Assembly (NCBI RefSeq): GCF_014075995.1
Contig: NZ_CP055153.1
Coordinates: 2,604,001-2,668,000 of the forward strand
Direction of reading: 5' to 3'
DNA length: 64,000 nucleotides
Source: Adhaeribacter radiodurans
GTDB taxonomy: Bacteria; Bacteroidota; Bacteroidia; Cytophagales; Hymenobacteraceae
The first letter of the stretch is position 1. Every line of letters starts with the position of its first letter. The notes beneath the pieces are model-generated. The model worked only from the letters and a program-made list of their open reading frames with translations. It searched no databases and was not told the origin of the DNA. The translations under genes were made by a program, and so were the position numbers. Of this stretch, positions 1 through 64,000 are shown piece by piece.

Positions 1-414
1 GTCAATAGCAAAAAGGTTTATTTGTAAGCGTTTTAAAAAAGAGAAAAAGCCATTCGATAATAATTTTTCCGGCGATACGTACAGCAATTTAATAGCTCGG
101 CCAAGGCAAGCCGTTTCAATGTTATACTGCACATCCGCTGATTGGGTACTGTTAAGAAAAGCAGCATTTACCCCATTCGCTGTAAGGGCTTTCACCTGGT
201 CTTGCATAAGCGCAATTAAAGGCGAAACTACCACGCAAATACCCGGCATCACCAAAGCGGGTACCTGGTAGCACATCGACTTACCACCGCCCGTTGGCAT
301 TAAAACAATCGCATCGCGTTTTGCTAAAACCGTAGCTATTATATCTTCCTGCATGGGCCGGAAACGGTCATAACCAAAAAACTTTTTTAATACTTGTTGC
401 GCGGCTGTAATCAT
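1..414 (-). CDS. recQ: ATP-dependent DNA helicase RecQ, N-terminal part (cut by window edge)
   Basis: The minus strand translates without interruption from an ATG at 412-414 to the window edge, giving 138 residues. Visible superfamily 2 helicase signatures are the RecQ-specific motif 0 (FGYDRFRPMQ), Walker A (PTGGGKS), motif Ia (SPLIALMQDQV) and LLYVSPEKL. The family unwinds DNA 3'-5' in recombination and replication repair. The rest of the helicase core, RQC and HRDC domains would lie beyond base 1. It is divergent from the copper-binding gene at 597, and no clear promoter was seen in the 182-bp gap between them. Family assignment is firm; full length cannot be judged. Confidence 0.93.
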   Translation of the reverse strand, partial: MITAAQQVLKKFFGYDRFRPMQEDIIATVLAKRDAIVLMPTGGGKSMCYQVPALVMPGICVVVSPLIALMQDQVKALTANGVNAAFLNSTQSADVQYNIETACLGRAIKLLYVSPEKLLSNGFFSFLKRLQINLFAID

Positions 415-596
415 CTTTCCTGTTTTGCTCTCCTAACAACAAATTTAAGGTTTTAGATGCAAGGTTTAAAAAGTTTTTGGTCGGTAAGCTAAACGAAAGC
501 AGACTATTTGGCTAAATGCTTGTATTTAACTGAACATGCCTGTTTGAGCCGCGTACAATTAAACTTAACTGTTCTTTTAACCTCAATTTAAAAACT

Positions 597-938
597 ATGA
601 AATCGGAAGTAACCAATAATTTAGAGCACATTTTAATAAAGTGCATTACTGCCTGCGAAACGTGCATGACGCTTTGCTTGCAGGAAGAAGATGTAAAAAT
701 GATGGTAAACTGCATCCAATTGGATCGCGATTGTGCGGATATCTGTACTTTAACCGCCCGGTTTGTAGCGCGTAATTCGCCGCATGCGCCGCACGTTATG
801 CGCGAGTGCATTGAGATTTGTAAAGCTTGCGCCGCCGAATGTTCGAAACACGATGCGGATCATTGCCAGAAGTGCGCTGAAGAATGCCAGGAATGCGCCG
901 AAGCTTGCCAGGACTGGCTGCAAACCAAAGCTGCTTAA
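597..938 (+). CDS. Four-helix-bundle copper-binding (Csp-like, DUF326-type) cysteine-rich protein
   Basis: A 113-residue protein with 16 cysteines, mostly in CxxxC or CxxC spacing on predicted helices (for example CITACETCMTLC and HCQKCAEECQECAEAC). This is the pattern of the four-helix-bundle copper storage family, in which cysteines line the bundle core and bind many Cu(I) ions. There is no signal peptide, so a cytosolic Csp3-like form is expected. Family assignment rests on cysteine spacing and length; the metal bound is inferred. It is a single gene with its own strong terminator, and no copper pump or CueR-like regulator is adjacent. Confidence 0.8.
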   Translation: MKSEVTNNLEHILIKCITACETCMTLCLQEEDVKMMVNCIQLDRDCADICTLTARFVARNSPHAPHVMRECIEICKACAAECSKHDADHCQKCAEECQECAEACQDWLQTKAA

Positions 939-976
939 ACGAAAAAGGCCCGGTTTAATACCGGGCCTTTTTCGTT
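938..976. terminator. Bidirectional intrinsic terminator between convergent genes
   Basis: A perfect 17-bp stem (938-954 pairing with 960-976, GC core GGCCCGG) with loop TTAAT is flanked by A and T tracts on both sides. It overlaps the stop codon of the copper protein and lies just before the end of the convergent gene at 989, so it can serve both strands. Confidence 0.9.
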
Positions 977-988
977 ATTTACTAAAAA

Positions 989-1324
989 TTACTTTGTAAT
1001 CATGTCCACGATAGAAGTAAGAATAGATAATACAAAGCTAAATATTAAAGCCCAGATAAACCCATCCACGCTGAACCCTGATAGAATGTAATCGGCCAGT
1101 AGAATAATAAGCGCGTTAATTACCAGTAAAAACAAGCCCAAGGTAATAATGGTAATGGGTAATGATAAAACAATTAAAATGGGTTTTACAATGGCATTTA
1201 AAATACCTAATACCAAGGCCAGCAAAATAGCGGTTCCTATGCCATCGATGGTTACGCCGGGTAATATGTAGGCGGCTATTGCTGCCGCCACACCGGTTAA
1301 AATTAACTTAATAATAAATCCCAT
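989..1324 (-). CDS. Small four-TM membrane protein of the phage holin family 4 / YvlD type
   Basis: A 111-residue, very hydrophobic protein with about four membrane spans (near residues 5-25, 30-50, 55-78 and 88-108) and the typical internal motif NAIVKPIL followed by LPITIITLG. Members are annotated as the mycobacterial 4-TMS phage holin family or YvlD. In bacteria they are ordinary chromosomal membrane proteins of unknown role, often linked to envelope stress. Nothing phage-like surrounds it, so a lysis function is not supported. It is monocistronic and convergent with the copper-binding gene. Confidence 0.85.
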   Translation of the reverse strand: MGFIIKLILTGVAAAIAAYILPGVTIDGIGTAILLALVLGILNAIVKPILIVLSLPITIITLGLFLLVINALIILLADYILSGFSVDGFIWALIFSFVLSILTSIVDMITK

Positions 1325-1522
1325 AGTTTTATTTAGTTTAGGTGAATAGATTTAAAACCTGCAACAAACCACTTAAGCAATTACTACTTATTAGCTTTAA
1401 TCTAGTATAGTTTTTAAAATTTGTAATGGCAGAATAAAGCAGTGAGATTTTAATTTAATGCATGGCTTAAAGTAAGCCCAAATGCTATACGGAATTTAAC
1501 GGGTTAGAGTACGAAAATTAAT

Positions 1523-2620
1523 TTACTCGCCGGCTGCTTCAACTACTTTGTTAGAGACCGCCATCCAGTTGCTCAGCTGGTACAACAACCGGGCACCCAC
1601 ATTGCCATTCCAATCCGAATCCCCTGGAGCTACTTCACATAAATCGAAACCAATAATTTCGCGACCAGATTTTACTAAAGCTTTAATTAAATAAACGGCT
1701 TGTTCAAATTCTAATCCGCCCGGCACTGGCGTACCCGTAGCCGGACAAAGTTTCGGATCGAGGCCGTCAATATCAAAGCTGATGTATACTTTCGGCGGTA
1801 GCTGGGCAATAATTTTTTTGCATTGTTTTTTCCAGGTTTTGCCTTCGTACATTTCATTTTTTAAAAAAGAATCAAAAAACGTAGAAACGCGGCCATTGGA
1901 ATGATGTACTAACGCATTTTCTGATTCGGCACTGTCGCGAATACCTACTTGTACTAGTTTTTTTACTTGGGGTAATTTTAGAGCATTGTACATAATAGAA
2001 GCGTGCGAATACGTAAATCCTTCGTAAGCTTCGCGCAAGTCGGCGTGGGCATCTACTTGTAAAATGCCAAATTCTTCGTGCTTATCGGCCAAGGCGTGCA
2101 TTAAACCCAAGGGAGAACTATGGTCGCCACCTACAACGCCTACTAATTGCCCATTATCTAAATAAAGCTTTGCTTTTTGCTTTAACCAATTTAGTAATTC
2201 TTCGCCTTGCTTATTTACCTGATCCAGCAAAATTGTAACATCTTGTTCAGTTAAATCAGATTCAGCGCCTTCTAAGTATTGAATGTAAGCTGCCGTTTGC
2301 TCGCGCAGACGCGTACTGGTTTCGTGCCATTCGGTAGCAACTGATTCCAGCGCTAAACCAATTTGCCAGGCATCCGGAATATTTAAGTCGTATAAATCCA
2401 TTTGCGAAGAGGCAGACTTAATTGCTTCCGGCCCCAGAGCAGTGCCAGCACTGTACGACACCGTAACTTCCCAAGGAACCGGAATTAAAACCACAGTGGC
2501 TTCATCGGGGGTAAAAGGTAACCCATAAATTCCGGCGTTGCTGTCACCCACGCCACTCGGGTCAAAATTTAATATTTTACTTTGTCTGCTTGTTTCTCTA
2601 TCGGCTGTTGAATGCTTCAT
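1523..2620 (-). CDS. Arginase/agmatinase/formimidoylglutamase-family ureohydrolase
   Basis: A 365-residue protein with the dinuclear manganese site of the ureohydrolase superfamily: GGDHSSP near residue 165, DAHADLR near 190 and SFDIDGLDP near 275. The family hydrolyses guanidino or formimino groups (arginine, agmatine, formiminoglutamate). Substrate cannot be settled from motifs; Bacteroidota relatives are variously annotated as agmatinase-family or formimidoylglutamase. Compared with typical 300-residue agmatinases it has an insertion around residues 100-155. It is monocistronic. A deoxyhypusine-synthase-like gene at 57577 may belong to the same polyamine network, but that link is inferred. 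Confidence 0.85.
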   Translation of the reverse strand: MKHSTADRETSRQSKILNFDPSGVGDSNAGIYGLPFTPDEATVVLIPVPWEVTVSYSAGTALGPEAIKSASSQMDLYDLNIPDAWQIGLALESVATEWHETSTRLREQTAAYIQYLEGAESDLTEQDVTILLDQVNKQGEELLNWLKQKAKLYLDNGQLVGVVGGDHSSPLGLMHALADKHEEFGILQVDAHADLREAYEGFTYSHASIMYNALKLPQVKKLVQVGIRDSAESENALVHHSNGRVSTFFDSFLKNEMYEGKTWKKQCKKIIAQLPPKVYISFDIDGLDPKLCPATGTPVPGGLEFEQAVYLIKALVKSGREIIGFDLCEVAPGDSDWNGNVGARLLYQLSNWMAVSNKVVEAAGE

Positions 2621-2750
2621 AGTTTAAATTAAAAGAAATTAGGTCTAAATAGTAAATTTTACCTTGTTAGGTGTTTTCTGAAAGGAAAATTGAAATTTTA
2701 TTTTTTAAAATCTTATTAAAACATAGGTACTGCAAAATGATTAAACAAAA

Positions 2751-2772
2751 AAGAGCGTTAATTAACGCTCTT
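2751..2772 (-). terminator. Terminator closing the chemosensory cluster, overlapping the cheC-like stop codon
   Basis: A perfect palindrome (AAGAGCGTTAA / TTAACGCTCTT) contains the TAA stop of the CheC-like gene. On the minus strand it is followed by TTTTTTG, as expected for Rho-independent termination. Confidence 0.85.
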
Positions 2773-3433
2773 CGTAAAATTTGTAGGAACGAATTATTTC
2801 GAGAATCTTATTAAAAGTTATAGTATCGAAGAAAAGGAAAAGCGGGAGTTCCACCATGCCCTCGTGATCGGTGAAATGCGTTAGCACCGTAAAAATAATT
2901 GGCTGAAAAAGAGGGTTTACGTCTAAGATATGATTTAGTGAATGCGTAATGCCATTTTGAGGATAAATGGGCGGCGAACCATAAATATCTGCTTTTAAAA
3001 TATTAGCCAATTGCGTAACAAAAGCACCCGTTATAATATTACTAATCTCCAGGAGCAGAGATTCCTGCATGGCGGTAAGTGGCTTCTGGTAAGGTCGTTT
3101 TAAATTAAGGCATACCAGCGAAAGCATTTCTACGTGGTTGCCCGAAAAAAGCATTAAAGTAGTGCCGTTAAAATCCCCTTTTATATCCGACTGAATAATT
3201 TCATGGGTTCCTTCGTAACCTGAAATAAATTTAGATAATGCATTAGCTTCAATTAATTCTAAGTCAGGTACTTTCATTAGTACCTTGTCTTTAGCAATCA
3301 CCGCAAAAGAATCGGCAGCCCGGGCCAAGCCAATATTTAGAATTTCTTTGATAATATCTTTTTCTAAATCTGTTACTTGTAATTCCATGAATAAATCTTT
3401 TTTATTTGGCTGCATATAACTATATAGAGCCAT
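2762..3433 (-). CDS. CheC-like chemotaxis phosphatase (CheC/CheX/FliY family)
   Basis: A 223-residue soluble protein with the two pseudo-symmetric helices of CheC phosphatases. The first carries D-x3-E-x2-N (DIIKEILN) followed by a distal proline, the second S-x3-E-x2-N (SLLLEISN) followed by PP. In this family the Glu and Asn dephosphorylate CheY-P, so the likely substrate is the CheY encoded 1.8 kb upstream in the same cluster. It starts 3 bp after the cheA stop and is surely cotranscribed. The ATG at 3433 is used here; a second ATG at 3388 (MELQVTD) would remove 15 residues and better match the usual family start. No CheD partner is present. Confidence 0.82.
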   Translation of the reverse strand: MALYSYMQPNKKDLFMELQVTDLEKDIIKEILNIGLARAADSFAVIAKDKVLMKVPDLELIEANALSKFISGYEGTHEIIQSDIKGDFNGTTLMLFSGNHVEMLSLVCLNLKRPYQKPLTAMQESLLLEISNIITGAFVTQLANILKADIYGSPPIYPQNGITHSLNHILDVNPLFQPIIFTVLTHFTDHEGMVELPLFLFFDTITFNKILEIIRSYKFYEER

Positions 3434-3436
3434 TTG

Positions 3437-5071
3437 CTACTTTTTAGAAATAAAATAACGGGTGATCGCCGGCACATCTAATACCAGACATACTTTACCG
3501 GTACCCAATAAGGTTACTCCCCCGTAAATTTCAATGTTATCCAGCGGCTTATTTAATGGTTTAATAACAATGTCCTGTTGCCTATATAGTTTATCCACTA
3601 TCAAACCTAGCCGACGATTATTGTAAACAATAATAATTATATTTTGCACGGTACCATTTAATCGGTCCTTGCTGCCCAAATTCATGTGAGCATCATTGCT
3701 GTTTAAAAATTCTCTTAAATAAATAACCGGGATCGTTTCATTTTTAATGTTCGCCACCAGCATATTACCAACTTCGTGCAATTCATCTTTATCAATAGAA
3801 ACTACCGAATCAGTGTGCATGAGCAAAATAGCATAATAGCCTTCTTCCACTTCAAAAAGTAAGGCTCCTTTTACCGCAATAGAAGTAGGTAAATGCAGCG
3901 TAAAAGTAGTGCCTTTATCTTTTTCGGAAGTAACCTGAATGCGTCCGCCAATAGAATCAATCGCATTTTTTACTACGTCCAAACCAACTCCCCGGCCCGA
4001 AAATTCGGTTACCTCTTTCGCCATAGAAAAGCCGGGCTCAAATAAATACGATAAAACCTCGTTTTCGTGTAAATCGTCCACGAGATCGGCGGTTAAAGAT
4101 TTACGGGCTACAATGGCTTTTTTAACAGCGGGTATATCAATTCCTCTGCCGTCATCACTTAATTTAATAAGAACATTATCCCGGTCGCTTTGAGCAGATA
4201 AAGTAAGAGTACCTTGGCGAGGCTTGTTCTTTTTTAAACGGTCAGCGGTTTTTTCTACACCATGCGAAATGGCATTCCGAACCAGATGTAGTAACGAATC
4301 CGTTATTATTTGTAAAATGTTCCGGTCAATCTGAATATCCTGGCCAATGATTTCCAACTGAATTTCTTTTTGCTCGGCTTGGGCAATGTCCCGGACAATG
4401 CGCGGAAATTTATTAAATAAGGTTCCTACGTTTACCAGTCGGGCGTCCATTACGCTGAACTGAATTTCTTCAGTAATCCGGTATAAATGAGAACTTACCG
4501 CTTTTAAATCTTCGCTGTTTAAGTCTTTGCTTAAAGAAATAATCCGGTCCCGGTCAATTATTAATTCACCCACTAAATTTAGTAAATGATCGAGCTTTTT
4601 GATCTGGATATAAATCAGATCGGAGAGCGTTAAATTCCGGGCATTTAATTTCTGAACCTTCGTTGCTTCGGATAAATCTTTAGTTGCCCCGTTTTCGGCC
4701 AGAATATCCAGATTGTGAAATAAACTTTCGTCCAGAATTTTATAGTTAGGATCGTCTACGTTGGAAAGTAATTCCCCCAATAAATCAATCCCGTCGAATA
4801 AAACAGTAGCTACTTCGTTACTAAAAGTTAATTCGTGTTTGCGAACCAGTTCAAAAGCGGTTTCGAGTTTATGCGCTAAATCAGAAATTGGGAGGTAACC
4901 TATGGCTTTAGCATTAGCTTTTAAGTTATGCAGCAACCGAAATATTTCTGCCAAAATCTGGTCATCGTCCGGAGTTTTTTCCAGGTTACTAATGTGCCGG
5001 TTTAGGGCATCAAAGTATTCCAGAGCTTCGGCAATAAATATTTCTTTATATTCTTGTTCTCTCGATTTCAT
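3437..5071 (-). CDS. cheA: CheA-type chemotaxis histidine kinase, short form without P2
   Basis: A 544-residue protein. Domains in order: an N-terminal Hpt with phospho-acceptor His48 in LLHNLKANA; a P3 dimerisation segment (KLDHLLNLVGELII) near residues 155-215; a HATPase domain (HLVRNAISHGVE, DDGRGID, GRGVGLDVV) near 250-395; and a C-terminal CheW-like domain that docks to receptor arrays. Usual CheA proteins are about 650 residues or more; the CheY/CheB-binding P2 region is absent or reduced to a linker (about 115-150). The kinase should phosphorylate the adjacent CheY. It lies between cheY and the cheC-like gene, preceded by a 202-bp gap with a possible separate promoter. Confidence 0.92.
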   Translation of the reverse strand: MKSREQEYKEIFIAEALEYFDALNRHISNLEKTPDDDQILAEIFRLLHNLKANAKAIGYLPISDLAHKLETAFELVRKHELTFSNEVATVLFDGIDLLGELLSNVDDPNYKILDESLFHNLDILAENGATKDLSEATKVQKLNARNLTLSDLIYIQIKKLDHLLNLVGELIIDRDRIISLSKDLNSEDLKAVSSHLYRITEEIQFSVMDARLVNVGTLFNKFPRIVRDIAQAEQKEIQLEIIGQDIQIDRNILQIITDSLLHLVRNAISHGVEKTADRLKKNKPRQGTLTLSAQSDRDNVLIKLSDDGRGIDIPAVKKAIVARKSLTADLVDDLHENEVLSYLFEPGFSMAKEVTEFSGRGVGLDVVKNAIDSIGGRIQVTSEKDKGTTFTLHLPTSIAVKGALLFEVEEGYYAILLMHTDSVVSIDKDELHEVGNMLVANIKNETIPVIYLREFLNSNDAHMNLGSKDRLNGTVQNIIIIVYNNRRLGLIVDKLYRQQDIVIKPLNKPLDNIEIYGGVTLLGTGKVCLVLDVPAITRYFISKK

Positions 5072-5111
5072 GCGTTGTAGTAAAACAACTTAGCTGGCTG
5101 TTCCTGTTACT

Positions 5112-5119
5112 CAAAGCTA
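5112..5119 (-). promoter_or_regulatory. Possible internal -7 element upstream of cheA
   Basis: The minus strand reads TAGCTTTG, a perfect match to the Bacteroidota -7 consensus TAnnTTTG, about 40 bp upstream of the cheA ATG. No matching -33 TTG is visible, so this is only a candidate second promoter for cheA and the cheC-like gene. Confidence 0.35.
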
Positions 5120-5273
5120 GTCTTGATTTCTCCGGGAATAATAGCTTCAGGATAAACGGGTTATTAAACTTATAATAAGGCGTTAAGTAGCTAAAGTAAC
5201 CAATTAAAAATAGGGGTTTAATTAATTGTCTAGCAGCTATTAATTACTAAATTATGAAATAATGTAGTGGCCG

Positions 5274-5642
5274 TTATTCTTTTAAAGCATTTCCTACGGT
5301 TTCCAGAACTTTCTCTTCTGAAAAAGGTTTTACTATGTAGGAATAAGCGCCATTTTCAACGGCTTCGTTTACTATAACTTCCTGACCAACGGCACTTACA
5401 ATAATTACTTTCATGTCGGGTTGCTCTTTCTTAATTCCTTTTAATACATCTAAGCCGGTGTTATCAGGTAAGATTACATCTAAAGTAATTAAATCGGGGT
5501 TAGTTTCCCGGGCCAGCTGCAATGCTGTTTGTCCATTAGGCGCTTCCCCTACTACTTCATAGCCTGCATCCGTAAGCATGTTTTTAAGCATGGTACGCAT
5601 GTAAAAAGAGTCGTCAACAATTAATATTCTTTTTTTCATCAT
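5274..5642 (-). CDS. cheY: CheY-like single-domain response regulator
   Basis: A 122-residue receiver domain with all key residues: acidic pair Asp10-Asp11, phospho-acceptor Asp55, Ser83 and Lys105 (VKPF). There is no output domain, so it acts by protein interaction, as CheY does. It sits between cheW (60 bp upstream) and cheA (202 bp downstream), making it the likely phospho-target of this CheA. What it acts on is not clear, because no flagellar or gliding motor genes occur in the window. Confidence 0.9.
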   Translation of the reverse strand: MMKKRILIVDDSFYMRTMLKNMLTDAGYEVVGEAPNGQTALQLARETNPDLITLDVILPDNTGLDVLKGIKKEQPDMKVIIVSAVGQEVIVNEAVENGAYSYIVKPFSEEKVLETVGNALKE

Positions 5643-5702
5643 TCATTTAAGTTTTTCTGAAATTTCTTCAGCATGTAAGATGTACGAAAAAGCAAAGCTA
5701 AA

Positions 5703-6218
5703 TTAAGCTTTTAGCTGCTCTGCTTCATCGAAAGTAAGTATTTTGTGAATATCTAAAACAATAATCAAACGTTCTCCTAATTTCCCAATCCCCTCAATAT
5801 AGTTGTCATTAATTTGTAAATCCTGAATAAAAGAAGGCGTTTTTTCGATCCTGGATACAGGAATAGATAAAGATTGAGGTACTTCGCGGACCAATAACCC
5901 TATAGTATAATCTTTTGCTTCTAATACCAGAGTATACGATTTTGAATAGGATTTTGCCTCACCGTTAACGAGTGCGGACGAGGAAATGTGAAACCTTTCT
6001 TCTAAATCTAATAAAGCAATAATATCGCCCCGAATATTAGCTACCCCTTTAATAAAAACGGGTATTTTGGGCATTCGGGCAATTTCGGGGGTGAAAGTAA
6101 CTTCTTTTACTTGTTCAATCCGGATTCCGTACTCTTCGGAGCCCAGCTTAAACACAATTAAATGCACGCTGGGCTCCCGATTTACTTCTTTTTTCTCGCT
6201 AATACTCTCGGTATTCAT
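5703..6218 (-). CDS. cheW: CheW chemotaxis coupling protein
   Basis: A 171-residue protein with a single CheW domain from about residue 18 to 165. Typical motifs are EYGIRIEQVKEV, MPKIPVFIKGVANIRGD and a C-terminal strand LIIVLDIHKIL. CheW links chemoreceptor tips to the CheA regulatory domain in signalling arrays. It begins 2 bp after the end of the giant receptor gene, so the two are translationally coupled and likely dedicated partners. There is no signal peptide and no fusion. Confidence 0.93.
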   Translation of the reverse strand: MNTESISEKKEVNREPSVHLIVFKLGSEEYGIRIEQVKEVTFTPEIARMPKIPVFIKGVANIRGDIIALLDLEERFHISSSALVNGEAKSYSKSYTLVLEAKDYTIGLLVREVPQSLSIPVSRIEKTPSFIQDLQINDNYIEGIGKLGERLIIVLDIHKILTFDEAEQLKA

Positions 6219-6220
6219 AC

Positions 6221-9200
6221 TTACGATTTGGACTTATTAGGGGCCTTCCTAACTGGGGCTTTCTTCGGGTTTTCTCCGCCGTTTAAAGAAGTGCGATTAG
6301 CTTCTAATTTAGGATTGATGGAATTAGGTAAAGCAGAATTGGTTCGTTGCCCACCCTTGGCCGAATGACTAGAAGTACCATTAGTACTGCTGGTTAACGC
6401 TCGCCGGGCAGAAATTGCTTTAACTGGACTTTCCGGAATATGCCGGATAGATCGGCTTTGTTGGTAAAAACGATTATCTTCTAAAAGCTTAAAGGCGGAA
6501 ATACCTAATTGAAGATCTTCGGCAATTTCATTTAACTGCTGACTTGAAGCCGTCATTTCCTGCATTGAGCTTGATAATTGTTTGGCTGTACCGGCTACTT
6601 GTTGAGTACCAGATGCGGTTTGCTCGGCAATCGCTACTACTTCTTCCACGTATTTTACTACGTCGGCAATGGAAGATTTCTGCACTTCGGTAGCGGTTAA
6701 AATATCCTGTGAAGTACGTAAGGTTTCCCCGCTGGAAGTAGCAATGTTTTTAAAGGCTCCGGAAGCTTCAAAAGTTGCATTTTTACCTTTTAATACCCGC
6801 CCTTCCATGGTAGAAATAGCCGCTGCTGCCGAAGATGTATCCTTCTTAACATCGTTTACTAATGTTTCAATCTCACTCGCGGATTTACGGGAGCCTTCGG
6901 CTAATTTCCGGATTTCTTCGGCTACTACGGCAAAACCACGACCTGCTTCGCCAGCCCGAGCCGCTTCAATAGCCGCATTTAGAGCTAATAAGTTAGTTTG
7001 GGAAGCAATATCCGTAATTACGCCTAAGGATTTAGAAATTTCCTGCGACCGAGTACTTAATACTTCAATAGTTTTAGCAGTTAAGGCCGCGGCGGAAGAT
7101 ATTTCTTCCATGTTTTTCACTACTTCGGCAACGGTTTTTAAACCAAGCTGCGAGGTTTCTTCCCCTAAAATGGCGGCCCGGTTCACTATATCGGCTTTAT
7201 TAGCGGTAGCTTTCGTCGCTTTCATGATTTCCTCGATCAATTTGAAGGCTTGATCGGTTTTTAAAGCTTGGTTTTGCGCTCCTTCGGCCATTTGCTGCAT
7301 GGCTAAAGCTACATCTACCGTAACGCGGCTCATGTCTAAACCTTTATTTTCCATTTCTTCAGAAGAAGAACCCACTACCTGAGAAGACTCATTAATCTCT
7401 CCGAGTAAAGAATTTAAATTTTCTACCGCAAGATTTAAAGCATTAGACATGGAAAGCAAATCTCCGGTAGTATGAATTTCTACCTTCTGGGTTAAATCAC
7501 CTTCTGAGATAGCCCGTACTACCCGCGATACTTCCAATACCGGAGTTACAATGGATTCCAGTAAATCATTTAAAGTATCTACTAATTCTTTCCAAGAACC
7601 ACCTACTCCGTGTACCGTAGCCCTTTCGGTTAATTTACCTTCCACTCCAGCTACCCGGGCAACCCGGCTTACCTCACCCGCTAATCGGTTCAGGTCATCC
7701 ACCATGCGGTTAATAGTTTCTGCCAGGTCTGCAACTTCTCCCTTTGCTTCTAAAATTAATTTTTGAGTTAGGTCTCCTTTCGAAACGGACGTTACAATTT
7801 TAACAATGCCCCGCACCTGGGTGGTTAGGTTACTGGCCATGGTGTTTACATTATCGGTTAAGTCTTTCCAGACCCCACCAACATTGGGTACAGCCGCCTG
7901 CCCGCCTAATTTACCTTCAGTACCTACTTCCAAGGCCACCCGGGTTACTTCGCCAGCAAAGATGTTCAGGGAGTCCACCATCTGATTCAGAATATTTTTG
8001 AGTTCCAGGATTTCACCTTTCACGTTCACCGTCATTTTCTGACTTAAGTCGCCTTTTGCTACGGCTGTGGCCACATTAGCAATATCGCGTACTTGCAGGG
8101 TCAGGTTGCTGGCCATGGTGTTTACATTATCGGTGAGCTCTTTCCAGGTTCCCTGTACTTTTGGTACATTGGCTTGACCACCCAGTTTTCCTTCGGTACC
8201 TACTTCCCGGGCTACCCGGGTTACTTCATCGGCAAATATGTTGAGGGAATCCACCATCTGGTTGATGTTATCTTTTAACTGCAAAAGCTCGCCTCTAACA
8301 TCTACCGTAATTTTCTGGGTTAAGTCGCCTTTTGCTACCGCGGTGGCTACGTTGGCAATATCGCGTACCTGGCTGGTTAAATTGGACCCCATGGAGTTTA
8401 CATTATCGGTCAAGGCTTTCCAAACACCCGCTACATTCGGTACGTTGGCTTGTCCGCCTAATTTACCTTCGGTACCTACTTCTAAAGCCACTCGGGTAAC
8501 CTCGCCCGCAAAGATGTTCAAAGAATCCACCATTTGGTTGATGTTCTCTTTTAATTGCAAGAGCTCGCCTTTTACATCTACCGTGATCTTCTGACTTAAA
8601 TTACCCCGGGCAACAGATGTAGCCACATTGGCAATGTCGCGCATCTGGCTGGTTAAGTTACTGGACATTAAGTTCACATTATCCGTAAGCGCTTTCCAAA
8701 CACCCGCTACATTCGGCACTGTTGCCTGTCCACCGAGTTTTCCTTCGGTACCTACTTCCCGGGCTACCCGGGTTACTTCATCCCCGAAGATGTTCAGAGA
8801 ATCCACCATTTGGTTGATGTTCTCTTTTAATTCTAACAGCTCTCCTTTTACATTAACCGTAATTTTCTGGGTTAAATCGCCTTTCGCTACGGCTGTTGCC
8901 ACATTAGCAATATCCCGCACCTGACTCGTTAAGTTACTAGCCATAGAGTTTACGTTATCGGTCAAAGCTTTCCAGGTACCGCCAACATTGGGAACAGTAG
9001 CTTGCCCGCCTAATTTTCCTTCCGTACCTACTTCCAAGGCCACCCGAGTTACTTCTCCAGCGAAGATGTTCAAAGAATCCACCATTTGGTTGATGTTCTC
9101 TTTCAGTTGCAATAGCTCGCCTTTTACATCTACCGTAATTTTCTGGGTTAAATCGCCTTTCGCTACGGCGGTGGCAACGTTAGCAATGTCGCGTACCTGG

Positions 9201-11158
9201 CTCGTTAAATTACTTGCCATGGAGTTTACGTTATCGGTCAAAGCTTTCCAAACACCGGCTACATTCGGCACGTTGGCTTGTCCGCCTAATTTCCCTTCGG
9301 TACCTACTTCCAAGGCCACGCGGGTAACTTCCCCGGCAAAAATGTTCAGGGAGTCCACCATCTGGTTCAGAATATTTTTGAGCTCCAGGATTTCACCTTT
9401 AACGTTCACCGTCATTTTCTGGCTTAAGTCTCCCTTTGCTACGGCTGTTGCTACATTAGCAATATCGCGTACCTGACTCGTTAAGTTACTCGCCATGGAG
9501 TTTACGTTATCGGTCAAAGCTTTCCAGGTACCGCCAACATTGGGAACAGTAGCTTGTCCGCCTAATTTTCCTTCGGTACCTACTTCCAAGGCCACCCGGG
9601 TTACTTCCCCGGCAAAAATGTTCAAAGAGTCCACCATTTGGTTGATATTCTCTTTCAGTTGCAAGAGTTCGCCTCTAACATCTACCGTAATCTTCTGACT
9701 TAAATCACCCCGAGCCACCGAAGTAGCTACGTTCGCAATGTCACGCACTTGACTGGTCAGGTTACTAGCCATTAAGTTTACGTTGTCAGTCAATTCTTTC
9801 CAGATACCCGCTACTCTGGGTACAATGGCTTGGCCGCCGAGTTTTCCTTCGGTACCTACTTCCCGGGCTACCCGGGTAACTTCATCCCCGAAGATGTTCA
9901 GGGAATCCACCATCTGGTTGATGTTCTCTTTTAATTCTAACAGCTCCCCTTTTACATTAACCGTAATTTTCTGGGTTAAATCGCCTTTCGCTACGGCGGT
10001 GGCAACGTTAGCAATATCCCGTACCTGGCTCGTTAAGTTACTAGCCATGGTATTTACGTTATCGGTTAACTCTTTCCAGGTACCGCCAACATTGGGTACT
10101 CTGGCTTGCCCACCCAATTTTCCTTCTGTACCTACTTCACGGGCTACGCGGGTTACTTCATCCCCGAAGATGTTTAAAGAATCCACCATCTGGTTGATGT
10201 TTTCTTTCAACTGCAACAATTCACCTTTTACATCTACCGTAATTTTCTGGGTTAAATCACCCTTGGCTACGGCAGTGGCTACGTTGGCAATATCCCGCAC
10301 CTGGCTGGTGAGGTTACTTGCCATAGTATTTACGTTATCCGTTAAATCTTTCCAAACACCAGCCACATTTGGTACCGAAGCCTGCCCGCCTAATTTTCCT
10401 TCCGAACCTACTTCAAGAGCCACCCGGGTAACTTCCCCGGCAAAAAGATTAAGGTTATCAATGGTGCGGTTAATGGTTTCGGCCATTACTTTGAAATCGC
10501 CGGAAACCGGAATCTGAAACGTTTCGTCTAGATTTCCTTTCGAAATATTTTTTAAAACTTTGCCTACTTCTAAAACCGGAACAGCAATGGAATCGACCAG
10601 GCCATTAATATTATTAATCATGTCTTTCCAGAATCCGGAAGCACTTTCGGCCGAAGCCCGCGCTTTTAAGTTTCCTTCTACTCCGGCTACTTTGGAAATG
10701 CGCGATACCTCGCCGCCTACACCTCCAATCATTTCCACCATAGAATTATACGCTTCGGCTATTTCCGCAAAAATATCATCGTCTTGCTTGGTAAGCCGAA
10801 CAGACACATCGCCTTTTTTAAAAGCATCTAAAGCATACAAAACCCGGTTAAGTTGTTCATTCAGGTAATTTTGTTCACGGGTATCAGAACCATCGCCGGC
10901 CATAGAAGATTTGCGGGCAGAATTACCGCCAGCAGAAATTCGAATTGCTCTTATGTCTCTCCCGTTTTTAGGTAAGGTAGAAGCCTCCGAAACAGAAATA
11001 GGTTCTTGAACCACTTCTTTAATTGCAGCTGGATTAGGAGCTTGTTTTGCTTCCGGTTTAGCAGCAGCATTTGCTGGAGACGCTTCAGGCACCTTGCTAG
11101 TTTCCGGTGGAGCAATCAACTTATCTTTATTCAACTTCATGTTTTTTCCTAAAGCCAT
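6221..11158 (-). CDS. Giant soluble poly-HAMP methyl-accepting chemotaxis receptor
   Basis: A 1645-residue protein without any membrane segment or signal peptide. Residues 1-95 are Ala/Pro-rich and contain a basic patch ([19 protein letters not shown]). A divergent HAMP unit follows at about 96-240, then ten nearly identical 92-residue HAMP-pair units (about 240-1160; motif [19 protein letters not shown] ... [20 protein letters not shown]), one diverged unit, and an MCP signalling hairpin at about 1260-1540 with the conserved tip [17 protein letters not shown] basic tail ends the protein. The repeats resemble the poly-HAMP arrays of fungal Nik1-type kinases. A cytoplasmic receptor is inferred; the ligand is unknown. 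It is followed 2 bp later by cheW and preceded by a ParA gene. Confidence 0.93.
7680..10440 (-). repeat. Ten tandem 276-bp repeats coding for HAMP-pair units
   Basis: Landmarks recur exactly every 276 bp (for example GTCGCCTTTTGCTAC at 8048 and 8324), equal to 92 codons. The unit count comes from the ten copies of EGKLGGQA in the encoded protein. Units differ by few substitutions and keep the reading frame throughout. The repetition also opens long but meaningless frames on the opposite strand. Confidence 0.9.
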
Positions 11159-11477
11159 ACGATATTTAAATAAAAGTACTGATTCTGATAATAATAGCTG
11201 CCAAAGTAAATTCTAATAAGATATTACCTTATTTATGGACATTTAAAGATATAAAATATTTAGATTATAACCGGTAATTGTAAGTCACGGCGAAGCGAGT
11301 AATACCATTTTATATACAGGAAAACTTTGTTGATAGAACAGGTTATAATCGAAAACAATCCTGTAAAAATAAACAAAACCCCACAATTTACCACGCCATT
11401 AGTAAAGTATAAGGGCGAGCCAGTAATAAGTAAAAGCAAAATTTAGGTATTTATTGGTTGGGGTTTAATTACCTATA
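11159..11477. other. Non-coding gap between the ParA and receptor genes
   Basis: This 319-bp AT-rich stretch has no plausible gene on either strand, no convincing hairpin and no clean TAnnTTTG promoter. It may hold the receptor promoter, since the gap is long for an operon-internal one. Confidence 0.5.
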
Positions 11478-12227
11478 TTATATTTCCAGGAACTCTTTCG
11501 CTACAGCTAAATAATCTTGCGCCCCGTTAGAATTAGGGTCATAATCCAGTATGCTTTGTCCAAAAGAAGGGGCCTCGGCGAGTTTTACGTTTAAACGGAC
11601 TTTGGAACGGAAAATCTTTTCGTCTACACTTTCTTGTAAAAATGCTTCTACTTCTGAGCTAAGCTTCCGGCGTTTATCATACATAACTATCACAATACCT
11701 TTTATTTTTAACTTAGTATTTAAAGTAGATTTAACTTGTTTAACAGTGGCTAAAATCTGATTTAAACCTTGTAAGGTTAGTACTTCCATTTGCAAGGGAA
11801 TAAGTACCTGTTGCGAAGCCGTTAAGGCGTTTACGGTTAAGACGGAAAGCGAAGGCGGGCAATCAATCAGGATAAAATCAAAAATTTTTACATTGGCGAG
11901 AATACTTTTTAAAAAACTTTCTCTTTTTTCCTGAGTAACTAACGATATTTCAATGTCAACTAATTCGTGCGAGCCGGGAGCAACCGAGAAATTGTCGTCT
12001 TTATCAACTATAATTTCTTTAAGTTTTTTGTTACCCGTAAAAACATCTGCCAAAGTAAATTCAGGCTCGGTAATCCCTAAGGAATACGAAAGATTACTTT
12101 GCGGATCTAAATCAATAAGTAATACTTTTTTACCCAGTTTGCTTAAAGCCCTGCCCAGGTTAATAGTAGTAGTGGTTTTGCCGGTTCCACCTTTCTGATT
12201 AATTATTGATACAGTAGTAGTTGCCAT
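11478..12227 (-). CDS. ParA/Soj-family ATPase beside the chemosensory genes
   Basis: A 249-residue deviant-Walker ATPase: KGGTGKTTTTINLG at residues 11-24 with the signature lysine, switch I LIDLDPQSNLS, and Walker B ILIDCPPSL. ParA proteins form ATP-dependent dimers that coat the nucleoid and move a cargo. No parB or parS-like gene lies next to it, and the downstream gene is a soluble chemoreceptor. This mirrors PpfA with TlpT in Rhodobacter and ParC with ParP in Vibrio, in which ParA homologues position chemosensory arrays. That role is inferred from context; chromosome partition (Soj) is the alternative. Confidence 0.88.
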   Translation of the reverse strand: MATTTVSIINQKGGTGKTTTTINLGRALSKLGKKVLLIDLDPQSNLSYSLGITEPEFTLADVFTGNKKLKEIIVDKDDNFSVAPGSHELVDIEISLVTQEKRESFLKSILANVKIFDFILIDCPPSLSVLTVNALTASQQVLIPLQMEVLTLQGLNQILATVKQVKSTLNTKLKIKGIVIVMYDKRRKLSSEVEAFLQESVDEKIFRSKVRLNVKLAEAPSFGQSILDYDPNSNGAQDYLAVAKEFLEI

Positions 12228-12478
12228 AGTTTAGATAAACCTTCGCTTACGATTAAATTATTAGCTATAAGGTTAGTTAAATTTTGTTGGTTCGCTGCTT
12301 GTATTTAGTTTTTTCCTGCTACTTAATGTAATTTAAAGTTAACCGTAAATATTAGTATGTAACCGTACAAAATTATTTACTAAAATTGATGGTTAAGATT
12401 TTGTTATTATAATATTGATTTTCAATAACTTAAATTATTTAAAAGTCTGACATCTAATATCTTGGTACTTATATCTTC

Positions 12479-12958
12479 TTAGTTAGGTTCATGTCCTTGT
12501 GCTAAGGTATACTCCAATTCCGTCCAATTATCCATTTCAAACCAAAGGTGGTGCATACTACCGGTGGGCACATTTCCCTTATACGTACCGCTTAAAGTAG
12601 CTATTAACTCCGATACTCCAGGATTATGGCCTACCAATAAAATTACAAAACGGTTTTTATCTAATGCACTTAGGGACCTTAGAAGTTGGGTTAGGGAAGC
12701 ATTATATAAATCTCGGATAGGTAATATAGCATCTTGATTAATAGTAAATTGATTAGCAATTATAGAAGCAGTACTCAAAGTACGAAGAGCACTGCTGCAC
12801 ACGATTTGGTCGGGCTTTAAACCGGTTTGCTGCAGCCATTTACCTGCTTGAACTGCTTGTGCTTTTCCTTTCTCAGTTAAGTCACGGTCGAAATCAGCCT
12901 GGTGAAAAGAAGGGGTTTGCGCCTCTCCATGTCGACATATAAATAAGTGATACCGCAT
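12479..12958 (-). CDS. SixA-like phosphohistidine phosphatase
   Basis: A 159-residue histidine phosphatase of the short SixA type, with the catalytic RHGEA near residue 9, CSSALRTLSTA near 56 and the second catalytic His in LLVGHNPG. E. coli SixA removes phosphate from phosphohistidine in Hpt or phosphotransferase proteins. A link with the Hpt-bearing CheA nearby is possible but speculative. It is monocistronic and divergent from topA, with a 167-bp shared upstream region. Confidence 0.82.
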   Translation of the reverse strand: MRYHLFICRHGEAQTPSFHQADFDRDLTEKGKAQAVQAGKWLQQTGLKPDQIVCSSALRTLSTASIIANQFTINQDAILPIRDLYNASLTQLLRSLSALDKNRFVILLVGHNPGVSELIATLSGTYKGNVPTGSMHHLWFEMDNWTELEYTLAQGHEPN

Positions 12959-13056
12959 AAATGCTATTGAACTTGTAAGGTAAGATTGGGGTTTTAAAAG
13001 TACAGTTTGATATTGAATTTTAACAAAAATGCTTTAATCGGAAAAGGGCAAGTTTG

Positions 13057-13085
13057 TTGTATTTTAGAAAAAATAATCATCTTTG
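13057..13085 (+). promoter_or_regulatory. Possible topA promoter
   Basis: TTG at 13057-13059 and CATCTTTG at 13078-13085 are separated by 18 bp, close to the Bacteroidota consensus (one mismatch, C for T in the -7 box). It lies about 40 bp upstream of the topA ATG. Confidence 0.35.
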
Positions 13086-13125
13086 AGAAAAAAAGGCCGG
13101 TCGGTCGAGTAGTTAGAGCACATAA

Positions 13126-15567
13126 ATGGTTAAAAACTTAGTAATTGTTGAGTCGCCTGCCAAGGCAAAAACTATTGAAGGTTATTTAGGGAAGGACTTC
13201 ATTGTTAAATCTAGTTTTGGTCACGTTCGCGATTTGCCCAAAGATAATAATGCGATTGATATAAAGAATGGCTTTAAACCCACCTATATTGTTTCGGCAG
13301 ATAAAAAAGATGTAGTAGCGGAATTAAAGAAGTTAGCCAAAGAGGCAGAGCTTGTCTGGCTCGCTTCCGACGATGACCGTGAGGGAGAAGCTATTTCTTG
13401 GCATTTATCTGAAGCCCTAAACTTAAACGATAAGAAAACGCGACGCATTGTATTCCGGGAAATTACTAAAAATGCTATTTTAAACGCTATTGAATCGCCC
13501 AGGGGTATTGATATTGACCGCGTGAATGCGCAACAAGCGCGTCGTGTGTTAGACCGATTGGTGGGTTTTGAATTATCGCCGGTACTCTGGAAAAAAATTA
13601 AGACTGGTTTATCAGCGGGTAGGGTACAATCCGTAGCGGTACGCCTGGTGGTGGAGCGCGAACGGGAAATTGAGCGGTTTAAGGCCGAATCTGCTTTTAA
13701 GGTAATTGCTATTTTTATCGTGAATGGCAAGAAACTGGAAGCAGAGCTACCTAAACGTTTTAAAACCCAGGACGAAGCCCAGGCTTTCTTAGAAAAATGC
13801 CGCGGTGCGGAGTACACCATTGAAAATTTGGAGAAAAAGCCTTTAAAGCGTTCCCCGGCTGCGCCTTTTACTACTTCTACTCTACAACAGGAAGCAAGCC
13901 GTAAACTAGGATTCTCCGTGTCGCAAACCATGACGGTAGCGCAAAAGTTGTACGAAGCGGGTAAGATTTCTTACATGCGTACCGATTCAGTAAATTTATC
14001 TAAAGAAGCTGTTGATGGAGCAATTGCCCGTATAACAGCTGCCTTTGGAGAAGAATATGTAAAAGTACGCCAATACAAAAATAAATCGCAATCCGCGCAG
14101 GAGGCGCACGAAGCAATTCGGCCGACTGATTTCTTCGCGAAAGAAGTTTCTTCTGACCGGAATGAACAACGTTTGTATGAGTTAATCCGGAAACGGGCCA
14201 TTGCCTCTCAAATGGCCGATGCCGAAATTGAAAAAACAACGGCTACTATTAAAATTTCTACAGTTAAAGAAAAGTTTATTGCTACCGGCGAAGTCATTAC
14301 TTTCGAAGGTTTCCTTAAAGTGTACATTGAATCGAAAGATGACGGGGAAACGCAGGATGATGATGTAAAAGATATGCTGCCTCCTTTAACCATAGGACAA
14401 TCCTTAACTGCTGAGAGATTACAAGCTACGCAGCGGTTTTCACGTCCGGCACCACGATATACCGAAGCCAGTTTAGTAAAAAAACTTGAAGAAATGGGTA
14501 TTGGCCGTCCTTCTACTTATGCTCCTACTATTTCTACTATTCAAAAGCGTGGTTACGTAGAAAAAGATAACCGCGAAGGAAAAGAACGCAAATACCAAGT
14601 ATTAACTTTAGTTAAGGATACCATTGCTGCGGAAACAAAAACCGAACTGGTGGGAGCAGAAAAAGCAAAATTATTCCCGACCGACATGGCGATGGTGGTA
14701 AATGACTTTTTGGTAGATTATTTCCCGAGCGTAATTGATTATTCTTTTACGGCTAAAGTAGAAGAAGAATTTGATCAGATTGCTGCTGGCACAAAGGCTT
14801 GGGATAAAATGATTGAACATTTTTACAGCGGTTTTCACGAAACAGTTACCTCCAGCCAGAATGTAGAACGATCTACTATAAGCGGCACGCGCGAATTAGG
14901 CGTTCATCCGGAAACGGGTAAAAAAATTACGGCCCGGTTAGGTCGGTTTGGGCCCTTTGTGCAAATGGGTGAAGAAAACGAAGACACCAAAGAAAAGCCG
15001 GTTTATGCCAGTCTGCGCAAAGGCCAGTTTTTAGAAAGCATAACTTTAGAAGATGCCCTGGAGTTATTTAAATTGCCCAGAATAATCGGCACTTTTGAAG
15101 AGAAGGACATGACTGCCGCCATTGGACGTTTCGGTCCGTTTGTCCGACACGATAACAAGTTTTATTCTCTGCCCAAAACATTAGACCCTTTTACGGTTAG
15201 TGCCGAAGAAGCTTTTGAACTTATTCAGAACAAACGGAAGGCTGACGCGGAGAAATGTATTAAATCTTTTGCCGAGAATCCGGATGTACAGGTATTGAAT
15301 GGTCGTTTTGGGCCTTACATTGCCGTTGGTAAGAAAAACGTTAAAATTCCGAAAGATAAAGTTCCGGCCGAACTGACCCTGCAAGAATGCTTAACGCTTG
15401 CGGAACAAGCACCGGATAAACCAGCTCGAGGTGGTTTTAAGAAAAAGGCGGAATCAACGACTGATACTCCTACTAAAACCACCGCAAAGAAAACAACTAC
15501 TAAAAAGCCAACTACTAAAAAAACAGCTGGAGCTAAAAAAGCAACTGCAACAGCTAAAAAGAAATAA
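13126..15567 (+). CDS. topA: DNA topoisomerase I (type IA)
   Basis: An 813-residue type IA topoisomerase that relaxes negative supercoils in the cytoplasm. The TOPRIM domain begins with VESPAKAKTIEGYLG and carries ASDDDREGEAISWHL. The catalytic tyrosine is Tyr283 in SYMRTDS, and GLSAGRVQSVAVR marks domain IV. C-terminal repeats of the GRFGPFV type (residues about 590-750) replace zinc ribbons, as is common in this phylum. The last 45 residues are Lys/Thr/Ala-rich, a DNA-binding tail. Length and motif order are standard. The terminator at 15593 ends the transcript. Confidence 0.96.
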   Translation: MVKNLVIVESPAKAKTIEGYLGKDFIVKSSFGHVRDLPKDNNAIDIKNGFKPTYIVSADKKDVVAELKKLAKEAELVWLASDDDREGEAISWHLSEALNLNDKKTRRIVFREITKNAILNAIESPRGIDIDRVNAQQARRVLDRLVGFELSPVLWKKIKTGLSAGRVQSVAVRLVVEREREIERFKAESAFKVIAIFIVNGKKLEAELPKRFKTQDEAQAFLEKCRGAEYTIENLEKKPLKRSPAAPFTTSTLQQEASRKLGFSVSQTMTVAQKLYEAGKISYMRTDSVNLSKEAVDGAIARITAAFGEEYVKVRQYKNKSQSAQEAHEAIRPTDFFAKEVSSDRNEQRLYELIRKRAIASQMADAEIEKTTATIKISTVKEKFIATGEVITFEGFLKVYIESKDDGETQDDDVKDMLPPLTIGQSLTAERLQATQRFSRPAPRYTEASLVKKLEEMGIGRPSTYAPTISTIQKRGYVEKDNREGKERKYQVLTLVKDTIAAETKTELVGAEKAKLFPTDMAMVVNDFLVDYFPSVIDYSFTAKVEEEFDQIAAGTKAWDKMIEHFYSGFHETVTSSQNVERSTISGTRELGVHPETGKKITARLGRFGPFVQMGEENEDTKEKPVYASLRKGQFLESITLEDALELFKLPRIIGTFEEKDMTAAIGRFGPFVRHDNKFYSLPKTLDPFTVSAEEAFELIQNKRKADAEKCIKSFAENPDVQVLNGRFGPYIAVGKKNVKIPKDKVPAELTLQECLTLAEQAPDKPARGGFKKKAESTTDTPTKTTAKKTTTKKPTTKKTAGAKKATATAKKK

Positions 15568-15592
15568 TTTCAATATTAATTTACCTAATCTT

Positions 15593-15620
15593 AAAGCGAA
15601 GTAAGTTTTTACTTCGCTTT
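15593..15620 (+). terminator. Terminator after topA
   Basis: A perfect 12-bp stem (AAAGCGAAGTAA with TTACTTCGCTTT, loop GTTT) is followed by a T-rich run, 26 bp after the topA stop. Confidence 0.88.
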
Positions 15621-15680
15621 TTTATTTTACAGGTTTAACATTTCATAAAAATTGTAGTAAGCAAGAATTTAAGAGTTCTT

Positions 15681-16382
15681 ATGGCAGCACGCAAGAAAAT
15701 AGTAGTATTAACAGGAGCCGGTATTAGCGCTGAAAGCGGCATCGCCACTTTCAGGGATGCGAACGGTTTATGGGAAGGCCACGACGTAATGGAAGTAGCC
15801 TCGCCGGAAGGATGGCATCGGAATCCAGAATTGGTGTTAAATTTTTATAACGAACGGCGTAAGAAGGCGAACCAGGTAAATCCTAATCCTGGGCATCTGG
15901 CACTGGCACAGTTAGAAGATAAGTACGACCTTACCATCGTCACGCAAAATGTAGACGATCTTCATGAAAAAGCAGGCTCTACGAATGTAGTGCATTTACA
16001 CGGTAAATTATTTGAATCGAGAAGTACTGTAGATGAAAATTTGGTGTACCCGATGGATGGTTGGGAATTAAAAATGGGAGATTTGTGCGAGAAAGGTTCG
16101 CAACTCCGGCCTAATATTGTTTGGTTCGGGGAAATGGTGCCCATGATGGAAACGGCCGTGGAAGAGACCCAAGAAGCAGACGCCTTTATGGTAGTTGGCA
16201 CATCATTATTGGTGTATCCGGCGGCTGGCTTAATTAATTATGTACCCCGCGGAATACCCGTTTACGTTATTGACCCAAACTTACCAGCGGTAACTAAACG
16301 CCCTAGTTTGTATTTAATAAATGAAATAGCCAGTACCGGAGTGCCCCGAGCCATAGCAATGTTAGAGAAAGAATTCAATTAA
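15681..16382 (+). CDS. Sir2-family NAD-dependent protein deacylase (sirtuin) lacking most zinc cysteines
   Basis: A 233-residue class III sirtuin: GAGISAESGIATFRD (NAD loop), TQNVDDLHEKAG, catalytic His107 in HLHGK, and RPNIVWFGE. Tyr56-x-x-Arg59 (FYNER) matches the pair that favours succinyl/malonyl lysine substrates in CobB and SIRT5. The zinc-ribbon segment (about residues 112-145), which normally has four cysteines, keeps only one (CEKGSQLRP). The fold is therefore expected to be zinc-independent here. It uses NAD+ to deacylate protein lysines. It stands alone after the topA terminator. Confidence 0.9.
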   Translation: MAARKKIVVLTGAGISAESGIATFRDANGLWEGHDVMEVASPEGWHRNPELVLNFYNERRKKANQVNPNPGHLALAQLEDKYDLTIVTQNVDDLHEKAGSTNVVHLHGKLFESRSTVDENLVYPMDGWELKMGDLCEKGSQLRPNIVWFGEMVPMMETAVEETQEADAFMVVGTSLLVYPAAGLINYVPRGIPVYVIDPNLPAVTKRPSLYLINEIASTGVPRAIAMLEKEFN

Positions 16383-16478
16383 AAGTAATATTCAATGAAG
16401 ACTTTAACTCCGGAAAGTTATAACTCTAATATTGCTGCTTAACTATTCTTATAAAATTAGTAAATCAACAGTGATTAT

Positions 16479-17558
16479 TTAATCTAGATTGCCCCACACT
16501 TTAGTAGAATCATAGTATAATTTACCCGATTGAATTTGCAGAGGCGAGAGTATATTATTTTGGTATAACTGACCGGTACCTAAACCTTGCTCCCGCTTTA
16601 CCTCGAATTCAGCGGTAAATTGACTAATGGCATTTAAGCCAATATTGGATTCTAAGGCAGAAGTCATCCACCAATCCATTCCTTGCGCTTCTGCCAGGTT
16701 TATCCATTCCTGCGTAGCGGCAAAACCACCCACCAAGCTAGGTTTTAAAATAATATAAGCTGGCCGTATAGTGGATAGTAACTGCTGTTTTTCCTTCTTA
16801 TCTACAATGCCAATTAATTCTTCGTCTAAAGCAATAGGAATAGGAGATTGGCTGCATAAGTATGCCATTAATTCTGGCTGCTTGGGTTTAATGGGCTGTT
16901 CTATGGAATGAATAGTAAAAGCGGCTAACTGCTCCAATTTTTGTAAAGCATCTTCCGGACGGAAAGCGCCGTTCGCATCTAACCGAATTGTTAAGTTAGA
17001 AGCAGAGGCTACTTCGCGGATTTGCTGAAGAAGCATTAACTCGGTTGTAAAATCTAAACCGCCAATTTTGAGTTTCAGACAAGAGTAACCTTCCTGCAGT
17101 TTCTTTTCAATTTGCTGCTGCATAAATTCCCGGTCACCCATCCAGATTAAGCCATTTATAGGAATACCCGCTTCGGAATGTGAAAAAGAATTCGAGAAAA
17201 GCTTTCGTTGCCCTTTATTCTGTAAGTCCAGCATAGCCGTTTCTAACCCGAAGCGCACGGAAGGCCAGTTTACTAAATCATATTTTCGGATTATTTCTGC
17301 TACCGGCAGTGTTTCAATTTCGAGAGATAAATTATTAAATTGTTTAACCCAATTGTACAGCCATGTCTCGTATTCTGGTCCGTATTCCGGGCTCAAACCG
17401 GGCAAAGGCGCACACTCCCCCACTCCTATTATTTCTGGCTCCAGATTATCCCAAATTTTCAAATAATATACTACATGTTGCTGCATAGAACCCCTAGAAG
17501 TACGGGCGTCGAATTTAAACTGAAGTATTTTTTTTTGTAAGGCGGCGCACAGAGCCAT
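16479..17558 (-). CDS. menC: o-Succinylbenzoate synthase (menaquinone biosynthesis)
   Basis: A 359-residue enolase-superfamily enzyme. Visible active-site elements are K-x-K in CLKLKIGG, metal ligands Asp in RLDANGAF, Glu in SIEQPI and Asp in ALDEE, and the distal lysine in IILKPSL. MenC dehydrates SHCHC to o-succinylbenzoate. In many Bacteroidota this enzyme is found near other men genes, but here it stands alone; the MenI-like thioesterase at 63556 is 46 kb away. Dipeptide epimerase is a related alternative, but the N-terminal GECAPLPGLSPE motif fits MenC. Confidence 0.87.
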   Translation of the reverse strand: MALCAALQKKILQFKFDARTSRGSMQQHVVYYLKIWDNLEPEIIGVGECAPLPGLSPEYGPEYETWLYNWVKQFNNLSLEIETLPVAEIIRKYDLVNWPSVRFGLETAMLDLQNKGQRKLFSNSFSHSEAGIPINGLIWMGDREFMQQQIEKKLQEGYSCLKLKIGGLDFTTELMLLQQIREVASASNLTIRLDANGAFRPEDALQKLEQLAAFTIHSIEQPIKPKQPELMAYLCSQSPIPIALDEELIGIVDKKEKQQLLSTIRPAYIILKPSLVGGFAATQEWINLAEAQGMDWWMTSALESNIGLNAISQFTAEFEVKREQGLGTGQLYQNNILSPLQIQSGKLYYDSTKVWGNLD

Positions 17559-17807
17559 AATCTTTTAAATTTATTTTAAAAAAAGTAAATTTTTTGTTGC
17601 TTTAACTTTTCTAATGGACTTTATCTTCTCTGAGTATAAGCTTAAAACTAATTTTCGCTTAATATTTCTTGTAATAGTAGCCACATTTTCTTTCGCTGTT
17701 GAATTTTAATGGTTACTAATTTTTCTCTTTGCTGATAAAAGTTACTTAGATGGGCTTGACCTATAAACTTTTAGTTATAAAATAAGTTATACCCAGAAAC
17801 AATTATG

Positions 17808-17813
17808 AAGGAG
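17808..17813 (+). promoter_or_regulatory. Shine-Dalgarno site that decides the egtB start
   Basis: AAGGAG lies 9 bp before the ATG at 17823 and directly after another in-frame ATG at 17805. Such a strong site is unusual in this window and favours the 17823 start. Confidence 0.5.
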
Positions 17814-17822
17814 ATATTCAGG

Positions 17823-19100
17823 ATGGATGTTCTTACTGTTATTACGGAAAATTACTTAAAGCGCTTCCTGGAAATCAGGGATCAAACGGAAGCTTTGTGC
17901 CGCCCCTTATTGCCCGAAGATACCGTAGTACAGCCAATGGTGGATGTTAGTCCGCCGAAATGGCATTTGGCCCATACCAGTTGGTTTTTTGAAACCTTTA
18001 TCTTACAAAAGTATGCGCCAGATTATACCGTATTTCACCCGGAATATAATTATCTGTTTAATTCATATTATAACTCAATTGGTAGCCGGATTATGCGCCA
18101 AACCCGCGGTACACTTACCCGTCCGCCCATTGAAGAAATTTACCGGTATCGTGCTTATGTAAACGAGAATGTGGCAGATTTACTAAATCAACTTACGGAT
18201 AACATTTTAATTGAAATGTTGCCAATTTTTGAGTTGGGTCTGCAACACGAACAACAACACCAGGAACTCCTCGTTACCGACATTAAATATATTTTAAGTA
18301 CCAATCCTTTAACTCCGGCTTTACTTCCGGCTGAAAAGTACGTGAGCCCGGAAACCAGCTTGCCTAAACCAGAATATTTACCGGTTGCAGCCGGTTTATA
18401 TGAAATTGGGTATACTGGTACTGATTTTTGTTTTGATAATGAATTAAGTGTTCATCAGGTTTGGTTAGATGAGTTTGCTTTTCGTAATCAATTAGTTACC
18501 AACGGAGAATTCCTGGAATTTATAGAAGCAGGCGGTTATCAGAACTTTAAATACTGGCTGCATGAAGGTTTTGAATTAGCTAAGCAAGAACACTGGGAAG
18601 CTCCTTTATACTGGACCAAACATACCGATGGCTGGTACCGGTTTACTTGGCATGGCTTACAAAAAGTAAATTTAAATGCTCCTGTTACCCATATTAGTTT
18701 TTACGAGGCCGATGCTTTTGCCAATTGGGCGGGCAAACGACTTTTAACTGAATTTGAATGGGAAGTAGCAAATCAACAATATGCCACCAATCGTAAAGCG
18801 GGCAATTTTTTAGAAAATGGCTATTTCGATCCCCAACCTTTTTCGAAAAACCAAGTAAATGCCAACCAATTTCTGGGCGATGTTTGGGAATGGACGTACA
18901 GTGCGTACCAACCTTATCCGAGGTATAATAAAGCGGAGGGCGCTTTAGGCGAGTACAATGGTAAATTCATGATTAACCAAATGGTATTGCGCGGTGGTTC
19001 CTGTGCTACGCCCCGCAGCCACATTCGCCCTACTTACCGTAACTTTTTTCACCCGGATAAAAGATGGCAATTTACCGGCATCCGGCTCGCGACAAAATAG
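17823..19100 (+). CDS. egtB: Ergothioneine biosynthesis sulfoxide synthase EgtB
   Basis: About 425 residues with an N-terminal DinB-like domain and a C-terminal formylglycine-generating-enzyme-like domain. The non-haem iron ligands are visible as WHLAHTSWFFE and HEQQHQE, and the C-terminal domain ends in LRGGSCATP and FTGIRLA. EgtB uses O2 to couple a thiol to hercynine (trimethylhistidine). No EgtA or EgtC homologue is nearby, consistent with EgtB types that use cysteine directly, though this cannot be proven by eye. The start at 17823 is preferred because of the SD site; 17805 is the longer alternative. It is followed 2 bp later by egtD. Confidence 0.92.
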   Translation: MDVLTVITENYLKRFLEIRDQTEALCRPLLPEDTVVQPMVDVSPPKWHLAHTSWFFETFILQKYAPDYTVFHPEYNYLFNSYYNSIGSRIMRQTRGTLTRPPIEEIYRYRAYVNENVADLLNQLTDNILIEMLPIFELGLQHEQQHQELLVTDIKYILSTNPLTPALLPAEKYVSPETSLPKPEYLPVAAGLYEIGYTGTDFCFDNELSVHQVWLDEFAFRNQLVTNGEFLEFIEAGGYQNFKYWLHEGFELAKQEHWEAPLYWTKHTDGWYRFTWHGLQKVNLNAPVTHISFYEADAFANWAGKRLLTEFEWEVANQQYATNRKAGNFLENGYFDPQPFSKNQVNANQFLGDVWEWTYSAYQPYPRYNKAEGALGEYNGKFMINQMVLRGGSCATPRSHIRPTYRNFFHPDKRWQFTGIRLATK

Positions 19101-19102
19101 AC

Positions 19103-20098
19103 ATGAACAATAATTCGTATATAACAGGGGTAAATAGCGCAACTTTATCCTTCGAACAACAGCAATTTGCCCTGGATGTGGTGCAAGGATTAAGTAAAAA
19201 GCAAAAAACTTTATCGTCGAAGTATTTTTACGATGGGGTGGGTAGCAAGCTTTTTCAGAAAATAATGGAGTTGCCGGAATATTATCTTACCCACACCGAA
19301 ACGGAAATATTTACCCAACAAAAAGAAAAAATTATTTCTGGCTTTTGCTCCGACCAGCCTTTTAATTTGGTTGATTTAGGTGCCGGCGATGCTGCTAAAA
19401 CTAAAATTTTGCTTCGAGCTTTATTAAAAAGATACACAAGGTTTTCTTTTGTTCCGGTGGATATTTCATCAGATGCATTACAGGAGCTAAAAGAAAACTT
19501 GACTCAGGAACTTCCCCAATTAACCGTAGTACCCTTAGCTGGTGATTATTTTGAAGCATTAACGCAATTAAAACAAGAATCCGGAATTCGGCAGGTGTTG
19601 TTGTTTTTAGGCTCTAACATTGGTAATTTTACTTACCCGGAAATTCAGGTATTTCTTAAAAAACTACGCCAGTTTCTACAAACTGGCGATCAGTTACTAA
19701 TTGGCTTCGATTTAAAAAAAGATCCGCGCATTATTCGCCAGGCGTACGACGATGCAGCAGGTGTTACCGCCTCTTTTAATTTTAATCTTCTGCAAAGAAT
19801 GAACGATACTTTTGCCGGTAATTTTAATTTAAAATACTTTCAGCACTTTGCTGAGTATAATCCGGTAACCGGCGAAATGAGAAGTTATTTAATTAGTACC
19901 CGCGATCAGCAAATTACCTTACAGGAACTGGATTTTACTTTTTCTTTGCAAGCCTGGGAAGCTATTCATACCGAATCCTCGTATAAATTTTCAAAAGCAG
20001 AAATCCAGGAATTAGCAGCAGAAGTGAATTTAGAAACAGAACTGATTTTTACAGATGCAAATCACTACTTTGCCGATGTGTTATTTCGCATCCGCTAA
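19103..20098 (+). CDS. egtD: L-histidine N-alpha-methyltransferase EgtD
   Basis: About 331 residues. SAM-dependent methyltransferase of the EgtD family, with KYFYDGVGSKLFQKIMELPEYYLTHTE near the N-terminus (here split in motifs KYFYDGVGS and PEYYLTHTE), LVDLGAGDAAKT as the SAM loop, and LFLGSNIGNF. It methylates histidine three times to hercynine, the substrate of EgtB. The ATG at 19103, 2 bp after the egtB stop, is chosen over an upstream in-frame ATG inside egtB (19064). egtB and egtD clearly form one unit, with a PLP enzyme starting 15 bp after egtD. Confidence 0.93.
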   Translation: MNNNSYITGVNSATLSFEQQQFALDVVQGLSKKQKTLSSKYFYDGVGSKLFQKIMELPEYYLTHTETEIFTQQKEKIISGFCSDQPFNLVDLGAGDAAKTKILLRALLKRYTRFSFVPVDISSDALQELKENLTQELPQLTVVPLAGDYFEALTQLKQESGIRQVLLFLGSNIGNFTYPEIQVFLKKLRQFLQTGDQLLIGFDLKKDPRIIRQAYDDAAGVTASFNFNLLQRMNDTFAGNFNLKYFQHFAEYNPVTGEMRSYLISTRDQQITLQELDFTFSLQAWEAIHTESSYKFSKAEIQELAAEVNLETELIFTDANHYFADVLFRIR

Positions 20099-20112
20099 GC
20101 TAAGTTGGTAAA

Positions 20113-21222
20113 ATGGAATTAATAAATATGGCTTCTGGGGCGGCTTATTTTCAAACTGCCGAAATTGTACAGCAAGCTGCCATTAACGCTATAAAACAAG
20201 GCTTTACTTCTTACGGTCCCACCGAAGGTTTACTGGTTTTACGCGAAGCCATTGCTCAGCGATATCAGGAAGTAAATAAAGTAAAAATCTCGCCGGATAA
20301 AATTCTGATTACGACTGGGGTAAAACAAGCGCTTTTCAATTTGTTTCGGACAGTTCTTAAACCTGGCGATGAAGTGATTGCCCCGGAAGCTAATTGGTTT
20401 GGCTTTCACGAGTTAATCGGGGAAGTTCAGGCAAAGTTAGTTATTCTACCTACTTCACCGGATGATGAATACACCATTCATCCGGAGGTTTTAGCCCAGG
20501 CAATTACTTCTAAAACCCGTTTATTTATTTTATGTAACCCAGGTAATCCTACAAGCAGAATTTATTCGGAAGCAGATATAGAAAATCTACTTTCGGTTTT
20601 AAACCAACACCCGCAAGTTATTATCCTATCGGATGAAATTTATGATTTTGTAGCTTTTACAAGTCGGGTACCTTCTTTGCTAGAATTTAACGATGAGATT
20701 GATCGCTTTGCAGTAGTAAATGGGTTTTCTAAATCCTTCGCCATGTCGGGTTGGCGGATTGGTTATTTAATTGTTCCGGAAAGATATTATCAAACTTGCT
20801 ATAAATTTCAGGAAAATACTATTTCAGGAGTGAGTCCTTTTATTCAAATAGCAGCAGCAGTGGCTTTACAGAACTACCAATCGATATTAGAGCCCATGCA
20901 TATTATTTTAGTCCAGAATAGAAATTATATTTGTTCTAAGTTGCAGGAAATTGGTAACATTTCTTTTAACGAACCCCAAGCAACTTATTACGTTTTCGCC
21001 GATTTAAGTTTTTATTTACAAAAGAAAACCACTGAGGGTAAATACCTGGAAAGTAGTATTGCCTTATGTCAGTATTTAAAAGCAGAATATGCTTTAGAAC
21101 TTTTAGCCGGTGATTACTTTGGAGCCCCTGGTTTTGCCCGAATTTCTTTTGCCTTAGAGCCAAAACAATTAAAGGAAGCTTTAGAACGCCTCCAGACTGG
21201 CTTACATGCTTTGCACGAGTAG
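20113..21222 (+). CDS. Class I/II PLP-dependent aminotransferase, third gene of the ergothioneine unit
   Basis: A 369-residue fold-type I PLP enzyme with GVKQALFNLF, CNPGNPTSR, LSDEIYDF, the PLP lysine in SKSFAMSGWRIGY, and a C-terminal ARISFAL arginine motif. Sequence features match the aspartate/aromatic aminotransferase group. It starts 15 bp after egtD and is probably cotranscribed. Ergothioneine synthesis needs a PLP-dependent C-S lyase (EgtE), and none is otherwise present, so this enzyme is a candidate for that step; several aminotransferase-fold enzymes are C-S lyases. That function is inferred, and a plain aminotransferase remains possible. Confidence 0.85.
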   Translation: MELINMASGAAYFQTAEIVQQAAINAIKQGFTSYGPTEGLLVLREAIAQRYQEVNKVKISPDKILITTGVKQALFNLFRTVLKPGDEVIAPEANWFGFHELIGEVQAKLVILPTSPDDEYTIHPEVLAQAITSKTRLFILCNPGNPTSRIYSEADIENLLSVLNQHPQVIILSDEIYDFVAFTSRVPSLLEFNDEIDRFAVVNGFSKSFAMSGWRIGYLIVPERYYQTCYKFQENTISGVSPFIQIAAAVALQNYQSILEPMHIILVQNRNYICSKLQEIGNISFNEPQATYYVFADLSFYLQKKTTEGKYLESSIALCQYLKAEYALELLAGDYFGAPGFARISFALEPKQLKEALERLQTGLHALHE

Positions 21223-21420
21223 TACCCTGTAGATTAATGGCATATAAGTCAAAAATTTTCGCACGAATTTGCCTTGCATTTATAGGGAGGGCATTAAACT
21301 CTAAAAAGTAGAGGCATGGAAGTAACTTCCGCGTTATAGTTGGCAGATTGGTTCACACGACTTGCACCAGTAGTATTCCGTGGATGAGTGGATTGTGAAA
21401 TATAACTTCTGAAATTATCG

Positions 21421-21428
21421 TACTTTTG
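21421..21428 (+). promoter_or_regulatory. Probable -7 promoter element of the MATE gene
   Basis: TACTTTTG followed by CC is a perfect TAnnTTTG match 28 bp before the ATG at 21457. The best upstream TTG is 25 bp away, longer than ideal. Confidence 0.5.
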
Positions 21429-21456
21429 CCGGTTCGCTTTTTTTCTTCTTAAATCA

Positions 21457-22803
21457 ATGCTGGCAACTGATCTTAAATCAAATTTTAAGCAAAATTTTCA
21501 TATCGCCTATCCGGTTGTATTAAGTCAGTTGGGGCATATTCTGGTAACAGTCTGCGACAGCATTATGGTAGGCCGCACGGGCACGTTGCCTTTAGCGGCG
21601 GCTTCGTTGGGTAATAGTGTTTTTACCTTATTTATGGTTTGGGGTTTAGGAATATCCATGGGCATTACCCCTTTAATTGCAGGTGCTGATGGCCGGAAAA
21701 ATCGCCGGCGAATTTCTTTATTGTTATTTAACGGTACTTTGGTTTGTTCTGCCGTGGGGGTTATTCTGTTTTTACTGGGTTATAGCTTTTCTCCTTACTT
21801 ATATCTCTTAAAACAGCCGCCCGAAGTAGTCCGGTTGGCTATACCTTACTTGCACCTGTTATTTTTTTCGCTCATACCTTTAATGGTTTTTCAAGGGTTA
21901 CGCCAGTTTGCCGAAGGCTTATCTTTAACGCGCCAATCCATGTATATTTCGGTGGTAGCTAATATTGTTAATTTTGGGTTAAACTATTTGCTCGTTTTCG
22001 GCAATTTAGGATTTCCGCGCCTGGGATTACAAGGAGCCGCTACTGCTACTTTAATTGCCAGAACTATGATGCCCATTATGATGGGAATGTATATTTGGCA
22101 GTCACCCAGATTTACGGAATATCGGCATGCCATACAGCGAAAGCTAATTTCTTTTAAACACATGCGGCGCGTGATTCAGTTAGGATTTCCGATTGCCGTG
22201 CAAATGGTTTTTGAAATGAGCGCTTTTAGTTTTTCCGCCATTATGATTGGTTGGTTGGGTGCTAAGCAACTGGCGGCTCACCAAATTGCCATTAACGTTG
22301 CCGCCGTAACCTACATGATGGCTACTGGAATTGCCGCTGCGGCCACTATTCGAGTAAGCAATGAGTTAGGCCGGGGCCGGTACCAACAAATGCGTCAGGC
22401 AGGCTTTAGCAGCATCTTAATGGCTTTGCTGTTCATGTCGGTTATGGCAATAGTACTTATCTTAAGTAAAAGTTTTATTCCGCTCCTGTTTGTTACGGAT
22501 ACCCAGGTAATTCAAATGGCGGGCGGATTATTAATAATAGCGGCACTCTTTCAATTATCAGATGGCGTGCAAGTGGTTGGTTTGGGGGCATTGCGCGGTT
22601 TAGAAGATGTAAAAATGCCCGGTTTTATATCTCTTTTAGCTTATTGGATAGTGGGTTTACCAACGGGCTATTTTTTGTGTTTCCACGCGGGTTTAGGGGT
22701 AAACGGCATTTGGTTAGGATTATTAACCGGATTAACAATTGCCGCTTGTTTGTTATTTATTCGTTTTAAAAAATTATCGGCCAGCTTCGCACGAAGAACT
22801 TAG
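21457..22803 (+). CDS. MATE-family multidrug/Na+ efflux transporter
   Basis: A 448-residue inner-membrane protein with about 12 hydrophobic spans in two homologous halves, as in NorM and DinF. The family hallmark near the start is visible (YPVVLSQLGHILVTVCDSIMVGR shape: the P-V-x-x-x-Q and D-x-x-x-V-G-R elements), and the second half repeats it (FPIAVQMVFEMSAFSF). MATE proteins export cationic drugs or toxic metabolites in exchange for Na+ or H+. Substrate cannot be told. It follows the ergothioneine unit after a 234-bp gap with its own promoter, so no functional link is assumed. Confidence 0.93.
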   Translation: MLATDLKSNFKQNFHIAYPVVLSQLGHILVTVCDSIMVGRTGTLPLAAASLGNSVFTLFMVWGLGISMGITPLIAGADGRKNRRRISLLLFNGTLVCSAVGVILFLLGYSFSPYLYLLKQPPEVVRLAIPYLHLLFFSLIPLMVFQGLRQFAEGLSLTRQSMYISVVANIVNFGLNYLLVFGNLGFPRLGLQGAATATLIARTMMPIMMGMYIWQSPRFTEYRHAIQRKLISFKHMRRVIQLGFPIAVQMVFEMSAFSFSAIMIGWLGAKQLAAHQIAINVAAVTYMMATGIAAAATIRVSNELGRGRYQQMRQAGFSSILMALLFMSVMAIVLILSKSFIPLLFVTDTQVIQMAGGLLIIAALFQLSDGVQVVGLGALRGLEDVKMPGFISLLAYWIVGLPTGYFLCFHAGLGVNGIWLGLLTGLTIAACLLFIRFKKLSASFARRT

Positions 22804-22853
22804 TTTTTTAGTTATTACTACAACAACTCTTAATTTTTTGGCTGCTTAATTAT

Positions 22854-23456
22854 ATGCTAATCCAAATTTTACTTGTGCTCTTATTCTGGATAAAGGGCGA
22901 CAATTCCCATTCATTTGTACTAGTAAATTCCAATTTTGATACTTCCAAAAAAATAGTAAATTCTTCTATAGATTGGAGCAGTAACCGAAGGTTAACCTGG
23001 GATGATTTTCAGAAAGAAGTTGATGTAAACGATCCGCTTCATGCTTTGGCTTCTACTAATATTGGAGTGCAAGCCACCTGTAAAAACAACCAAATGGTTT
23101 TTGATGTTAAATGCCAGTTTGCTATTAATGAATCCTGGTCTAAAAACAAAAATTCCGAAGAATTACTGCAACACGAACAATTGCACTTTGATTTAACTGA
23201 AGTATATGCCCGCTTACTGCGCCAGAAACTAAGCCAGCAAAAAAGTTTATGCACCGGTGATAAAACCAGATTTAAAGCTGTAGTAAACAAAGTTTTTGCT
23301 GATTGGCAAAAAGCGCAGCAACGCTATGATACAGAATCTAAGCACGGTTTAGATGATATAAAGCAAGCATATTGGACCAAAACAGTAGCTTCGCAGCTAG
23401 AATCTCTAATTGCATTTGCTTCTGATGCTACAGATAAAAGTACGGCTAGTTTCTAA
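22854..23456 (+). CDS. DUF922-type putative zinc peptidase, exported
   Basis: A 200-residue protein beginning with a hydrophobic signal-like segment (ILLVLLFW). It shows the DUF922 hallmarks: RLTWDDFQ near residue 47 and the metal-binding HEQLHFDLTE near residue 104, an HExxH-like helix continued by an acidic residue. The DUF922 family is regarded as a probable zinc-dependent protease family; activity here is not proven. It lies 50 bp after the MATE gene and ends at a terminator, so the two may be cotranscribed. Confidence 0.78.
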   Translation: MLIQILLVLLFWIKGDNSHSFVLVNSNFDTSKKIVNSSIDWSSNRRLTWDDFQKEVDVNDPLHALASTNIGVQATCKNNQMVFDVKCQFAINESWSKNKNSEELLQHEQLHFDLTEVYARLLRQKLSQQKSLCTGDKTRFKAVVNKVFADWQKAQQRYDTESKHGLDDIKQAYWTKTVASQLESLIAFASDATDKSTASF

Positions 23457-23515
23457 GGGAAGCTCAGCATAAATTGTGTTTAGTTAGTTTTGATTCTAAA
23501 AAATTTTTCATAAAG

Positions 23516-23544
23516 AAAGCCACTATCTAAAAGGTAGTGGCTTT
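23516..23544 (+). terminator. Terminator after the DUF922 gene
   Basis: A 10-bp stem (AAAGCCACTA with TAGTGGCTTT) and a 9-nt loop are followed by TTT; the A-rich left flank allows function from the minus side also, where the oxidoreductase gene ends at 23585. Confidence 0.85.
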
Positions 23545-23584
23545 TTTATAAAGTAAAACGCTTCTATATTTTAGTATTCAGAAA

Positions 23585-25141
23585 TTAAAAAGGTTTTCCC
23601 AAGTCAGAAAGTGCCGGACCAGTTATTACCTTACCGTATGGATCAAAACGGGAACCGTGGCAAGGGCAATCCCAGCTTTTTTCCAGGTTATTCCAGCTAA
23701 CTATACAACCCAAATGCGGGCAAACGGCCGAACGTTCGTGAATTACCCCGTTCAGATCACAGTAAACTGCAATTTTATTCACTCCTTTGCGCATAATTTT
23801 GCCAGTACCGGGCACGGCTCCTTCTAAACCACCAATTTCGCCGGGGGTTACCCAATCTTTATATTGCGCCGCAACATTTACGTTTTCTTTGATAAACTCC
23901 AAAGCCGATGGCCCCGAAAAAGTTACCCGATCAGGACTATATAATTTTTCCCAGGCATTAGTCCGTCCCATAATTATATCGGTAATTAAAATGCCGCCAA
24001 TGGTGCCATGGGTCATACCGTGCCCAGAATCGCCGGTAACAATATATACATTATCTTCTCCGGGGTTTTTACCAATATAGCCTAAATAATCTACCGGCTC
24101 CATTACCTGCCCCGACCACTGATACACTACCTGGCCCGCCATAGGAAACTTTTCCCGAACCCATTCTTCTAAGCAGCGCAATCGTTCACGCTCATCGGTT
24201 TCCTGGCCGGTTTTATGGTCTTCTCCACCCACAATCATTACATTATAAGTATCCTGACCAACCTGGTTGGCATCCGGGTGATGATCCTTTACCAGTCGAA
24301 TGTAATGGTAAGGGTCGGAGTTATCCCAATAAAGCGCGTTTGGTACGGCATCTTCTAATATTTTTACACCAATTACATAGGTGCGGTAAGGAGCTTGTTT
24401 GGTGTGGATAGTTACCCAATCATTAATGGGAGTGTTGGTTGCTACCACCACCTGATTGGCAGAAATCGTGTATCCGGCTTCGGTTTTAACCCGGACAATT
24501 CCATTATTTTCAAAAGATTGAACGTGGGTATGCGTAAAAATTAAACAACCTTCTTTGTCCAGAATTGCTTTGCTCAATCCGGCCAGGTATTTGGTTGGGT
24601 GGAAATGCGCTTGGTCGGGAAAACATAAAACGGATCCTTCGGATAAACTTGGAACCGGGCACTTTTTCAATTTAGTAACGCTGGTAAAACCTAGTTTCCA
24701 GCAGGCATCCAGTTCTTTATCCAGTTCATCTTCTGAGTCGCTGGGCTGCACAAATAAATAGCCGTTTACCCGTTCAAAATCACAATCAATATTTTCTTTT
24801 TTAGCAATTTCTTCAATCTTGCGAATGGCTTCGGTGTGGCTTTCTGCGGCTAAACGGGCATTTTTTTCACCGTGAAGCTTAATAATTTTATAGTAACGAT
24901 CGTCTAAGGCATTAGAAAGATGCGCCGTGGTGCGGGATGTTTCGCCCCCGCCTATTTCTTTAGACTCTAATACAATAACTGTTTTTCCTTCTTGCGAAAG
25001 TAAATAAGCGGTAGTTAATCCTGATATACCTGCTCCCACTACGCAAACATCGCACTGCATATCGGCTTGTAAGCTAGTAGTAAAAGGCATTTCTACCCCG
25101 TGTTCCCAAATAGACAACGTGTTGCCAGATTCGTTTTTCAT
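23585..25141 (-). CDS. FAD-dependent oxidoreductase with C-terminal Rieske [2Fe-2S] domain (YhfW-like)
   Basis: About 518 residues. The N-terminal DAO-type FAD fold has VCVVGAGISGLTTAYLL, and the middle carries the glycine/D-amino-acid oxidase pattern. The C-terminal 70 residues form a Rieske domain with CPHLGC and CPCHGSRFD, complete for a [2Fe-2S] cluster. Bacillus YhfW has the same architecture; its substrate is unknown. The ATG at 25141 (MKNESGNT) is chosen; a longer frame from 25213 adds 24 residues without family support. Possibly a deaminating oxidase feeding electrons to the cluster, but this is inference. Confidence 0.88.
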   Translation of the reverse strand: MKNESGNTLSIWEHGVEMPFTTSLQADMQCDVCVVGAGISGLTTAYLLSQEGKTVIVLESKEIGGGETSRTTAHLSNALDDRYYKIIKLHGEKNARLAAESHTEAIRKIEEIAKKENIDCDFERVNGYLFVQPSDSEDELDKELDACWKLGFTSVTKLKKCPVPSLSEGSVLCFPDQAHFHPTKYLAGLSKAILDKEGCLIFTHTHVQSFENNGIVRVKTEAGYTISANQVVVATNTPINDWVTIHTKQAPYRTYVIGVKILEDAVPNALYWDNSDPYHYIRLVKDHHPDANQVGQDTYNVMIVGGEDHKTGQETDERERLRCLEEWVREKFPMAGQVVYQWSGQVMEPVDYLGYIGKNPGEDNVYIVTGDSGHGMTHGTIGGILITDIIMGRTNAWEKLYSPDRVTFSGPSALEFIKENVNVAAQYKDWVTPGEIGGLEGAVPGTGKIMRKGVNKIAVYCDLNGVIHERSAVCPHLGCIVSWNNLEKSWDCPCHGSRFDPYGKVITGPALSDLGKPF

Positions 25142-25282
25142 AGTTTTATTTTTTATTTCAAGGCGAAAAGTAAGGATGGTTTTATAAGCAAATACAATTT
25201 TTAATTTTGGCAAAATAAAACCGCTTTGCTTTGATTACGACCAGCAAGCGCTTTAGTTACCAACCCTTTACTTATCTGTATT

Positions 25283-25618
25283 ATGGATCAGATTTCCTGG
25301 AACGATTTTGAAAAAGTAGACTTACGAGTAGGTACCATTACCGAAGTGCACGCATTTCCGGAAGCTCGCAAGCCTGCTTATAAAATATTTATTGATTTTG
25401 GGGCATTTGGAATTAAAAAATCAAGTGCCCAGATAACGGTAAATTATGCAAAAGAAGAATTAATTGGCCGGCAAGTGGTAGCGGTAGTAAACTTTCCGCC
25501 CAAGCAGATAGGTAAATATATTTCGGAAGTTTTAATAACTGGTTTTGAAGATGCTAATGGAAACATTGTTTTGGCTCAACCACAAAGCCCATTACCAAAT
25601 GGCACAAAATTGATGTAG
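25283..25618 (+). CDS. csaA: CsaA, tRNA-binding-domain chaperone-like protein
   Basis: A 111-residue single OB-fold EMAP/tRNA-binding domain. It starts with the CsaA form ISWNDFEKVDLRVGTI and contains AITVNY-like SAQITVNY, VVAVVNFPPKQIG and SEVLITGF. CsaA was described in Bacillus as an export-related chaperone and also binds tRNA as a dimer. Length matches the family exactly. It is monocistronic, divergent from the Rieske oxidoreductase. A TAATTTTG box at 25202-25209 is a possible -7 element. Confidence 0.92.
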   Translation: MDQISWNDFEKVDLRVGTITEVHAFPEARKPAYKIFIDFGAFGIKKSSAQITVNYAKEELIGRQVVAVVNFPPKQIGKYISEVLITGFEDANGNIVLAQPQSPLPNGTKLM

Positions 25619-25624
25619 TTCAAT

Positions 25625-25768
25625 AGTTGCAGGTTGTAAGTTGGAGATTGTAAGTAGTAAGATGTTTTAGAAATAGATATGAAGTTATTAATTTACTATT
25701 TTTTTTCTGTATCTAAATCAAGAAATAATTCTAGCCTTAATTTAACTTGCAATTTGTAACCTGCAACT
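25625..25768. repeat. Intergenic imperfect inverted repeat around an AT-rich centre
   Basis: AGTTGCAGGTT (25625-25635) pairs perfectly with AACCTGCAACT (25758-25768), and both arms continue into similar low-complexity text (TGTAAGTTGGAG and CTGTAACTCC). It fills the gap between csaA and the convergent DUF4296 gene. It belongs to the same kind as the repeats at 29053, 32349 and 36538. Confidence 0.65.
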
Positions 25769-25802
25769 CGAAACCTCAAACCTGTAACTCCAACCCAACT
25801 CA

Positions 25803-26153
25803 CTACGGTTGTTTTGCTTTGGATAGCGTTTCGCGTACGGTGAGGCTGTCGATTACTTTCTCGTAAATTTTATCAAGTCCGTTCAGGTTACGCAAGTAGT
25901 ATTGGTAGCTGTTATTAAAATCAGCTTCTTTAACCTGGTGCTTTTGTAGAATTTCACGGTGCATTTTCCGGTAAACGGCATCGCCGGAATCGGGCGGTAG
26001 ACCAGCATTTTCAATTTGAGCTTCGGCCAAATGCACGTCAATCATAATGCTGGTCATTTCTTCTTCGGAGAGTAAATGGGCAGGTTTAGGTTCGCCGGCC
26101 GGAGCACACCGAATTAGTAAAAAAAGCGTTAGTACTAAAAAGAAATATTTCAC
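25803..26153 (-). CDS. DUF4296 lipoprotein
   Basis: A 116-residue protein with a lipoprotein signal (FLVLTLFLLIRC, lipobox cysteine 16) and a helical DUF4296 domain (LLSEEEMTSIMIDVHLAEAQI). The family is found almost only in Bacteroidota and its function is unknown. It is likely anchored in the outer or inner membrane facing the periplasm. It is divergent from the DUF58 gene at 26213, with a 59-bp gap. Confidence 0.82.
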   Translation of the reverse strand: MKYFFLVLTLFLLIRCAPAGEPKPAHLLSEEEMTSIMIDVHLAEAQIENAGLPPDSGDAVYRKMHREILQKHQVKEADFNNSYQYYLRNLNGLDKIYEKVIDSLTVRETLSKAKQP

Positions 26154-26212
26154 GAATGAATATTAGCTAAATAAATTCTAATTTTAAAATTGGAGAGAAA
26201 TGGTTAGCCCTT

Positions 26213-27091
26213 ATGAAAGACCTGGTTAAAAAGCTGCAAAAGTACGAGATTCGCATCAGAAAGGCAATTAACACTCAAATGCAAGGCAATTTTCATTCCG
26301 TATTTAAAGGTACCGGGCTGGAATTTGACGATGTGCGCTCCTACCAGTACGGTGATGATGTACGGGCTATTGACTGGAACGTTACGGCCAAAGGCCACGG
26401 CACCTTTATTAAAACTTATAAAGAAGAAAAAGAGCAATCCGTTTTTTTAATTCTAGATGTGAGTGCCTCGCAGGCAATTGGTACAGTGGGTCAGCAGAAA
26501 ATTGATATTGGTAAAGAAATATGCGGTGTTCTGGCTTTAGTAGCGGCCAAGCAAAGCAGCCAGATTGGCATCGTGTGCGTATCGGATCAAAAAGAAAAGT
26601 ACGTAAAACCTGGATTAGGCATTGAACATGCCTATACTATCATTAAATCTATTTTTGAATTAAAACCAAAATCATTACGCACCAATCTGGCCGCCGGAAT
26701 TAAATTGGCTTTAAGTATTATTAAACGCCGGAGCATTATTATTCTTATCTCCGATTTTATTGACCAGAATTATGAGCGAGAATTAACTATGCTCGCCAAG
26801 AAACACGATTTAGTTGTAATTCAGTTGGTTGATAAACGCGAAGTAGATTTTCCGGCTATGGGCATTATTCCTTTGCTGGATAAAGAAACTGGTAAAACCA
26901 TTTGGGTAAATACTTCCTCTGCTACTTTTCAGCATAGTTATTTATCTACCTACGCCGACAATCAGGAAAAAATTGCTAAAATTTGCCGGAAATACCAAGC
27001 TAATTACCTTACCATTGATACTACAGAGGAATATGTGCCCCAACTTGTCAATCTTTTCAGAATCCGAAATTTAATGCGTAAAAGTGCGTAA
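26213..27091 (+). CDS. DUF58 protein (VWA-like, first of the Bat-type group)
   Basis: A 292-residue soluble DUF58 protein: GTGLEFDDVRSYQYGDDVR near residue 30, the marker RAIDWNVTAK, and a degenerate VWA core beginning LILDVSAS (DxSxS kept). DUF58 proteins usually work with MoxR AAA+ ATPases as chaperone-like pairs, but no moxR gene is visible here. It overlaps the next gene by 8 bp, so 26213-29040 is one operon of three genes. Confidence 0.88.
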   Translation: MKDLVKKLQKYEIRIRKAINTQMQGNFHSVFKGTGLEFDDVRSYQYGDDVRAIDWNVTAKGHGTFIKTYKEEKEQSVFLILDVSASQAIGTVGQQKIDIGKEICGVLALVAAKQSSQIGIVCVSDQKEKYVKPGLGIEHAYTIIKSIFELKPKSLRTNLAAGIKLALSIIKRRSIIILISDFIDQNYERELTMLAKKHDLVVIQLVDKREVDFPAMGIIPLLDKETGKTIWVNTSSATFQHSYLSTYADNQEKIAKICRKYQANYLTIDTTEEYVPQLVNLFRIRNLMRKSA

Positions 27092-28007
27092 AATAATTTT
27101 ATCTTTTTTTTGGTTATTTACTTTTATATTTCCTTTTGCGGTTAAGGCCAGCGGTAAATTACCTATTGGTTTTTTTAAACGCGACTCTCTAAAAATTGGC
27201 CAAATTATTCCGTATACTCTTTATTACCAGCATCCTTCCAATGAGGAAGTAATATTCCCCGATTCGGCATTTTCTTTTGCTCCTTTTGAATTTGTTTCTA
27301 AAACTTTTTTTCCCACTCGAAGCAGCGGAGAAGTAAGTACAGACAGTGCCATTTATATGCTCCGAACTTTTGACTTAAGCGCTGTACAACACTTACAAAT
27401 ACCAGTGATAGTGTGGCAGAATGGGGCTTCTCAACAAATAAAGCCTGCTTCTGATAGTATATTTTTGCAGGAAATGGTAAAAGTTACGCCACAAAATGTA
27501 GCTTCCCTTAAATCGGCTACAAAGTTAATGGACGTGCGAAAAAGGTTTAATTACCCTTACGTACTGCTTGGCTTAGGTTTACTATTAATTTTACTATTAG
27601 TAATATGGGGATTATTTAGCCGCCGGATTGTGGCTAATTTTAAACTGTACAAATTAAAAAATGACCATAAAGCTTTTGTATCCAGGTTTAATGCGCATAT
27701 AGAACGATTTAATCGTTCTCAATCATTGCAAAACATTGAAAAAGCCATTACTCTATGGAAAAATTATCTGACGCGTTTAGAAGGTAGCGCCATAAATTCA
27801 TTTACTACCAAAGAAATTACTCAATTTTATGGCGAAGACGAAGATGTTGCTACCGCCTTACGCTTATTTGATAAAGCTATTTACGGTAACATGTTATCAG
27901 ATCAATCTTCGGAAACCATTGTGGCTTTTTACTTGCTGCACCATTTTGCCGATCGGCGTTACGAATTTATAAAAGATCAGACACTCCATGTTGTCGTTTC
28001 CCGATAA
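27084..28007 (+). CDS. Membrane protein of the DUF58-BatA operon
   Basis: A 307-residue protein with an N-terminal signal (IILSFFWLFTFIFPFAVKA), a periplasmic beta-rich part to about residue 150, one membrane span (VLLGLGLLLILLLVIWGLF) and a cytoplasmic helical tail. This topology fits the uncharacterised membrane partner commonly found between DUF58 and BatA genes in Bacteroidota. It shows no catalytic motif. It overlaps both neighbours (8 bp and 20 bp), so expression is coupled. Function is unknown; a scaffold role for BatA is a guess. Confidence 0.75.
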   Translation: MRKIILSFFWLFTFIFPFAVKASGKLPIGFFKRDSLKIGQIIPYTLYYQHPSNEEVIFPDSAFSFAPFEFVSKTFFPTRSSGEVSTDSAIYMLRTFDLSAVQHLQIPVIVWQNGASQQIKPASDSIFLQEMVKVTPQNVASLKSATKLMDVRKRFNYPYVLLGLGLLLILLLVIWGLFSRRIVANFKLYKLKNDHKAFVSRFNAHIERFNRSQSLQNIEKAITLWKNYLTRLEGSAINSFTTKEITQFYGEDEDVATALRLFDKAIYGNMLSDQSSETIVAFYLLHHFADRRYEFIKDQTLHVVVSR

Positions 28008-29040
28008 TGCCTTCGACTGGTTTGACCTGGAATGGTTTCGACTGGCCACGCTCCAATCTTTCGAATGGATCAATCCTATTTATTTGTACTTGTTGCCTTT
28101 AGTACCCTTTATATTTTTAGTACGTTGGCTCACCACGCTTCGGTTCCGCAAAAAGTTAGATATTGCTTTTTTCGAAGGTAAAGCCAAATGGCATTGGACT
28201 TCCATCTTACGCTATATTCCGGATATTATTTTTGGCATGTTTGCCTTATTGGTAATGGTAGCCTTAGCCCGGCCTCAGCGGATTAATGAAGTAATCGAAC
28301 AATCTTCGGAAGGTATTGATATAATGTTGGTGTTAGATACTTCGGGCTCAATGGAGTTAAAAGATTTTAAGCCTAATCGGCTGGATGCTGCTAAAGAAGT
28401 AGCTTTGCGCTTTATTAAAGGCCGCTTTCAGGATCGAATTGGAGTAGTTGTTTTTGCCGGCGATGCCTATTCCTTAGCTCCTTTAACTACCGATTATGAT
28501 TTACTCCGGGAAACCATTAAAGGAATTCATTTTAAAATGATTCCCAACGATGGTACCGCTATTGGCAGTGCCTTAGGTGTAGCCATTAACCGCATGCGCG
28601 AAGCAGTTACTAAATCAAAAGTTTGTATTTTAATAAGTGATGGAGAAAATACCGGCGGAAATATTGAACCGGCTGTTGCTGCCAGATTAGCCCATGCCTT
28701 TAATATTCGCATTTATACTATTGGAATCGGCGAAGATGGCCGGGTACCATTCGACACCAATGAAAAAGGCGAAATAGCCTACGTAAATACGCGGCTCGAC
28801 GAAACGAATTTACGTGAAATAGCCCAGGTAGCCGATGGTCAATTTTTCCGGGCAACTACCACCAATGCTTTGCAAGAAATTTTTCGAAAAATCAATCTTT
28901 TAGAAAAGTCCGAAATAAAAGAACTACGCTTCCGAAACAACAACGATTACTACCAGATTTATCTTAAATGGGCGATACTTTTTCTGTTGCTCTGGCTTTT
29001 ATCAAAAAACACTTTCCTGTCGAATGCTCTGGAAGATTAA
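27988..29040 (+). CDS. BatA-like VWA-domain membrane protein
   Basis: A 350-residue protein with two N-terminal spans (YLYLLPLVPFIFL and IPDIIFGMFALLVMVALA), a periplasmic von Willebrand A domain with an intact MIDAS (DTSGSM, then LTTDYD and ISDGENT), and a C-terminal span. BatA/BatB proteins were named for aerotolerance in Bacteroides. A second VWA gene (batB) and a TPR gene (batC) usually follow; here the operon stops after batA and a repeat-filled gap begins. Confidence 0.87.
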   Translation: MLSFPDNAFDWFDLEWFRLATLQSFEWINPIYLYLLPLVPFIFLVRWLTTLRFRKKLDIAFFEGKAKWHWTSILRYIPDIIFGMFALLVMVALARPQRINEVIEQSSEGIDIMLVLDTSGSMELKDFKPNRLDAAKEVALRFIKGRFQDRIGVVVFAGDAYSLAPLTTDYDLLRETIKGIHFKMIPNDGTAIGSALGVAINRMREAVTKSKVCILISDGENTGGNIEPAVAARLAHAFNIRIYTIGIGEDGRVPFDTNEKGEIAYVNTRLDETNLREIAQVADGQFFRATTTNALQEIFRKINLLEKSEIKELRFRNNNDYYQIYLKWAILFLLLWLLSKNTFLSNALED

Positions 29041-29052
29041 GAATTGCAGATT

Positions 29053-29182
29053 ACAAGTTGCAGGTTAAAAATTTTTATAATTAAACAGCCGGACTATATT
29101 TAAGAGTACGAATTGCAATCTAATAAATTACCATCTAACCATTCAATCTTCTTTCGTTACAACTTGTAACTTGCAACTTATA
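29053..29182. repeat. Intergenic imperfect inverted repeat (text-like)
   Basis: ACAAGTTGCAGGTTA (29053-29067) matches the reverse complement of TAACTTGCAACTTAT (29168-29182) at 13 of 15 positions, around an AT-rich centre. It occupies nearly the whole gap between batA and yggS and shares the TTGCAGGTT word with the repeat at 25625. Confidence 0.6.
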
Positions 29183-29199
29183 ACCTGTAACCCACATAA

Positions 29200-29877
29200 A
29201 TGACGATAAAGGACAATATTCAAAGCTTTCAGCAAAAGTTAGCTGGCACTAACTGTAAATTAGTAGCTGTATCTAAAACCCAGCCTATTGAAGCCCTGCA
29301 AGAAGCGTATGAGGCAGGACAACGTATTTTTGGGGAGAACAAAGCCCAAGAAATGGCAGAAAAGTTTTCGGATTTACCTTCTAACATAGAGTGGCACATG
29401 CTTGGGCATTTACAAACAAATAAAATAAAATACATCGCGCCCTTTGTGCATACTATTCAGTCGGTAGACAGCTTGCGCTTACTTGAAGAAATAGATAAAC
29501 ACGCCGCTAAAACTAACCGCACCATAAACTGCCTTTTACAAATATACATTGCTAAGGAAGAATCTAAATTCGGGCTTTCGCCGGCGGAGGCCAAAGAACT
29601 ACTTCAATCCGAAAATTACCAAAATCTAAAAAATTGTGTCATTACCGGAGTTATGGGAATTGCCACTAATACAGATTCTGAAAACCAAATCCGGCAGGAA
29701 TTCAGAACATTGAAAGAGATATTTGAGGATTTAAAAAATACTTTTTTTTCTCAGGATGTTCGATTTAAGGAGATATCGATGGGAATGAGTGCGGATTTTG
29801 AAATTGCCATAGAAGAAGGCAGTACCATGATCCGGGTAGGATCATCTATCTTTGGCGCTCGTAATTACGCTAAATAA
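29200..29877 (+). CDS. yggS: YggS/PLPBP family pyridoxal phosphate homeostasis protein
   Basis: A 225-residue fold-type III PLP protein: KLVAVSKTQP with the PLP lysine, FGENKAQE, WHMLGHLQTNK, and the phosphate-binding SMGMSADFEIAI and TMIRVGSSIFGAR. Family members are not enzymes but balance free PLP and vitamin B6 and affect amino-acid metabolism. Length and motifs are standard. It is followed 3 bp later by a DUF423 gene, so the two are cotranscribed. Confidence 0.94.
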   Translation: MTIKDNIQSFQQKLAGTNCKLVAVSKTQPIEALQEAYEAGQRIFGENKAQEMAEKFSDLPSNIEWHMLGHLQTNKIKYIAPFVHTIQSVDSLRLLEEIDKHAAKTNRTINCLLQIYIAKEESKFGLSPAEAKELLQSENYQNLKNCVITGVMGIATNTDSENQIRQEFRTLKEIFEDLKNTFFSQDVRFKEISMGMSADFEIAIEEGSTMIRVGSSIFGARNYAK

Positions 29878-29880
29878 CTT

Positions 29881-30270
29881 ATGAATCAAAAACAAAGTTT
29901 AGTAACGGCTGCCATATTAGGTGCCATTACTGTTATGATAGGAGCGTTCGGGGCGCATGCACTTCGACCTTCCCTTGAAGCTGCAGGTCGCCTGGATACG
30001 TTTGAAACTGCTGTTAAATACCAGATGTATCATACTTTAGCCATTTTACTAATTGGCCTTTTACAGTTTCATGTACCACTTAAGCAACTCCGGGTAATTA
30101 ATTTACTTTTTCTTTTAGGTATACTTGTATTTTCGGGCTCGCTGTATGTTTTATGCTTAACTGGTATTACAGTATTAGGAGCAATTACTCCATTTGGCGG
30201 GGTTTTATTTATTGCCGGCTGGTTGTATTTAGCAATGGCTGTTGCTAAAATTCCTGCTGAAAACAGGTAA
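29881..30270 (+). CDS. DUF423 (YwdK-like) membrane protein
   Basis: A 129-residue protein with four membrane spans and the family signature GAFGAHALR near residue 22, followed by TFETAVKYQMYHTLA. DUF423 proteins are inner-membrane proteins of unknown function. It starts 3 bp after yggS and ends at a terminator. Confidence 0.9.
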   Translation: MNQKQSLVTAAILGAITVMIGAFGAHALRPSLEAAGRLDTFETAVKYQMYHTLAILLIGLLQFHVPLKQLRVINLLFLLGILVFSGSLYVLCLTGITVLGAITPFGGVLFIAGWLYLAMAVAKIPAENR

Positions 30271-30292
30271 AGGGATTAACTATAAAATAAAC

Positions 30293-30326
30293 AAAAGCCC
30301 CGGCAAATATTTTTACCGGGGCTTTT
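30293..30326 (+). terminator. Terminator after yggS-DUF423
   Basis: An 11-bp stem (AAAAGCCCCGG with CCGGGGCTTTT) with a 12-nt loop is followed by a T run. The A-rich left flank could also end the convergent DUF1573 transcript. Confidence 0.88.
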
Positions 30327-30383
30327 TTTATAAAAGATTTACTAAAACCTGATTAGAAGTATCTAATCAATTCATTGCATTTA

Positions 30384-30839
30384 TTAGTTCTTTTTTGCGT
30401 CGGCTGGTTTTGCAGAGGCTTCTGTAGGTACTATAACGTTAGAAATAATAGCTACTTGGGCATCACCGGCAGTGGCATTAGACTTAACAGTAATAATTTT
30501 ATTCTGCATGCCAGATTTGTAAGCAGAATTAAATTTAGCTTTTACGTAACCAGATTTACCAGGAGCAACTGGTTCTTTGGTGTAATCAGTAGCAGTACAA
30601 CCACAAGTAACCCCTACATCTGAAATTAAAAGTGGCTGATTACCGGTGTTTTTGAAGTTGAAAGTGTATTCAACTACATCACCTTGTTTAATATTTCCGA
30701 AATCGTGCTTGCTTTCTACGAAAGTAATGGCAGGTCCATTGGTTACTACTTTGCTGGCAGCCGCCGGAGCAGTAGTTTGTGCATTAGCAACTGAAACGCC
30801 TAAAGTTAAGCTCAGAGCCAAATAAACTAATTTTTTCAT
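30384..30839 (-). CDS. DUF1573 periplasmic protein
   Basis: A 151-residue protein with a signal peptide (LVYLALSLTLGVSVANA) and a DUF1573 Ig-like domain of the ASPM/SPD-2/Hydin type: FVESKHDFGNIKQGDVVEYTF, GNQPLLISDVGVTCGCT and GYVKAKF. The CGC motif is characteristic. The family is abundant in Bacteroidota and has no known activity. The sequence at 30875-30882 gives a -7 box upstream. It is monocistronic. Confidence 0.88.
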   Translation of the reverse strand: MKKLVYLALSLTLGVSVANAQTTAPAAASKVVTNGPAITFVESKHDFGNIKQGDVVEYTFNFKNTGNQPLLISDVGVTCGCTATDYTKEPVAPGKSGYVKAKFNSAYKSGMQNKIITVKSNATAGDAQVAIISNVIVPTEASAKPADAKKN

Positions 30840-30874
30840 CTCGAATGAATTGATTGAGTAAGTTGAATATAAAA

Positions 30875-30882
30875 CAAAAATA
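30875..30882 (-). promoter_or_regulatory. Possible -7 element of the DUF1573 gene
   Basis: The minus strand reads TATTTTTG, matching TAnnTTTG, 36 bp upstream of the ATG. The nearest TTTG is only 14 bp further up, so the -33 box is uncertain. Confidence 0.4.
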
Positions 30883-30918
30883 TAAATTTATAGTTTCAAA
30901 CCTAGTAAAATTATGTTC

Positions 30919-32325
30919 TTAATCGCCAAATAGTTGCTGATTAAAATTTACTAAATATAATTCGGAGGCAGCTCGTGTTACCGCCGTGTATAGCCAACGA
31001 GCAAAATCAATGCCGGTAATCTCTTCTTTTAAATAGCCATGGTCTACAAATACGGCATCCCATTGGCCGCCTTGGGCTTTGTGGCAAGTTAAAGCATATG
31101 CAAATTTAACTTGCAAGGCGTTTAAATACGGGTTCTTTTTTAATTGCTGGCTGCGTTCGCGTTTGGTGCTTAAATCCGAGTAATCTTTTAATACTTCCTG
31201 GTACAATTGTTTATTTTTATCTGCCGGTAAAGCCGGTGCTTCGGTGTACAAAGTATCCAGCATAATTTTTACTTCCAGTTCTTCTTCGTTCGGGTAATCG
31301 ACAAAGCGAATGCGGATATCGGCAAACCGGAAGCCGTACATTTCTTCGTAGCGAATAATTTTAGTAACTTCTACAAAGTCACCGTTCGCCATAAAGCCAA
31401 TTTCTGAATTTTTATCTAACCAATAATAATTATTGCGCACGATCATCAGGTAATCACTTACGCCAATTTCATCTTCCGAAAAAAATATTTGCCGCCGGAT
31501 ATGTTGGTTGTACAAGTTCGCATTTTTATTAGAGCGGCAAATAACGGTTGTATTTTCTACTCCGAACTTATCGTAGGCATAACGCAATCCATCCTCTAGT
31601 TTTTCGCCGGTCATCCGGTACATATCTTTATAAGGCCGGGTATGCATTTTAAGCTGGGGTTCCGGTTGCCGGAGTTGTTCCCGTAAGCTGGTAGCATTCA
31701 TTAAAATACCCGATTGCTGCGCTTGCCGCATTACCTGCCGCAATTCAATCTCGTATACTTCGCAACGGAAATTAGATTTTAGATAAGCTGCATCTAACGA
31801 AGGACTAATGGTTTGACTAACCGGGGGAAGCTGAGCCGTATCGCCAATTAGCAATAATTTATTGTTTTGGCCCTCAAAAACATAACCCATTAAATCTTGC
31901 AGCAAGCCATTGTCGCCGAATGCTTTCTCGTCCGAAATCATAGAAGCTTCGTCCACGATGAAAACTGTGTTATTTAATCTGTTAGGCTGACGGGTAAAGG
32001 CTAAACCTTCAGAAAACGGATTATTTTTTTGGCGGTAAATTTTTTTATGAATAGTAGAAGCCGGTTTTTTAGAATACGACGACATTACTTTGGCGGCCCG
32101 GCCGGTTGGCGCCAACAATACATACTTATACCCAAAAGAATTTAAGATTTTTACTAAAGAAGTAAGTACCGTAGTTTTACCCGTACCAGCAAACCCTTTC
32201 AGCATAAATACTTCTTTGCCATTGGTGCGGCTTAAAATAAACGCATCTAACTTTTTGAATAGGCTCGCCTGATCGGCGGTCGGTTCGAACGGAAAATTTT
32301 TGAGTAAGGCTTCTTCCGGACGCAT
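30919..32325 (-). CDS. RecD-like superfamily 1 DNA helicase
   Basis: A 468-residue SF1 helicase: Walker A GFAGTGKTT near residue 45, motif Ia APTGRAAKVM, Walker B VFIVDEASM, motif III LLIGDTAQLPPV, and a C-terminal motif V/VI block (YALTCHKAQGGQWDAVFVD, YTAVTRA). The layout fits the short RecD2/UvrD-C type AAA helicases common in Bacteroidota, without the RecD N-terminal domain. It probably acts 5'-3' in DNA repair. No recB or recC is adjacent, so a RecBCD complex is not implied. Confidence 0.88.
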   Translation of the reverse strand: MRPEEALLKNFPFEPTADQASLFKKLDAFILSRTNGKEVFMLKGFAGTGKTTVLTSLVKILNSFGYKYVLLAPTGRAAKVMSSYSKKPASTIHKKIYRQKNNPFSEGLAFTRQPNRLNNTVFIVDEASMISDEKAFGDNGLLQDLMGYVFEGQNNKLLLIGDTAQLPPVSQTISPSLDAAYLKSNFRCEVYEIELRQVMRQAQQSGILMNATSLREQLRQPEPQLKMHTRPYKDMYRMTGEKLEDGLRYAYDKFGVENTTVICRSNKNANLYNQHIRRQIFFSEDEIGVSDYLMIVRNNYYWLDKNSEIGFMANGDFVEVTKIIRYEEMYGFRFADIRIRFVDYPNEEELEVKIMLDTLYTEAPALPADKNKQLYQEVLKDYSDLSTKRERSQQLKKNPYLNALQVKFAYALTCHKAQGGQWDAVFVDHGYLKEEITGIDFARWLYTAVTRAASELYLVNFNQQLFGD

Positions 32326-32348
32326 GTCGGTTGAAATGAATTAGAAAA

Positions 32349-32476
32349 TAGAAATTATGAATTAGAAATGAGAAGGAGGAAATCTAATAAGATGAGTATT
32401 AATTAGTAATTCTCAACTTCTCTGTTCTATAAATTTAGCTGTTTTCGGACATACAAGAATGAATTCATAATTTCTA
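32349..32476. repeat. Intergenic inverted repeat between the helicase and thioesterase genes
   Basis: TAGAAATTATGAAT (32349-32362) is perfectly complementary to ATTCATAATTTCTA (32463-32476). The right arm touches the stop codon of the thioesterase gene. The AT-rich type differs in words but not in layout from the repeats at 25625 and 36538. Confidence 0.55.
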
Positions 32477-32929
32477 ATTTTTAACTTCTAAATCCTCCGG
32501 AGCAATAGTGGCCATAATAGCAGTGGCTTTGGCAATTAAAATTGCAGGCTTGTCTGATCTCTGGCAATAAACTTCAGCTTCACAAAAATTAAGTTTACGA
32601 CCTTGTTTTAACACCCAACCACGCGCAAAAAGTTTCTCGCCTAATCCGGGGTTTAAATAAGAAACTTTTAAATCGGCTGTTACCACATGATGGTTGGCTG
32701 GTACTAAGCTTACAGCAGCTAATCCAGCCGTAATATCGGCCAGGGTAGCGGTTACTCCACCGTGAACAAAACCTTTGTGTTGCTGATGATGGGTCGTTAA
32801 TAGTAATTCTCCTTCCACTACGCCTTCGGCAATTTTAGTAATTTTAAAACCCACCAAGGCCATAAAATGTTGGTTTTGTAACCGCTCCCGGATGGTGTTT
32901 TCAAAATCTGGATTCAAGGTTTTTATCAT
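32474..32929 (-). CDS. PaaI-family hotdog thioesterase
   Basis: A 151-residue single hotdog domain with the PaaI-type motif HKGFVHGGVTATLADITAGLA, followed by a TADLKVSYLNP strand. Members hydrolyse acyl-CoA thioesters; substrate is unknown. It transcribes toward the helicase gene and is divergent from the Nudix gene at 33070. Confidence 0.87.
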   Translation of the reverse strand: MIKTLNPDFENTIRERLQNQHFMALVGFKITKIAEGVVEGELLLTTHHQQHKGFVHGGVTATLADITAGLAAVSLVPANHHVVTADLKVSYLNPGLGEKLFARGWVLKQGRKLNFCEAEVYCQRSDKPAILIAKATAIMATIAPEDLEVKN

Positions 32930-33069
32930 GCTATAAAAGTACGTTGCAGGAATGGATTGTACTACAAATTACGTTTATCCGTCTGCTTTTACTTTTTAAT
33001 CCGGATAGTTTTATTTAGGTTATGTTCTAATTTTATTTGTATTTATAACTTAAAATTACTTTAGCCAGT

Positions 33070-33558
33070 ATGGCAGCTACTGTTTCGGAACCGCATTATG
33101 CCGGTAAACTGCGGGTACGTGTTTGCGGTATTTGCCTGCAGCAAGATAAAATTTTACTTATCCGGCATAAACCTTTTGCGCCAAATACAGCGGGCTTGTG
33201 GTCGCCGCCGGGAGGTGGTTTACAGTACGGCGAGTCGATGCAAAGTGGTTTAATTCGGGAGTTTAAAGAAGAAACCGGTCTGGACATACAAGTAAGCAGC
33301 TTCTTGTTTATTAACGAGTTTATTTCTTTACCCTTGCACGCTTTAGAGGTATTTTTTAAGGTAGAAGTTATGGGAGGAAATTTAATAACCGGGCATGATC
33401 CGGAACTTACCCCGGATAACCAATTAATAGCTGAAGTAGCTTTTAAAACCTTGTCGGAAATCAGGCAAATTCCTAACGATCAATTACATAAAATTTTACA
33501 CCAGGTAAAGCAATTAGATGATTTGCTGCATATAACTAATTACCCCAATGTTTTATAG
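33070..33558 (+). CDS. Nudix hydrolase
   Basis: A 162-residue Nudix protein with a complete Nudix box, from GGLQYGE to REFKEETGL (residues about 47-69), including the metal-binding REFKEE core. N-terminal strand RVCGICLQQDKILLIRHK is typical. The family cleaves nucleoside diphosphate derivatives; no substrate can be assigned. It precedes the DUF3822 gene by 79 bp. Confidence 0.88.
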   Translation: MAATVSEPHYAGKLRVRVCGICLQQDKILLIRHKPFAPNTAGLWSPPGGGLQYGESMQSGLIREFKEETGLDIQVSSFLFINEFISLPLHALEVFFKVEVMGGNLITGHDPELTPDNQLIAEVAFKTLSEIRQIPNDQLHKILHQVKQLDDLLHITNYPNVL

Positions 33559-33598
33559 CGGATAGAAAATTTAAGTAACCAACCTAAATGCTTATTTT

Positions 33599-33606
33599 TA
33601 CCTTTG
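33599..33606 (+). promoter_or_regulatory. -7 promoter element supporting the TTG start of the DUF3822 gene
   Basis: TACCTTTG followed by CA is a perfect TAnnTTTG match 31 bp upstream of the TTG codon at 33638. No good -33 TTG is visible. Confidence 0.5.
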
Positions 33607-33637
33607 CAGACTTTTAATTATAAAACTTTCCGCCCTT

Positions 33638-34525
33638 TTGACTACTACAAGCTATAATTACCAGCTCCAAACGCAAATAATCGACGAGTCCTTTGCTGTT
33701 ATTAATGCGGATTTGTACAATTTATACATTGCTGCCAGCAAAAATTCTTTTCGCTTCGGCATCGAAGATACTATCCGGCATAAATTTGTTGCTCTTGAAG
33801 ATTACGCACTTACCAACGTATTTACTCCCCTTCAATTAGTACAACAGTTACGTACCCTTATTACAGAACATGCTTTTTATAGTACGGTAAAATGGCACCA
33901 GATTCGGATAGGGATAAAAAATCAAAAATTTACTTTCTTGCCTGGTACGCTTTTCGATGCAAAAGCCGCGACTACTTATTTAAAATTACACGCCGAACTA
34001 GACGAAATCAATGACCGGGTATTGAGCTATCACCATCCAGGTACGGATATGGTCAATATTTTTGCTACGGAACATTTTTTGGGTTCTTTGCTTTACGAAT
34101 TGTTCTCGCCGCAAAAAACGCAAATTTGCCATCAAACGAGTGCCCTTATTGAAACCTTACTCCATATAACGGAACGAACCGCGCAATCAAAAATTTACGC
34201 CTACGTAGAACAGAATTACCTTACTTTGATTTTGCTGAAAGATGGTAATCTGGAATTTTGTAATGTGTTTTACTATTTGAGTCCGGAAGATTTTATCTAT
34301 TTTGTAGTTTTTGTAATGCAAGAGCACAAACTTAACCCCGACCAGGACCCTCTGCAGGTTTGGGGAGATATTCTGCACGACTCGGATTTATTTGATATTT
34401 TACGGAAGTACGTACGCCACGTACAGCTCGGAAAAAGGCCAACCGGATTATCATACAGTTACAAATTCGAGGAAAAGTTTGAACACCGTTACTTTGAATT
34501 ATTTGCTTTACACTTTTGTGAGTAA
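33638..34525 (+). CDS. DUF3822 family protein
   Basis: A 295-residue protein of the Bacteroidota-specific DUF3822 family, whose members have an actin-like (hsp70-type) ATPase fold and usually sit just upstream of coaD, as here (122 bp). Visible traits are an N-terminal YQLQTQIIDESF strand and a middle YAYVEQNYLTLILLKDG strand. Function is unknown. The frame has no ATG near its beginning and starts with TTG; the -7 box 31 bp upstream agrees with that start. Confidence 0.82.
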   Translation: MTTTSYNYQLQTQIIDESFAVINADLYNLYIAASKNSFRFGIEDTIRHKFVALEDYALTNVFTPLQLVQQLRTLITEHAFYSTVKWHQIRIGIKNQKFTFLPGTLFDAKAATTYLKLHAELDEINDRVLSYHHPGTDMVNIFATEHFLGSLLYELFSPQKTQICHQTSALIETLLHITERTAQSKIYAYVEQNYLTLILLKDGNLEFCNVFYYLSPEDFIYFVVFVMQEHKLNPDQDPLQVWGDILHDSDLFDILRKYVRHVQLGKRPTGLSYSYKFEEKFEHRYFELFALHFCE

Positions 34526-34647
34526 CAGTAAATCTTGTCTCGTTGAATTGCTAATTGTTGAACTCTCAGATATTATTTAACTAAATTGTTCATTACGATA
34601 GCAAAATTTCTGCAAAACGTCATACTTATAATTCTTAACTCCTGCAC

Positions 34648-35100
34648 ATGAAACGAATTGCCATATTCCCGGGGTCATTCGATCCTTTTACCAACGGCCA
34701 CTTAGATGTAGCCCAACGAGGAGCGGTCTTGTTCGACGAGTTAATTATTGCTATTGGCAACAACAGCACCAAGCAACGTTATATGCCGGTAGAAAAAATG
34801 ATTGAGATAATCAGCGAATTATTTCGTGAGGATGCACGCATTCGGGTACAATCGTACAAAGGTTTAACCGCCGATTTTGCCCGGCAAACAGGCGCCCGGT
34901 TTTTACTTCGGGGCCTTCGCAATACTACAGATTTTGAGTACGAGAACACCATTGCGCAAGCCAACCGCCACGTAAATACTGGTTTAGAAACAGTATTTTT
35001 GATTACATCGCCGCATCTGGCCGCCATTAGCTCTTCTATTATCCGGGAAATTCACTCGTATGGCGGCAACGTAGATGCTTTTATACCATTCCGGATTTAG
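34648..35100 (+). CDS. coaD: Pantetheine-phosphate adenylyltransferase
   Basis: A 150-residue nucleotidyltransferase that makes dephospho-CoA from phosphopantetheine and ATP. It has FPGSFDPFTNGHLDV with the T/HxGH motif, FLLRGLRNTTDFEYE, and the C-terminal ISSSIIREI. Length and motifs are standard for CoaD. Its last 20 bp overlap the end of the convergent Nudix gene. The DUF3822 gene upstream is a common neighbour. Confidence 0.96.
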   Translation: MKRIAIFPGSFDPFTNGHLDVAQRGAVLFDELIIAIGNNSTKQRYMPVEKMIEIISELFREDARIRVQSYKGLTADFARQTGARFLLRGLRNTTDFEYENTIAQANRHVNTGLETVFLITSPHLAAISSSIIREIHSYGGNVDAFIPFRI

Positions 35101-35761
35101 CCGCGCGTAAGTAATAATGAATAACAAAAGCAATAGAAGCGTATGCCTCCGGTAAAACAGATTCTACCTCATCGGGCGTCATAAACCTTACTTCTTCGAT
35201 AAATTCTTCGGCTTGCGGTTTCATCATAGAATCATCCAGGCAATGCATCACATACCAACTGGTTTTCTTTAAAATCTTATTGCCTTTATAAGCATAAGAA
35301 TGCCAGGTTTTAGGTAACTTCTCTACGGCTTCCACCTGAATGTTACACTCCTCCTCTACTTCCCGGATGGCTCCTTCTCGTTCATCTTCGGTTTTTTTCA
35401 GTTTACCTTTCGGTAAATCCCACATTCCTAACCGGTGAATCATAAGAATTTTACCATCTTTTACTACCAATCCGCCAGCCGCTTTCACAATTTTAAATTG
35501 ATCTTTCAGGTGGCGGATGAGCCGATTCTTTTTATCGGTAATTAAGGTAAGTGAATTAAGCTTTTTTAATTTTTTCACCTCCATCAGGCGTACCATTCGG
35601 TCGATAGTTGCATCACCCACGTTTCGGATCAGGACATCTCCTACTAAATCTTTCGAAGTAAAAGAAGAACTTTCGTCCAAAATCAAATCGTAATGGTGTT
35701 TAAATACCTTCTCACTGGTTCTTTTGATTATCAAAGGAATATCATTTATGAAAACGTTCAT
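35081..35761 (-). CDS. Nudix hydrolase with N-terminal extension
   Basis: A 226-residue protein with a Nudix domain in the middle and C-terminal part (AAGGLVVKDGKILMIHR, then PKGKLKKTEDEREGAIREVEEEC with the REVEEE core). The N-terminal 85 residues (FINDIPLIIKRTSE ...) are a conserved extension of unknown role. Family members act on nucleoside polyphosphates or ADP-sugars; the target is unknown. It converges on coaD with a 20-bp overlap. Confidence 0.87.
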   Translation of the reverse strand: MNVFINDIPLIIKRTSEKVFKHHYDLILDESSSFTSKDLVGDVLIRNVGDATIDRMVRLMEVKKLKKLNSLTLITDKKNRLIRHLKDQFKIVKAAGGLVVKDGKILMIHRLGMWDLPKGKLKKTEDEREGAIREVEEECNIQVEAVEKLPKTWHSYAYKGNKILKKTSWYVMHCLDDSMMKPQAEEFIEEVRFMTPDEVESVLPEAYASIAFVIHYYLRAAKSGMV

Positions 35762-35874
35762 CGAGAAAGTTTTAGCTGAAGGTAGACATTGTTTTTACAA
35801 ATCAATAAAGAATAATTCGGAAACAAAAACAAGAGCGCGTAAAAAATCTGAAAAATTATTACGTACTTTCGTTC

Positions 35875-36525
35875 ATGCAAAAGTCTGAAACTGCCCTTAA
35901 AGTAGCTTCGTTCCTGCTCGAAACCGAAGCTGTAAAACTTCGCCCCGATAATCCATTTACCTGGAGTTCGGGCTGGAACTCACCCATTTATTGTGATAAT
36001 CGCGTAACTCTTTCTTACCCTGTTATTCGTACGTATATTAAGAAACGTTTAGCCGAGTTAATTACCGAGCAATTTCCTCAAGTAGAAGTTATTGCCGGAG
36101 TAGCTACTGCCGGTATTGCCCAGGGAGCTTTAGTAGCCGATGTTCTGGACTTACCCTATATATACGTGCGTCCGGAACCAAAAGGCCATGGTATGGGTAA
36201 CCAAATAGAAGGAAAATTGCGGGAAGGCCAACAGGTAGTGTTAGTAGAAGATTTAATTTCGACGGGTGGAAGCTCCTTAAAAGCTGCTAAAGCAGTGCAG
36301 GCGGCAGGTGCGGAAGTAGTGGGCATGGTGGCCATTTTTACCTATGGCTTTGAAGTGGCAACTAAGAATTTCACGGAAGCTGATATTCCCTTCTATACGC
36401 TTAGCAATTACCAGAATTTATTAGGCATTGCCCTGGAACAAGGTTACATAAACGCCACCGCCCTACAAACCCTCTCTGACTGGCGAAAAAATCCTGCCAC
36501 TTGGGGAAAAGAAGTTACAGGTTGA
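35875..36525 (+). CDS. pyrE: Orotate phosphoribosyltransferase
   Basis: A 216-residue type I phosphoribosyltransferase of pyrimidine synthesis, converting orotate and PRPP to OMP. The PRPP loop VVLVEDLISTGGSS is intact, and TWSSGWNSPIYCDNR with AGVATAGIAQGALVAD supports PyrE over other PRTases. A TACTTTCG box ends just 3 bp before the ATG, which would give a nearly leaderless transcript, but it has a mismatch. It is a single gene. Confidence 0.95.
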   Translation: MQKSETALKVASFLLETEAVKLRPDNPFTWSSGWNSPIYCDNRVTLSYPVIRTYIKKRLAELITEQFPQVEVIAGVATAGIAQGALVADVLDLPYIYVRPEPKGHGMGNQIEGKLREGQQVVLVEDLISTGGSSLKAAKAVQAAGAEVVGMVAIFTYGFEVATKNFTEADIPFYTLSNYQNLLGIALEQGYINATALQTLSDWRKNPATWGKEVTG

Positions 36526-36537
36526 TTAGTTGGAAAT

Positions 36538-36671
36538 TTAGAAAGTTGAAAGGTTGAAACTTAGAATGTAAAATATTCTTCGATGAAATTCAAATGTTAG
36601 TATTGCCTATTTACTTTCCAAGTAAACCAATCTAAATAATAAATATTTAAAATAACCTTTCAACTTTCTAA
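36538..36671. repeat. Intergenic inverted repeat with an 18-bp perfect core
   Basis: TTAGAAAGTTGAAAGGTT (36538-36555) is the exact reverse complement of AACCTTTCAACTTTCTAA (36654-36671). Both arms extend imperfectly outward (AGTTGGAAA and TTTCCAACT). The element fills the gap between pyrE and the phosphoesterase gene, around an AT-rich centre of about 100 bp. Confidence 0.75.
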
Positions 36672-36691
36672 CCTTCAACTTTCCAACTTAA

Positions 36692-37186
36692 ATGAAAATC
36701 GGCCTGATTTCGGATACGCACGGCTACCTGGATGAGCAGATATTGCGGCATTTAGGTTATTGTGATGAGATTTGGCATGCCGGTGATTTTGGTACGTTGG
36801 CAGTTTCGGAAACATTGGCGGCCCTAAAGCCTCTCCGGGGCGTTTACGGCAATATCGATGATTCTACTATCCGACGCATACACCCTAAAACTTTACGGTT
36901 TACCTGTTCTAACCTAGATGTATTAATGACGCATATTGGTGGCTATCCGGGTAAATATAATCCAGAAATAAGAGCAGAGATTCAAGCGAACCCACCCCAA
37001 CTATTTATTTGCGGGCATTCGCATATTCTTAAAATTATGCCCGATAAAGCCAACCACTTATTACACATAAATCCGGGGGCAGCCGGTAAACATGGTTTTC
37101 ATAAGGTGCGAACTCTGGTTACTTTTATGGTTAGCGAAGGAAAAATGAGCGATTTAAAAGTAATAGAACTAGGAAAACGCGCTTAA
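36692..37186 (+). CDS. YfcE/MJ0936-type metallophosphoesterase
   Basis: A 164-residue calcineurin-like phosphoesterase: LISDTHG, WHAGDFG, YGNIDD, MTHIGGYPG and ICGHSHI give the full two-metal site. Such enzymes hydrolyse phosphodiesters; natural substrates are unclear. It starts 21 bp after the right arm of the inverted repeat. It converges with the small basic protein gene at 37296. Confidence 0.9.
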   Translation: MKIGLISDTHGYLDEQILRHLGYCDEIWHAGDFGTLAVSETLAALKPLRGVYGNIDDSTIRRIHPKTLRFTCSNLDVLMTHIGGYPGKYNPEIRAEIQANPPQLFICGHSHILKIMPDKANHLLHINPGAAGKHGFHKVRTLVTFMVSEGKMSDLKVIELGKRA

Positions 37187-37187
37187 A

Positions 37188-37221
37188 ACAAAAAAGTGTA
37201 CCTGCCGGAGCAAATACACTT
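37188..37221 (-). terminator. Terminator of the small basic protein gene
   Basis: A 7-bp stem (AAGTGTA 37194-37200 with TACACTT 37215-37221) has a GC-containing loop; on the minus strand it is followed by TTTTTTG and further Ts. It lies between convergent genes. Confidence 0.6.
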
Positions 37222-37295
37222 ATCAAAATCTTTTAGAATTAAACCTAAGCAGACGGCAGTTAACTTATCAAGGATGAAAGTTAACGAAAGAAAAA

Positions 37296-37499
37296 CTACT
37301 CGGCAGAAGCTTCAGTAGTAGTTGCTGCAACCGGTGCAGGCGCTGCAGCAGGCGCAGAAGCTGAAAATTGAGCTTTTAACGCATCTACATCTACATTTTT
37401 AATAACCGGAGTCGCTAATAATTGCTTTATAATCCGCTGCTTGTTATTAGCTCTTGCTTTATTTTTACGATCTTTTCTTTTAAGTCTGGTAACTGCCAT
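37296..37499 (-). CDS. Small basic protein with Ala/Pro-rich tail, conserved-hypothetical type
   Basis: A 67-residue protein. The first 28 residues are highly basic (RLKRKDRKNKARANNKQR), then comes a short segment ATPVIKNVDVDALKAQF, then an Ala/Pro/Thr tail (SAPAAAPAPVAA). I recognise it only as a type of small protein conserved among Bacteroidota. The basic start resembles RNA- or ribosome-binding peptides, but no function is known. It has its own terminator and is not a shadow of another gene. Confidence 0.72.
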   Translation of the reverse strand: MAVTRLKRKDRKNKARANNKQRIIKQLLATPVIKNVDVDALKAQFSASAPAAAPAPVAATTTEASAE

Positions 37500-37658
37500 C
37501 TTTCTAATTTTAAATTGAACCGCAAAAGTAAGATATAAATTTTACATTTTCAAAAAATTCTACTCCGCTTGTAATCTCCTCATATCGATATAAGTCGTTT
37601 TTTAAGTTTAAAGAGCTTTCTACCTGCATCTTATTCGATTTATACCTGGCCAGTTAAG

Positions 37659-37689
37659 TTGCAAAAAGAACAGTATGCCTATAATTTTG
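37659..37689 (+). promoter_or_regulatory. Promoter of the threonine aldolase operon
   Basis: TTG (37659-37661), a 20-bp spacer and TAATTTTG (37682-37689) fit the Bacteroidota sigma-factor consensus. The ATG follows at 37731. Confidence 0.6.
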
Positions 37690-37730
37690 CAAATTGCTTT
37701 ACTTTTAAAATAATACTCTAAAATTTAATC

Positions 37731-38762
37731 ATGCTTATATCTGATCTGCGCAGCGACACCGTTACCCGGCCCACGCCTGAAATGCTTGAAGTGATGTTTA
37801 GTGCTCCCGTGGGCGACGATGTTTTTGGCGAAGACCCTACTGTGAATGCGCTCGAAGAGAAAGCGGCTAATTTATTTAATTTAGAAGCCGGACTTTTTTG
37901 CCCTTCCGGTACCATGACCAACCAAATTGCCATTAAAGCCCATACCGAACCCCTTTCGGAAGTTATCTGCGATTATACCTCGCATATTTACCAGTACGAA
38001 GGCGGGGGAATTGCGGCTAATTCCGGCGCTTCGGTTTACTTATTACACGGAGAACGCGGTAAAATAACGCCGGCTATGGTACGTAGCGGCATCCGCCCGA
38101 ACAATATTCATTATCCTTTATCTAAATTAGTAACCTTAGAAAACACCTCCAACAAAGGTGGAGGCTCTTTTTATACTTTACCCGAAATAGCAGCTATTGC
38201 AGAAGTTTGCCGCGAAAATAATTTAGCATTTCATTTAGACGGAGCCCGTGTTTTTAATGCTTTAGTGGCTGCCAACGAACAGCCGCAGCCGTATGGTCAG
38301 TTTTTCGACAGCATTTCGGTGTGTTTATCTAAAGGGCTCGGCACTCCGGTTGGTTCGGTATTATTAGGCAATAAAGCATTTATTCAGAAAGCGCGCCGTA
38401 TTCGTAAGGTTTTTGGGGGTGGTATGCGTCAGGCGGGTTATTTAGCTGCTGCCGGTATTTATGCATTAGACAATCACGTAAACCGTTTAGTCGAAGATCA
38501 TAATAAAGCTAAAATATTGGCCGAAACCTTGCAAAACTGTTCTTATGTTCAGAATATTCAACCGGTAGATACCAACATTATTATTTTTAAATTAACGGAT
38601 CAGATTACCGAAAACCAATTTTTGCAGAAGCTAGCTGCTCAAAATGTACTGGCCTTGGATTTTGGCCCGCAGAGTATTCGCCTGGTAACGCATTTAGATT
38701 TTACCGATGCCATGCTCGAACACACAGTACAAGTGCTCCGGCATTTAGATTTCAATAATTAA
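37731..38762 (+). CDS. ltaE: Low-specificity L-threonine aldolase
   Basis: A 343-residue PLP enzyme of the beta-eliminating-lyase group. It begins DLRSDTVTRPTPEM, with GDDVFGEDPTVN, HLDGARVFNA and the PLP lysine in CLSKGLGTPVGS. It cleaves threonine or allo-threonine to glycine and acetaldehyde. It heads a three-gene operon with a GNAT gene (1 bp gap) and an AlkA-like glycosylase (overlap), an association with no obvious biochemical logic. Confidence 0.93.
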   Translation: MLISDLRSDTVTRPTPEMLEVMFSAPVGDDVFGEDPTVNALEEKAANLFNLEAGLFCPSGTMTNQIAIKAHTEPLSEVICDYTSHIYQYEGGGIAANSGASVYLLHGERGKITPAMVRSGIRPNNIHYPLSKLVTLENTSNKGGGSFYTLPEIAAIAEVCRENNLAFHLDGARVFNALVAANEQPQPYGQFFDSISVCLSKGLGTPVGSVLLGNKAFIQKARRIRKVFGGGMRQAGYLAAAGIYALDNHVNRLVEDHNKAKILAETLQNCSYVQNIQPVDTNIIIFKLTDQITENQFLQKLAAQNVLALDFGPQSIRLVTHLDFTDAMLEHTVQVLRHLDFNN

Positions 38763-38763
38763 T

Positions 38764-39345
38764 ATGCATTCGTTCCGCCATTTTTCCGAAGCAGGGTTAC
38801 AAATCCGGTTGGCTGAACCGGCAGATGCATCCATTCTGGCGGAACTGGGACGGAGAACTTTCCTGGAAACGTTTTACGAAGTAGTGCCTCAACATGCTAT
38901 GCTCCCGTATTTAGCTGCCTCGTTTCAGAAAGAAAAAATAACTGCCGAAATAGAAGAAAAAAAAGCGACCTACTTTTTAGCAAATTTAAAAGTAACTCCG
39001 ATTGGTTATGCTAAAATAAGGGACGATCGCCAGCCGGAAGTTCTTAAAGATAATATGGCAGTTGAACTGGAGCGGATTTATGTATTGCAAAATTATATCG
39101 GGAAAGGTATGGGGCGGCAGCTTTACCAGTTTGTTGAAAATTTTAGTAAAAACAATGATTATGCGGCCCTATGGTTATCTGTTTGGCAAAATAATACTGT
39201 AGCCCTTTTCTTTTACGAGAAGTTGGGTTTTAAGCCAAAGCAAGATTATACTTTTTATGTCTCGGGTATTCCTTACCAGAATTTAATTTTGAGTAAAGAT
39301 TTAACCCCAACCGTTAAATTCTACAAAAATGAATCAAAATTCTGA
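38764..39345 (+). CDS. GNAT-family N-acetyltransferase
   Basis: A 193-residue GNAT domain: IRLAEPADASILAEL at the start, the acetyl-CoA loop YIGKGMGRQLY (Q/RxxGxG/A type), and LWLSVWQNNTVALFFYEKLGF. Members of this subgroup acetylate small molecules or protein N-termini; substrate is unknown. It begins 1 bp after ltaE and overlaps the next gene by 17 bp. Confidence 0.88.
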   Translation: MHSFRHFSEAGLQIRLAEPADASILAELGRRTFLETFYEVVPQHAMLPYLAASFQKEKITAEIEEKKATYFLANLKVTPIGYAKIRDDRQPEVLKDNMAVELERIYVLQNYIGKGMGRQLYQFVENFSKNNDYAALWLSVWQNNTVALFFYEKLGFKPKQDYTFYVSGIPYQNLILSKDLTPTVKFYKNESKF

Positions 39346-39934
39346 TTGGCAGCTTGTTTTGTTACAAGATCTTGTTTTGGCAACTATTATTGAAGGATGG
39401 CCCATTATCGAGTCTTCGGCCCGAACCGATATTTACCTCAGTTTGCTTAGTTCTATTATTAGTCAGCAATTATCTACCAGAGTAGCCAGCGTTATTAAAA
39501 GCCGGTTTTTAAATCTTTTTCCGGAACAATATCCTCACCCGGAGCTGCTGCAAACTTTACCCGATGAAACCCTGCGTGGGGTGGGTTTATCTTACCAAAA
39601 GTTAAATTACATTCGCAACGTGGCAGCTTTTAAGGAAACCGGACAACTGGAACATGCTTTTGTAAATGCTTTGGAAGATGAGGCTTTAATTACGCACCTC
39701 ACCCAAATTAAAGGCGTTGGCCGCTGGACGGTGGAGATGATTTTAATGTTCGCTTTAGACCGCCCGGATGTTTTTCCGGTTCTGGACTTAGGTATTCAAA
39801 ACGCCATGAAAAAAGCTTATGGCTTAGAAACTTCGGGCAAAATCTTATTTGCGCAAATGCGGGAAATAGCCGAAAACTGGCGCCCTTACCGTACCATCGC
39901 CTGTAAATACCTTTGGAAGTCGCTGGATAGTTAA
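39329..39934 (+). CDS. DNA-3-methyladenine glycosylase II (AlkA-type, HhH-GPD)
   Basis: A 201-residue base-excision glycosylase without the AlkA N-terminal domain. The helix-hairpin-helix is IKGVGRWTVEM, and the catalytic aspartate is in FPVLDLGIQ. SIISQQLSTRVA is the typical start of the GPD fold. It removes alkylated purines from DNA. It overlaps the GNAT gene by 17 bp, so they are translationally coupled. Confidence 0.9.
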   Translation: MNQNSDWQLVLLQDLVLATIIEGWPIIESSARTDIYLSLLSSIISQQLSTRVASVIKSRFLNLFPEQYPHPELLQTLPDETLRGVGLSYQKLNYIRNVAAFKETGQLEHAFVNALEDEALITHLTQIKGVGRWTVEMILMFALDRPDVFPVLDLGIQNAMKKAYGLETSGKILFAQMREIAENWRPYRTIACKYLWKSLDS

Positions 39935-40160
39935 ATTGCTGGTTGCTTGTTGAAAAGTTAGAAAGTTTGAAGGTTTAAAAGTTGATTAGTAAGATTATAG
40001 TAATTGGTCTTCTTCTTATTAAAGCAGAATATTGTAAGTACTACTAGTTTAATTAACCTATAGGCGAACGTTAATGGTTAGTCGCTAATTTTAGATTTAG
40101 TAAATTTTAAAATCAACAATCCAATAATATAAATAACAACGAACAACGAACAACAAACAA
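39935..40160. repeat. Low-complexity intergenic sequence with weak inverted repeat
   Basis: The left end (GGTTGCTTGTTGAAAAG) and right end (GAACAACAAACAAC) are loosely complementary and resemble the other text-like repeats of the window. No gene or terminator is visible in these 226 bp. Confidence 0.4.
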
Positions 40161-41078
40161 CTACTTTACCTTTGCCCGTTTAATCAAATAAGATTGTAAA
40201 ACTTTATCGAAAGGTTCGGAAATATCTACCGGAATAAAATCAATTTTATATTGGCCACATTTTAAAGCTAAATCTTGTTTAAATTGGCTGATGGCTGCCT
40301 GGTATTGCGCTTTTACCTGCGAAGGTTGTAACTTAATTTCTTCACCGGTTTCTACGTCTACAAAAATGTACGGCCGTTCGGCAAAATCAAATTGTTCTTC
40401 GGTGCGCTTATCCATTACATGAAATAACAATACTTCGTGGTTCTGGTGCTTTAAGTGCTGCAATGCCGCAAAAATTGTGGAAGTGTCGTCGTTGCGGCCC
40501 AGCATATCGCTAAAAATTATTACCAGAGAGCGTTTAGGAATTTGCTGCGCAATTTGATGAATGACGGTTGCCGTTTCGGTGGTTTTAGTAGACGTGGGTT
40601 GTTGTAACACTTGCTGTAAATTAAGCAACAACGTATGCAAGTGCGTGCTCGTAGATTTTACCGGCGTTTGCAAATTAATTTTATCTGAAAAAGTTACTAA
40701 ACCAACCGCATCGCGCTGTTTTTGGAGCATAACAGCAATGGCAGCCGCACTTAAAGCGCTAAAAGCTATTTTACCGTAAGTTTCTACCGGGTAATACATA
40801 GACGGGGAAACATCCACCAATATATGACAACGTAAATTAGTTTCTTCTTCGTAGCGCTTCACGAACACTTTATCGGTACGGGCAAATACTTTCCAATCTA
40901 TATGGCGGGTACTTTCGCCGCTGTTATACAACCGGTGTTCCGAAAATTCTACCGAAAAGCCATGGTAAGGCGATTGATGCAAACCGGTAATAAATCCGGC
41001 CACTAATTGCTTAGCCAGAAATTCTAAATTTTCAAATCGGCGAATAGCGGCTAAATCAATGGAGAGAGTATTTTTCAT
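40161..41078 (-). CDS. DUF58 protein (second copy)
   Basis: A 305-residue DUF58 protein related to the one at 26213: SPYHGFSVEFSEHRLYN, HIDWKVFARTDK and a VWA-like core HILVDVSPSMYYP with DxSxS kept. It differs from the first copy in lacking an adjacent Bat operon, and no MoxR gene is near. DUF58/MoxR pairs are thought to mature metal- or cofactor-bearing complexes. It is monocistronic and ends at a low-complexity gap. Confidence 0.87.
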   Translation of the reverse strand: MKNTLSIDLAAIRRFENLEFLAKQLVAGFITGLHQSPYHGFSVEFSEHRLYNSGESTRHIDWKVFARTDKVFVKRYEEETNLRCHILVDVSPSMYYPVETYGKIAFSALSAAAIAVMLQKQRDAVGLVTFSDKINLQTPVKSTSTHLHTLLLNLQQVLQQPTSTKTTETATVIHQIAQQIPKRSLVIIFSDMLGRNDDTSTIFAALQHLKHQNHEVLLFHVMDKRTEEQFDFAERPYIFVDVETGEEIKLQPSQVKAQYQAAISQFKQDLALKCGQYKIDFIPVDISEPFDKVLQSYLIKRAKVK

Positions 41079-41302
41079 CTAAAGCTGGTAAATCCTAAAT
41101 AGCAGAAAGAAAGATAAATAATCAACGATTTCCCTTATTAAAGAGATACCGATTTCTAACGAAAAGTAAGTAAAATAATTACTCTACTACGTTAAGCAAA
41201 AAATATATTTACAAAAACAATCTAAAATTAACTATGAAAATTTTTATAAATCATAACAATATATTACTTTAGCCTTATATCTAAACCAGAAAATAGAGAA
41301 AA

Positions 41303-41629
41303 GTGGAAGAGAACAACGAAAAAGCTGAAATTTATTCGCAACGAATAAGAGCAGGGAAAAGGACGTACTTCTTTGATGTGAAATCTACTCGTTCAAACGA
41401 TTATTATCTTACCATCACAGAAAGTAAACGCAAATTTAAAGACGATACTTATTCGTACGAGAAGCACAAGATCTTCCTGTACAAAGAAGATTTCGCTAAA
41501 TTTGTCGAAGCCTTGCAAAGTACCATCGACCACGTAAAAACAGAACTCCTCACCGAGGATATCCTGGCAGAACTGGAAAAGCAAGCCACGGAACCAGCCA
41601 CTCTCGACGACGAGCTAAAGTGGGAATAG
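41303..41629 (+). CDS. DUF3276 Pur-alpha-like nucleic-acid-binding protein
   Basis: A 108-residue PUR-domain protein: SQRIRAGKRTYFFDVKST, DYYLTITESKRKF, HKIFLYKEDFAKF. This family includes Borrelia Bpur, which binds DNA and RNA; it is highly conserved in Bacteroidota. The start is GTG (41303), with MEENNEKAEIY as the family N-terminus and no in-frame ATG nearby. A TACTTTAG box about 30 bp upstream is a weak -7 candidate. It is a single gene. Confidence 0.87.
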   Translation: MEENNEKAEIYSQRIRAGKRTYFFDVKSTRSNDYYLTITESKRKFKDDTYSYEKHKIFLYKEDFAKFVEALQSTIDHVKTELLTEDILAELEKQATEPATLDDELKWE

Positions 41630-41822
41630 GTAATTTTTAGGCTATTTACAGGATATCATCTTGGATGAGGCTCATGCTTTGCGTGGGCTTTTTTATTTTA
41701 AATCGTGCTTAATTCTATCATTTTAGTAAATTTTTGCGAAGAACAATATCGTATTTTTTAGTTTACTCTCCATTAAAATCGTTCTTCTGCATCTAATCTA
41801 AATTCTTTCAATTTTAAAGTAA

Positions 41823-42260
41823 ATGGTTACCCTAATAACTAACCTGAAGATTGTTCTTGCGGTATTATTAATATTAAATATAGGGTTGGTTGTTTTATTT
41901 AAAAATCCGCTTCGGATGGTTAAAGGCCCGTTTATTTTATTTTGTTTCCTGGCAGTTGTTTGTTTAGGCTACCGGTTTCTGGTTTATCCCCGAATTGAAA
42001 AAGAAATACAAACCGAAAAACAAGCCGAAATAAAAAAAAGAGGTTGGAAATATATAGATGATCCAGAGCTAGATGCAGATTTTATTACCCGGCATTTGGC
42101 AAATAGTACCACCAGTTCTGCACTTTTCCGGATAACTGGTTTTCAAACCATTTTTGCTTTTATAGCCGCAGCTATCGGTTTCTTTACTACCTCTGATAAA
42201 AAAGTATATGGCCTTTATGCTTTAGGGTTCCTGGCGCTGGCCTTCTTGTTTTTAACTTAA
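41823..42260 (+). CDS. Uncharacterised four-TM membrane protein
   Basis: A 145-residue protein with two N-terminal spans (about residues 8-28 and 34-53), a charged cytoplasmic or periplasmic loop (RIEKEIQTEKQAEIKKRGW) and two C-terminal spans (about 108-125 and 130-145). No family is recognised. Codon use looks like its neighbours and the frame is intact. It stands alone between the DUF3276 and ychF genes. Confidence 0.65.
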   Translation: MVTLITNLKIVLAVLLILNIGLVVLFKNPLRMVKGPFILFCFLAVVCLGYRFLVYPRIEKEIQTEKQAEIKKRGWKYIDDPELDADFITRHLANSTTSSALFRITGFQTIFAFIAAAIGFFTTSDKKVYGLYALGFLALAFLFLT

Positions 42261-42372
42261 CTTTGGTAAAGCTTTTACTAAATTTATCTACTCCTCCATC
42301 TTCAAATTCTAATTCTTTCTAGGTTTCAAAGCTTGATTTTGCGATAAGTAAGGGTGCTAACAAAATTGTAGC

Positions 42373-42380
42373 TATATTTG
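42373..42380 (+). promoter_or_regulatory. -7 promoter element upstream of ychF, with a long leader
   Basis: TATATTTG followed by CGCCC is a perfect -7 match of the form often seen at strong Bacteroidota promoters. The ychF ATG is 134 bp further on, leaving a leader of about 125 nt. A -33 TTG at standard spacing is not visible. Confidence 0.5.
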
Positions 42381-42514
42381 CGCCCAAATCTAAATTTAAG
42401 TTGAACGAAGTATACAGTACCGTATGAAGCGGATCATAATAGCCGATCTGGTTTTATAACTTACCTGTTTTTCGGAAAACTTATCACTTTAAAACTAGCA
42501 TATATACTATTTTC

Positions 42515-43612
42515 ATGGGATTACGATGCGGAATTGTAGGCTTGCCGAACGTCGGGAAATCAACTTTGTTTAATGCCATTTCCAGTGCGAAAGCGGAATC
42601 GGCGAACTATCCTTTTTGTACTATTGAGCCTAACGTGGGCGTGGTAACTGTTCCGGACGAACGGTTGCAGATGTTGGAAGAATTGGTGCATCCGGAGCGG
42701 GTGCTGCCTACTATTATAGAATTCGTGGATATCGCCGGCTTAGTAAAAGGAGCCAGTAAAGGCGAAGGTTTAGGAAATAAATTCTTAGCGAATATCCGGG
42801 AAGTAGATGCCATTATTCACGTAGTGCGGTGCTTCGACGACCCTAATATAGTGCACGTAGCCGGCGGGGTAGATCCGGTTTTCGACAAAGACGTTATTGA
42901 TACGGAGCTGCAATTAAAAGACTTGGAATCAATTGATAAAAAAATTGCCAAAGTAGAGCGTACTGCTAAAGCCGGCGATACTAAAGCAAAAAAAGAACTG
43001 GCCTCTTTACAGGCTTTTAAAGCGCACCTGGAAAGTGGTAAAAATGCACGCTCTTTACCTTTCACCGACGAAGACCTAGAAGCAGTAGCCGATTTACAAC
43101 TATTAACTTTAAAGCCGGTTATTTACGTAGCCAACGTTGACGAAGCTTCCATTACTTTGGGTAACCAATATATTGAGGCTTTAAAACAACACGTAAAAGA
43201 CGAAAACGCGGAAGTTGTAGTTATTTCAGCCGCTATTGAAGCACAAATTGCTGAATTAACCGATCCGGATGAAAAAGAAATGTTTTTGTCCGAATACGGT
43301 TTAAAAGAATCTGGTTTAAATCAATTAATTCGGGCTTCTTACCACCTCTTAAATTTAATTACTTATTTTACAGCCGGGCCAAAAGAAGTTCGTGCCTGGA
43401 CCATTCAGAAAGGTTGGAAAGCCCCGCAGGCGGCCGGTGTAATTCACTCGGATTTTGAAAAAGGCTTTATCCGGGCCGAAGTCATTAAACTGCCAGATTA
43501 TCAGGAATATAAATTTGAAACAAAAATAAAAGAAGCCGGTAAAATGGCCGTAGAAGGAAAAGAATACGTGGTTCAAGACGGCGACATAATGCACTTCCGG
43601 TTTAATGTGTAA
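42515..43612 (+). CDS. ychF: YchF/Ola1 family redox-regulated ATPase
   Basis: A 365-residue P-loop protein of the Obg-related family: G1 [14 protein letters not shown]3 [10 protein letters not shown], the altered G4 NVDE that gives ATP rather than GTP preference, and a C-terminal TGS domain ending [12 protein letters not shown]. YchF binds ribosomes and affects stress and antioxidant responses. Length is standard. It is monocistronic with a strong terminator. Confidence 0.96.
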
Positions 43613-43649
43613 AAACTATATTTAAAAAAATATAAAATGTTTTCATAAG

Positions 43650-43684
43650 AAAAGCCGCCTTAATCTAGAGTTAAGGCGGCTTTT
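43650..43684. terminator. Bidirectional terminator after ychF
   Basis: A perfect 14-bp stem (AAAAGCCGCCTTAA with TTAAGGCGGCTTTT, loop TCTAGAG) is followed by Ts on the plus strand and preceded by As, so it can also end minus-strand transcripts such as the remnant at 43719. Confidence 0.9.
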
Positions 43685-43718
43685 TGCATATATATATATT
43701 TACAGTTTATTTTAATTC

Positions 43719-44044
43719 CTAAATATTTGTTTCAAGATTATTATTATAAACAAGCATGTAAGTAACAAGTACCAAAATAGTAACCATAGCGGGCAACAAA
43801 CCAACAGGGTATCTTAAAATATAAAATGCAGCACCAAGGCCTTAAAAGAAAAATTCAAATAGATAAACAAGATCAGCCCCATTATCAAGGCACTTGAGCC
43901 AATTAATGAACTTGATAGGTGAAAGTAAAGGTGGCGGTTAAATAGTACAGGTAAGGCTAAAAAACTTAATGAAAGCAAGATTATTTGATGTATAAACTTA
44001 AAGCTAGGAGTTATTTGGAATTTGATTAAAGATACCCTTTGCTT
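43719..44044 (-). pseudogene. Frameshifted remnant of a small membrane protein
   Basis: The minus strand holds an 80-odd-codon open frame without a normal start, reading hydrophobic text (IILLSLSFLALPVLF, LIGSSALIMGLILFIYL) until a stop near 43816. From about 43842 another frame continues the hydrophobic pattern (GLGAAFYILRYPVGLLPAM, VTILVLVTYMLVY) to a TAG at 43719-43721. Together they suggest one four-TM protein broken by a frameshift and lacking its start. No family is recognised. A sequencing error could also produce the frameshift, but the absent start argues for decay. Confidence 0.45.
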
Positions 44045-44061
44045 TTAAATTATTTTGAGTA

Positions 44062-44661
44062 TTAATTTTCAACCCTTACTACTCTTTTCCAATTACCTTG
44101 ATTAGGGAATACAGAAATACCAAAGGGCACCATATATTTTGAAGGATAAAGAATATTATTTTTTGAACCATCACTTATGCAATTGGAGGACCAAATTGGA
44201 ATAGTTTTAGAACTCGTAGTATAAGCATTAATAAAAACTTGACTTACAAAAGTGGTTTCTGAATTTGAATAAGCTCTTTGTTGTGGGATAAATTTGCTTG
44301 ACTCATGATCCCAAACCATATCAGTGGTTGACCCGATTCTAGTTCTTTGGTCTGATTTCATGTTAAATTTAACTTCAAAAATATAATCAGCATTTTGAAT
44401 AGCAGTTTCTTTCCAACCTTTTTTTAATAATTCAATTTTAATAAATTCTAATAGATTCTTTTCTACCAGTTTTTCACTTTGAAGAGAATCAGGCTTAACT
44501 GCAAATGTTGCTGATTCTATGGTTCCAATATCAATTGTTGGATCTTTAATACTGGATACTTGATATTCTACAGAGGGTGATAAAAACTGAGCCGATAACA
44601 ACAAAGGCGATAAACAGGATTGAACCAAAAAAGAAATAATTAAGGTTAAAAGGTTTCTCAT
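44062..44661 (-). CDS. Orphan secreted protein, possibly DUF4136-like
   Basis: A 199-residue protein with an N-terminal signal peptide (LLTLIISFLVQSC, continuing to LLLSAQ). A cysteine in QSCLS could be a lipobox but the motif is poor. The body alternates strands and helices: an IGTIESATFAV strand, an LLEFIKIELLKKGWKE helix, ADYIFEVKFNM and FVSQVFINAY. This resembles the DUF4136 layout of periplasmic lipoproteins, but I cannot confirm it. It is monocistronic in an AT-rich region and may be recently acquired. Confidence 0.6.
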   Translation of the reverse strand: MRNLLTLIISFLVQSCLSPLLLSAQFLSPSVEYQVSSIKDPTIDIGTIESATFAVKPDSLQSEKLVEKNLLEFIKIELLKKGWKETAIQNADYIFEVKFNMKSDQRTRIGSTTDMVWDHESSKFIPQQRAYSNSETTFVSQVFINAYTTSSKTIPIWSSNCISDGSKNNILYPSKYMVPFGISVFPNQGNWKRVVRVEN

Positions 44662-45068
44662 ACCATAATTTAATGAATTTAATTAAATATATTAAAATTA
44701 AAATGAACTATAAATAAGTAATACAAATATTTATCATCCTTTTAAAGCAAATTTTATTTAAATTAAATTTAGAAGTAATAATTTCTTTCTAAGATCTTCT
44801 TGCTTATAAAAAATTGGTATCCTTTGTAATTTAGGTTTAACAATGATAAATACATTAAAATGGAAAGACATTCAACGGAGGTTTTTTGTATAAAGGATTG
44901 TAAATAGGTGCCAATATCTTATCTAAAGAAATATAATTACTTAAAATAAGGCAACACAAAAAACGGAGCGCTTAATTTTCCTAAAATGGTAATTCAACAG
45001 GAAGTATTAGTTTTGTTGTTTGTATAGATTCGGGAAAATAAATTATCTGCATACTTTTAGTAAAAATT
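44662..45068. other. AT-rich non-coding stretch
   Basis: These 407 bp are strongly AT-rich. The only short frame that reads like protein is 16 codons at about 44842 (ATG ATA AAT ..., MINTLKWKDIQRRFFV), which could be a gene scrap. No promoter, hairpin or repeat is convincing. Confidence 0.4.
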
Positions 45069-45101
45069 AAAGGGCCAGCGCAATTTTTACGCTAGCCCTT
45101 T
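45069..45101. terminator. Terminator of the Kelch-protein gene
   Basis: A 12-bp stem (AAAGGGCCAGCG with CGCTAGCCCTTT, one mismatch that becomes a G-U pair in the minus-strand RNA) is followed by T-rich sequence on both sides. It lies 20 bp downstream of the stop at 45121. Confidence 0.8.
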
Positions 45102-45120
45102 ATTTTTTTACTAAATGCTC

Positions 45121-46836
45121 CTAATTTGTGGTTATTAATAGTTTGGCATAATAGCTTTTTCCATGTTCATTCATTCGTAAGAAATAAATGCCGGAATTTA
45201 GTGGCCGCTCCGATAAATTAAATTGCAAGATGGAAGTAAGATTTTCAATGATTAATTTATCTTTTAATATAGCTATTCCAGAGGCATTAACAATAACGAA
45301 AGGCACCTCTCCTATTACGTTCTCCGGAAGCTTAACCTTAAATTGTTGATCCGTTATTGGATTTGGATAAGCAACCAAAGATTGAGTTAAAACAACCGTT
45401 TCTTTACTAATATCTTCTTCCATTCTGGAGGTAGATGATTTACCCGTTCCGTTAAAAGTTATGGATGTGCTGCCTAATTGTCCGGAATGCTTCACCACTA
45501 AACTTCCCGATTGGGTTCCGGTTGTTTTAGGACTAAATCTTAAACTAATATTAACACTCTTGCCCGGGGCAAGTATAAAAGGCACGGTATAAGGCGAACT
45601 AAAGGCAAAAGCACTTGCTCCCGATTTAGTGAAAGAAGAAATAACAATAGCTTGGTTACCTGTAGTATTAGAAAGAGTTAGGGTTTTACTACTCGATGAA
45701 TTTATAGCTATTGTTCCAAAGCTTAAACTGGTTGGAGCGGTTAACTTACTTTGGGTTATTGCCAAACCGGTTGGAGAAGTACGGGAATCAAAATAAAATG
45801 CTTCTTGGGTATTTAATTCTGGAGTTCCACCCCGGTTTCCGCAACCAGCGGCTATATAAATGTTATTATTATTTACAATGGCCTGGGTTCCATGCCGGCC
45901 TTGTTTTAAGTCTTTTAACCGCCGCCAGGTCTGGGTTCGTACATTTAAAGCTTCGGTGTGTTTATGGGCCGTTGATTGCGAGCCACTTTCGCCGCCTATT
46001 ATAATTACCTCTTCGCCTAAAACGGCGGTGGCAGTTCCGGCCCGTTGCGTAGGTATATTTTTGCTACTGGCTAAGGTTGTCCATTTATTGGTAGCAAATT
46101 CATAAACATCCACTTGCGGAACAGTTAAGTTAAATGTTTGGTTAGTACTCGCCGATGACCGCCTTCCTGCTGCTACATACAATTTGCCATTAATTACCGC
46201 AGCCTGAAAATGATCACGAGCGCGTGGTGCATTTGCTAAAATACGCCATTTATTAGTAGCCGGGTCATATTCATCTAACCAATTTACGTGACCTGCCCAA
46301 TGACCATCTTTAATACCTGCCACTACATAAATTTTTTTATTATAAACAACCACTCCCGAAGATCCCCGCCGCCGGGAAGATGGGATGGAAGCCCCGGTAA
46401 TCCATTTGTTCGTGGCCGGATTGTAAATGTAAATGTTAGCAACAGGTTTTTCGTGCGGATAAGATCCTGTAAAAGCCCCTACTACGTAAATTAAACCGTC
46501 TATGGTTATTGCCTGAAAATGATGCAATTCAATGGGAGTATTAACCTTATTGGTCCAGGTTCTGTTTTTGGGATCAAAAACCTGAACGGGTTTTATTTTT
46601 CTACCGCCTAGTAAATAAAATTTATTACCGGTTTGTACAAAACTTGCTTCGTGCCGTGCCGTAGGTGAGCCAGAAGTTGACGTAACCGATACCCAAGTAC
46701 CGGTAGTGGAATGTGCCGCGTTACTTATAATAAGTGATTTAGTATTTTTAAAAGCAAAACAAATAAAGATTAGCGCTAAAAAGAAAACACTACCAAACGT
46801 AATTTTCTTTAAAGAAGAAGCTTTGTTTTTTTTCAT
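45121..46836 (-). CDS. Kelch-repeat surface protein with T9SS C-terminal sorting domain
   Basis: A 571-residue exported protein. An N-terminal hydrophobic signal (VFFLALIFICFAF) is followed by about six Kelch repeats (residues 50-345; GGRKIKPVQVFDPKNRTW, IYVVAGIKDGH type), forming a beta-propeller. Next comes a choice-of-anchor/Hydin-like beta domain (about 360-470) and a type A T9SS sorting domain of some 90 residues beginning SLVAYPNPITDQQFKV. The protein is thus secreted across the outer membrane by the type IX system and attached or released. The Kelch domain may bind glycans or proteins. It is monocistronic. Confidence 0.9.
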   Translation of the reverse strand: MKKNKASSLKKITFGSVFFLALIFICFAFKNTKSLIISNAAHSTTGTWVSVTSTSGSPTARHEASFVQTGNKFYLLGGRKIKPVQVFDPKNRTWTNKVNTPIELHHFQAITIDGLIYVVGAFTGSYPHEKPVANIYIYNPATNKWITGASIPSSRRRGSSGVVVYNKKIYVVAGIKDGHWAGHVNWLDEYDPATNKWRILANAPRARDHFQAAVINGKLYVAAGRRSSASTNQTFNLTVPQVDVYEFATNKWTTLASSKNIPTQRAGTATAVLGEEVIIIGGESGSQSTAHKHTEALNVRTQTWRRLKDLKQGRHGTQAIVNNNNIYIAAGCGNRGGTPELNTQEAFYFDSRTSPTGLAITQSKLTAPTSLSFGTIAINSSSSKTLTLSNTTGNQAIVISSFTKSGASAFAFSSPYTVPFILAPGKSVNISLRFSPKTTGTQSGSLVVKHSGQLGSTSITFNGTGKSSTSRMEEDISKETVVLTQSLVAYPNPITDQQFKVKLPENVIGEVPFVIVNASGIAILKDKLIIENLTSILQFNLSERPLNSGIYFLRMNEHGKSYYAKLLITTN

Positions 46837-47267
46837 AACTATTTAAATCAACAATTCGCAAAAGTGAGTCCTTGTTTAAAATAAATTTGAAACTAAATTA
46901 TACCAGAACGTGCCTATTTATTAGCAAAAGAATTAACTCTACTTATAAAGTAATTAAGTAAATGAACCAACTAAGTACCTGGGCAGAAGTAAATATTCAT
47001 TTTCTCGCGCAGCTTTAATATAAAAACCACTACCCATTACCCCTCTTAAACTTAGTAGAGGAGATTTTCCCCTAACTTATCCTCTATCATTTAATTTGTC
47101 TCTACACTTATAATTTTCTGGCTAATTTGATTTATCATTATAAATTAACAGTTTTTTATAATAAATCCTAATATAAATATAATTTTAGTTAGGTATTCAA
47201 TCCTTGCTACTACAGTATTTAATTTTAAAGAGTATTTTAGTAGCATTTAATAATTAATTATTCTTGC
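46837..47267. other. AT-rich gap between divergent genes
   Basis: These 431 bp hold promoters for the Kelch and VOC genes by position, but no perfect TAnnTTTG with a spaced TTG was found; CACTTTTG just upstream of the Kelch gene (minus strand, about 46859-46866) has one mismatch. There is no credible gene or hairpin. Confidence 0.4.
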
Positions 47268-47663
47268 ATGAATCAGCAAATCGGGCAAATTGCCTTGGTA
47301 GTAAAAGATTATGATGAAGCAATAGAATTCTACACCCAAAAACTAAATTTTGAGGTAGTAGAAGATACAGTATTAACTGAAACAAAACGCTGGGTGGTTA
47401 TTGCTCCCAAAGGCTCTGATGGATGCCGTTTGTTATTAGCGAAAGCTGCTACGGATGAACAAATAAGCCGGATTGGAAATCAGACAGGCGGCCGCGTATT
47501 TTTGTTTTTGTACACCGATGATTTTAGGAAGGATTTTGAAAATATGCAGCGAGTAGGCATAATTTTCGTGCGGGGTCCCGTTCAGGAGCCTTTTGGAACA
47601 GTGGCTGTATTTCAGGACTTATATGGCAACCTTTGGGATTTTATTCAACGCAATAAGCCATAA
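47268..47663 (+). CDS. VOC-family (glyoxalase/bleomycin-resistance fold) protein
   Basis: A 131-residue vicinal-oxygen-chelate protein: QIALVVKDYDEAIEFYTQKLNF at the start (segments QIALVVKDYDEAI and FYTQKLNFEVVED), RWVVIAPKGS, and a C-terminal FGTVAVFQDLYGNLWDFIQ with the metal-ligand glutamate position replaced by aspartate (WDFIQ). Members bind metals and act as isomerases, dioxygenases or drug-binding proteins. Substrate is unknown. It is a single gene beside the GC-rich repeat pair. Confidence 0.85.
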   Translation: MNQQIGQIALVVKDYDEAIEFYTQKLNFEVVEDTVLTETKRWVVIAPKGSDGCRLLLAKAATDEQISRIGNQTGGRVFLFLYTDDFRKDFENMQRVGIIFVRGPVQEPFGTVAVFQDLYGNLWDFIQRNKP

Positions 47664-47800
47664 ATTTATGCTGGTCTGAATGGATTAGACCCAATAATTA
47701 CTAATTAACCTGGTAAATCAGTTGAACTAAAGGCAGCAGGCTCCTTAAAATCTTATTTTAAATAGTAAGTTGTAGTTGTTATAGCAGACTTTGGTGTTGT

Positions 47801-48008
47801 TCTTTGGAGCCTTTTCGAGTCTCCAATTTATTGGTGCTAAATTAATTTGATTGGGCTGAGTTTACCTTGTGGCTGGCTGGTCTCGTTCGGCTCTCTCAAG
47901 CGGTTTAGCGAACCTTAGTTCACTGCGTTGCTCCATGCTGCTCCGTACACCAGAACGCTAAAAGGCCCTCCATAGCCAAACTGGTATTAGTGCTTGTAGC
48001 TACTGTTT
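47801..48008 (+). repeat. GC-rich repeat, left copy of an inverted pair
   Basis: The copy opens with TCTTTGGAGCCTTTTCGAG and closes with GCCAAACTGGTATTAGT (47975-47991) followed by GCTTGTAGCTACTGTTTT. It is non-coding and clearly richer in G and C than its surroundings. It matches the right copy at both ends, with a less similar middle (CTCGTTCGGCTCTCTC shared). Confidence 0.75.
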
Positions 48009-48177
48009 TTCTTCCACATCTTGTATAGTTAACTTTGTTAATATAAGAAGAAGAAAACGGTTTTTAAGGGCGGCTACTAAAAACAATAATTAACGGAATG
48101 AAACTTCCTATTCTGCTTTTCCTCTCCGCAAATCCTGATAAATTAGGCTTAATACAGTCTAATACAACCTAAAAAGT
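48009..48177. other. AT-rich spacer between the two inverted repeat copies
   Basis: The 169-bp centre is not repeated and has no gene. It contains no obvious hairpin. It would form the loop if the two copies paired. Confidence 0.5.
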
Positions 48178-48386
48178 AAAACAGTAGTTACAAGCTACTA
48201 ATACCAGTTTGGCTGTGGAGCACCTGCTAGGCTTCCGGTGCCGCAGGCATTCCGCAGACGAAGTCGAGGAAAGGAAGGCTAGCGAGTGCGAAAGAGCCAA
48301 ACGAGGCCCGCCGACCATGAGGCAAACTGGTTACTTCTCAATTCGCATCAGCACCGCTGCCTGGAGACTTGAAAAGGCTCCAAAGA
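48178..48386 (-). repeat. GC-rich repeat, right copy in inverted orientation
   Basis: Read on the minus strand it starts TCTTTGGAGCCTTTTCAAG, 24 of 25 identical to the left copy's outer end. It ends with GCCAAACTGGTATTAGT, the exact 17-bp match to the left copy (48197-48213). Size is 209 bp against 208 bp on the left, so the two are whole copies of one element. Confidence 0.75.
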
Positions 48387-48492
48387 AAACTCTAACTAGC
48401 AAGCAAAATCCATAATAGCTTTTTGATACGATTTGGTATTATTTCCCCAGCTTAAAATTTAATTCTAATTACAAGATTACAAATATTCTATA

Positions 48493-48530
48493 AAAAGAAA
48501 AACCAGCCCAAAGGAGCTGGTTTTTCTTTT
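48493..48530 (-). terminator. Terminator of the subtilase gene
   Basis: A perfect 15-bp stem (AAAAGAAAAACCAGC with GCTGGTTTTTCTTTT) surrounds an 8-nt loop. On the minus strand it is followed by T-rich sequence, 17 bp after the subtilase stop. Confidence 0.88.
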
Positions 48531-48546
48531 GTAAAAACTTCAAAAA

Positions 48547-50205
48547 TTATTTCTGGGCACTAAGCTGTTCAGCCATTTTAACGGCCTCGTAAGCATTTAC
48601 AATCCCACCGGTAATAGACAAAGAGCCAAAAGGAACCAGACCCGTTTCTACTTTTTTATCTAAACCAGGTTTTACTACTTCCAGATTAGAGTATTTAAGC
48701 GATGATTTCAAAATTATATCCCGCACTTGTACTGCGGTTAGTTCCGGGAAGTATGAAAACAATAAGGCAGCCACCCCGGCCGTAACTGGCGAAGCCATGC
48801 TGGTACCACTATGCTCTTGGTAAATTTGATTAGGCCCTAAGGAATAAATATCTACGCCGGGGGCAAATACATCTACCGATTGTTTGCCGTAGTTCGAGAA
48901 ATTAGCGACAAATTTTTCATTGTTTTCCCAAGCTGTAGCTCCTATTTCCAACCAGTTTTGTAACGTTTGTCCATTTTTCAGGGTACGGGATGGGTAGTTA
49001 GTGGCCTGGTCCAGATTTTCGCCGTCATTACCCGCACCATGCACCAATAATACACCTTTGCTTTCGGCGTACTTCATGGCCGCATCTACGGCTTCTTTAT
49101 TAGAGGTGTAAGATTTACCAAAACTCATGTTAATTACCTGAGCCCCGTTATTTACTGCGTAATAAATAGCATTAGCCACATCTTTGTCCCGCTCATCTCC
49201 ATTAGGAACAGCCCGCACCACCATAATTTTAACATTATCGGCTACCCCTTTAACTCCTAAGTTGTTGCGTCGGTTAGCGGCTACAATACCGGCCACGTGG
49301 GTTCCATGGTCGGCATCCGGACCAATTACATCGTTGTTGCCATAAAATTTATCATTGATATCTTCGTAATTGTCTCCTACAATGGACCGAGGATCAAAAT
49401 CAGGATTTAAACCAAATTTTAATACATAATCAAAGTGCTCGGCTGCATTTTTAATTTCTGCCACTAAGTTGTTTTCGTAAGCGTACTGTAACAAAGCTTT
49501 CGATTTCATTACCCGCATATCCGTGGAGTTAATTGCTTCAACCTGGCTGGGTGTAAAATCGGTTACGCCTAAGTGCTTCTGCACAATAGATTCAGCTTGT
49601 TTAAACGTATCATAGAACTTTTGAAAATCGGCGGCCTGCGCTTGCGCTTCTTTTACCTCTTTTTCGTAGTCGGCTTTTATTTTTTGGTACTGGGCGTATT
49701 CTTCTTTTTGTTTGCGCTTAATCTTTTTCTTATTTTCAAACTCTTTGCGCAAACGGGCATACTGCCGGGTAACTTCGTAGGTATCGTCTTTTACGTTCTG
49801 GCCATTTTTGTTACCTAAAAAACTCCAGCCATTTACATCATCTACGTAGCCATTTTTATCATCATCCACTCCATTACCAGCCACTTCTTTAGGGTTTACC
49901 CAAATAATGCCTTGTAAATCTTCGTGTTTAACATCTACGCCTGAATCTATAATGGCAACAACCACTGTGCGGGAAGTACGGTTTTGCAAGTGTTGGTAGG
50001 CTTTTTCGGTACTTACCCCTAAAACTTTATCATTCGCAAAATCCAGATTAAACCAATTATTCGGAGCTTTTAAAGCTACTGAATCAGCAACAAAAGATTT
50101 TTGGTATTTTTTGCGAAGTTCGCGGTGGCCAGTATCGGCTTGGGCAATTTGGGAAAAGGTTGTAACGGCTATAAAACCGGTTAAAGCAAAATGTTTTAAA
50201 GTCAT
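48547..50205 (-). CDS. Exported S8-family serine peptidase (subtilase)
   Basis: A 552-residue protein with a signal peptide (ALTGFIAVTTFSQIAQA) and the full catalytic triad: Asp87 in VVAIIDSGVD, His near 300 in DADHGTHVAGI and Ser near 475 in HSGTSMASPVTAGVA. Between Asp and His lies a long charged insertion (about residues 140-225; KKKIKRKQKEEYAQYQKI) likely to form a coiled coil. Such insertions are usual in this Bacteroidota subgroup. No pro-domain or T9SS sorting domain is visible, so it probably acts in the periplasm. It is followed by its own terminator. Confidence 0.92.
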   Translation of the reverse strand: MTLKHFALTGFIAVTTFSQIAQADTGHRELRKKYQKSFVADSVALKAPNNWFNLDFANDKVLGVSTEKAYQHLQNRTSRTVVVAIIDSGVDVKHEDLQGIIWVNPKEVAGNGVDDDKNGYVDDVNGWSFLGNKNGQNVKDDTYEVTRQYARLRKEFENKKKIKRKQKEEYAQYQKIKADYEKEVKEAQAQAADFQKFYDTFKQAESIVQKHLGVTDFTPSQVEAINSTDMRVMKSKALLQYAYENNLVAEIKNAAEHFDYVLKFGLNPDFDPRSIVGDNYEDINDKFYGNNDVIGPDADHGTHVAGIVAANRRNNLGVKGVADNVKIMVVRAVPNGDERDKDVANAIYYAVNNGAQVINMSFGKSYTSNKEAVDAAMKYAESKGVLLVHGAGNDGENLDQATNYPSRTLKNGQTLQNWLEIGATAWENNEKFVANFSNYGKQSVDVFAPGVDIYSLGPNQIYQEHSGTSMASPVTAGVAALLFSYFPELTAVQVRDIILKSSLKYSNLEVVKPGLDKKVETGLVPFGSLSITGGIVNAYEAVKMAEQLSAQK

Positions 50206-50325
50206 TTAATTGTAAACTTAAGATGGAGAAAAAATAGAAAACATGCCTTTTATGGTTATCTCCTATTAAACTGAAAAAATACTTTTTTAATATACGAAAA
50301 TGATTAAAATAGATTTACCGCATTT

Positions 50326-51678
50326 TTAACGGCGGGTACCATTAGTTTCAAGCCATTGATAGCCAATTAGTAAATCGGTACGCGTTCCCGGCGGGCGGTA
50401 ATAAACGAGTACGTCGTAATTATTACGGGTTTGAAAATGGCTACCTTCAAAATAAACTTCGTTAGCTTTTTGAGGCTGATTAGCCGCTTGCAGCGCAAAG
50501 GAATAATTATAATAACCTTGTTTTAACAATATTTTACCAGCGTACTGTTGCGCAGCCGGCACGTAAGTTAATTTATATTCCGGATCTAATTTCCAATCGC
50601 TCAATTGGCCAAAGACATAAACATCACCGGGTACCGGATCGGGAGCAGCCAAGGAAAAATTAACCAGTACATAATCCGGATCGCCGGTATTGGTGCTGCC
50701 AAACCGCCGGTTTTCGTAAACTATTTTTCCGTTTATATCCACATCCTGCGAATAAACGTCGCGGGAGCGGTTTTTCTCCGGGTAAAGTTTTATTTCAACA
50801 GGATTTGCTTCCAAGCTAACGGTTTCTACATTAAAACCCCGACCGCGCAAATTGCGATCATCAAAACCGCGGTATTCTTTTAACCCCGGAAAACTGTTAG
50901 TACCATTAAACAAGGTGTATTCTAATCGTTTTTGGGTATCGTGCACGAAAGAGGGCCGCAAATTAGTTTTGGCATTATCCCACCGTCCGTTTTGGCGCAA
51001 TACTACTTTAATTTCCTGAGATGGATTTACCACCGGGTAGTCGGGGTATAGTATATTAAAATCGATTTGTTGATTAGTGGCGCGTTCCTCCGTTCCTACT
51101 GGTAAAACTGATCTGGCGGCGACTGTCACCCTGTTTTCGTAGACCATCATACGGCGGGTAATAATAGGATTACCACTCCGGTCGCTGACTACTACCAGGT
51201 AATTACCGGGCAATTTCACGCGGGGTAATTGAAACCGGTAATGGAAATACGGTACTTTGGTATTGTAAGAAGAGAGTGCGTCAGTAATATAAAACTCATT
51301 AAACTCATCAATAAACTGAATCTGGGTTAAGCGCGCCTCTGCCCAGTCGATGTTGCAGTAAACAAATTTAACCGTAAACCGTTGCTGGGGGGTATTTAAC
51401 TGGTCAAACTCCAGCATAACCGGGTCTGTCTGCGTAATAGGAACCACCGGGGCATTAAAAACTTCTTCGGCGTTTCCGGTTTGTACATAGAACTGCACCG
51501 ACTTTATGGTTGGATCATACACAAAATCCTCGTAGCGGAGTCCAGTAGAGCCGGAATATTCTGATTTACCGGAAGTAGTACCCGAGGTAGCAGTAGTTTG
51601 CTCTACAGGAACACAGGAAGTTGCCCAATATAAAGAGCTAAAAAGAACGGAAAATAAAAAAAGTTGGTGTCTATTCAT
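50326..51678 (-). CDS. DUF5103 lipoprotein
   Basis: A 450-residue lipoprotein (signal FSVLFSSLYWATSC with cysteine 22) made almost only of beta strands. Traits of DUF5103 are LRYEDFVYDPTIKSVQFY at the start of the domain, VKFVYCNIDWAEA, and a C-terminal part GDVYVFGQLSDWKLDPEYK that looks like a carbohydrate-binding (CBM48/AMPK-type) strand set. The family is restricted to Bacteroidota and has no known function. It is monocistronic. An envelope location is inferred from the lipobox. Confidence 0.85.
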   Translation of the reverse strand: MNRHQLFLFSVLFSSLYWATSCVPVEQTTATSGTTSGKSEYSGSTGLRYEDFVYDPTIKSVQFYVQTGNAEEVFNAPVVPITQTDPVMLEFDQLNTPQQRFTVKFVYCNIDWAEARLTQIQFIDEFNEFYITDALSSYNTKVPYFHYRFQLPRVKLPGNYLVVVSDRSGNPIITRRMMVYENRVTVAARSVLPVGTEERATNQQIDFNILYPDYPVVNPSQEIKVVLRQNGRWDNAKTNLRPSFVHDTQKRLEYTLFNGTNSFPGLKEYRGFDDRNLRGRGFNVETVSLEANPVEIKLYPEKNRSRDVYSQDVDINGKIVYENRRFGSTNTGDPDYVLVNFSLAAPDPVPGDVYVFGQLSDWKLDPEYKLTYVPAAQQYAGKILLKQGYYNYSFALQAANQPQKANEVYFEGSHFQTRNNYDVLVYYRPPGTRTDLLIGYQWLETNGTRR

Positions 51679-51731
51679 TATTAAGCGTAAAGGTAATAAA
51701 ACGAATATACACCAACTTCTGGTTTATTTTA

Positions 51732-53675
51732 TCAGAAATTTTTTACTTGATTTTCGAGTTCATCAATTGCCAGCAAGAATTCTTCCCATTGGGTATTTTT
51801 AAGTTCCAGTTGCTTTTTAATAGAATCGAACTGCTGGGTAGCTTCCTGTAATTGAGTAGGATTACCGTAAATATTTGGATCAGCGAGTTGTTTTTCCAAA
51901 TTGGCTTGTTTGGTTTCCAAGTCACTGATTTGATTTTCTACTTCTTTTAACTGCTGGTTTAATTTTTTAAGATCCTGCTGCAAAGCGGCAGTGTTGGCCG
52001 ATGTAGTTGAAGTTTTAATTGGTTCCGGCTTAGTTGCGGTGGGCTTTTCTATTTTATCTCCCGTTTTCCGGTTGTTCTTATCGCGTTGTTCCTGCCAATA
52101 TTCGTATTCGTGGTAAGTGCCGGGGTATTGTTTTAGCTGATAATCTTCGATGTACCAAATCTTATTTGCCACATTTTCGACGAAGTAACGGTCGTGGGAA
52201 ATTACCACAAAAGTACCTTCGTACTGTTCCAAAGCCTGGATCAGAATATTAACCGATTGCATATCCAAGTGGTTGGTAGGCTCATCGAGCAGCAAAAAAT
52301 TAGCTTCCGAAATAAGGGTTTTAGCTAAAGCAACCCGCGATTTTTCTCCTCCGGATAATACTTTTATTTTTTTAAATACTGCATCACCCGTAAACAAGAA
52401 AGAACCTAATATGCCGCGTAATTCCATTTCGTTACGCTTGCTACCAGCTTCTATCAGTTCTTGAAGAATTTCGTTATCTACGTGTAAAGATTCTAACTGG
52501 TGCTGCGCGTAAAAAGACATAATTACATTGTGCCCGAGTTGGCGCTTGCCATTAATTGCTTCATCGCCGGCAATAATGCGTAAAAGCGTAGATTTACCTT
52601 TACCGTTAGCCCCAATTAAAGCAATTTTATCGCCCCGTTCAATGTTTACGTGCGTGTCCCGGAAAATAACCTTGTCGCCGTAGCTTTTGCTCATGTGTTC
52701 CAGGCGTAGAATATGACGGCCTGGTTGTACGTTAAACTGAAATTTAAAATTTACTTTTGGTGCATCGCTGGCTACATCTTCAATCCGTTCTAATTTATCG
52801 AGCATTTTCGCGCGGCTCTGGGCTTGTTTGGCTTTCGAGGCTTTGGCTTTAAACCGCTCAATAAACCGCTCGGCCTGCCGTATTTGAGATTGCTGGTTTT
52901 CAAAAGCGCCTTTCTGGATTTCGTTGCGAAGTTCTTTTTCTTCGAGGTAAAAAGAGTAATTACCCGCGTATAAGTTTAATTTTTGCTGCGCTACTTCAAC
53001 GGTGGTATTAGTAGTTTTATCTAAAAATTCCCGGTCGTGGGAAACAATTATAACCGATCCTTCATAGTTTTCCAGATAATTTTCGAGCCATTTAATCGAA
53101 GGTAAATCCAGGTGGTTAGTAGGCTCATCTAACAGCAGCAAAGATGGTTTTTGCAATAAAATTTTAGCCAACATTACCCGCATGCGCCAGCCACCCGAAA
53201 AAGTTTTTAGGGGTTTTTGCAAATCCTCGGTGCTAAAACCTAATCCTTCTAAAATTTCTTCGGCTTTATTTTGAATGTTATAGCCGTCTAAGGCTTCAAA
53301 TTGCTCCTGCAGTTTGGCTAAAACATCTACCAGTTCGTCGCGGTAGTCTGTTTCAAATTCGTGTAAAACGTCCTCGATCTTCTTTTGCAACACCAAGGCT
53401 TCTTCAAAAGCCTGCATAGCTACCAGTAATATACTATCCTCTGTTTGGTACGACAATAAGTCCTGATTTAAAAAGCCCAAAGTAGTTTCGCGACTCATCT
53501 GGATGGTTCCATTATCAGGCTTATACTCCCCTACCAACACGCGCAGCAGCGTAGATTTACCCGTACCATTTAGGCCAATTAACCCAATTTTATCTTTCGG
53601 TTTAATGTGTAAATTGGCATCTTCGTAGAGGGTGCGGCTACCAAAATGAAAATCGAGATTATTAATAGAAATCAT
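51732..53675 (-). CDS. ABC-F family ATPase (translation factor type)
   Basis: About 647 residues with two ABC domains and no membrane segments. First domain: GLNGTGKST, FSGGWRMRVMLAK, LLLLDEPTNHLDLPS. Second: GANGKGKST, LSGGEKSRVALAK, LLLDEPTNHLDMQS. Between them is the ABC-F linker helix pair (AERFIERFKAKASKAKQAQ), and a C-terminal coiled coil (about 560-640) binds nucleic acid. ABC-F proteins act on ribosomes. The ATG at 53675 is preferred; an upstream frame to 53699 would overlap the -7 promoter box. Confidence 0.93.
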   Translation of the reverse strand: MISINNLDFHFGSRTLYEDANLHIKPKDKIGLIGLNGTGKSTLLRVLVGEYKPDNGTIQMSRETTLGFLNQDLLSYQTEDSILLVAMQAFEEALVLQKKIEDVLHEFETDYRDELVDVLAKLQEQFEALDGYNIQNKAEEILEGLGFSTEDLQKPLKTFSGGWRMRVMLAKILLQKPSLLLLDEPTNHLDLPSIKWLENYLENYEGSVIIVSHDREFLDKTTNTTVEVAQQKLNLYAGNYSFYLEEKELRNEIQKGAFENQQSQIRQAERFIERFKAKASKAKQAQSRAKMLDKLERIEDVASDAPKVNFKFQFNVQPGRHILRLEHMSKSYGDKVIFRDTHVNIERGDKIALIGANGKGKSTLLRIIAGDEAINGKRQLGHNVIMSFYAQHQLESLHVDNEILQELIEAGSKRNEMELRGILGSFLFTGDAVFKKIKVLSGGEKSRVALAKTLISEANFLLLDEPTNHLDMQSVNILIQALEQYEGTFVVISHDRYFVENVANKIWYIEDYQLKQYPGTYHEYEYWQEQRDKNNRKTGDKIEKPTATKPEPIKTSTTSANTAALQQDLKKLNQQLKEVENQISDLETKQANLEKQLADPNIYGNPTQLQEATQQFDSIKKQLELKNTQWEEFLLAIDELENQVKNF

Positions 53676-53696
53676 GAATTGTAGAAATAAAAAACG

Positions 53697-53727
53697 CAAA
53701 GGTAAGTAAGGCTACAGCAAGTTGCAA
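53697..53727 (-). promoter_or_regulatory. Promoter of the ABC-F gene
   Basis: On the minus strand TTG (53725-53727), 20 bp and TACCTTTG (53697-53704) match the Bacteroidota consensus. Transcription from here would start near 53690 and fixes the ABC-F start at 53675. Confidence 0.6.
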
Positions 53728-53936
53728 GTCTAAAGAATATAAGCTCAGAAGGTTAAAAAGTTCTAAAGTTGAAACTTACAAATTTTGCGTCCTTCTTAGG
53801 AGATTTACTTAGTGATTAAACAAAAACAAAATGTAAAAACTACGTGGTTTAGTAACTTTCTATTTTATTCTATCTAATAACACTTAAAACTAACACAACG
53901 AATGCCTGCTTTCTCTCGTTTGCAGGTTAAAAATAA

Positions 53937-54494
53937 ATGATGGTAGCGGTTGTTTCCTTACTTGATGCGGAGCATTCTAAAATTGTGAACGGGATAATCG
54001 ACGATCTGGAAAGGATCTTCGGTTTAAGAGGAGTAAAGATTACGGCCGATCCGCATATTACCTGGCTAATTTGTGAAGTAGAGAAGCTGGCACAGTTAAA
54101 AACTTACTTAAGCGAAGCTGCCGGGCAAACCAATTCCGTTCGGGTAAAAACTACTGGTTTAGGTATTTTTCCGGGGGAACATCCGGTTGTGTTTGTGCCC
54201 GTTATTCGGGCCGATGGTTTTAACCAGGTTCATGCCGAACTATACCGGGGCATCCGGACATTCAGTAGAAATACCATAAATTTTTATGATCCGGATAATT
54301 GGGTGCCGCATATCTCCTTGGCGCTCCGCGATACTACCCCTAAAATATTGCCTGAGATAATAAGTTACTTAAATAAACGAACGTATAACTGGGATATTGA
54401 ACTTAACAATTTTAGTATTTTACGAAGCGAAAACAACCAATTCCGGCAAGATACTACCTACTTGTTTACCTCTAAACCAGTGGTAATTAATTAG
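53937..54494 (+). CDS. 2'-5' RNA ligase-like 2H phosphoesterase
   Basis: A 185-residue 2H phosphoesterase: the two catalytic motifs are PHITW (near residue 41) and PHISLA (near residue 120), each with His-x-Thr/Ser. The family includes RNA cyclic phosphodiesterases (ThpR/LigT), but the target here is unknown. Two ATGs lie together (53937 and 53940). It is a single gene, divergent from the ABC-F gene. Confidence 0.85.
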   Translation: MMVAVVSLLDAEHSKIVNGIIDDLERIFGLRGVKITADPHITWLICEVEKLAQLKTYLSEAAGQTNSVRVKTTGLGIFPGEHPVVFVPVIRADGFNQVHAELYRGIRTFSRNTINFYDPDNWVPHISLALRDTTPKILPEIISYLNKRTYNWDIELNNFSILRSENNQFRQDTTYLFTSKPVVIN

Positions 54495-54664
54495 AAACGA
54501 GAAGCACCTTTCTTGTATTTTTATCCCTTTGAGTATATTTAATAAACTTGTCCCTATTTAATATAATAAGCTGAATTTTCCTCATAATAGCATAGTAACA
54601 TACAACAGCTTTATAACGTTAAAATTTTAGTATTTTATAAAGAAATACCAAGAATATCTTCTGT

Positions 54665-55945
54665 TTACTTTATTTGATAGCTTAGCAAAAACAGGAGCAT
54701 ATTTTTATCAACGGATAATTTCTGGTAAATTAAAAATCCACTACCTTTTTCCAGCCTAAGTTCAGCCGTAACTTTTTTAACTTTAATACCGGCACCTGCT
54801 ACTACCCCTACCTCAAAGTTGCGGGGGTCTGTTATAAGTGGTGCATCTTTAACTTCGTTGTAAGTACTATGTTTTGCTACTGTTTGTACTCGAGTATCTA
54901 GATTTAACAATCTGTTGAAGGTAATGCCTGCATTTAGAAAAGGCTGGTAGTTTGGGTTCATCCAGGAATAGCGCACCAGCGAACTTAAACCTATATAATC
55001 CGCCTTAATTGTAACAGTACCACTCTCGTCCGTAAAACCGTCTTTTAATCGGTATTTGCTCTTCGTGTAGTTTTTCTTCCAGGTTACTTCATTATAAATC
55101 GACCACTTTTGGCGGTTTTGAGGCAATAAAACCTGAAAAGCTAATCCAACCATCGGGTTAGATTGCCAATCAAACTTAGTATCCGTTAAATACTTGTTTC
55201 TTTCTCCTTTGAAGGTGTATCGGGTACTATTGGCTCCGGCTACAATATTAAATTTTAGCTCATGCTTATCCAGAGCAGTTTTAAATTCAGCTTCACTTAC
55301 CGGATTTAAGCAAGTGTTATATTTTTCAATCAAGGTTGTTAAAGCAAATTTTGTATAGGTGGTATTCTTAATTAAAGGTACAAGCGACGCACATTCAGTA
55401 AGATAGGTATACTGCAACTGATCTTTATATTGATTATAGGTGCCTAAAAATTGTTGTCGATTTTTAGTAACCAAATAATTTCGTTGAATTAACTCTTTAA
55501 TAGCATTATTTTTAATCTGAATGAAGAAGTGAGTTTTATGATTGGCATCGCTTAAGTGGTATAAGTTAACGTTGCCTTTTACCAGTTCCTGCAGAAATAC
55601 AGTGTCCGTTCTTATCTTAGGTTTAGCTATAAGCAATAGTTCTTCCACTCGGGTGGGAGTAGCATCTACCTGTACAACACTTCTACGATATGAATTGCCT
55701 GTTTCAGCACCAAATCCCATAATTTGGCTAATTCCGAACCGCTGCTTCTCGCTTTCTATATTTTTCTTAAAATAAATAAAATCAGGATTGCGTTCCCAAT
55801 TTTGATCATCAATCAATCCCGAAAGAGTATCTTGAGAAGGCAGAATTATATAGCCTTTCACATAATTTTTTTGAGCGTAGGCAGTGTTTGATAAAACCAA
55901 TACCAAGAGGCTTACCCAAGTGAAATGAGTAAATTTTTTAAACAT
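54665..55945 (-). CDS. Predicted outer-membrane beta-barrel protein, paralogue A
   Basis: A 426-residue exported protein: signal peptide (VSLLVLVLSNTAYA), then a conserved N-terminal domain (YIILPSQDTLSGLIDDQNW ... FIYFKK), a helical middle, and a C-terminal half of alternating amphipathic strands that fits a small beta-barrel (KWSIYNEVTWKKNY, LSSLVRYSWM, ending LLFLLSYQIK). It is clearly homologous along its length to the gene at 56187. I know no function; the N-terminal domain is common in Bacteroidota proteins annotated as PorT-like or hypothetical. Confidence 0.72.
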   Translation of the reverse strand: MFKKFTHFTWVSLLVLVLSNTAYAQKNYVKGYIILPSQDTLSGLIDDQNWERNPDFIYFKKNIESEKQRFGISQIMGFGAETGNSYRRSVVQVDATPTRVEELLLIAKPKIRTDTVFLQELVKGNVNLYHLSDANHKTHFFIQIKNNAIKELIQRNYLVTKNRQQFLGTYNQYKDQLQYTYLTECASLVPLIKNTTYTKFALTTLIEKYNTCLNPVSEAEFKTALDKHELKFNIVAGANSTRYTFKGERNKYLTDTKFDWQSNPMVGLAFQVLLPQNRQKWSIYNEVTWKKNYTKSKYRLKDGFTDESGTVTIKADYIGLSSLVRYSWMNPNYQPFLNAGITFNRLLNLDTRVQTVAKHSTYNEVKDAPLITDPRNFEVGVVAGAGIKVKKVTAELRLEKGSGFLIYQKLSVDKNMLLFLLSYQIK

Positions 55946-56186
55946 GATTACTGATATGAAAGTGCTTTTATTCAGCGGATTATAATTGGAAATTACTAAA
56001 TTGGTTCAATTAGGCTTATATATAATCTTGGGTAAGATTACAGGGAATTTCTATGATTTTAAGAGAAGGATTGAGATTAGACCGGTTCAAACAAGCGGCT
56101 TCCCGGAAATTTAATCTAAACACTAAATCTACTTTTTGGGACTATTTACTTTTCTTACATGTATTACCGTTCAAGTTTATTGATTC

Positions 56187-57476
56187 TTAATTTAATCGGT
56201 AAGAAAGTAAAACTTGTATCATTTGTTTGGATGATTTTAGGGCTGTATAAGCCGACATTCCATTACCTTTTTCCAGGCGTATTTCACCGCTAATCCGGTT
56301 AGATGTAACTCCCGCACCAACTACCAGCGCTTGCTCATACTTTCTATAGTCGGCTAAAACTGCGGTTGTACTTTCCTGATCTGGAGCGTAAAAGTGCGTA
56401 GTTTTATTATGGCTATTTACGCTTGTTAAAGCTATATTTTGAGCAATGCCAGCGTTAATGAATGGTTTTAAATGGGCTAAGGGCCAGGTATAACGGAGCA
56501 GATTAGCTACTCCCACGTAACCAAAACCCAATTTATAGATGCCTTTTTCATAATTATCCGCCGATTTAGTAAATTCGTAAGATGCTTGGGTTTTATAAGG
56601 TTTCCAGGCTAATTCGTTGTGCATTGACCATTTTCTTCGGTTACGATCCATTATAAAATCCAGATGTAATCCCAAAATATAGTTTACTGTTGTTTCAAAC
56701 TTATTATCTACTAATTTGGAATTGGTGTATTGCCCAGAAAAAGTTAGATTAGTCTGGCTAACTCCCGCCACCAAACCAAACAAAATATTTGCTTCAGATT
56801 TAATTGGCGTTATTTGGTTGGTAACACCTGATTTTAAATTATTATACTTTTCTATGAGATGAATAAGATCGTTTTGCCGGAAATTTACTTTATTGATTTC
56901 GGAATGTAAGGCTAAACAGTCAGCTAATAAATTAATTAGTTGGCTCTTATAGGTGTCAGAAGTAACTACTAGATACTTGCCTTTTACATTAGTAATAGAT
57001 TTTGCCTGTATTAGCTCGGTAATAGGATTATTAAGTTTTTGCGCATAAAAATGCACTTTGGCATTTTCATCTTTTAAATAATATAAGTTGGTGTAACCCT
57101 TCACTAATTGAGTAAGGAAAACCGTATCCTGGACTATAAAGTTGCTGGTTTGTTCAGAAACCTCAAGGAGAGAAGCAAGATCAGTCGGAGATTTATCAAC
57201 CAATACAATTTGGCTGCTGTACTGTTCACCCAAACGTAAACCAAATCCTAGAATATCACTTGGTTTGTATTTTTGAACAACGGAGCTTTCGTCTTTCTTA
57301 AAAGAGATCACTTTCGGGTTTTTGCCCCAATTTTGATCATCAATCAAACCTTGCACCGAATCCTGAGAAGGTAAAATCAAGTAAGCTTGAGTAAAGTTTT
57401 TTTGACTAAAGGATTTAAAGGGAATAAACAAAAGCAAGAAGCTTACCCATATAATAAAAGTAAATATGCGTTGCAT
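56187..57476 (-). CDS. Predicted outer-membrane beta-barrel protein, paralogue B
   Basis: A 429-residue exported protein and tandem paralogue of the gene at 54665: shared YLILPSQDSVQGLIDDQNW, VDKSPTDL, DTVFLTQLVKG, NLYYLKDENAKVHFY and a C-terminal barrel half ending VLLSYRLN. The signal peptide is FIIWVSFLLLFIPFKSFS. Identity is moderate, so the duplication is old. The two genes are separated by 241 bp and may be transcribed separately. No ligand or partner is known. Confidence 0.72.
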   Translation of the reverse strand: MQRIFTFIIWVSFLLLFIPFKSFSQKNFTQAYLILPSQDSVQGLIDDQNWGKNPKVISFKKDESSVVQKYKPSDILGFGLRLGEQYSSQIVLVDKSPTDLASLLEVSEQTSNFIVQDTVFLTQLVKGYTNLYYLKDENAKVHFYAQKLNNPITELIQAKSITNVKGKYLVVTSDTYKSQLINLLADCLALHSEINKVNFRQNDLIHLIEKYNNLKSGVTNQITPIKSEANILFGLVAGVSQTNLTFSGQYTNSKLVDNKFETTVNYILGLHLDFIMDRNRRKWSMHNELAWKPYKTQASYEFTKSADNYEKGIYKLGFGYVGVANLLRYTWPLAHLKPFINAGIAQNIALTSVNSHNKTTHFYAPDQESTTAVLADYRKYEQALVVGAGVTSNRISGEIRLEKGNGMSAYTALKSSKQMIQVLLSYRLN

Positions 57477-57524
57477 AATATATATTAATATTATTAAATA
57501 TATAATTTATGCAATATTAATTAA

Positions 57525-57555
57525 AAAGCCGGAAACTTTTGCAAGCTCCGGCTTT
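57525..57555 (-). terminator. Terminator of the deoxyhypusine-synthase-like gene
   Basis: A 9-bp stem (AAAGCCGGA with TCCGGCTTT) is followed on the minus strand by TTTTTAATT, 22 bp after the stop at 57577. Confidence 0.8.
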
Positions 57556-57576
57556 AAATATACTATATTTTTAATA

Positions 57577-58548
57577 TTATAAATCCAATACGATGGCAAA
57601 GATTAAAGGTGCCACAATGGTAGCATCCGATTCAATAATGTATTTAGGTGTTTCTTTGCCTAACTTACCCCAGGTAATTTTTTCGTTCGGTACAGCTCCG
57701 GAGTAAGAACCGTAACTGGTAGTAGAATCAGAAATCTGGGCAAAATAACCCCACAAAGGAACTCCGGTGCGTTGTAAATCCTGGTGCAGCATAGGTACTA
57801 CGCAAATTGGGAAATCGCCGGCAATACCGCCTCCAATCTGGAAAAAGCCAATAGTAGATTCTTCTTTTGCAGTTTGGGTATACCATTCTGCTAACTGCAT
57901 CATGTACTGAATACCGGTTTTCATGGTATGTACGTTTTTGATGTCGCCGCTTATTACGTGACCGGCATAAATATTACCTAAGGTAGAATCTTCCCAGCCC
58001 GGCACAAAAATGGGCAGGTTTTTCTTGGCAGCTTCTAACATCCAGGAGTTTTTCGGGTCGATTTGGTAGTACTGCTCTAAATCGCCGGAGAGTAAAATCT
58101 GGTAAAAGAACTCGTGCGGAAAATAAGCTTTTCCTTCCTGATCGGCTTTTTCCCAAAACTTAAGTACAGTGTTTTCGATGCGGCGCATGGCTTCCATTTC
58201 CGGAATACAAGTATCCGTTACGCGGTTCATGTGCCGATTTAGTAAATTTTCTTCGTCCTGGGCAGTTAAGTCGCGGTAATGAGGAATGCGCTCATAAAAG
58301 TCGTGCGCCACCAAATTAAAAATATCTTCTTCCAGGTTAGCTCCCGTACAGCTAATAGCGTGAATCTTATCCTGGCGGATCATCTCGGCCAAGCTAATAC
58401 CCAGTTCGGCGGTACTCATAGCACCGGCTAAAGTTACCAGCATTTTATTGCCGTTAGCCAAATGCGTTTTATAACCTTCGGCCGCATCTATTAATGCAGC
58501 GGCGTTAAAATGTCTGTATTGATTTTTAAGGAATTCCGTTACCTTCAT
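57577..58548 (-). CDS. Deoxyhypusine-synthase family protein
   Basis: A 323-residue protein of the NAD-dependent deoxyhypusine synthase family: LVTLAGAMSTAELG, ISCTGANLEEDIF, FFQIGGGIAGDFPI, SYGSYSGAVPNE and the catalytic lysine Lys295 in ITWGKL. Eukaryotic and archaeal enzymes modify eIF5A with the aminobutyl group of spermidine. Bacteria lack eIF5A, and characterised bacterial homologues make homospermidine or act on other polyamines. A polyamine role is therefore inferred. It is monocistronic, with its own terminator. Confidence 0.9.
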   Translation of the reverse strand: MKVTEFLKNQYRHFNAAALIDAAEGYKTHLANGNKMLVTLAGAMSTAELGISLAEMIRQDKIHAISCTGANLEEDIFNLVAHDFYERIPHYRDLTAQDEENLLNRHMNRVTDTCIPEMEAMRRIENTVLKFWEKADQEGKAYFPHEFFYQILLSGDLEQYYQIDPKNSWMLEAAKKNLPIFVPGWEDSTLGNIYAGHVISGDIKNVHTMKTGIQYMMQLAEWYTQTAKEESTIGFFQIGGGIAGDFPICVVPMLHQDLQRTGVPLWGYFAQISDSTTSYGSYSGAVPNEKITWGKLGKETPKYIIESDATIVAPLIFAIVLDL

Positions 58549-58665
58549 TCTGTGCGATAGCTTTTTATAATTTACTGATATTTAGAACAAGCTTTTAGTA
58601 AGTTATACTACTTCAGCTTCTTTTTAAACTATTGGTCAAACTACAAATAGTCGGTTTTAATTCAA

Positions 58666-59214
58666 TTATCCGGCTGGTTTTTCAATAATTAAATTATGAT
58701 TGGTAAATACGCAAATATCGGCCGCAATGGATAAACCTTCGCGTACCATTTCTTCGGCGGTTAAATGTGGGGCATGTTTCTTAAGGGCAGTTGCCGCCGC
58801 TTGAGCGTACATACTGCCTGAGCCAATTGCAGCAATTTGGTTATCAGGTTCCAGAACATCGCCGGTACCTGAAATTACCAGAAGTTCGTCTTTGTTAGCT
58901 ACTACCATCATGGCTTCCAGGCGGCGCAAATACCGGTCGGTGCGCCAATCTTTAGCGAGTTCAATGGCGGCCCGCTTCATGTTCTGGTTGTAGGCATTTA
59001 ATTTTTCTTCGAAGCGTTCCAGCAAAGTAAAAGCATCGGCCGTAGAGCCGGCAAAGCCCGTTACTATTTTACCGTCGAGCAGTTTTCGGATTTTTTTTAC
59101 GTTACTTTTGGCAATGGTATTACCCATACTAGCCTGGCCATCAGCCCCTAGAGCTACCTGGCCATTATGAACTATTCCTAAAACGGTGGTGGATCTTATT
59201 TTTTCGAGCGCCAT
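58666..59214 (-). CDS. hslV: ATP-dependent protease subunit HslV
   Basis: A 182-residue proteasome-type peptidase. The catalytic threonine follows a short propeptide (MALEKIRS, then [10 protein letters not shown]), with GADGQASMG and [12 protein letters not shown] matching HslV. It forms a double hexamer capped by HslU; hslU is not in this window. Length and motifs are standard. A well-formed promoter lies upstream at 59281. Confidence 0.94.
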
Positions 59215-59280
59215 GTTCAGTTTTAAAATGTATTTTAATACTTACAACTTCTAAACCGGGGATTTGGTTTTCTTTATGGC

Positions 59281-59309
59281 CAAAGCTAGGTTTACAATGA
59301 AAGCGCAAA
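59281..59309 (-). promoter_or_regulatory. Probable promoter of hslV
   Basis: On the minus strand TTTG (59306-59309), 17 bp and TAGCTTTG (59281-59288). The -7 box is perfect; the spacer is slightly short. The start codon is 67 bp downstream. The remainder of the 307-bp gap 59215-59521 shows nothing else. Confidence 0.5.
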
Positions 59310-59521
59310 GCTATTTAAATAATGTAGAAATACATGGTTATTTTTTGGACATTCCTGCCAGCAACGCTTGGCCAGGCTAGAAATAAATAAATTTACACCG
59401 AAATACTTTAGCTAATGCTTTCAGATTCAAAAGCGCGCTTTGCTCGTTGGCCTAAACTAGTACATTAATAAATTATTGGGTTATTACCCGAAGCGATTAC
59501 CTGTTTAAAATTACTTTTTGT

Positions 59522-60109
59522 GTGATAAATAGCAAAAAAATAAATGTATACCATTCTTTCCTGAGTTTATTGGTAATGCTACTGAGCGCGTGTTGCTCTA
59601 ATAATGACTTAAATTTAAATGAAACCATAAAGGCGTGGGCTCCTTACCAGTTAAATCAAGAAGTTACATTTAAGAACGAAAACCAGGATTCGATTACTTT
59701 TAAGGTAAGAAAATTAAATCGCCGGGAAGTTGGCCACGATAAAGTTTGCGGCGATTACCAGATTGAATCTGCTGAATCTATCTTAATTAACCAGGCTGAT
59801 ACCGCTTTTCAATTAAATATAATTCTCACGCAGGAAGTTTTAGTAAAAATAAACTCTTATTACAAGCAACCGCCCGCTAAAAATGTGGATGCGATGTTTA
59901 ATAGTGTTTCAAAGTTATATATAACCAACGATTGGCGCGACCAGTACTTAATAGAAATTACTTTAAATGGTATAACCTATAAAAACGTACTGCATATTTA
60001 CGGTAATAATGTACCTAATCCCATTTCGTTTAGTGAAATATATTATAGCCGGGAAGTAGGTTTAGTAGCTTTTAATATTTCGGCTGGAGGCTGGTTTTAC
60101 TTACAATAA
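59522..60109 (+). CDS. Orphan lipoprotein
   Basis: A 195-residue protein starting with GTG and carrying a lipoprotein signal (FLSLLVMLLSACC). After the cysteine come beta strands with regular hydrophobic alternation (QEVTFKNENQDSITFKVRKL, LYITNDWRDQYLIEITLNG) and a C-terminal VAFNISAGGWFYLQ. I recognise no family. It stands alone between hslV and the FMN reductase gene. Confidence 0.6.
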   Translation: MINSKKINVYHSFLSLLVMLLSACCSNNDLNLNETIKAWAPYQLNQEVTFKNENQDSITFKVRKLNRREVGHDKVCGDYQIESAESILINQADTAFQLNIILTQEVLVKINSYYKQPPAKNVDAMFNSVSKLYITNDWRDQYLIEITLNGITYKNVLHIYGNNVPNPISFSEIYYSREVGLVAFNISAGGWFYLQ

Positions 60110-60180
60110 GTTATAACCATAGAGTTTTTGGTTATCTGTTTCTATAAGTTGGTTTATACATTTATGAGCAATTGTAAAAC

Positions 60181-60732
60181 TTACTTATTGTTTTTACAAA
60201 TTCTTTCTGCAAGCCATAAATACTCGTGCACAAAAGTATCAATATTACTCTGAAAGCTACCATCGAGTAAATTTCCTTCGGCATCTAGTTTTTTATCGAC
60301 AAAAGGAATAACCAACATATACGGCGAACCAATTCCAAACAAGGCATTAATAAGCAACTGCATTTGCTGACTGGCCCGCATACCGCCCATAGCGCCTTTA
60401 GAAGCGGTAACAATGCCAAATGGTTTATGCATTTGTTTAGGAAAATGATCGAGCAAATTTTTTAATGCCGGTGAATAACTGCCGTTGTATTCAGGGGTAA
60501 CTAAAATAAAAGCATCGGCGGCGAACATTCTTTCCGCAATGGCTTTATGTGCTTCGGGAGCTTTTTCTACGGATACAATTACCCGCTGCAGCAACCCGAA
60601 GGCATGCTCCCGCACATCTATTAACCCAATGTGGTAATTGGTTTTAGCTGCAAATAAATTGTGCAGGTATTGAGCTACCCGAAAAGTAACACTGTCCGGA
60701 CGCGGCGAACCCGAGATAATTTCAATATTCAT
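60181..60732 (-). CDS. NAD(P)H-dependent FMN reductase
   Basis: About 183 residues of flavodoxin-like fold: FMN loop SGSPRPDSVTF, VTPEYNGSYSPALKNLLD, and GAMGGMRASQQMQ. Members reduce FMN, quinones, azo compounds or chromate using NAD(P)H. The ATG at 60732 is chosen; a TTG at 60750 lies inside the -7 promoter box at 60748-60755 and is unlikely to be translated. It is monocistronic. Confidence 0.88.
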   Translation of the reverse strand: MNIEIISGSPRPDSVTFRVAQYLHNLFAAKTNYHIGLIDVREHAFGLLQRVIVSVEKAPEAHKAIAERMFAADAFILVTPEYNGSYSPALKNLLDHFPKQMHKPFGIVTASKGAMGGMRASQQMQLLINALFGIGSPYMLVIPFVDKKLDAEGNLLDGSFQSNIDTFVHEYLWLAERICKNNK

Positions 60733-60747
60733 AAATTCGTAATTCTT

Positions 60748-60755
60748 CAAAGCTA
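60748..60755 (-). promoter_or_regulatory. -7 element of the FMN reductase gene
   Basis: The minus strand reads TAGCTTTG, a perfect -7 match 15 bp before the ATG at 60732. It overlaps the upstream TTG codon. The -33 box is not clear. Confidence 0.45.
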
Positions 60756-60807
60756 CTATACGCGATATTAAAGAAAGGTTCGGAGTTGCTTAAACTCATT
60801 TCTGACA

Positions 60808-60858
60808 TTAAATGCATAAAAAAGCCCTTCAAATTGAAGGGCTTTTTTATGCATTTAA
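60808..60858. terminator. Exceptionally long palindromic terminator of the E2 gene
   Basis: Two perfect 25-bp arms (60808-60832 and 60834-60858) are separated by one base, with core AAGCCCTTCAA. A and T runs flank the core on both strands. It ends the E2 gene transcript at 60868 and could stop traffic from the other side. Confidence 0.9.
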
Positions 60859-60867
60859 ATTTTACTA

Positions 60868-62622
60868 TTATACCAGAATTCGGATAGGGTCTTCTAATAG
60901 TTTCTTGAAGGTTTGCAAGAAAGCCGAGCCAACTGCTCCATCTACTACCCGGTGGTCGCAAGATAAAGTTACTTTCATTACGTTGCCCGGTACCACTTGG
61001 CCATTTTTTACAACCGGAGTTTGTTTAATACCTCCCACGGCCATTATACAAGCATCCGGCGGATTAATAATGGCGGTAAATTCTTCGATACCAAACATAC
61101 CTAAGTTCGAAATGGTAAAGGTGTTTCCTTCCCAATCAGCAGGTTGTAACTTTTTGGATTTGGCTTTACCGCTAAAATCTTTTACTTCGCCGGCAATCTG
61201 CGATAAGCTTTTCTGATCGGCCTGGCGCACAACGGGTACTAATAAACCTTCTTCTACGGCCATAGCAACCCCAATATTTATTTGTTTATTAAACCGGATT
61301 TTATCACCTAACCAAGACGAGTTAACGGCTGGATGAGAACGTAAGGCGGCAGCGGCAGCCTTAATTACTAAATCGTTGAAGGATATTTTAATTGGACTTA
61401 CCTCATTTAAAGCATTGCGTGTTTCAATTGCTTTGTCCATGTCAATTTCCATGGTGAGGTAAAAATGCGGTGCTGTAAATAAGCTTTCGCTTAAACGCTT
61501 GGCAATAACTTTACGCATTTGCGAAACAGGTACCTCTTCGTAATCCTGGCTCGGAGCGCTGGCTGCTACCGGTTGAGGCTTAGCTGCCGGTGCCGGAGCA
61601 GCTGTTGTTGCTGCTGCAGGAGCTGCAGGCGCAGCGGCTGGAGTAAACGATTCTACATCTTTTACTACAATACGCCCGTTATCGCCACTTCCTTTTACCT
61701 GAGCTAAATCAATTCCTTTTTCTTCGGCAATTTTTTTAGCTAATGGGGAAGCAAAAATTCGACCACCGGTATTTGCCGCAGAAGCCTGAGACGATTGCCC
61801 GTTTAGGCCTTGACCAGGAACGTTAACATTTGGATTGGATCCTGAGGGGGTACTATTATTAATCTGGGTATCAGTTTGTGCATTTTCTACCTGCTCATCT
61901 GCCTGGTTTAGGTTCTGGCCAGGTGTAGGTTGAGCTCCCGCCGCTCCGCCGTTGCCTCCATTTAGTAATTGTTGGTAATCTGCTCCTTCTTCGCCGATAA
62001 TAGCAATTACGCCATCTACTGCCACCGAACTACCGGCTTCTACGCCCACATAAAGCAACGTGCCGTCTTCGTACGACTCCAGCTCCATGGTGGCTTTATC
62101 GGTTTCTACTTCGGCTAAAATATCACCGGATTTTACTTTATCACCTACTTTTTTGAGCCAGTTGGCAATGGTACCTTCCGTCATGGTGTCGCTCATCTTT
62201 GGCATGGTAATTACCGAGGCATTTACCGGCGCACTAGATGGCGCTGGTGCGGCTGGAGCAGCGGCAGCAGGTGCTGGAGCCGGTTTATCGGCCGGAGTAG
62301 CAGCCGGTGCGACGGGTTGTTCAGCGGCTTTAGGGGCACTGCCACCACCCTGAATTTCACTTAACAGGCCAGATATATCTTCGTTTTGTTTTCCGATTAT
62401 TGCTAAAATGCCATCCACCGGAACGGAATCTTTCTCTTTTGGCCCCACGAAGAGCAGTGTGCCATCTTCGTATGATTCTAGTTCCATAGTGGCTTTGTCC
62501 GTTTCCACTTCGGCTAAAATATCTCCTGATTTTACGGTATCACCCACTTTTTTAAGCCACGATGCAATCACCCCTTCGGTCATTGTGTCACTCATCTTCG
62601 GCATTTTTATAACTTCGGCCAT
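60868..62622 (-). CDS. Pyruvate dehydrogenase E2, dihydrolipoamide acetyltransferase
   Basis: A 584-residue E2 subunit with two N-terminal lipoyl domains (Lys43 in ETDKATMELE and its copy near residue 178), each followed by Ala/Pro linkers. Then come a peripheral-subunit-binding domain (ASPLAKKIAEEKGIDLAQV, about 290-325) and a catalytic domain ending with SCDHRVVDGAVG. It transfers acetyl groups from E1-bound lipoate to CoA. E1 and E3 genes are not in the window, so it stands alone with its own promoter (62645) and terminator. Confidence 0.93.
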   Translation of the reverse strand: MAEVIKMPKMSDTMTEGVIASWLKKVGDTVKSGDILAEVETDKATMELESYEDGTLLFVGPKEKDSVPVDGILAIIGKQNEDISGLLSEIQGGGSAPKAAEQPVAPAATPADKPAPAPAAAAPAAPAPSSAPVNASVITMPKMSDTMTEGTIANWLKKVGDKVKSGDILAEVETDKATMELESYEDGTLLYVGVEAGSSVAVDGVIAIIGEEGADYQQLLNGGNGGAAGAQPTPGQNLNQADEQVENAQTDTQINNSTPSGSNPNVNVPGQGLNGQSSQASAANTGGRIFASPLAKKIAEEKGIDLAQVKGSGDNGRIVVKDVESFTPAAAPAAPAAATTAAPAPAAKPQPVAASAPSQDYEEVPVSQMRKVIAKRLSESLFTAPHFYLTMEIDMDKAIETRNALNEVSPIKISFNDLVIKAAAAALRSHPAVNSSWLGDKIRFNKQINIGVAMAVEEGLLVPVVRQADQKSLSQIAGEVKDFSGKAKSKKLQPADWEGNTFTISNLGMFGIEEFTAIINPPDACIMAVGGIKQTPVVKNGQVVPGNVMKVTLSCDHRVVDGAVGSAFLQTFKKLLEDPIRILV

Positions 62623-62644
62623 ATTTTGTTTTGTTTTGAATGTT

Positions 62645-62675
62645 CAAAAATAGATTGAAAATTATTTTTATCAAA
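62645..62675 (-). promoter_or_regulatory. Promoter of the E2 gene, perfect Bacteroidota consensus
   Basis: On the minus strand TTTG (62672-62675), exactly 19 bp and TATTTTTG (62645-62652). Transcription should begin near 62638, 16 bp before the ATG. Confidence 0.7.
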
Positions 62676-62689
62676 GTTTATTTGGTTGA

Positions 62690-62860
62690 TAGTCGATAGT
62701 CCATGGTTGCTGGTCCAAAGTCAGCAGGTTATAGGAAGTGGTAAAAGAATTAAAAATTTAAATATTCACCTAAATCCCATTCAAAAAACTCTTATCCTTA
62801 TTAGTTCTGGTATTTTGGTTTAGGAATTCCCGACTAGGGACTATGAACAATGGTTCACAG
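62690..62860. repeat. Text-like intergenic sequence with short inverted words
   Basis: GATAGTCCATGGTTGCTGG near the left and GGGACTATGAACAATGG near the right are loosely complementary (ATAGTCC with GGACTAT). The sequence resembles the other low-complexity gaps but the pairing is short. Confidence 0.4.
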
Positions 62861-62866
62861 GTTAAT

Positions 62867-63490
62867 TCAAAACATGGGTCTTAAATGCTCAATATCCATG
62901 TGCCGGTGAACGCTAAACATACTACCCGTATACTGTAAAAGGTACAAGCACAAATTATGGTGTTCAAATAAATCCATGCAGTGCAGCGGGTAATTAAGCA
63001 ATTTGCATAATAAAATGCGCATGGCCCGGCCGTGCATGCAAATTAAAACGGTTTGTTCTTCGGGTCTGGAAAGTAAAACATCTAAAAAATTTTGCTGCCG
63101 GTCGGCCACGTCTTGCGGGCTTTCTCCCCCATCAATCCGCAGAGTAATATCTCCATCTTGCCATTTTTGCAATACATCAAAATAATACGCGTCTTCTTCC
63201 GGGGTAACGCGGGTACCTTCGCGGGTGCCCCAGCAGATTTCGTTTAAACCCGCATGCGTTTCGTGCGGAATTCCTAAATCTATAAAACCTTGTACGGATT
63301 GAATACTGCGTTGGAGTACGGAGGTATAAACTTTATCGAAAGCTACGTGTTTATAGCATTGGAAGAAAAGATCAGCTTGCTGTCGGCCGGTTGCATTTAA
63401 CGAGGAATCGACTCCGCTTCCCTGAATAATACCTTGCAGATTATAATCAGTTTGGCCGTGACGAAGTAAGTAAACTTTTTTGATACTCAA
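62867..63490 (-). CDS. Histidine phosphatase (phosphoglycerate-mutase-like)
   Basis: A 207-residue histidine phosphatase with LLRHGQTDYNLQG at the N-terminus (catalytic His11), YTSVLQRSIQSV, a catalytic glutamate in GTREG, and the second catalytic His in LICMHGRAMR. The family includes phosphoglycerate mutases and varied small-molecule phosphatases; the substrate is unknown. It is divergent from the thioesterase gene at 63556. Confidence 0.87.
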   Translation of the reverse strand: MSIKKVYLLRHGQTDYNLQGIIQGSGVDSSLNATGRQQADLFFQCYKHVAFDKVYTSVLQRSIQSVQGFIDLGIPHETHAGLNEICWGTREGTRVTPEEDAYYFDVLQKWQDGDITLRIDGGESPQDVADRQQNFLDVLLSRPEEQTVLICMHGRAMRILLCKLLNYPLHCMDLFEHHNLCLYLLQYTGSMFSVHRHMDIEHLRPMF

Positions 63491-63498
63491 TTTTAATC

Positions 63499-63506
63499 TA
63501 CTTTTG
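63499..63506 (+). promoter_or_regulatory. -7 element of the MenI-like thioesterase gene
   Basis: TACTTTTG is a perfect TAnnTTTG match 49 bp upstream of the ATG. A TTTG 16 bp further up (63479-63482) may serve as -33. Confidence 0.45.
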
Positions 63507-63555
63507 TTTGGCGCAAAATACGAATAATATCAGTTAGAAAGCGAATCGAAAAAGA

Positions 63556-63981
63556 ATGAAAAAAGCTGATTATACGCTCGAAATATTGAATAGTTGGAAC
63601 CAGAATACCTTAGGCGGACACCTGGGTATGGAGTTTACCGAAATTGGGGAAGATTATTTATGCGGCAAAATGCCCGTAGACCATCGCACGCATCAACCAA
63701 TGGGTCTTTTACACGGGGGAGCTTCTGCTGCTCTGGCCGAAACGTTGGGTAGTGTGGCCGGTTTAATGCAAGTAGATTCGGAGAAACAAGCTTGTGTTGG
63801 TATTGAAATAAATGCGAATCATTTAAAAAGTGTGCGGAATGGATTTGTTTACGGCAAAGCTGCTGCCGTGCATATAGGCAAAAAAACGCATGTTTGGGAT
63901 ATTCGCATTACTAATAACAACGGCGATTTAGTTTGTGTGAGCCGTTTAACTTTGGCCGTTTTAGACCGGGCGAATGGATAA
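63556..63981 (+). CDS. Hotdog thioesterase, MenI/YdiI-like (1,4-dihydroxy-2-naphthoyl-CoA hydrolase candidate)
   Basis: A 141-residue hotdog protein with HRTHQPMGLLHGGASAALAE, where the glutamate is the catalytic residue of YdiI-type enzymes, then GSVAGLM, GIEINANHLKSVRNG and KKTHVWDIRI. These match E. coli YdiI/MenI closely in order and spacing. MenI releases DHNA from its CoA thioester in menaquinone synthesis. menC at 16479 shows the pathway exists here. General acyl-CoA thioesterase activity remains possible. The window ends 19 bp after its stop. Confidence 0.83.
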   Translation: MKKADYTLEILNSWNQNTLGGHLGMEFTEIGEDYLCGKMPVDHRTHQPMGLLHGGASAALAETLGSVAGLMQVDSEKQACVGIEINANHLKSVRNGFVYGKAAAVHIGKKTHVWDIRITNNNGDLVCVSRLTLAVLDRANG

Positions 63982-64000
63982 AAATTGCTGAATATTGAAA

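Follow-up and report, generated by a model that had tools for sequence, protein, structure and literature searches.

The minus-strand gene cluster at 2762..12227 of the DNA analysed here (the window, a 64,000-nt stretch of the Adhaeribacter radiodurans genome, within which all coordinates are given) encodes a ParA-type ATPase, a 1645-aa soluble poly-HAMP receptor, CheW, CheY, CheA and a CheC-like protein. This raises the question of whether this ParA positions a chemosensory array and, if so, which part of the receptor it would recognise. The initial annotation had proposed a cytoplasmic array segregated by its own ParA, with the basic patch at receptor residues 68-86 as the ParA-stimulating tail; our analysis bore out the soluble receptor cluster with a dedicated ParA, but not this choice of tail. 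In the reading that we prefer, to which we give a probability of about 0.7 from sequence comparisons, a dedicated ParA would place a single cytoplasmic array (poly-HAMP receptor, CheW and CheA) on the nucleoid, with ATP hydrolysis triggered by a tag at the N-terminus of the receptor.

A ParA gene beside the only CheA/CheW set found in the genome

All six genes were found in the places where they had been annotated, each with Pfam support. The features of the locus are the following:

11478..12227, minus strand: Che-type ParA ATPase, 249 aa, deviant Walker A motif KGGTGKT at residue 12 (Pfam AAA_31, 2.5e-55; tree clade)
6221..11158, minus strand: soluble poly-HAMP chemoreceptor, 1645 aa (Pfam HAMP_2, HAMP and MCPsignal; hydropathy)
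11114..11158, minus strand: N-terminal tag, receptor residues 1-15, proposed ParA-binding and ParA-stimulating peptide (conservation, co-occurrence, loss with ParA)
10856..11113, minus strand: variable tether, receptor residues 16-101, from the tag to the first conserved helix, including the basic patch 68-86 (length comparison; charge)
7406..10846, minus strand, approximate bounds: poly-HAMP rod with a period of 92 aa (markers; Pfam HAMP and HAMP_2; match to PDB 9trk)
6635..7165, minus strand: MCP signalling domain, receptor residues 1332-1508 (Pfam PF00015, 9.8e-39)
5703..6218, minus strand: CheW, 171 aa (Pfam CheW, 1.4e-28)
5274..5642, minus strand: CheY (Pfam Response_reg, 2.5e-30)
3437..5071, minus strand: CheA kinase (Pfam Hpt, H-kinase_dim, HATPase_c and CheW; HxLK at residue 48)
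2762..3433, minus strand: CheC-like protein, probably a CheY-P phosphatase (Pfam CheC, 3.8e-13; two [DS]xxxExxN motifs)

The cluster holds the only CheA/CheW set found in the 6.9-Mb genome, in which the CheW domain was found at two places, the cluster CheW and the cluster CheA. The order ParA-receptor-CheW-CheY-CheA-CheC, with or without CheB, was found again in other Cytophagales genomes, within the same family and in further ones. Because it recurs, this order is not due to chance, and the possibility that the adjacency of ParA and receptor is peculiar to Adhaeribacter radiodurans was ruled out. The Che-type ParA lies directly upstream of the receptor in all ten family genomes that have it (Adhaeribacter radiodurans, G160 and eight others). 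Receptor homologues often follow this ParA directly, against the objection foreseen in the initial annotation that they might never adjoin a ParA gene.

The initial annotation had also left room for this ParA being the chromosomal Soj. However, the only place in the genome with a ParB_N domain is about 0.7 Mb from the che cluster, beside another ParA, so that the chromosomal ParA and ParB are encoded elsewhere, and no ParB accompanies the ParA-family ATPase among the che genes. In a tree that took in Soj and other sampled ParAs, with the PpfA and ParC sequences left out, a branch with UFBoot 100 and SH-aLRT 99 separated 37 rows from the 80 others. This Che-type ParA group comprises 31 tagged rows, five without a tag nearby and L244 with a near-tag (the organism names of the MAG loci L244-L246 and L281 may stem from mis-binning). 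The Soj of Adhaeribacter radiodurans (L157) fell outside the group, which together with the other ParA adjoining the sole ParB rules out that the cluster ParA is Soj. By sequence, the cluster ParA shows the ParA fold (8ray, 3.1e-51; 1wcv, 1.1e-50).

The receptor showed no membrane segment in a simple and crude hydropathy test, its highest 19-residue Kyte-Doolittle mean being 1.35. HAMP_2 matched in 12 stretches (7.4e-120), and the rod contains 11 marker copies, separated by ten intervals of exactly 92 residues; the nearest solved chain is PDB 9trk (E 3.8e-78 over a 261-aa stretch). Among relatives the length of the rod changes by whole 92-residue units, from 5 to 14 marker copies, so that a tomographic ruler experiment is possible. 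For comparison, the cytoplasmic arrays of V. cholerae measure about 35 nm (PMC3964821).

The first fifteen residues of the receptor

Comparison of 12 receptors from genomes with the Che-type ParA revealed a mean pairwise identity of 0.925 for residues 1-15, versus 0.19 for residues 16-45. The consensus of 13-15 residues, MALG-x-N-[LI]-K...L-I, is kept at the protein level with variable synonymous codons and forms the start of soluble receptors from several Cytophagales families. To see whether it could be a chance string, a reversed-pattern control was run, which gave one match in 291 genomes against 35 for the tag pattern; in 395 genomes of the phylum, the sole match to the tag pattern outside the 64-kb stretch was a 17-codon frame. 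The tag is carried by poly-HAMP and PAS receptors, CheW, a STAS-like protein and a PAS-like protein. Given that PAS receptors and CheW bear the same tag, the poly-HAMP architecture is not the mark of the ParA partner. Nor is the tag a signal of arrays as such, since in the g28 genomes, which are outside the CheA-positive set, it is found on the PAS-like protein.

MSENKNQVKKKGGLGRGLNALI is the start of the Adhaeribacter radiodurans ParB, and MAKKNFSGGLGSLLQ that of the protein partnering the contig C1 ParA; these N-termini are of the same kind as the tag, which resembles the ParA-binding N-terminus of ParB without being identical to the ParB motif. This motif is described as consisting of aliphatic and basic residues, and a peptide of the motif as enough to stimulate ParA (PMC12462528). 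From these comparisons, receptor residues 1-15 are probably an address tag for the receptor's own ParA positioning protein, and they are probably a better candidate for the ParA contact than residues 68-86. The basic patch at 68-86 is real, with a net charge of +3, but it is located within the tether, whose length there differs between relatives, and we judge it unlikely to be the main ParA contact. A loose pattern for such a basic stretch matched 4 of 11 receptors from genomes with ParA. An ARKS/ARRS stretch akin to the patch was seen in Adhaeribacter and in g4, and was not evident in Pontibacter-like receptors.

Joint presence and loss of the tag and the Che-type ParA

The tag was present on an array protein in 23 of the 24 genomes with a Che-type ParA (19 by the strict DNA pattern, four by eye). 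Under the strict DNA pattern, 19 of 24 compares with 1 of 56 genomes without this ParA (Fisher p = 7e-13, counting each genome separately despite kinship; many of the ParA-positive genomes are related, and the counts are not independent). Four well supported independent contrasts were available on the CheA tree, and the tag went with ParA in 3.6 of them on average, although in a few of 200 random pairings one contrast ran the opposite way; the sign test gave p between 0.125 and 0.625, 0.05 being out of reach with four contrasts. In four genomes the receptor is tagged (G018, G068) or has a variant tag (G041, G070) and the ParA, unlinked yet of the same clade, has no che genes within the 20 kb read around it. 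In G250, which has membrane receptors, the tag is on two CheW proteins, one of them directly downstream of ParA. Three genomes did not fit the association: in G148 a receptor is tagged, but the assembly (570 contigs, 89% complete) yielded no Che-type ParA, G079 has a Che-type ParA and no tagged partner was found in its 380 contigs, and G274 keeps MALGKN without a Che-type ParA. Two f43 ParA loci of the phylum sample, in which at most six candidates per genome were scored, had neither a tag nor a CheA, CheW or receptor match judged real (L231, L232).

The Che-type ParA is absent altogether from 35 of the 45 sampled family genomes, all of which keep the poly-HAMP receptor; therefore, ParA is not indispensable for this receptor. 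The strict tag pattern is absent from these 35 genomes, and the tag is gone from all 32 readable receptors of this sister lineage. The part of the receptor that precedes the first conserved helix measures 45-75 aa in these 32 receptors versus 92-129 aa in the 12 from genomes with ParA, with the starts of the former set at the last Met-Ala lying over 30 residues ahead of the helix, a rule that probably cut short at least one of them (L074).

The same lineage bears on a different reading, in which the receptor attaches to DNA directly through its basic stretches, with a minor or other role for ParA. This is how FrzCD of Myxococcus is described, a nucleoid-associated cytoplasmic HAMP receptor of a gliding bacterium (PMC12077210, PMC5716589) that has two HAMP domains, binds DNA by a basic N-terminal tail and has no dedicated ParA in the model presented (PMC5716589). 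The Adhaeribacter radiodurans receptor has a charge of +3 at residues 61-95 and an 84-aa C-terminal tail of charge +13; in the ParA-less receptors, a TRKRG-like basic patch (loose pattern) is found in 31 of 32, and the basic tail is longer (82-152 versus 42-86 aa), although these Ala/Pro/Arg tails may partly mirror genome composition. Direct DNA binding leaves unexplained, however, that residues 1-15 are kept only with ParA, that the genes are adjacent and that both are lost together. We consider it unlikely for Adhaeribacter radiodurans; it may fit the ParA-less lineage instead, and both modes could act together.

A polar array recruited by ParA through the tag is less probable still. In Vibrio, as described, the ParA-like ATPase ParC recruits arrays via ParP, which contributes its N-terminal domain to this link and is CheW-like in its C-terminal domain (PMC5706961), and the tagged CheW of G250 resembles ParP more closely than the Adhaeribacter radiodurans receptor does. 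In contrast, the latter is soluble and itself the tagged partner, the genome encodes no CheW-like protein beyond CheW and CheA to act as ParP, and the cluster CheW, which starts MNTESISEKKEVNREPS, lacks the tag. Moreover, there would be no flagellar pole to serve, because the genome has no FliG, the one pole-related protein sought. The least probable reading is that ParA and receptor are neighbours through a functionless, inherited gene order, and that the N-terminus is kept for translation start or another partner. The kinship of many ParA-positive genomes and the small number of contrasts speak for it; against it, the tag varies in its synonymous codons, is found on unrelated proteins and where ParA is unlinked, and decays in the lineage that lost ParA.

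Proposed positioning by ParA, related systems and output

For the array positioned by its own ParA, we infer ParA binding, ATPase stimulation, positioning, sensing and output as follows. As in the ParA family, ParA-ATP dimers would bind DNA nonspecifically. Receptor residues 1-15, on a tether of about 85 residues, would bind the ParA dimer and trigger its ATP hydrolysis, as the ParB N-terminus does, and arrays trailing ParA-ATP over the nucleoid would be inherited one by each daughter. The rod may relay, and perhaps sense, a cytosolic condition to CheA; CheY-P would carry the output, with T9SS gliding as a possible target, and its phosphate would be taken off by the CheC-like protein. We also lean slightly towards the idea of a portable ParA address code in Bacteroidota, in which an N-terminal peptide would assign a cargo to one ParA clade, and the loss of ParA would be followed by tag decay, a shorter tether, added basic patches or tails and a possible switch to direct nucleoid attachment.

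Cytoplasmic arrays positioned by ParA are already known from Rhodobacter sphaeroides, where PpfA is encoded beside the soluble receptor TlpT in a che operon (PMC3964821); of 206 species, 77 are reported to have ppfA homologues in che operons (PMC2829493). The Adhaeribacter radiodurans receptor is likewise soluble with an MCP signalling domain, and the role suggested for its tag is like that of the TlpT N-terminus, which has been proposed to stimulate PpfA (PMC3964821, PMC6829392). Unlike TlpT, which has 567 aa (PMC3964821), it has an array of 92-aa HAMP repeats and belongs to the only chemosensory system of a genome without FliG. What is new here is the transferable tag and the Nik1-like array of 92-residue HAMP repeats. 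Fungal group III (Nik1-type) histidine kinases have concatenated 92-aa HAMP pairs, the likeness being one of published repeat length (PMC3848655); the receptor has this repeat, but its output is the MCP signalling domain via CheA, not a hybrid histidine kinase with a receiver. Chromosomal ParABS shares the ParA fold, by sequence, and a partner motif of hydrophobic and basic residues at the N-terminus; it differs in that the che ParA has no adjacent ParB and belongs to another clade. A current question is what pairs a given ParA-type ATPase with its own cargo in cells that hold several of them (PMC10241942, PMC12462528). The locus studied here provides a candidate peptide that is short and well defined, a sister lineage that lost both partners, and other proteins bearing the same peptide. 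Cross-talk can be tested in a genome with three ParA/partner pairs, and non-flagellated Bacteroidota gain a testable cytoplasmic array.

Regarding output, passages from a 2025 study of T9SS rotational direction mention CheY for the flagellar motor only (PMC12239597). A literature search on cheA of Hymenobacteraceae found no paper. A CheB with a receiver belongs to the cluster in Adhaeribacter aquaticus and in Pontibacter ruber. It is absent from that of Adhaeribacter radiodurans, in whose genome the canonical adaptation set (a stand-alone CheR and a receiver-CheB) was not found. CheR was present there only within open frames of 1383 and 1463 aa, both of which also hold CheB, and inspection of a separate 352-aa CheB showed no receiver. 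The CheC-like protein has [DS]xxxExxN, which we take to be the motif of such proteins, at residues 26 and 125, consistent with its probable role as the CheY-P phosphatase.

A chemosensory cluster with a ParA of its own

The initial annotation had described a minus-strand cluster of ParA, receptor, CheW, CheY, CheA and CheC-like genes, and this arrangement was borne out, all six genes giving clear Pfam matches:

2762-12227, minus strand: ParA, giant receptor, CheW, CheY, CheA and CheC-like protein, clear Pfam matches for all

A gap of 319 bases separates the ParA and receptor genes, and one of two bases separates the receptor and CheW genes. Across the genome (6.94 Mb, 2 contigs), the only CheW family matches were the cluster's CheW and CheA; therefore, no other chemosensory kinase system is recognisable in this genome. 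FliG gave no match in it (the same search was positive in 4/14 control genomes), and GldL, a gliding/T9SS protein, is present (0/14 controls positive). CheR occurs only inside two large open frames, both of which also hold CheB. No receiver was seen by inspection in the one separate CheB (352 aa), whereas the clusters of Adhaeribacter aquaticus and Pontibacter ruber retain a receiver-CheB. The A. aquaticus locus is the nearest named one found, with a ParA 77% identical to that of the window.

Three ParA matches (E <= 1e-5) were detected in the genome. One of them (contig C2:1914550-1915290) adjoins the sole ParB_N place of the genome, whose protein starts MSENKNQVKKKGGLGRGLNALI. The 136-kb contig C1 carries its own ParA beside a small protein (L004:2279-2584) starting MAKKNFSGGLGSLLQ, so that the genome holds three ParA/partner pairs. 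A careful tree of 117 ParA rows, PpfA and ParC not among them, has a branch with UFBoot 100 / SH-aLRT 99 that divides a group of 37 rows, the window ParA included, from 80 others, which include the genome's two other ParAs. Two sequences had been removed: L241, in which the P-loop pattern that guided trimming is missing, and L098, a duplicate of L162. The idea that the window ParA is the chromosomal Soj, which a parB elsewhere might have revealed, was rejected, since ParB_N pairs with another ParA that falls across this well supported branch.

The 37-row group comprises 31 rows with the tag (residues 1-15 of the window receptor) within 1.2 kb downstream, five without a nearby tag (L151-L155), and L244, from an Elusimicrobiota MAG. 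The ParA of the latter (L244:5771-6520) is 55% identical to that of the window and is followed by a 111-aa protein starting MAMGKNVNLKDRII; no che gene was seen on its 9.4-kb contig. Loci L245, L246 and L281, labelled as Flavobacteriia, Chryseobacterium and Bacteroides MAGs, also fall inside the group.

Distribution of the Che-type ParA

CheA (PF02895) was found in 99/291 genomes of the order Cytophagales; none of the 45 genomes sampled from the window's family, Hymenobacteraceae, lacks it, and each has a single CheA. The stretches read number 80 and come from 79 of the other 98 CheA-positive genomes; each genome contributed one or two, including those with more CheA genes. A ParA was called Che-type, that is, of the clade of the window ParA, at >=315 bits against a profile of 18 Che-type ParAs, the next match scoring 281.5 bits. 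By this measure it is present in 24/80 genomes (the 79 plus the window's).

Within the family, it is present in 10/45 genomes (genera g1, g3 and g4), and in each of them the receptor gene directly follows it. Genus g3 is probably Pontibacter-like and g2 probably Hymenobacter-like. In the other 35 (g2 and g5) the best ParA match reached only ~239-249 bits, which indicates that the gene was lost from the genome and not relocated. Among 14 ParA-positive genomes of other families, the ParA lies directly upstream of the receptor in 8, beside CheW in one (G250), and away from che genes within the stretch read in four (G018, G041, G070 and G068); G079 was left unclassified. The annotation's proposal of a dedicated ParA would have been hard to sustain if receptor homologues never stood beside a ParA gene, and we found them adjacent in 10 family and 8 other-family genomes. 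Outside the order, no match scored above 295 bits in a sample of 395 genomes of the phylum, with up to six candidates scored per genome.

A conserved N-terminal tag that accompanies this ParA

The extreme N-terminus is near-identical across ParA-linked receptors, while the downstream sequence differs. In the window the tag precedes poly-HAMP; receptors in other families start MALGDNIKKDRLL, MALGNNIKKDQLI and MALGDNIKREKLI, among others, and three tested receptors of other kinds (L095, L229 and L281) are PAS receptors according to Pfam. With M-A-L-G-[KNDE]-N-hydrophobic-K written as a degenerate DNA pattern, 35 matches were obtained in 33/291 genomes, against one for the reversed pattern used as a control. 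By reading, 29/35 adjoin a window-like ParA (25/30 loci of one set, plus G051, G020, the second match of G250, and G083:C32). One more belongs to G250's first CheW, encoded in the same cluster as the second; G068, G124 and G148 have tagged receptors without ParA nearby, and the matches in G186 (8 codons) and G083:C8 resemble chance. The window genome contains exactly one match, the receptor start, and the sole other match in the phylum sample was a 17-codon frame. The codons of the tag vary synonymously, so its conservation is at the protein level.

The tag is not confined to these receptors. G250 has receptors with membrane segments, and there two CheW proteins start MALGENIKSAKK and MALGKNLKKSKLIP, the second directly downstream of ParA. 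In L245 and L246, a tagged protein of 182-195 aa directly follows ParA (L245:6402-6989, L246:10746-11294); in the one tested, from L245, a STAS-like match was weak and did not reach the Pfam cut-off. The tagged protein is flanked by ParA on one side and a receiver protein on the other, within a che cluster of a different kind. In G025, G056, G083 and G111, which fall outside the CheA-positive set, a tagged protein of ~215 aa comes directly after a ParA of the 37-row group:

L222:9298-9945, tagged ~215-aa protein beside ParA
L223:9884-10531, tagged ~215-aa protein beside ParA
L225:10003-10650, tagged ~215-aa protein beside ParA
L226:3506-4156, tagged ~215-aa protein beside ParA

A PAS-like domain was detected in the L222 protein, the one tested, and these proteins are possibly a non-chemotaxis cargo. 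The presence of the tag on CheW, STAS-like and PAS-like proteins is as expected for an address peptide of one ParA clade.

Among the 24 genomes with Che-type ParA, the strict tag is present in 19 and a variant recognised by eye in four (MALGDNLRK in G018, MALGDNLNK in G198, MASGKEIKRDRLIP in G041 and G070), and none was seen in G079. Among the 56 genomes without it, one (G148, a fragmented genome) has the strict tag, and G274 retains only MALGKNSQKETLA; the genomes in these counts are not independent. In G018, G041, G070 and G068, a ParA of the 37-row group is located elsewhere than the tagged receptor; in the first three the tagged receptor without adjacent ParA was noticed first and the ParA then located by search, and in G068 the ParA came first. 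On the CheA tree (79 rows, quick method), 9 changes are required to explain the ParA state, with only 4 independent contrasts on well supported branches. The tag follows ParA in a mean of 3.6/4 contrasts over 200 random pairings, a few pairings having one contrast in the opposite direction; the sign test on 4 contrasts, for which 0.05 is out of reach, gave p 0.125 to 0.625.

The window's family is a clean natural experiment for the tag and ParA. In 12 ParA-positive receptors, mean pairwise identity is 0.925 over residues 1-15 versus 0.19 over residues 16-45 (ungapped). The first 15 residues of 32 ParA-negative receptors (3/35 were excluded, their start being cut off) have a mean of 0.369: the leucines have disappeared, as has the final Leu-Ile; Met-Ala is left, and Lys5 remains in 29/32. 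The strict pattern was found in 0/35 ParA-negative family genomes. Ahead of the first conserved helix, ParA-positive receptors carry 92-129 residues and ParA-negative ones 45-75, two ranges that do not overlap.

ParB binds and stimulates ParA through an N-terminal motif, disordered, aliphatic and basic, of which a short peptide is enough (PMC12462528), and partners of ParA/MinD ATPases are stated to act generally via a disordered N-terminus that carries positive charge (PMC10241942). The tag shares with ParB a Leu-Gly-basic sequence and a later Leu-Ile, but the two are not identical. Judged from these residues, the tag appears to resemble the ParA-binding motif of ParB, which makes it a candidate ParA-binding peptide. 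Of the 72 ParA loci that lack the tag and have a frame downstream, 23 show LG[KR]G[LMI] within the first 60 residues, and 34 a looser pattern.

The ParA-less lineage and the poly-HAMP rod

ParA-less receptors have C-terminal tails of 82-152 residues (35 receptors) versus 42-86 in 12 ParA-positive ones, with a median of 24 versus 12 Lys/Arg; a loose TRKRG-like pattern was present in 31/32 versus 4/11. FrzCD of Myxococcus binds DNA via a basic tail (PMC5716589). It is possible that the ParA-less lineage switched from ParA-driven to direct nucleoid attachment, although this is one lineage and composition may contribute. The long C-termini of the ParA-less receptors of L038-L080 are rich in Ala, Pro, Lys and Arg, reminiscent of basic DNA-binding tails, and in many of those inspected an acidic Glu-Pro run precedes the tail.

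The window receptor has 11 repeat markers spaced exactly 92 residues apart. Relatives that are not cut off have 5 to 14, with a period of 92 in 44/44 loci read, plus one of 89. The repeats match PDB 9trk/9trj (a histidine kinase fused to Gcn4p; E 3.8e-78 and 1.1e-36). HAMP pairs of 92 residues are also found in fungal group III kinases, which, as Nik1-type kinases, function in osmotic signalling (PMC3848655). The shared 92-residue pairs make the sensory/relay part of the receptor Nik1-like, but its output is that of a chemoreceptor. From the osmotic role of these kinases, it is a reasonable guess, no more, that the receptor may respond to a cytosolic physical cue.

By 2010, che operons with cytoplasmic receptors were already known to include ParA homologues, in 77/206 species (PMC2829493). 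In a limited search of the open-licence literature, we found no description of a Bacteroidota ParA clade of this kind, of a conserved transferable tag, or of a Nik1-like array this large in a chemoreceptor. Two loci contain divided genes: in G130, from another family of the order, the poly-HAMP receptor lies in two successive frames of 1059 and 289 aa (L161:297-4427), possibly broken or mis-assembled, and in G087 CheA lies in two frames of 440 and 112 aa (L043:3404-5058), a possible frameshift.
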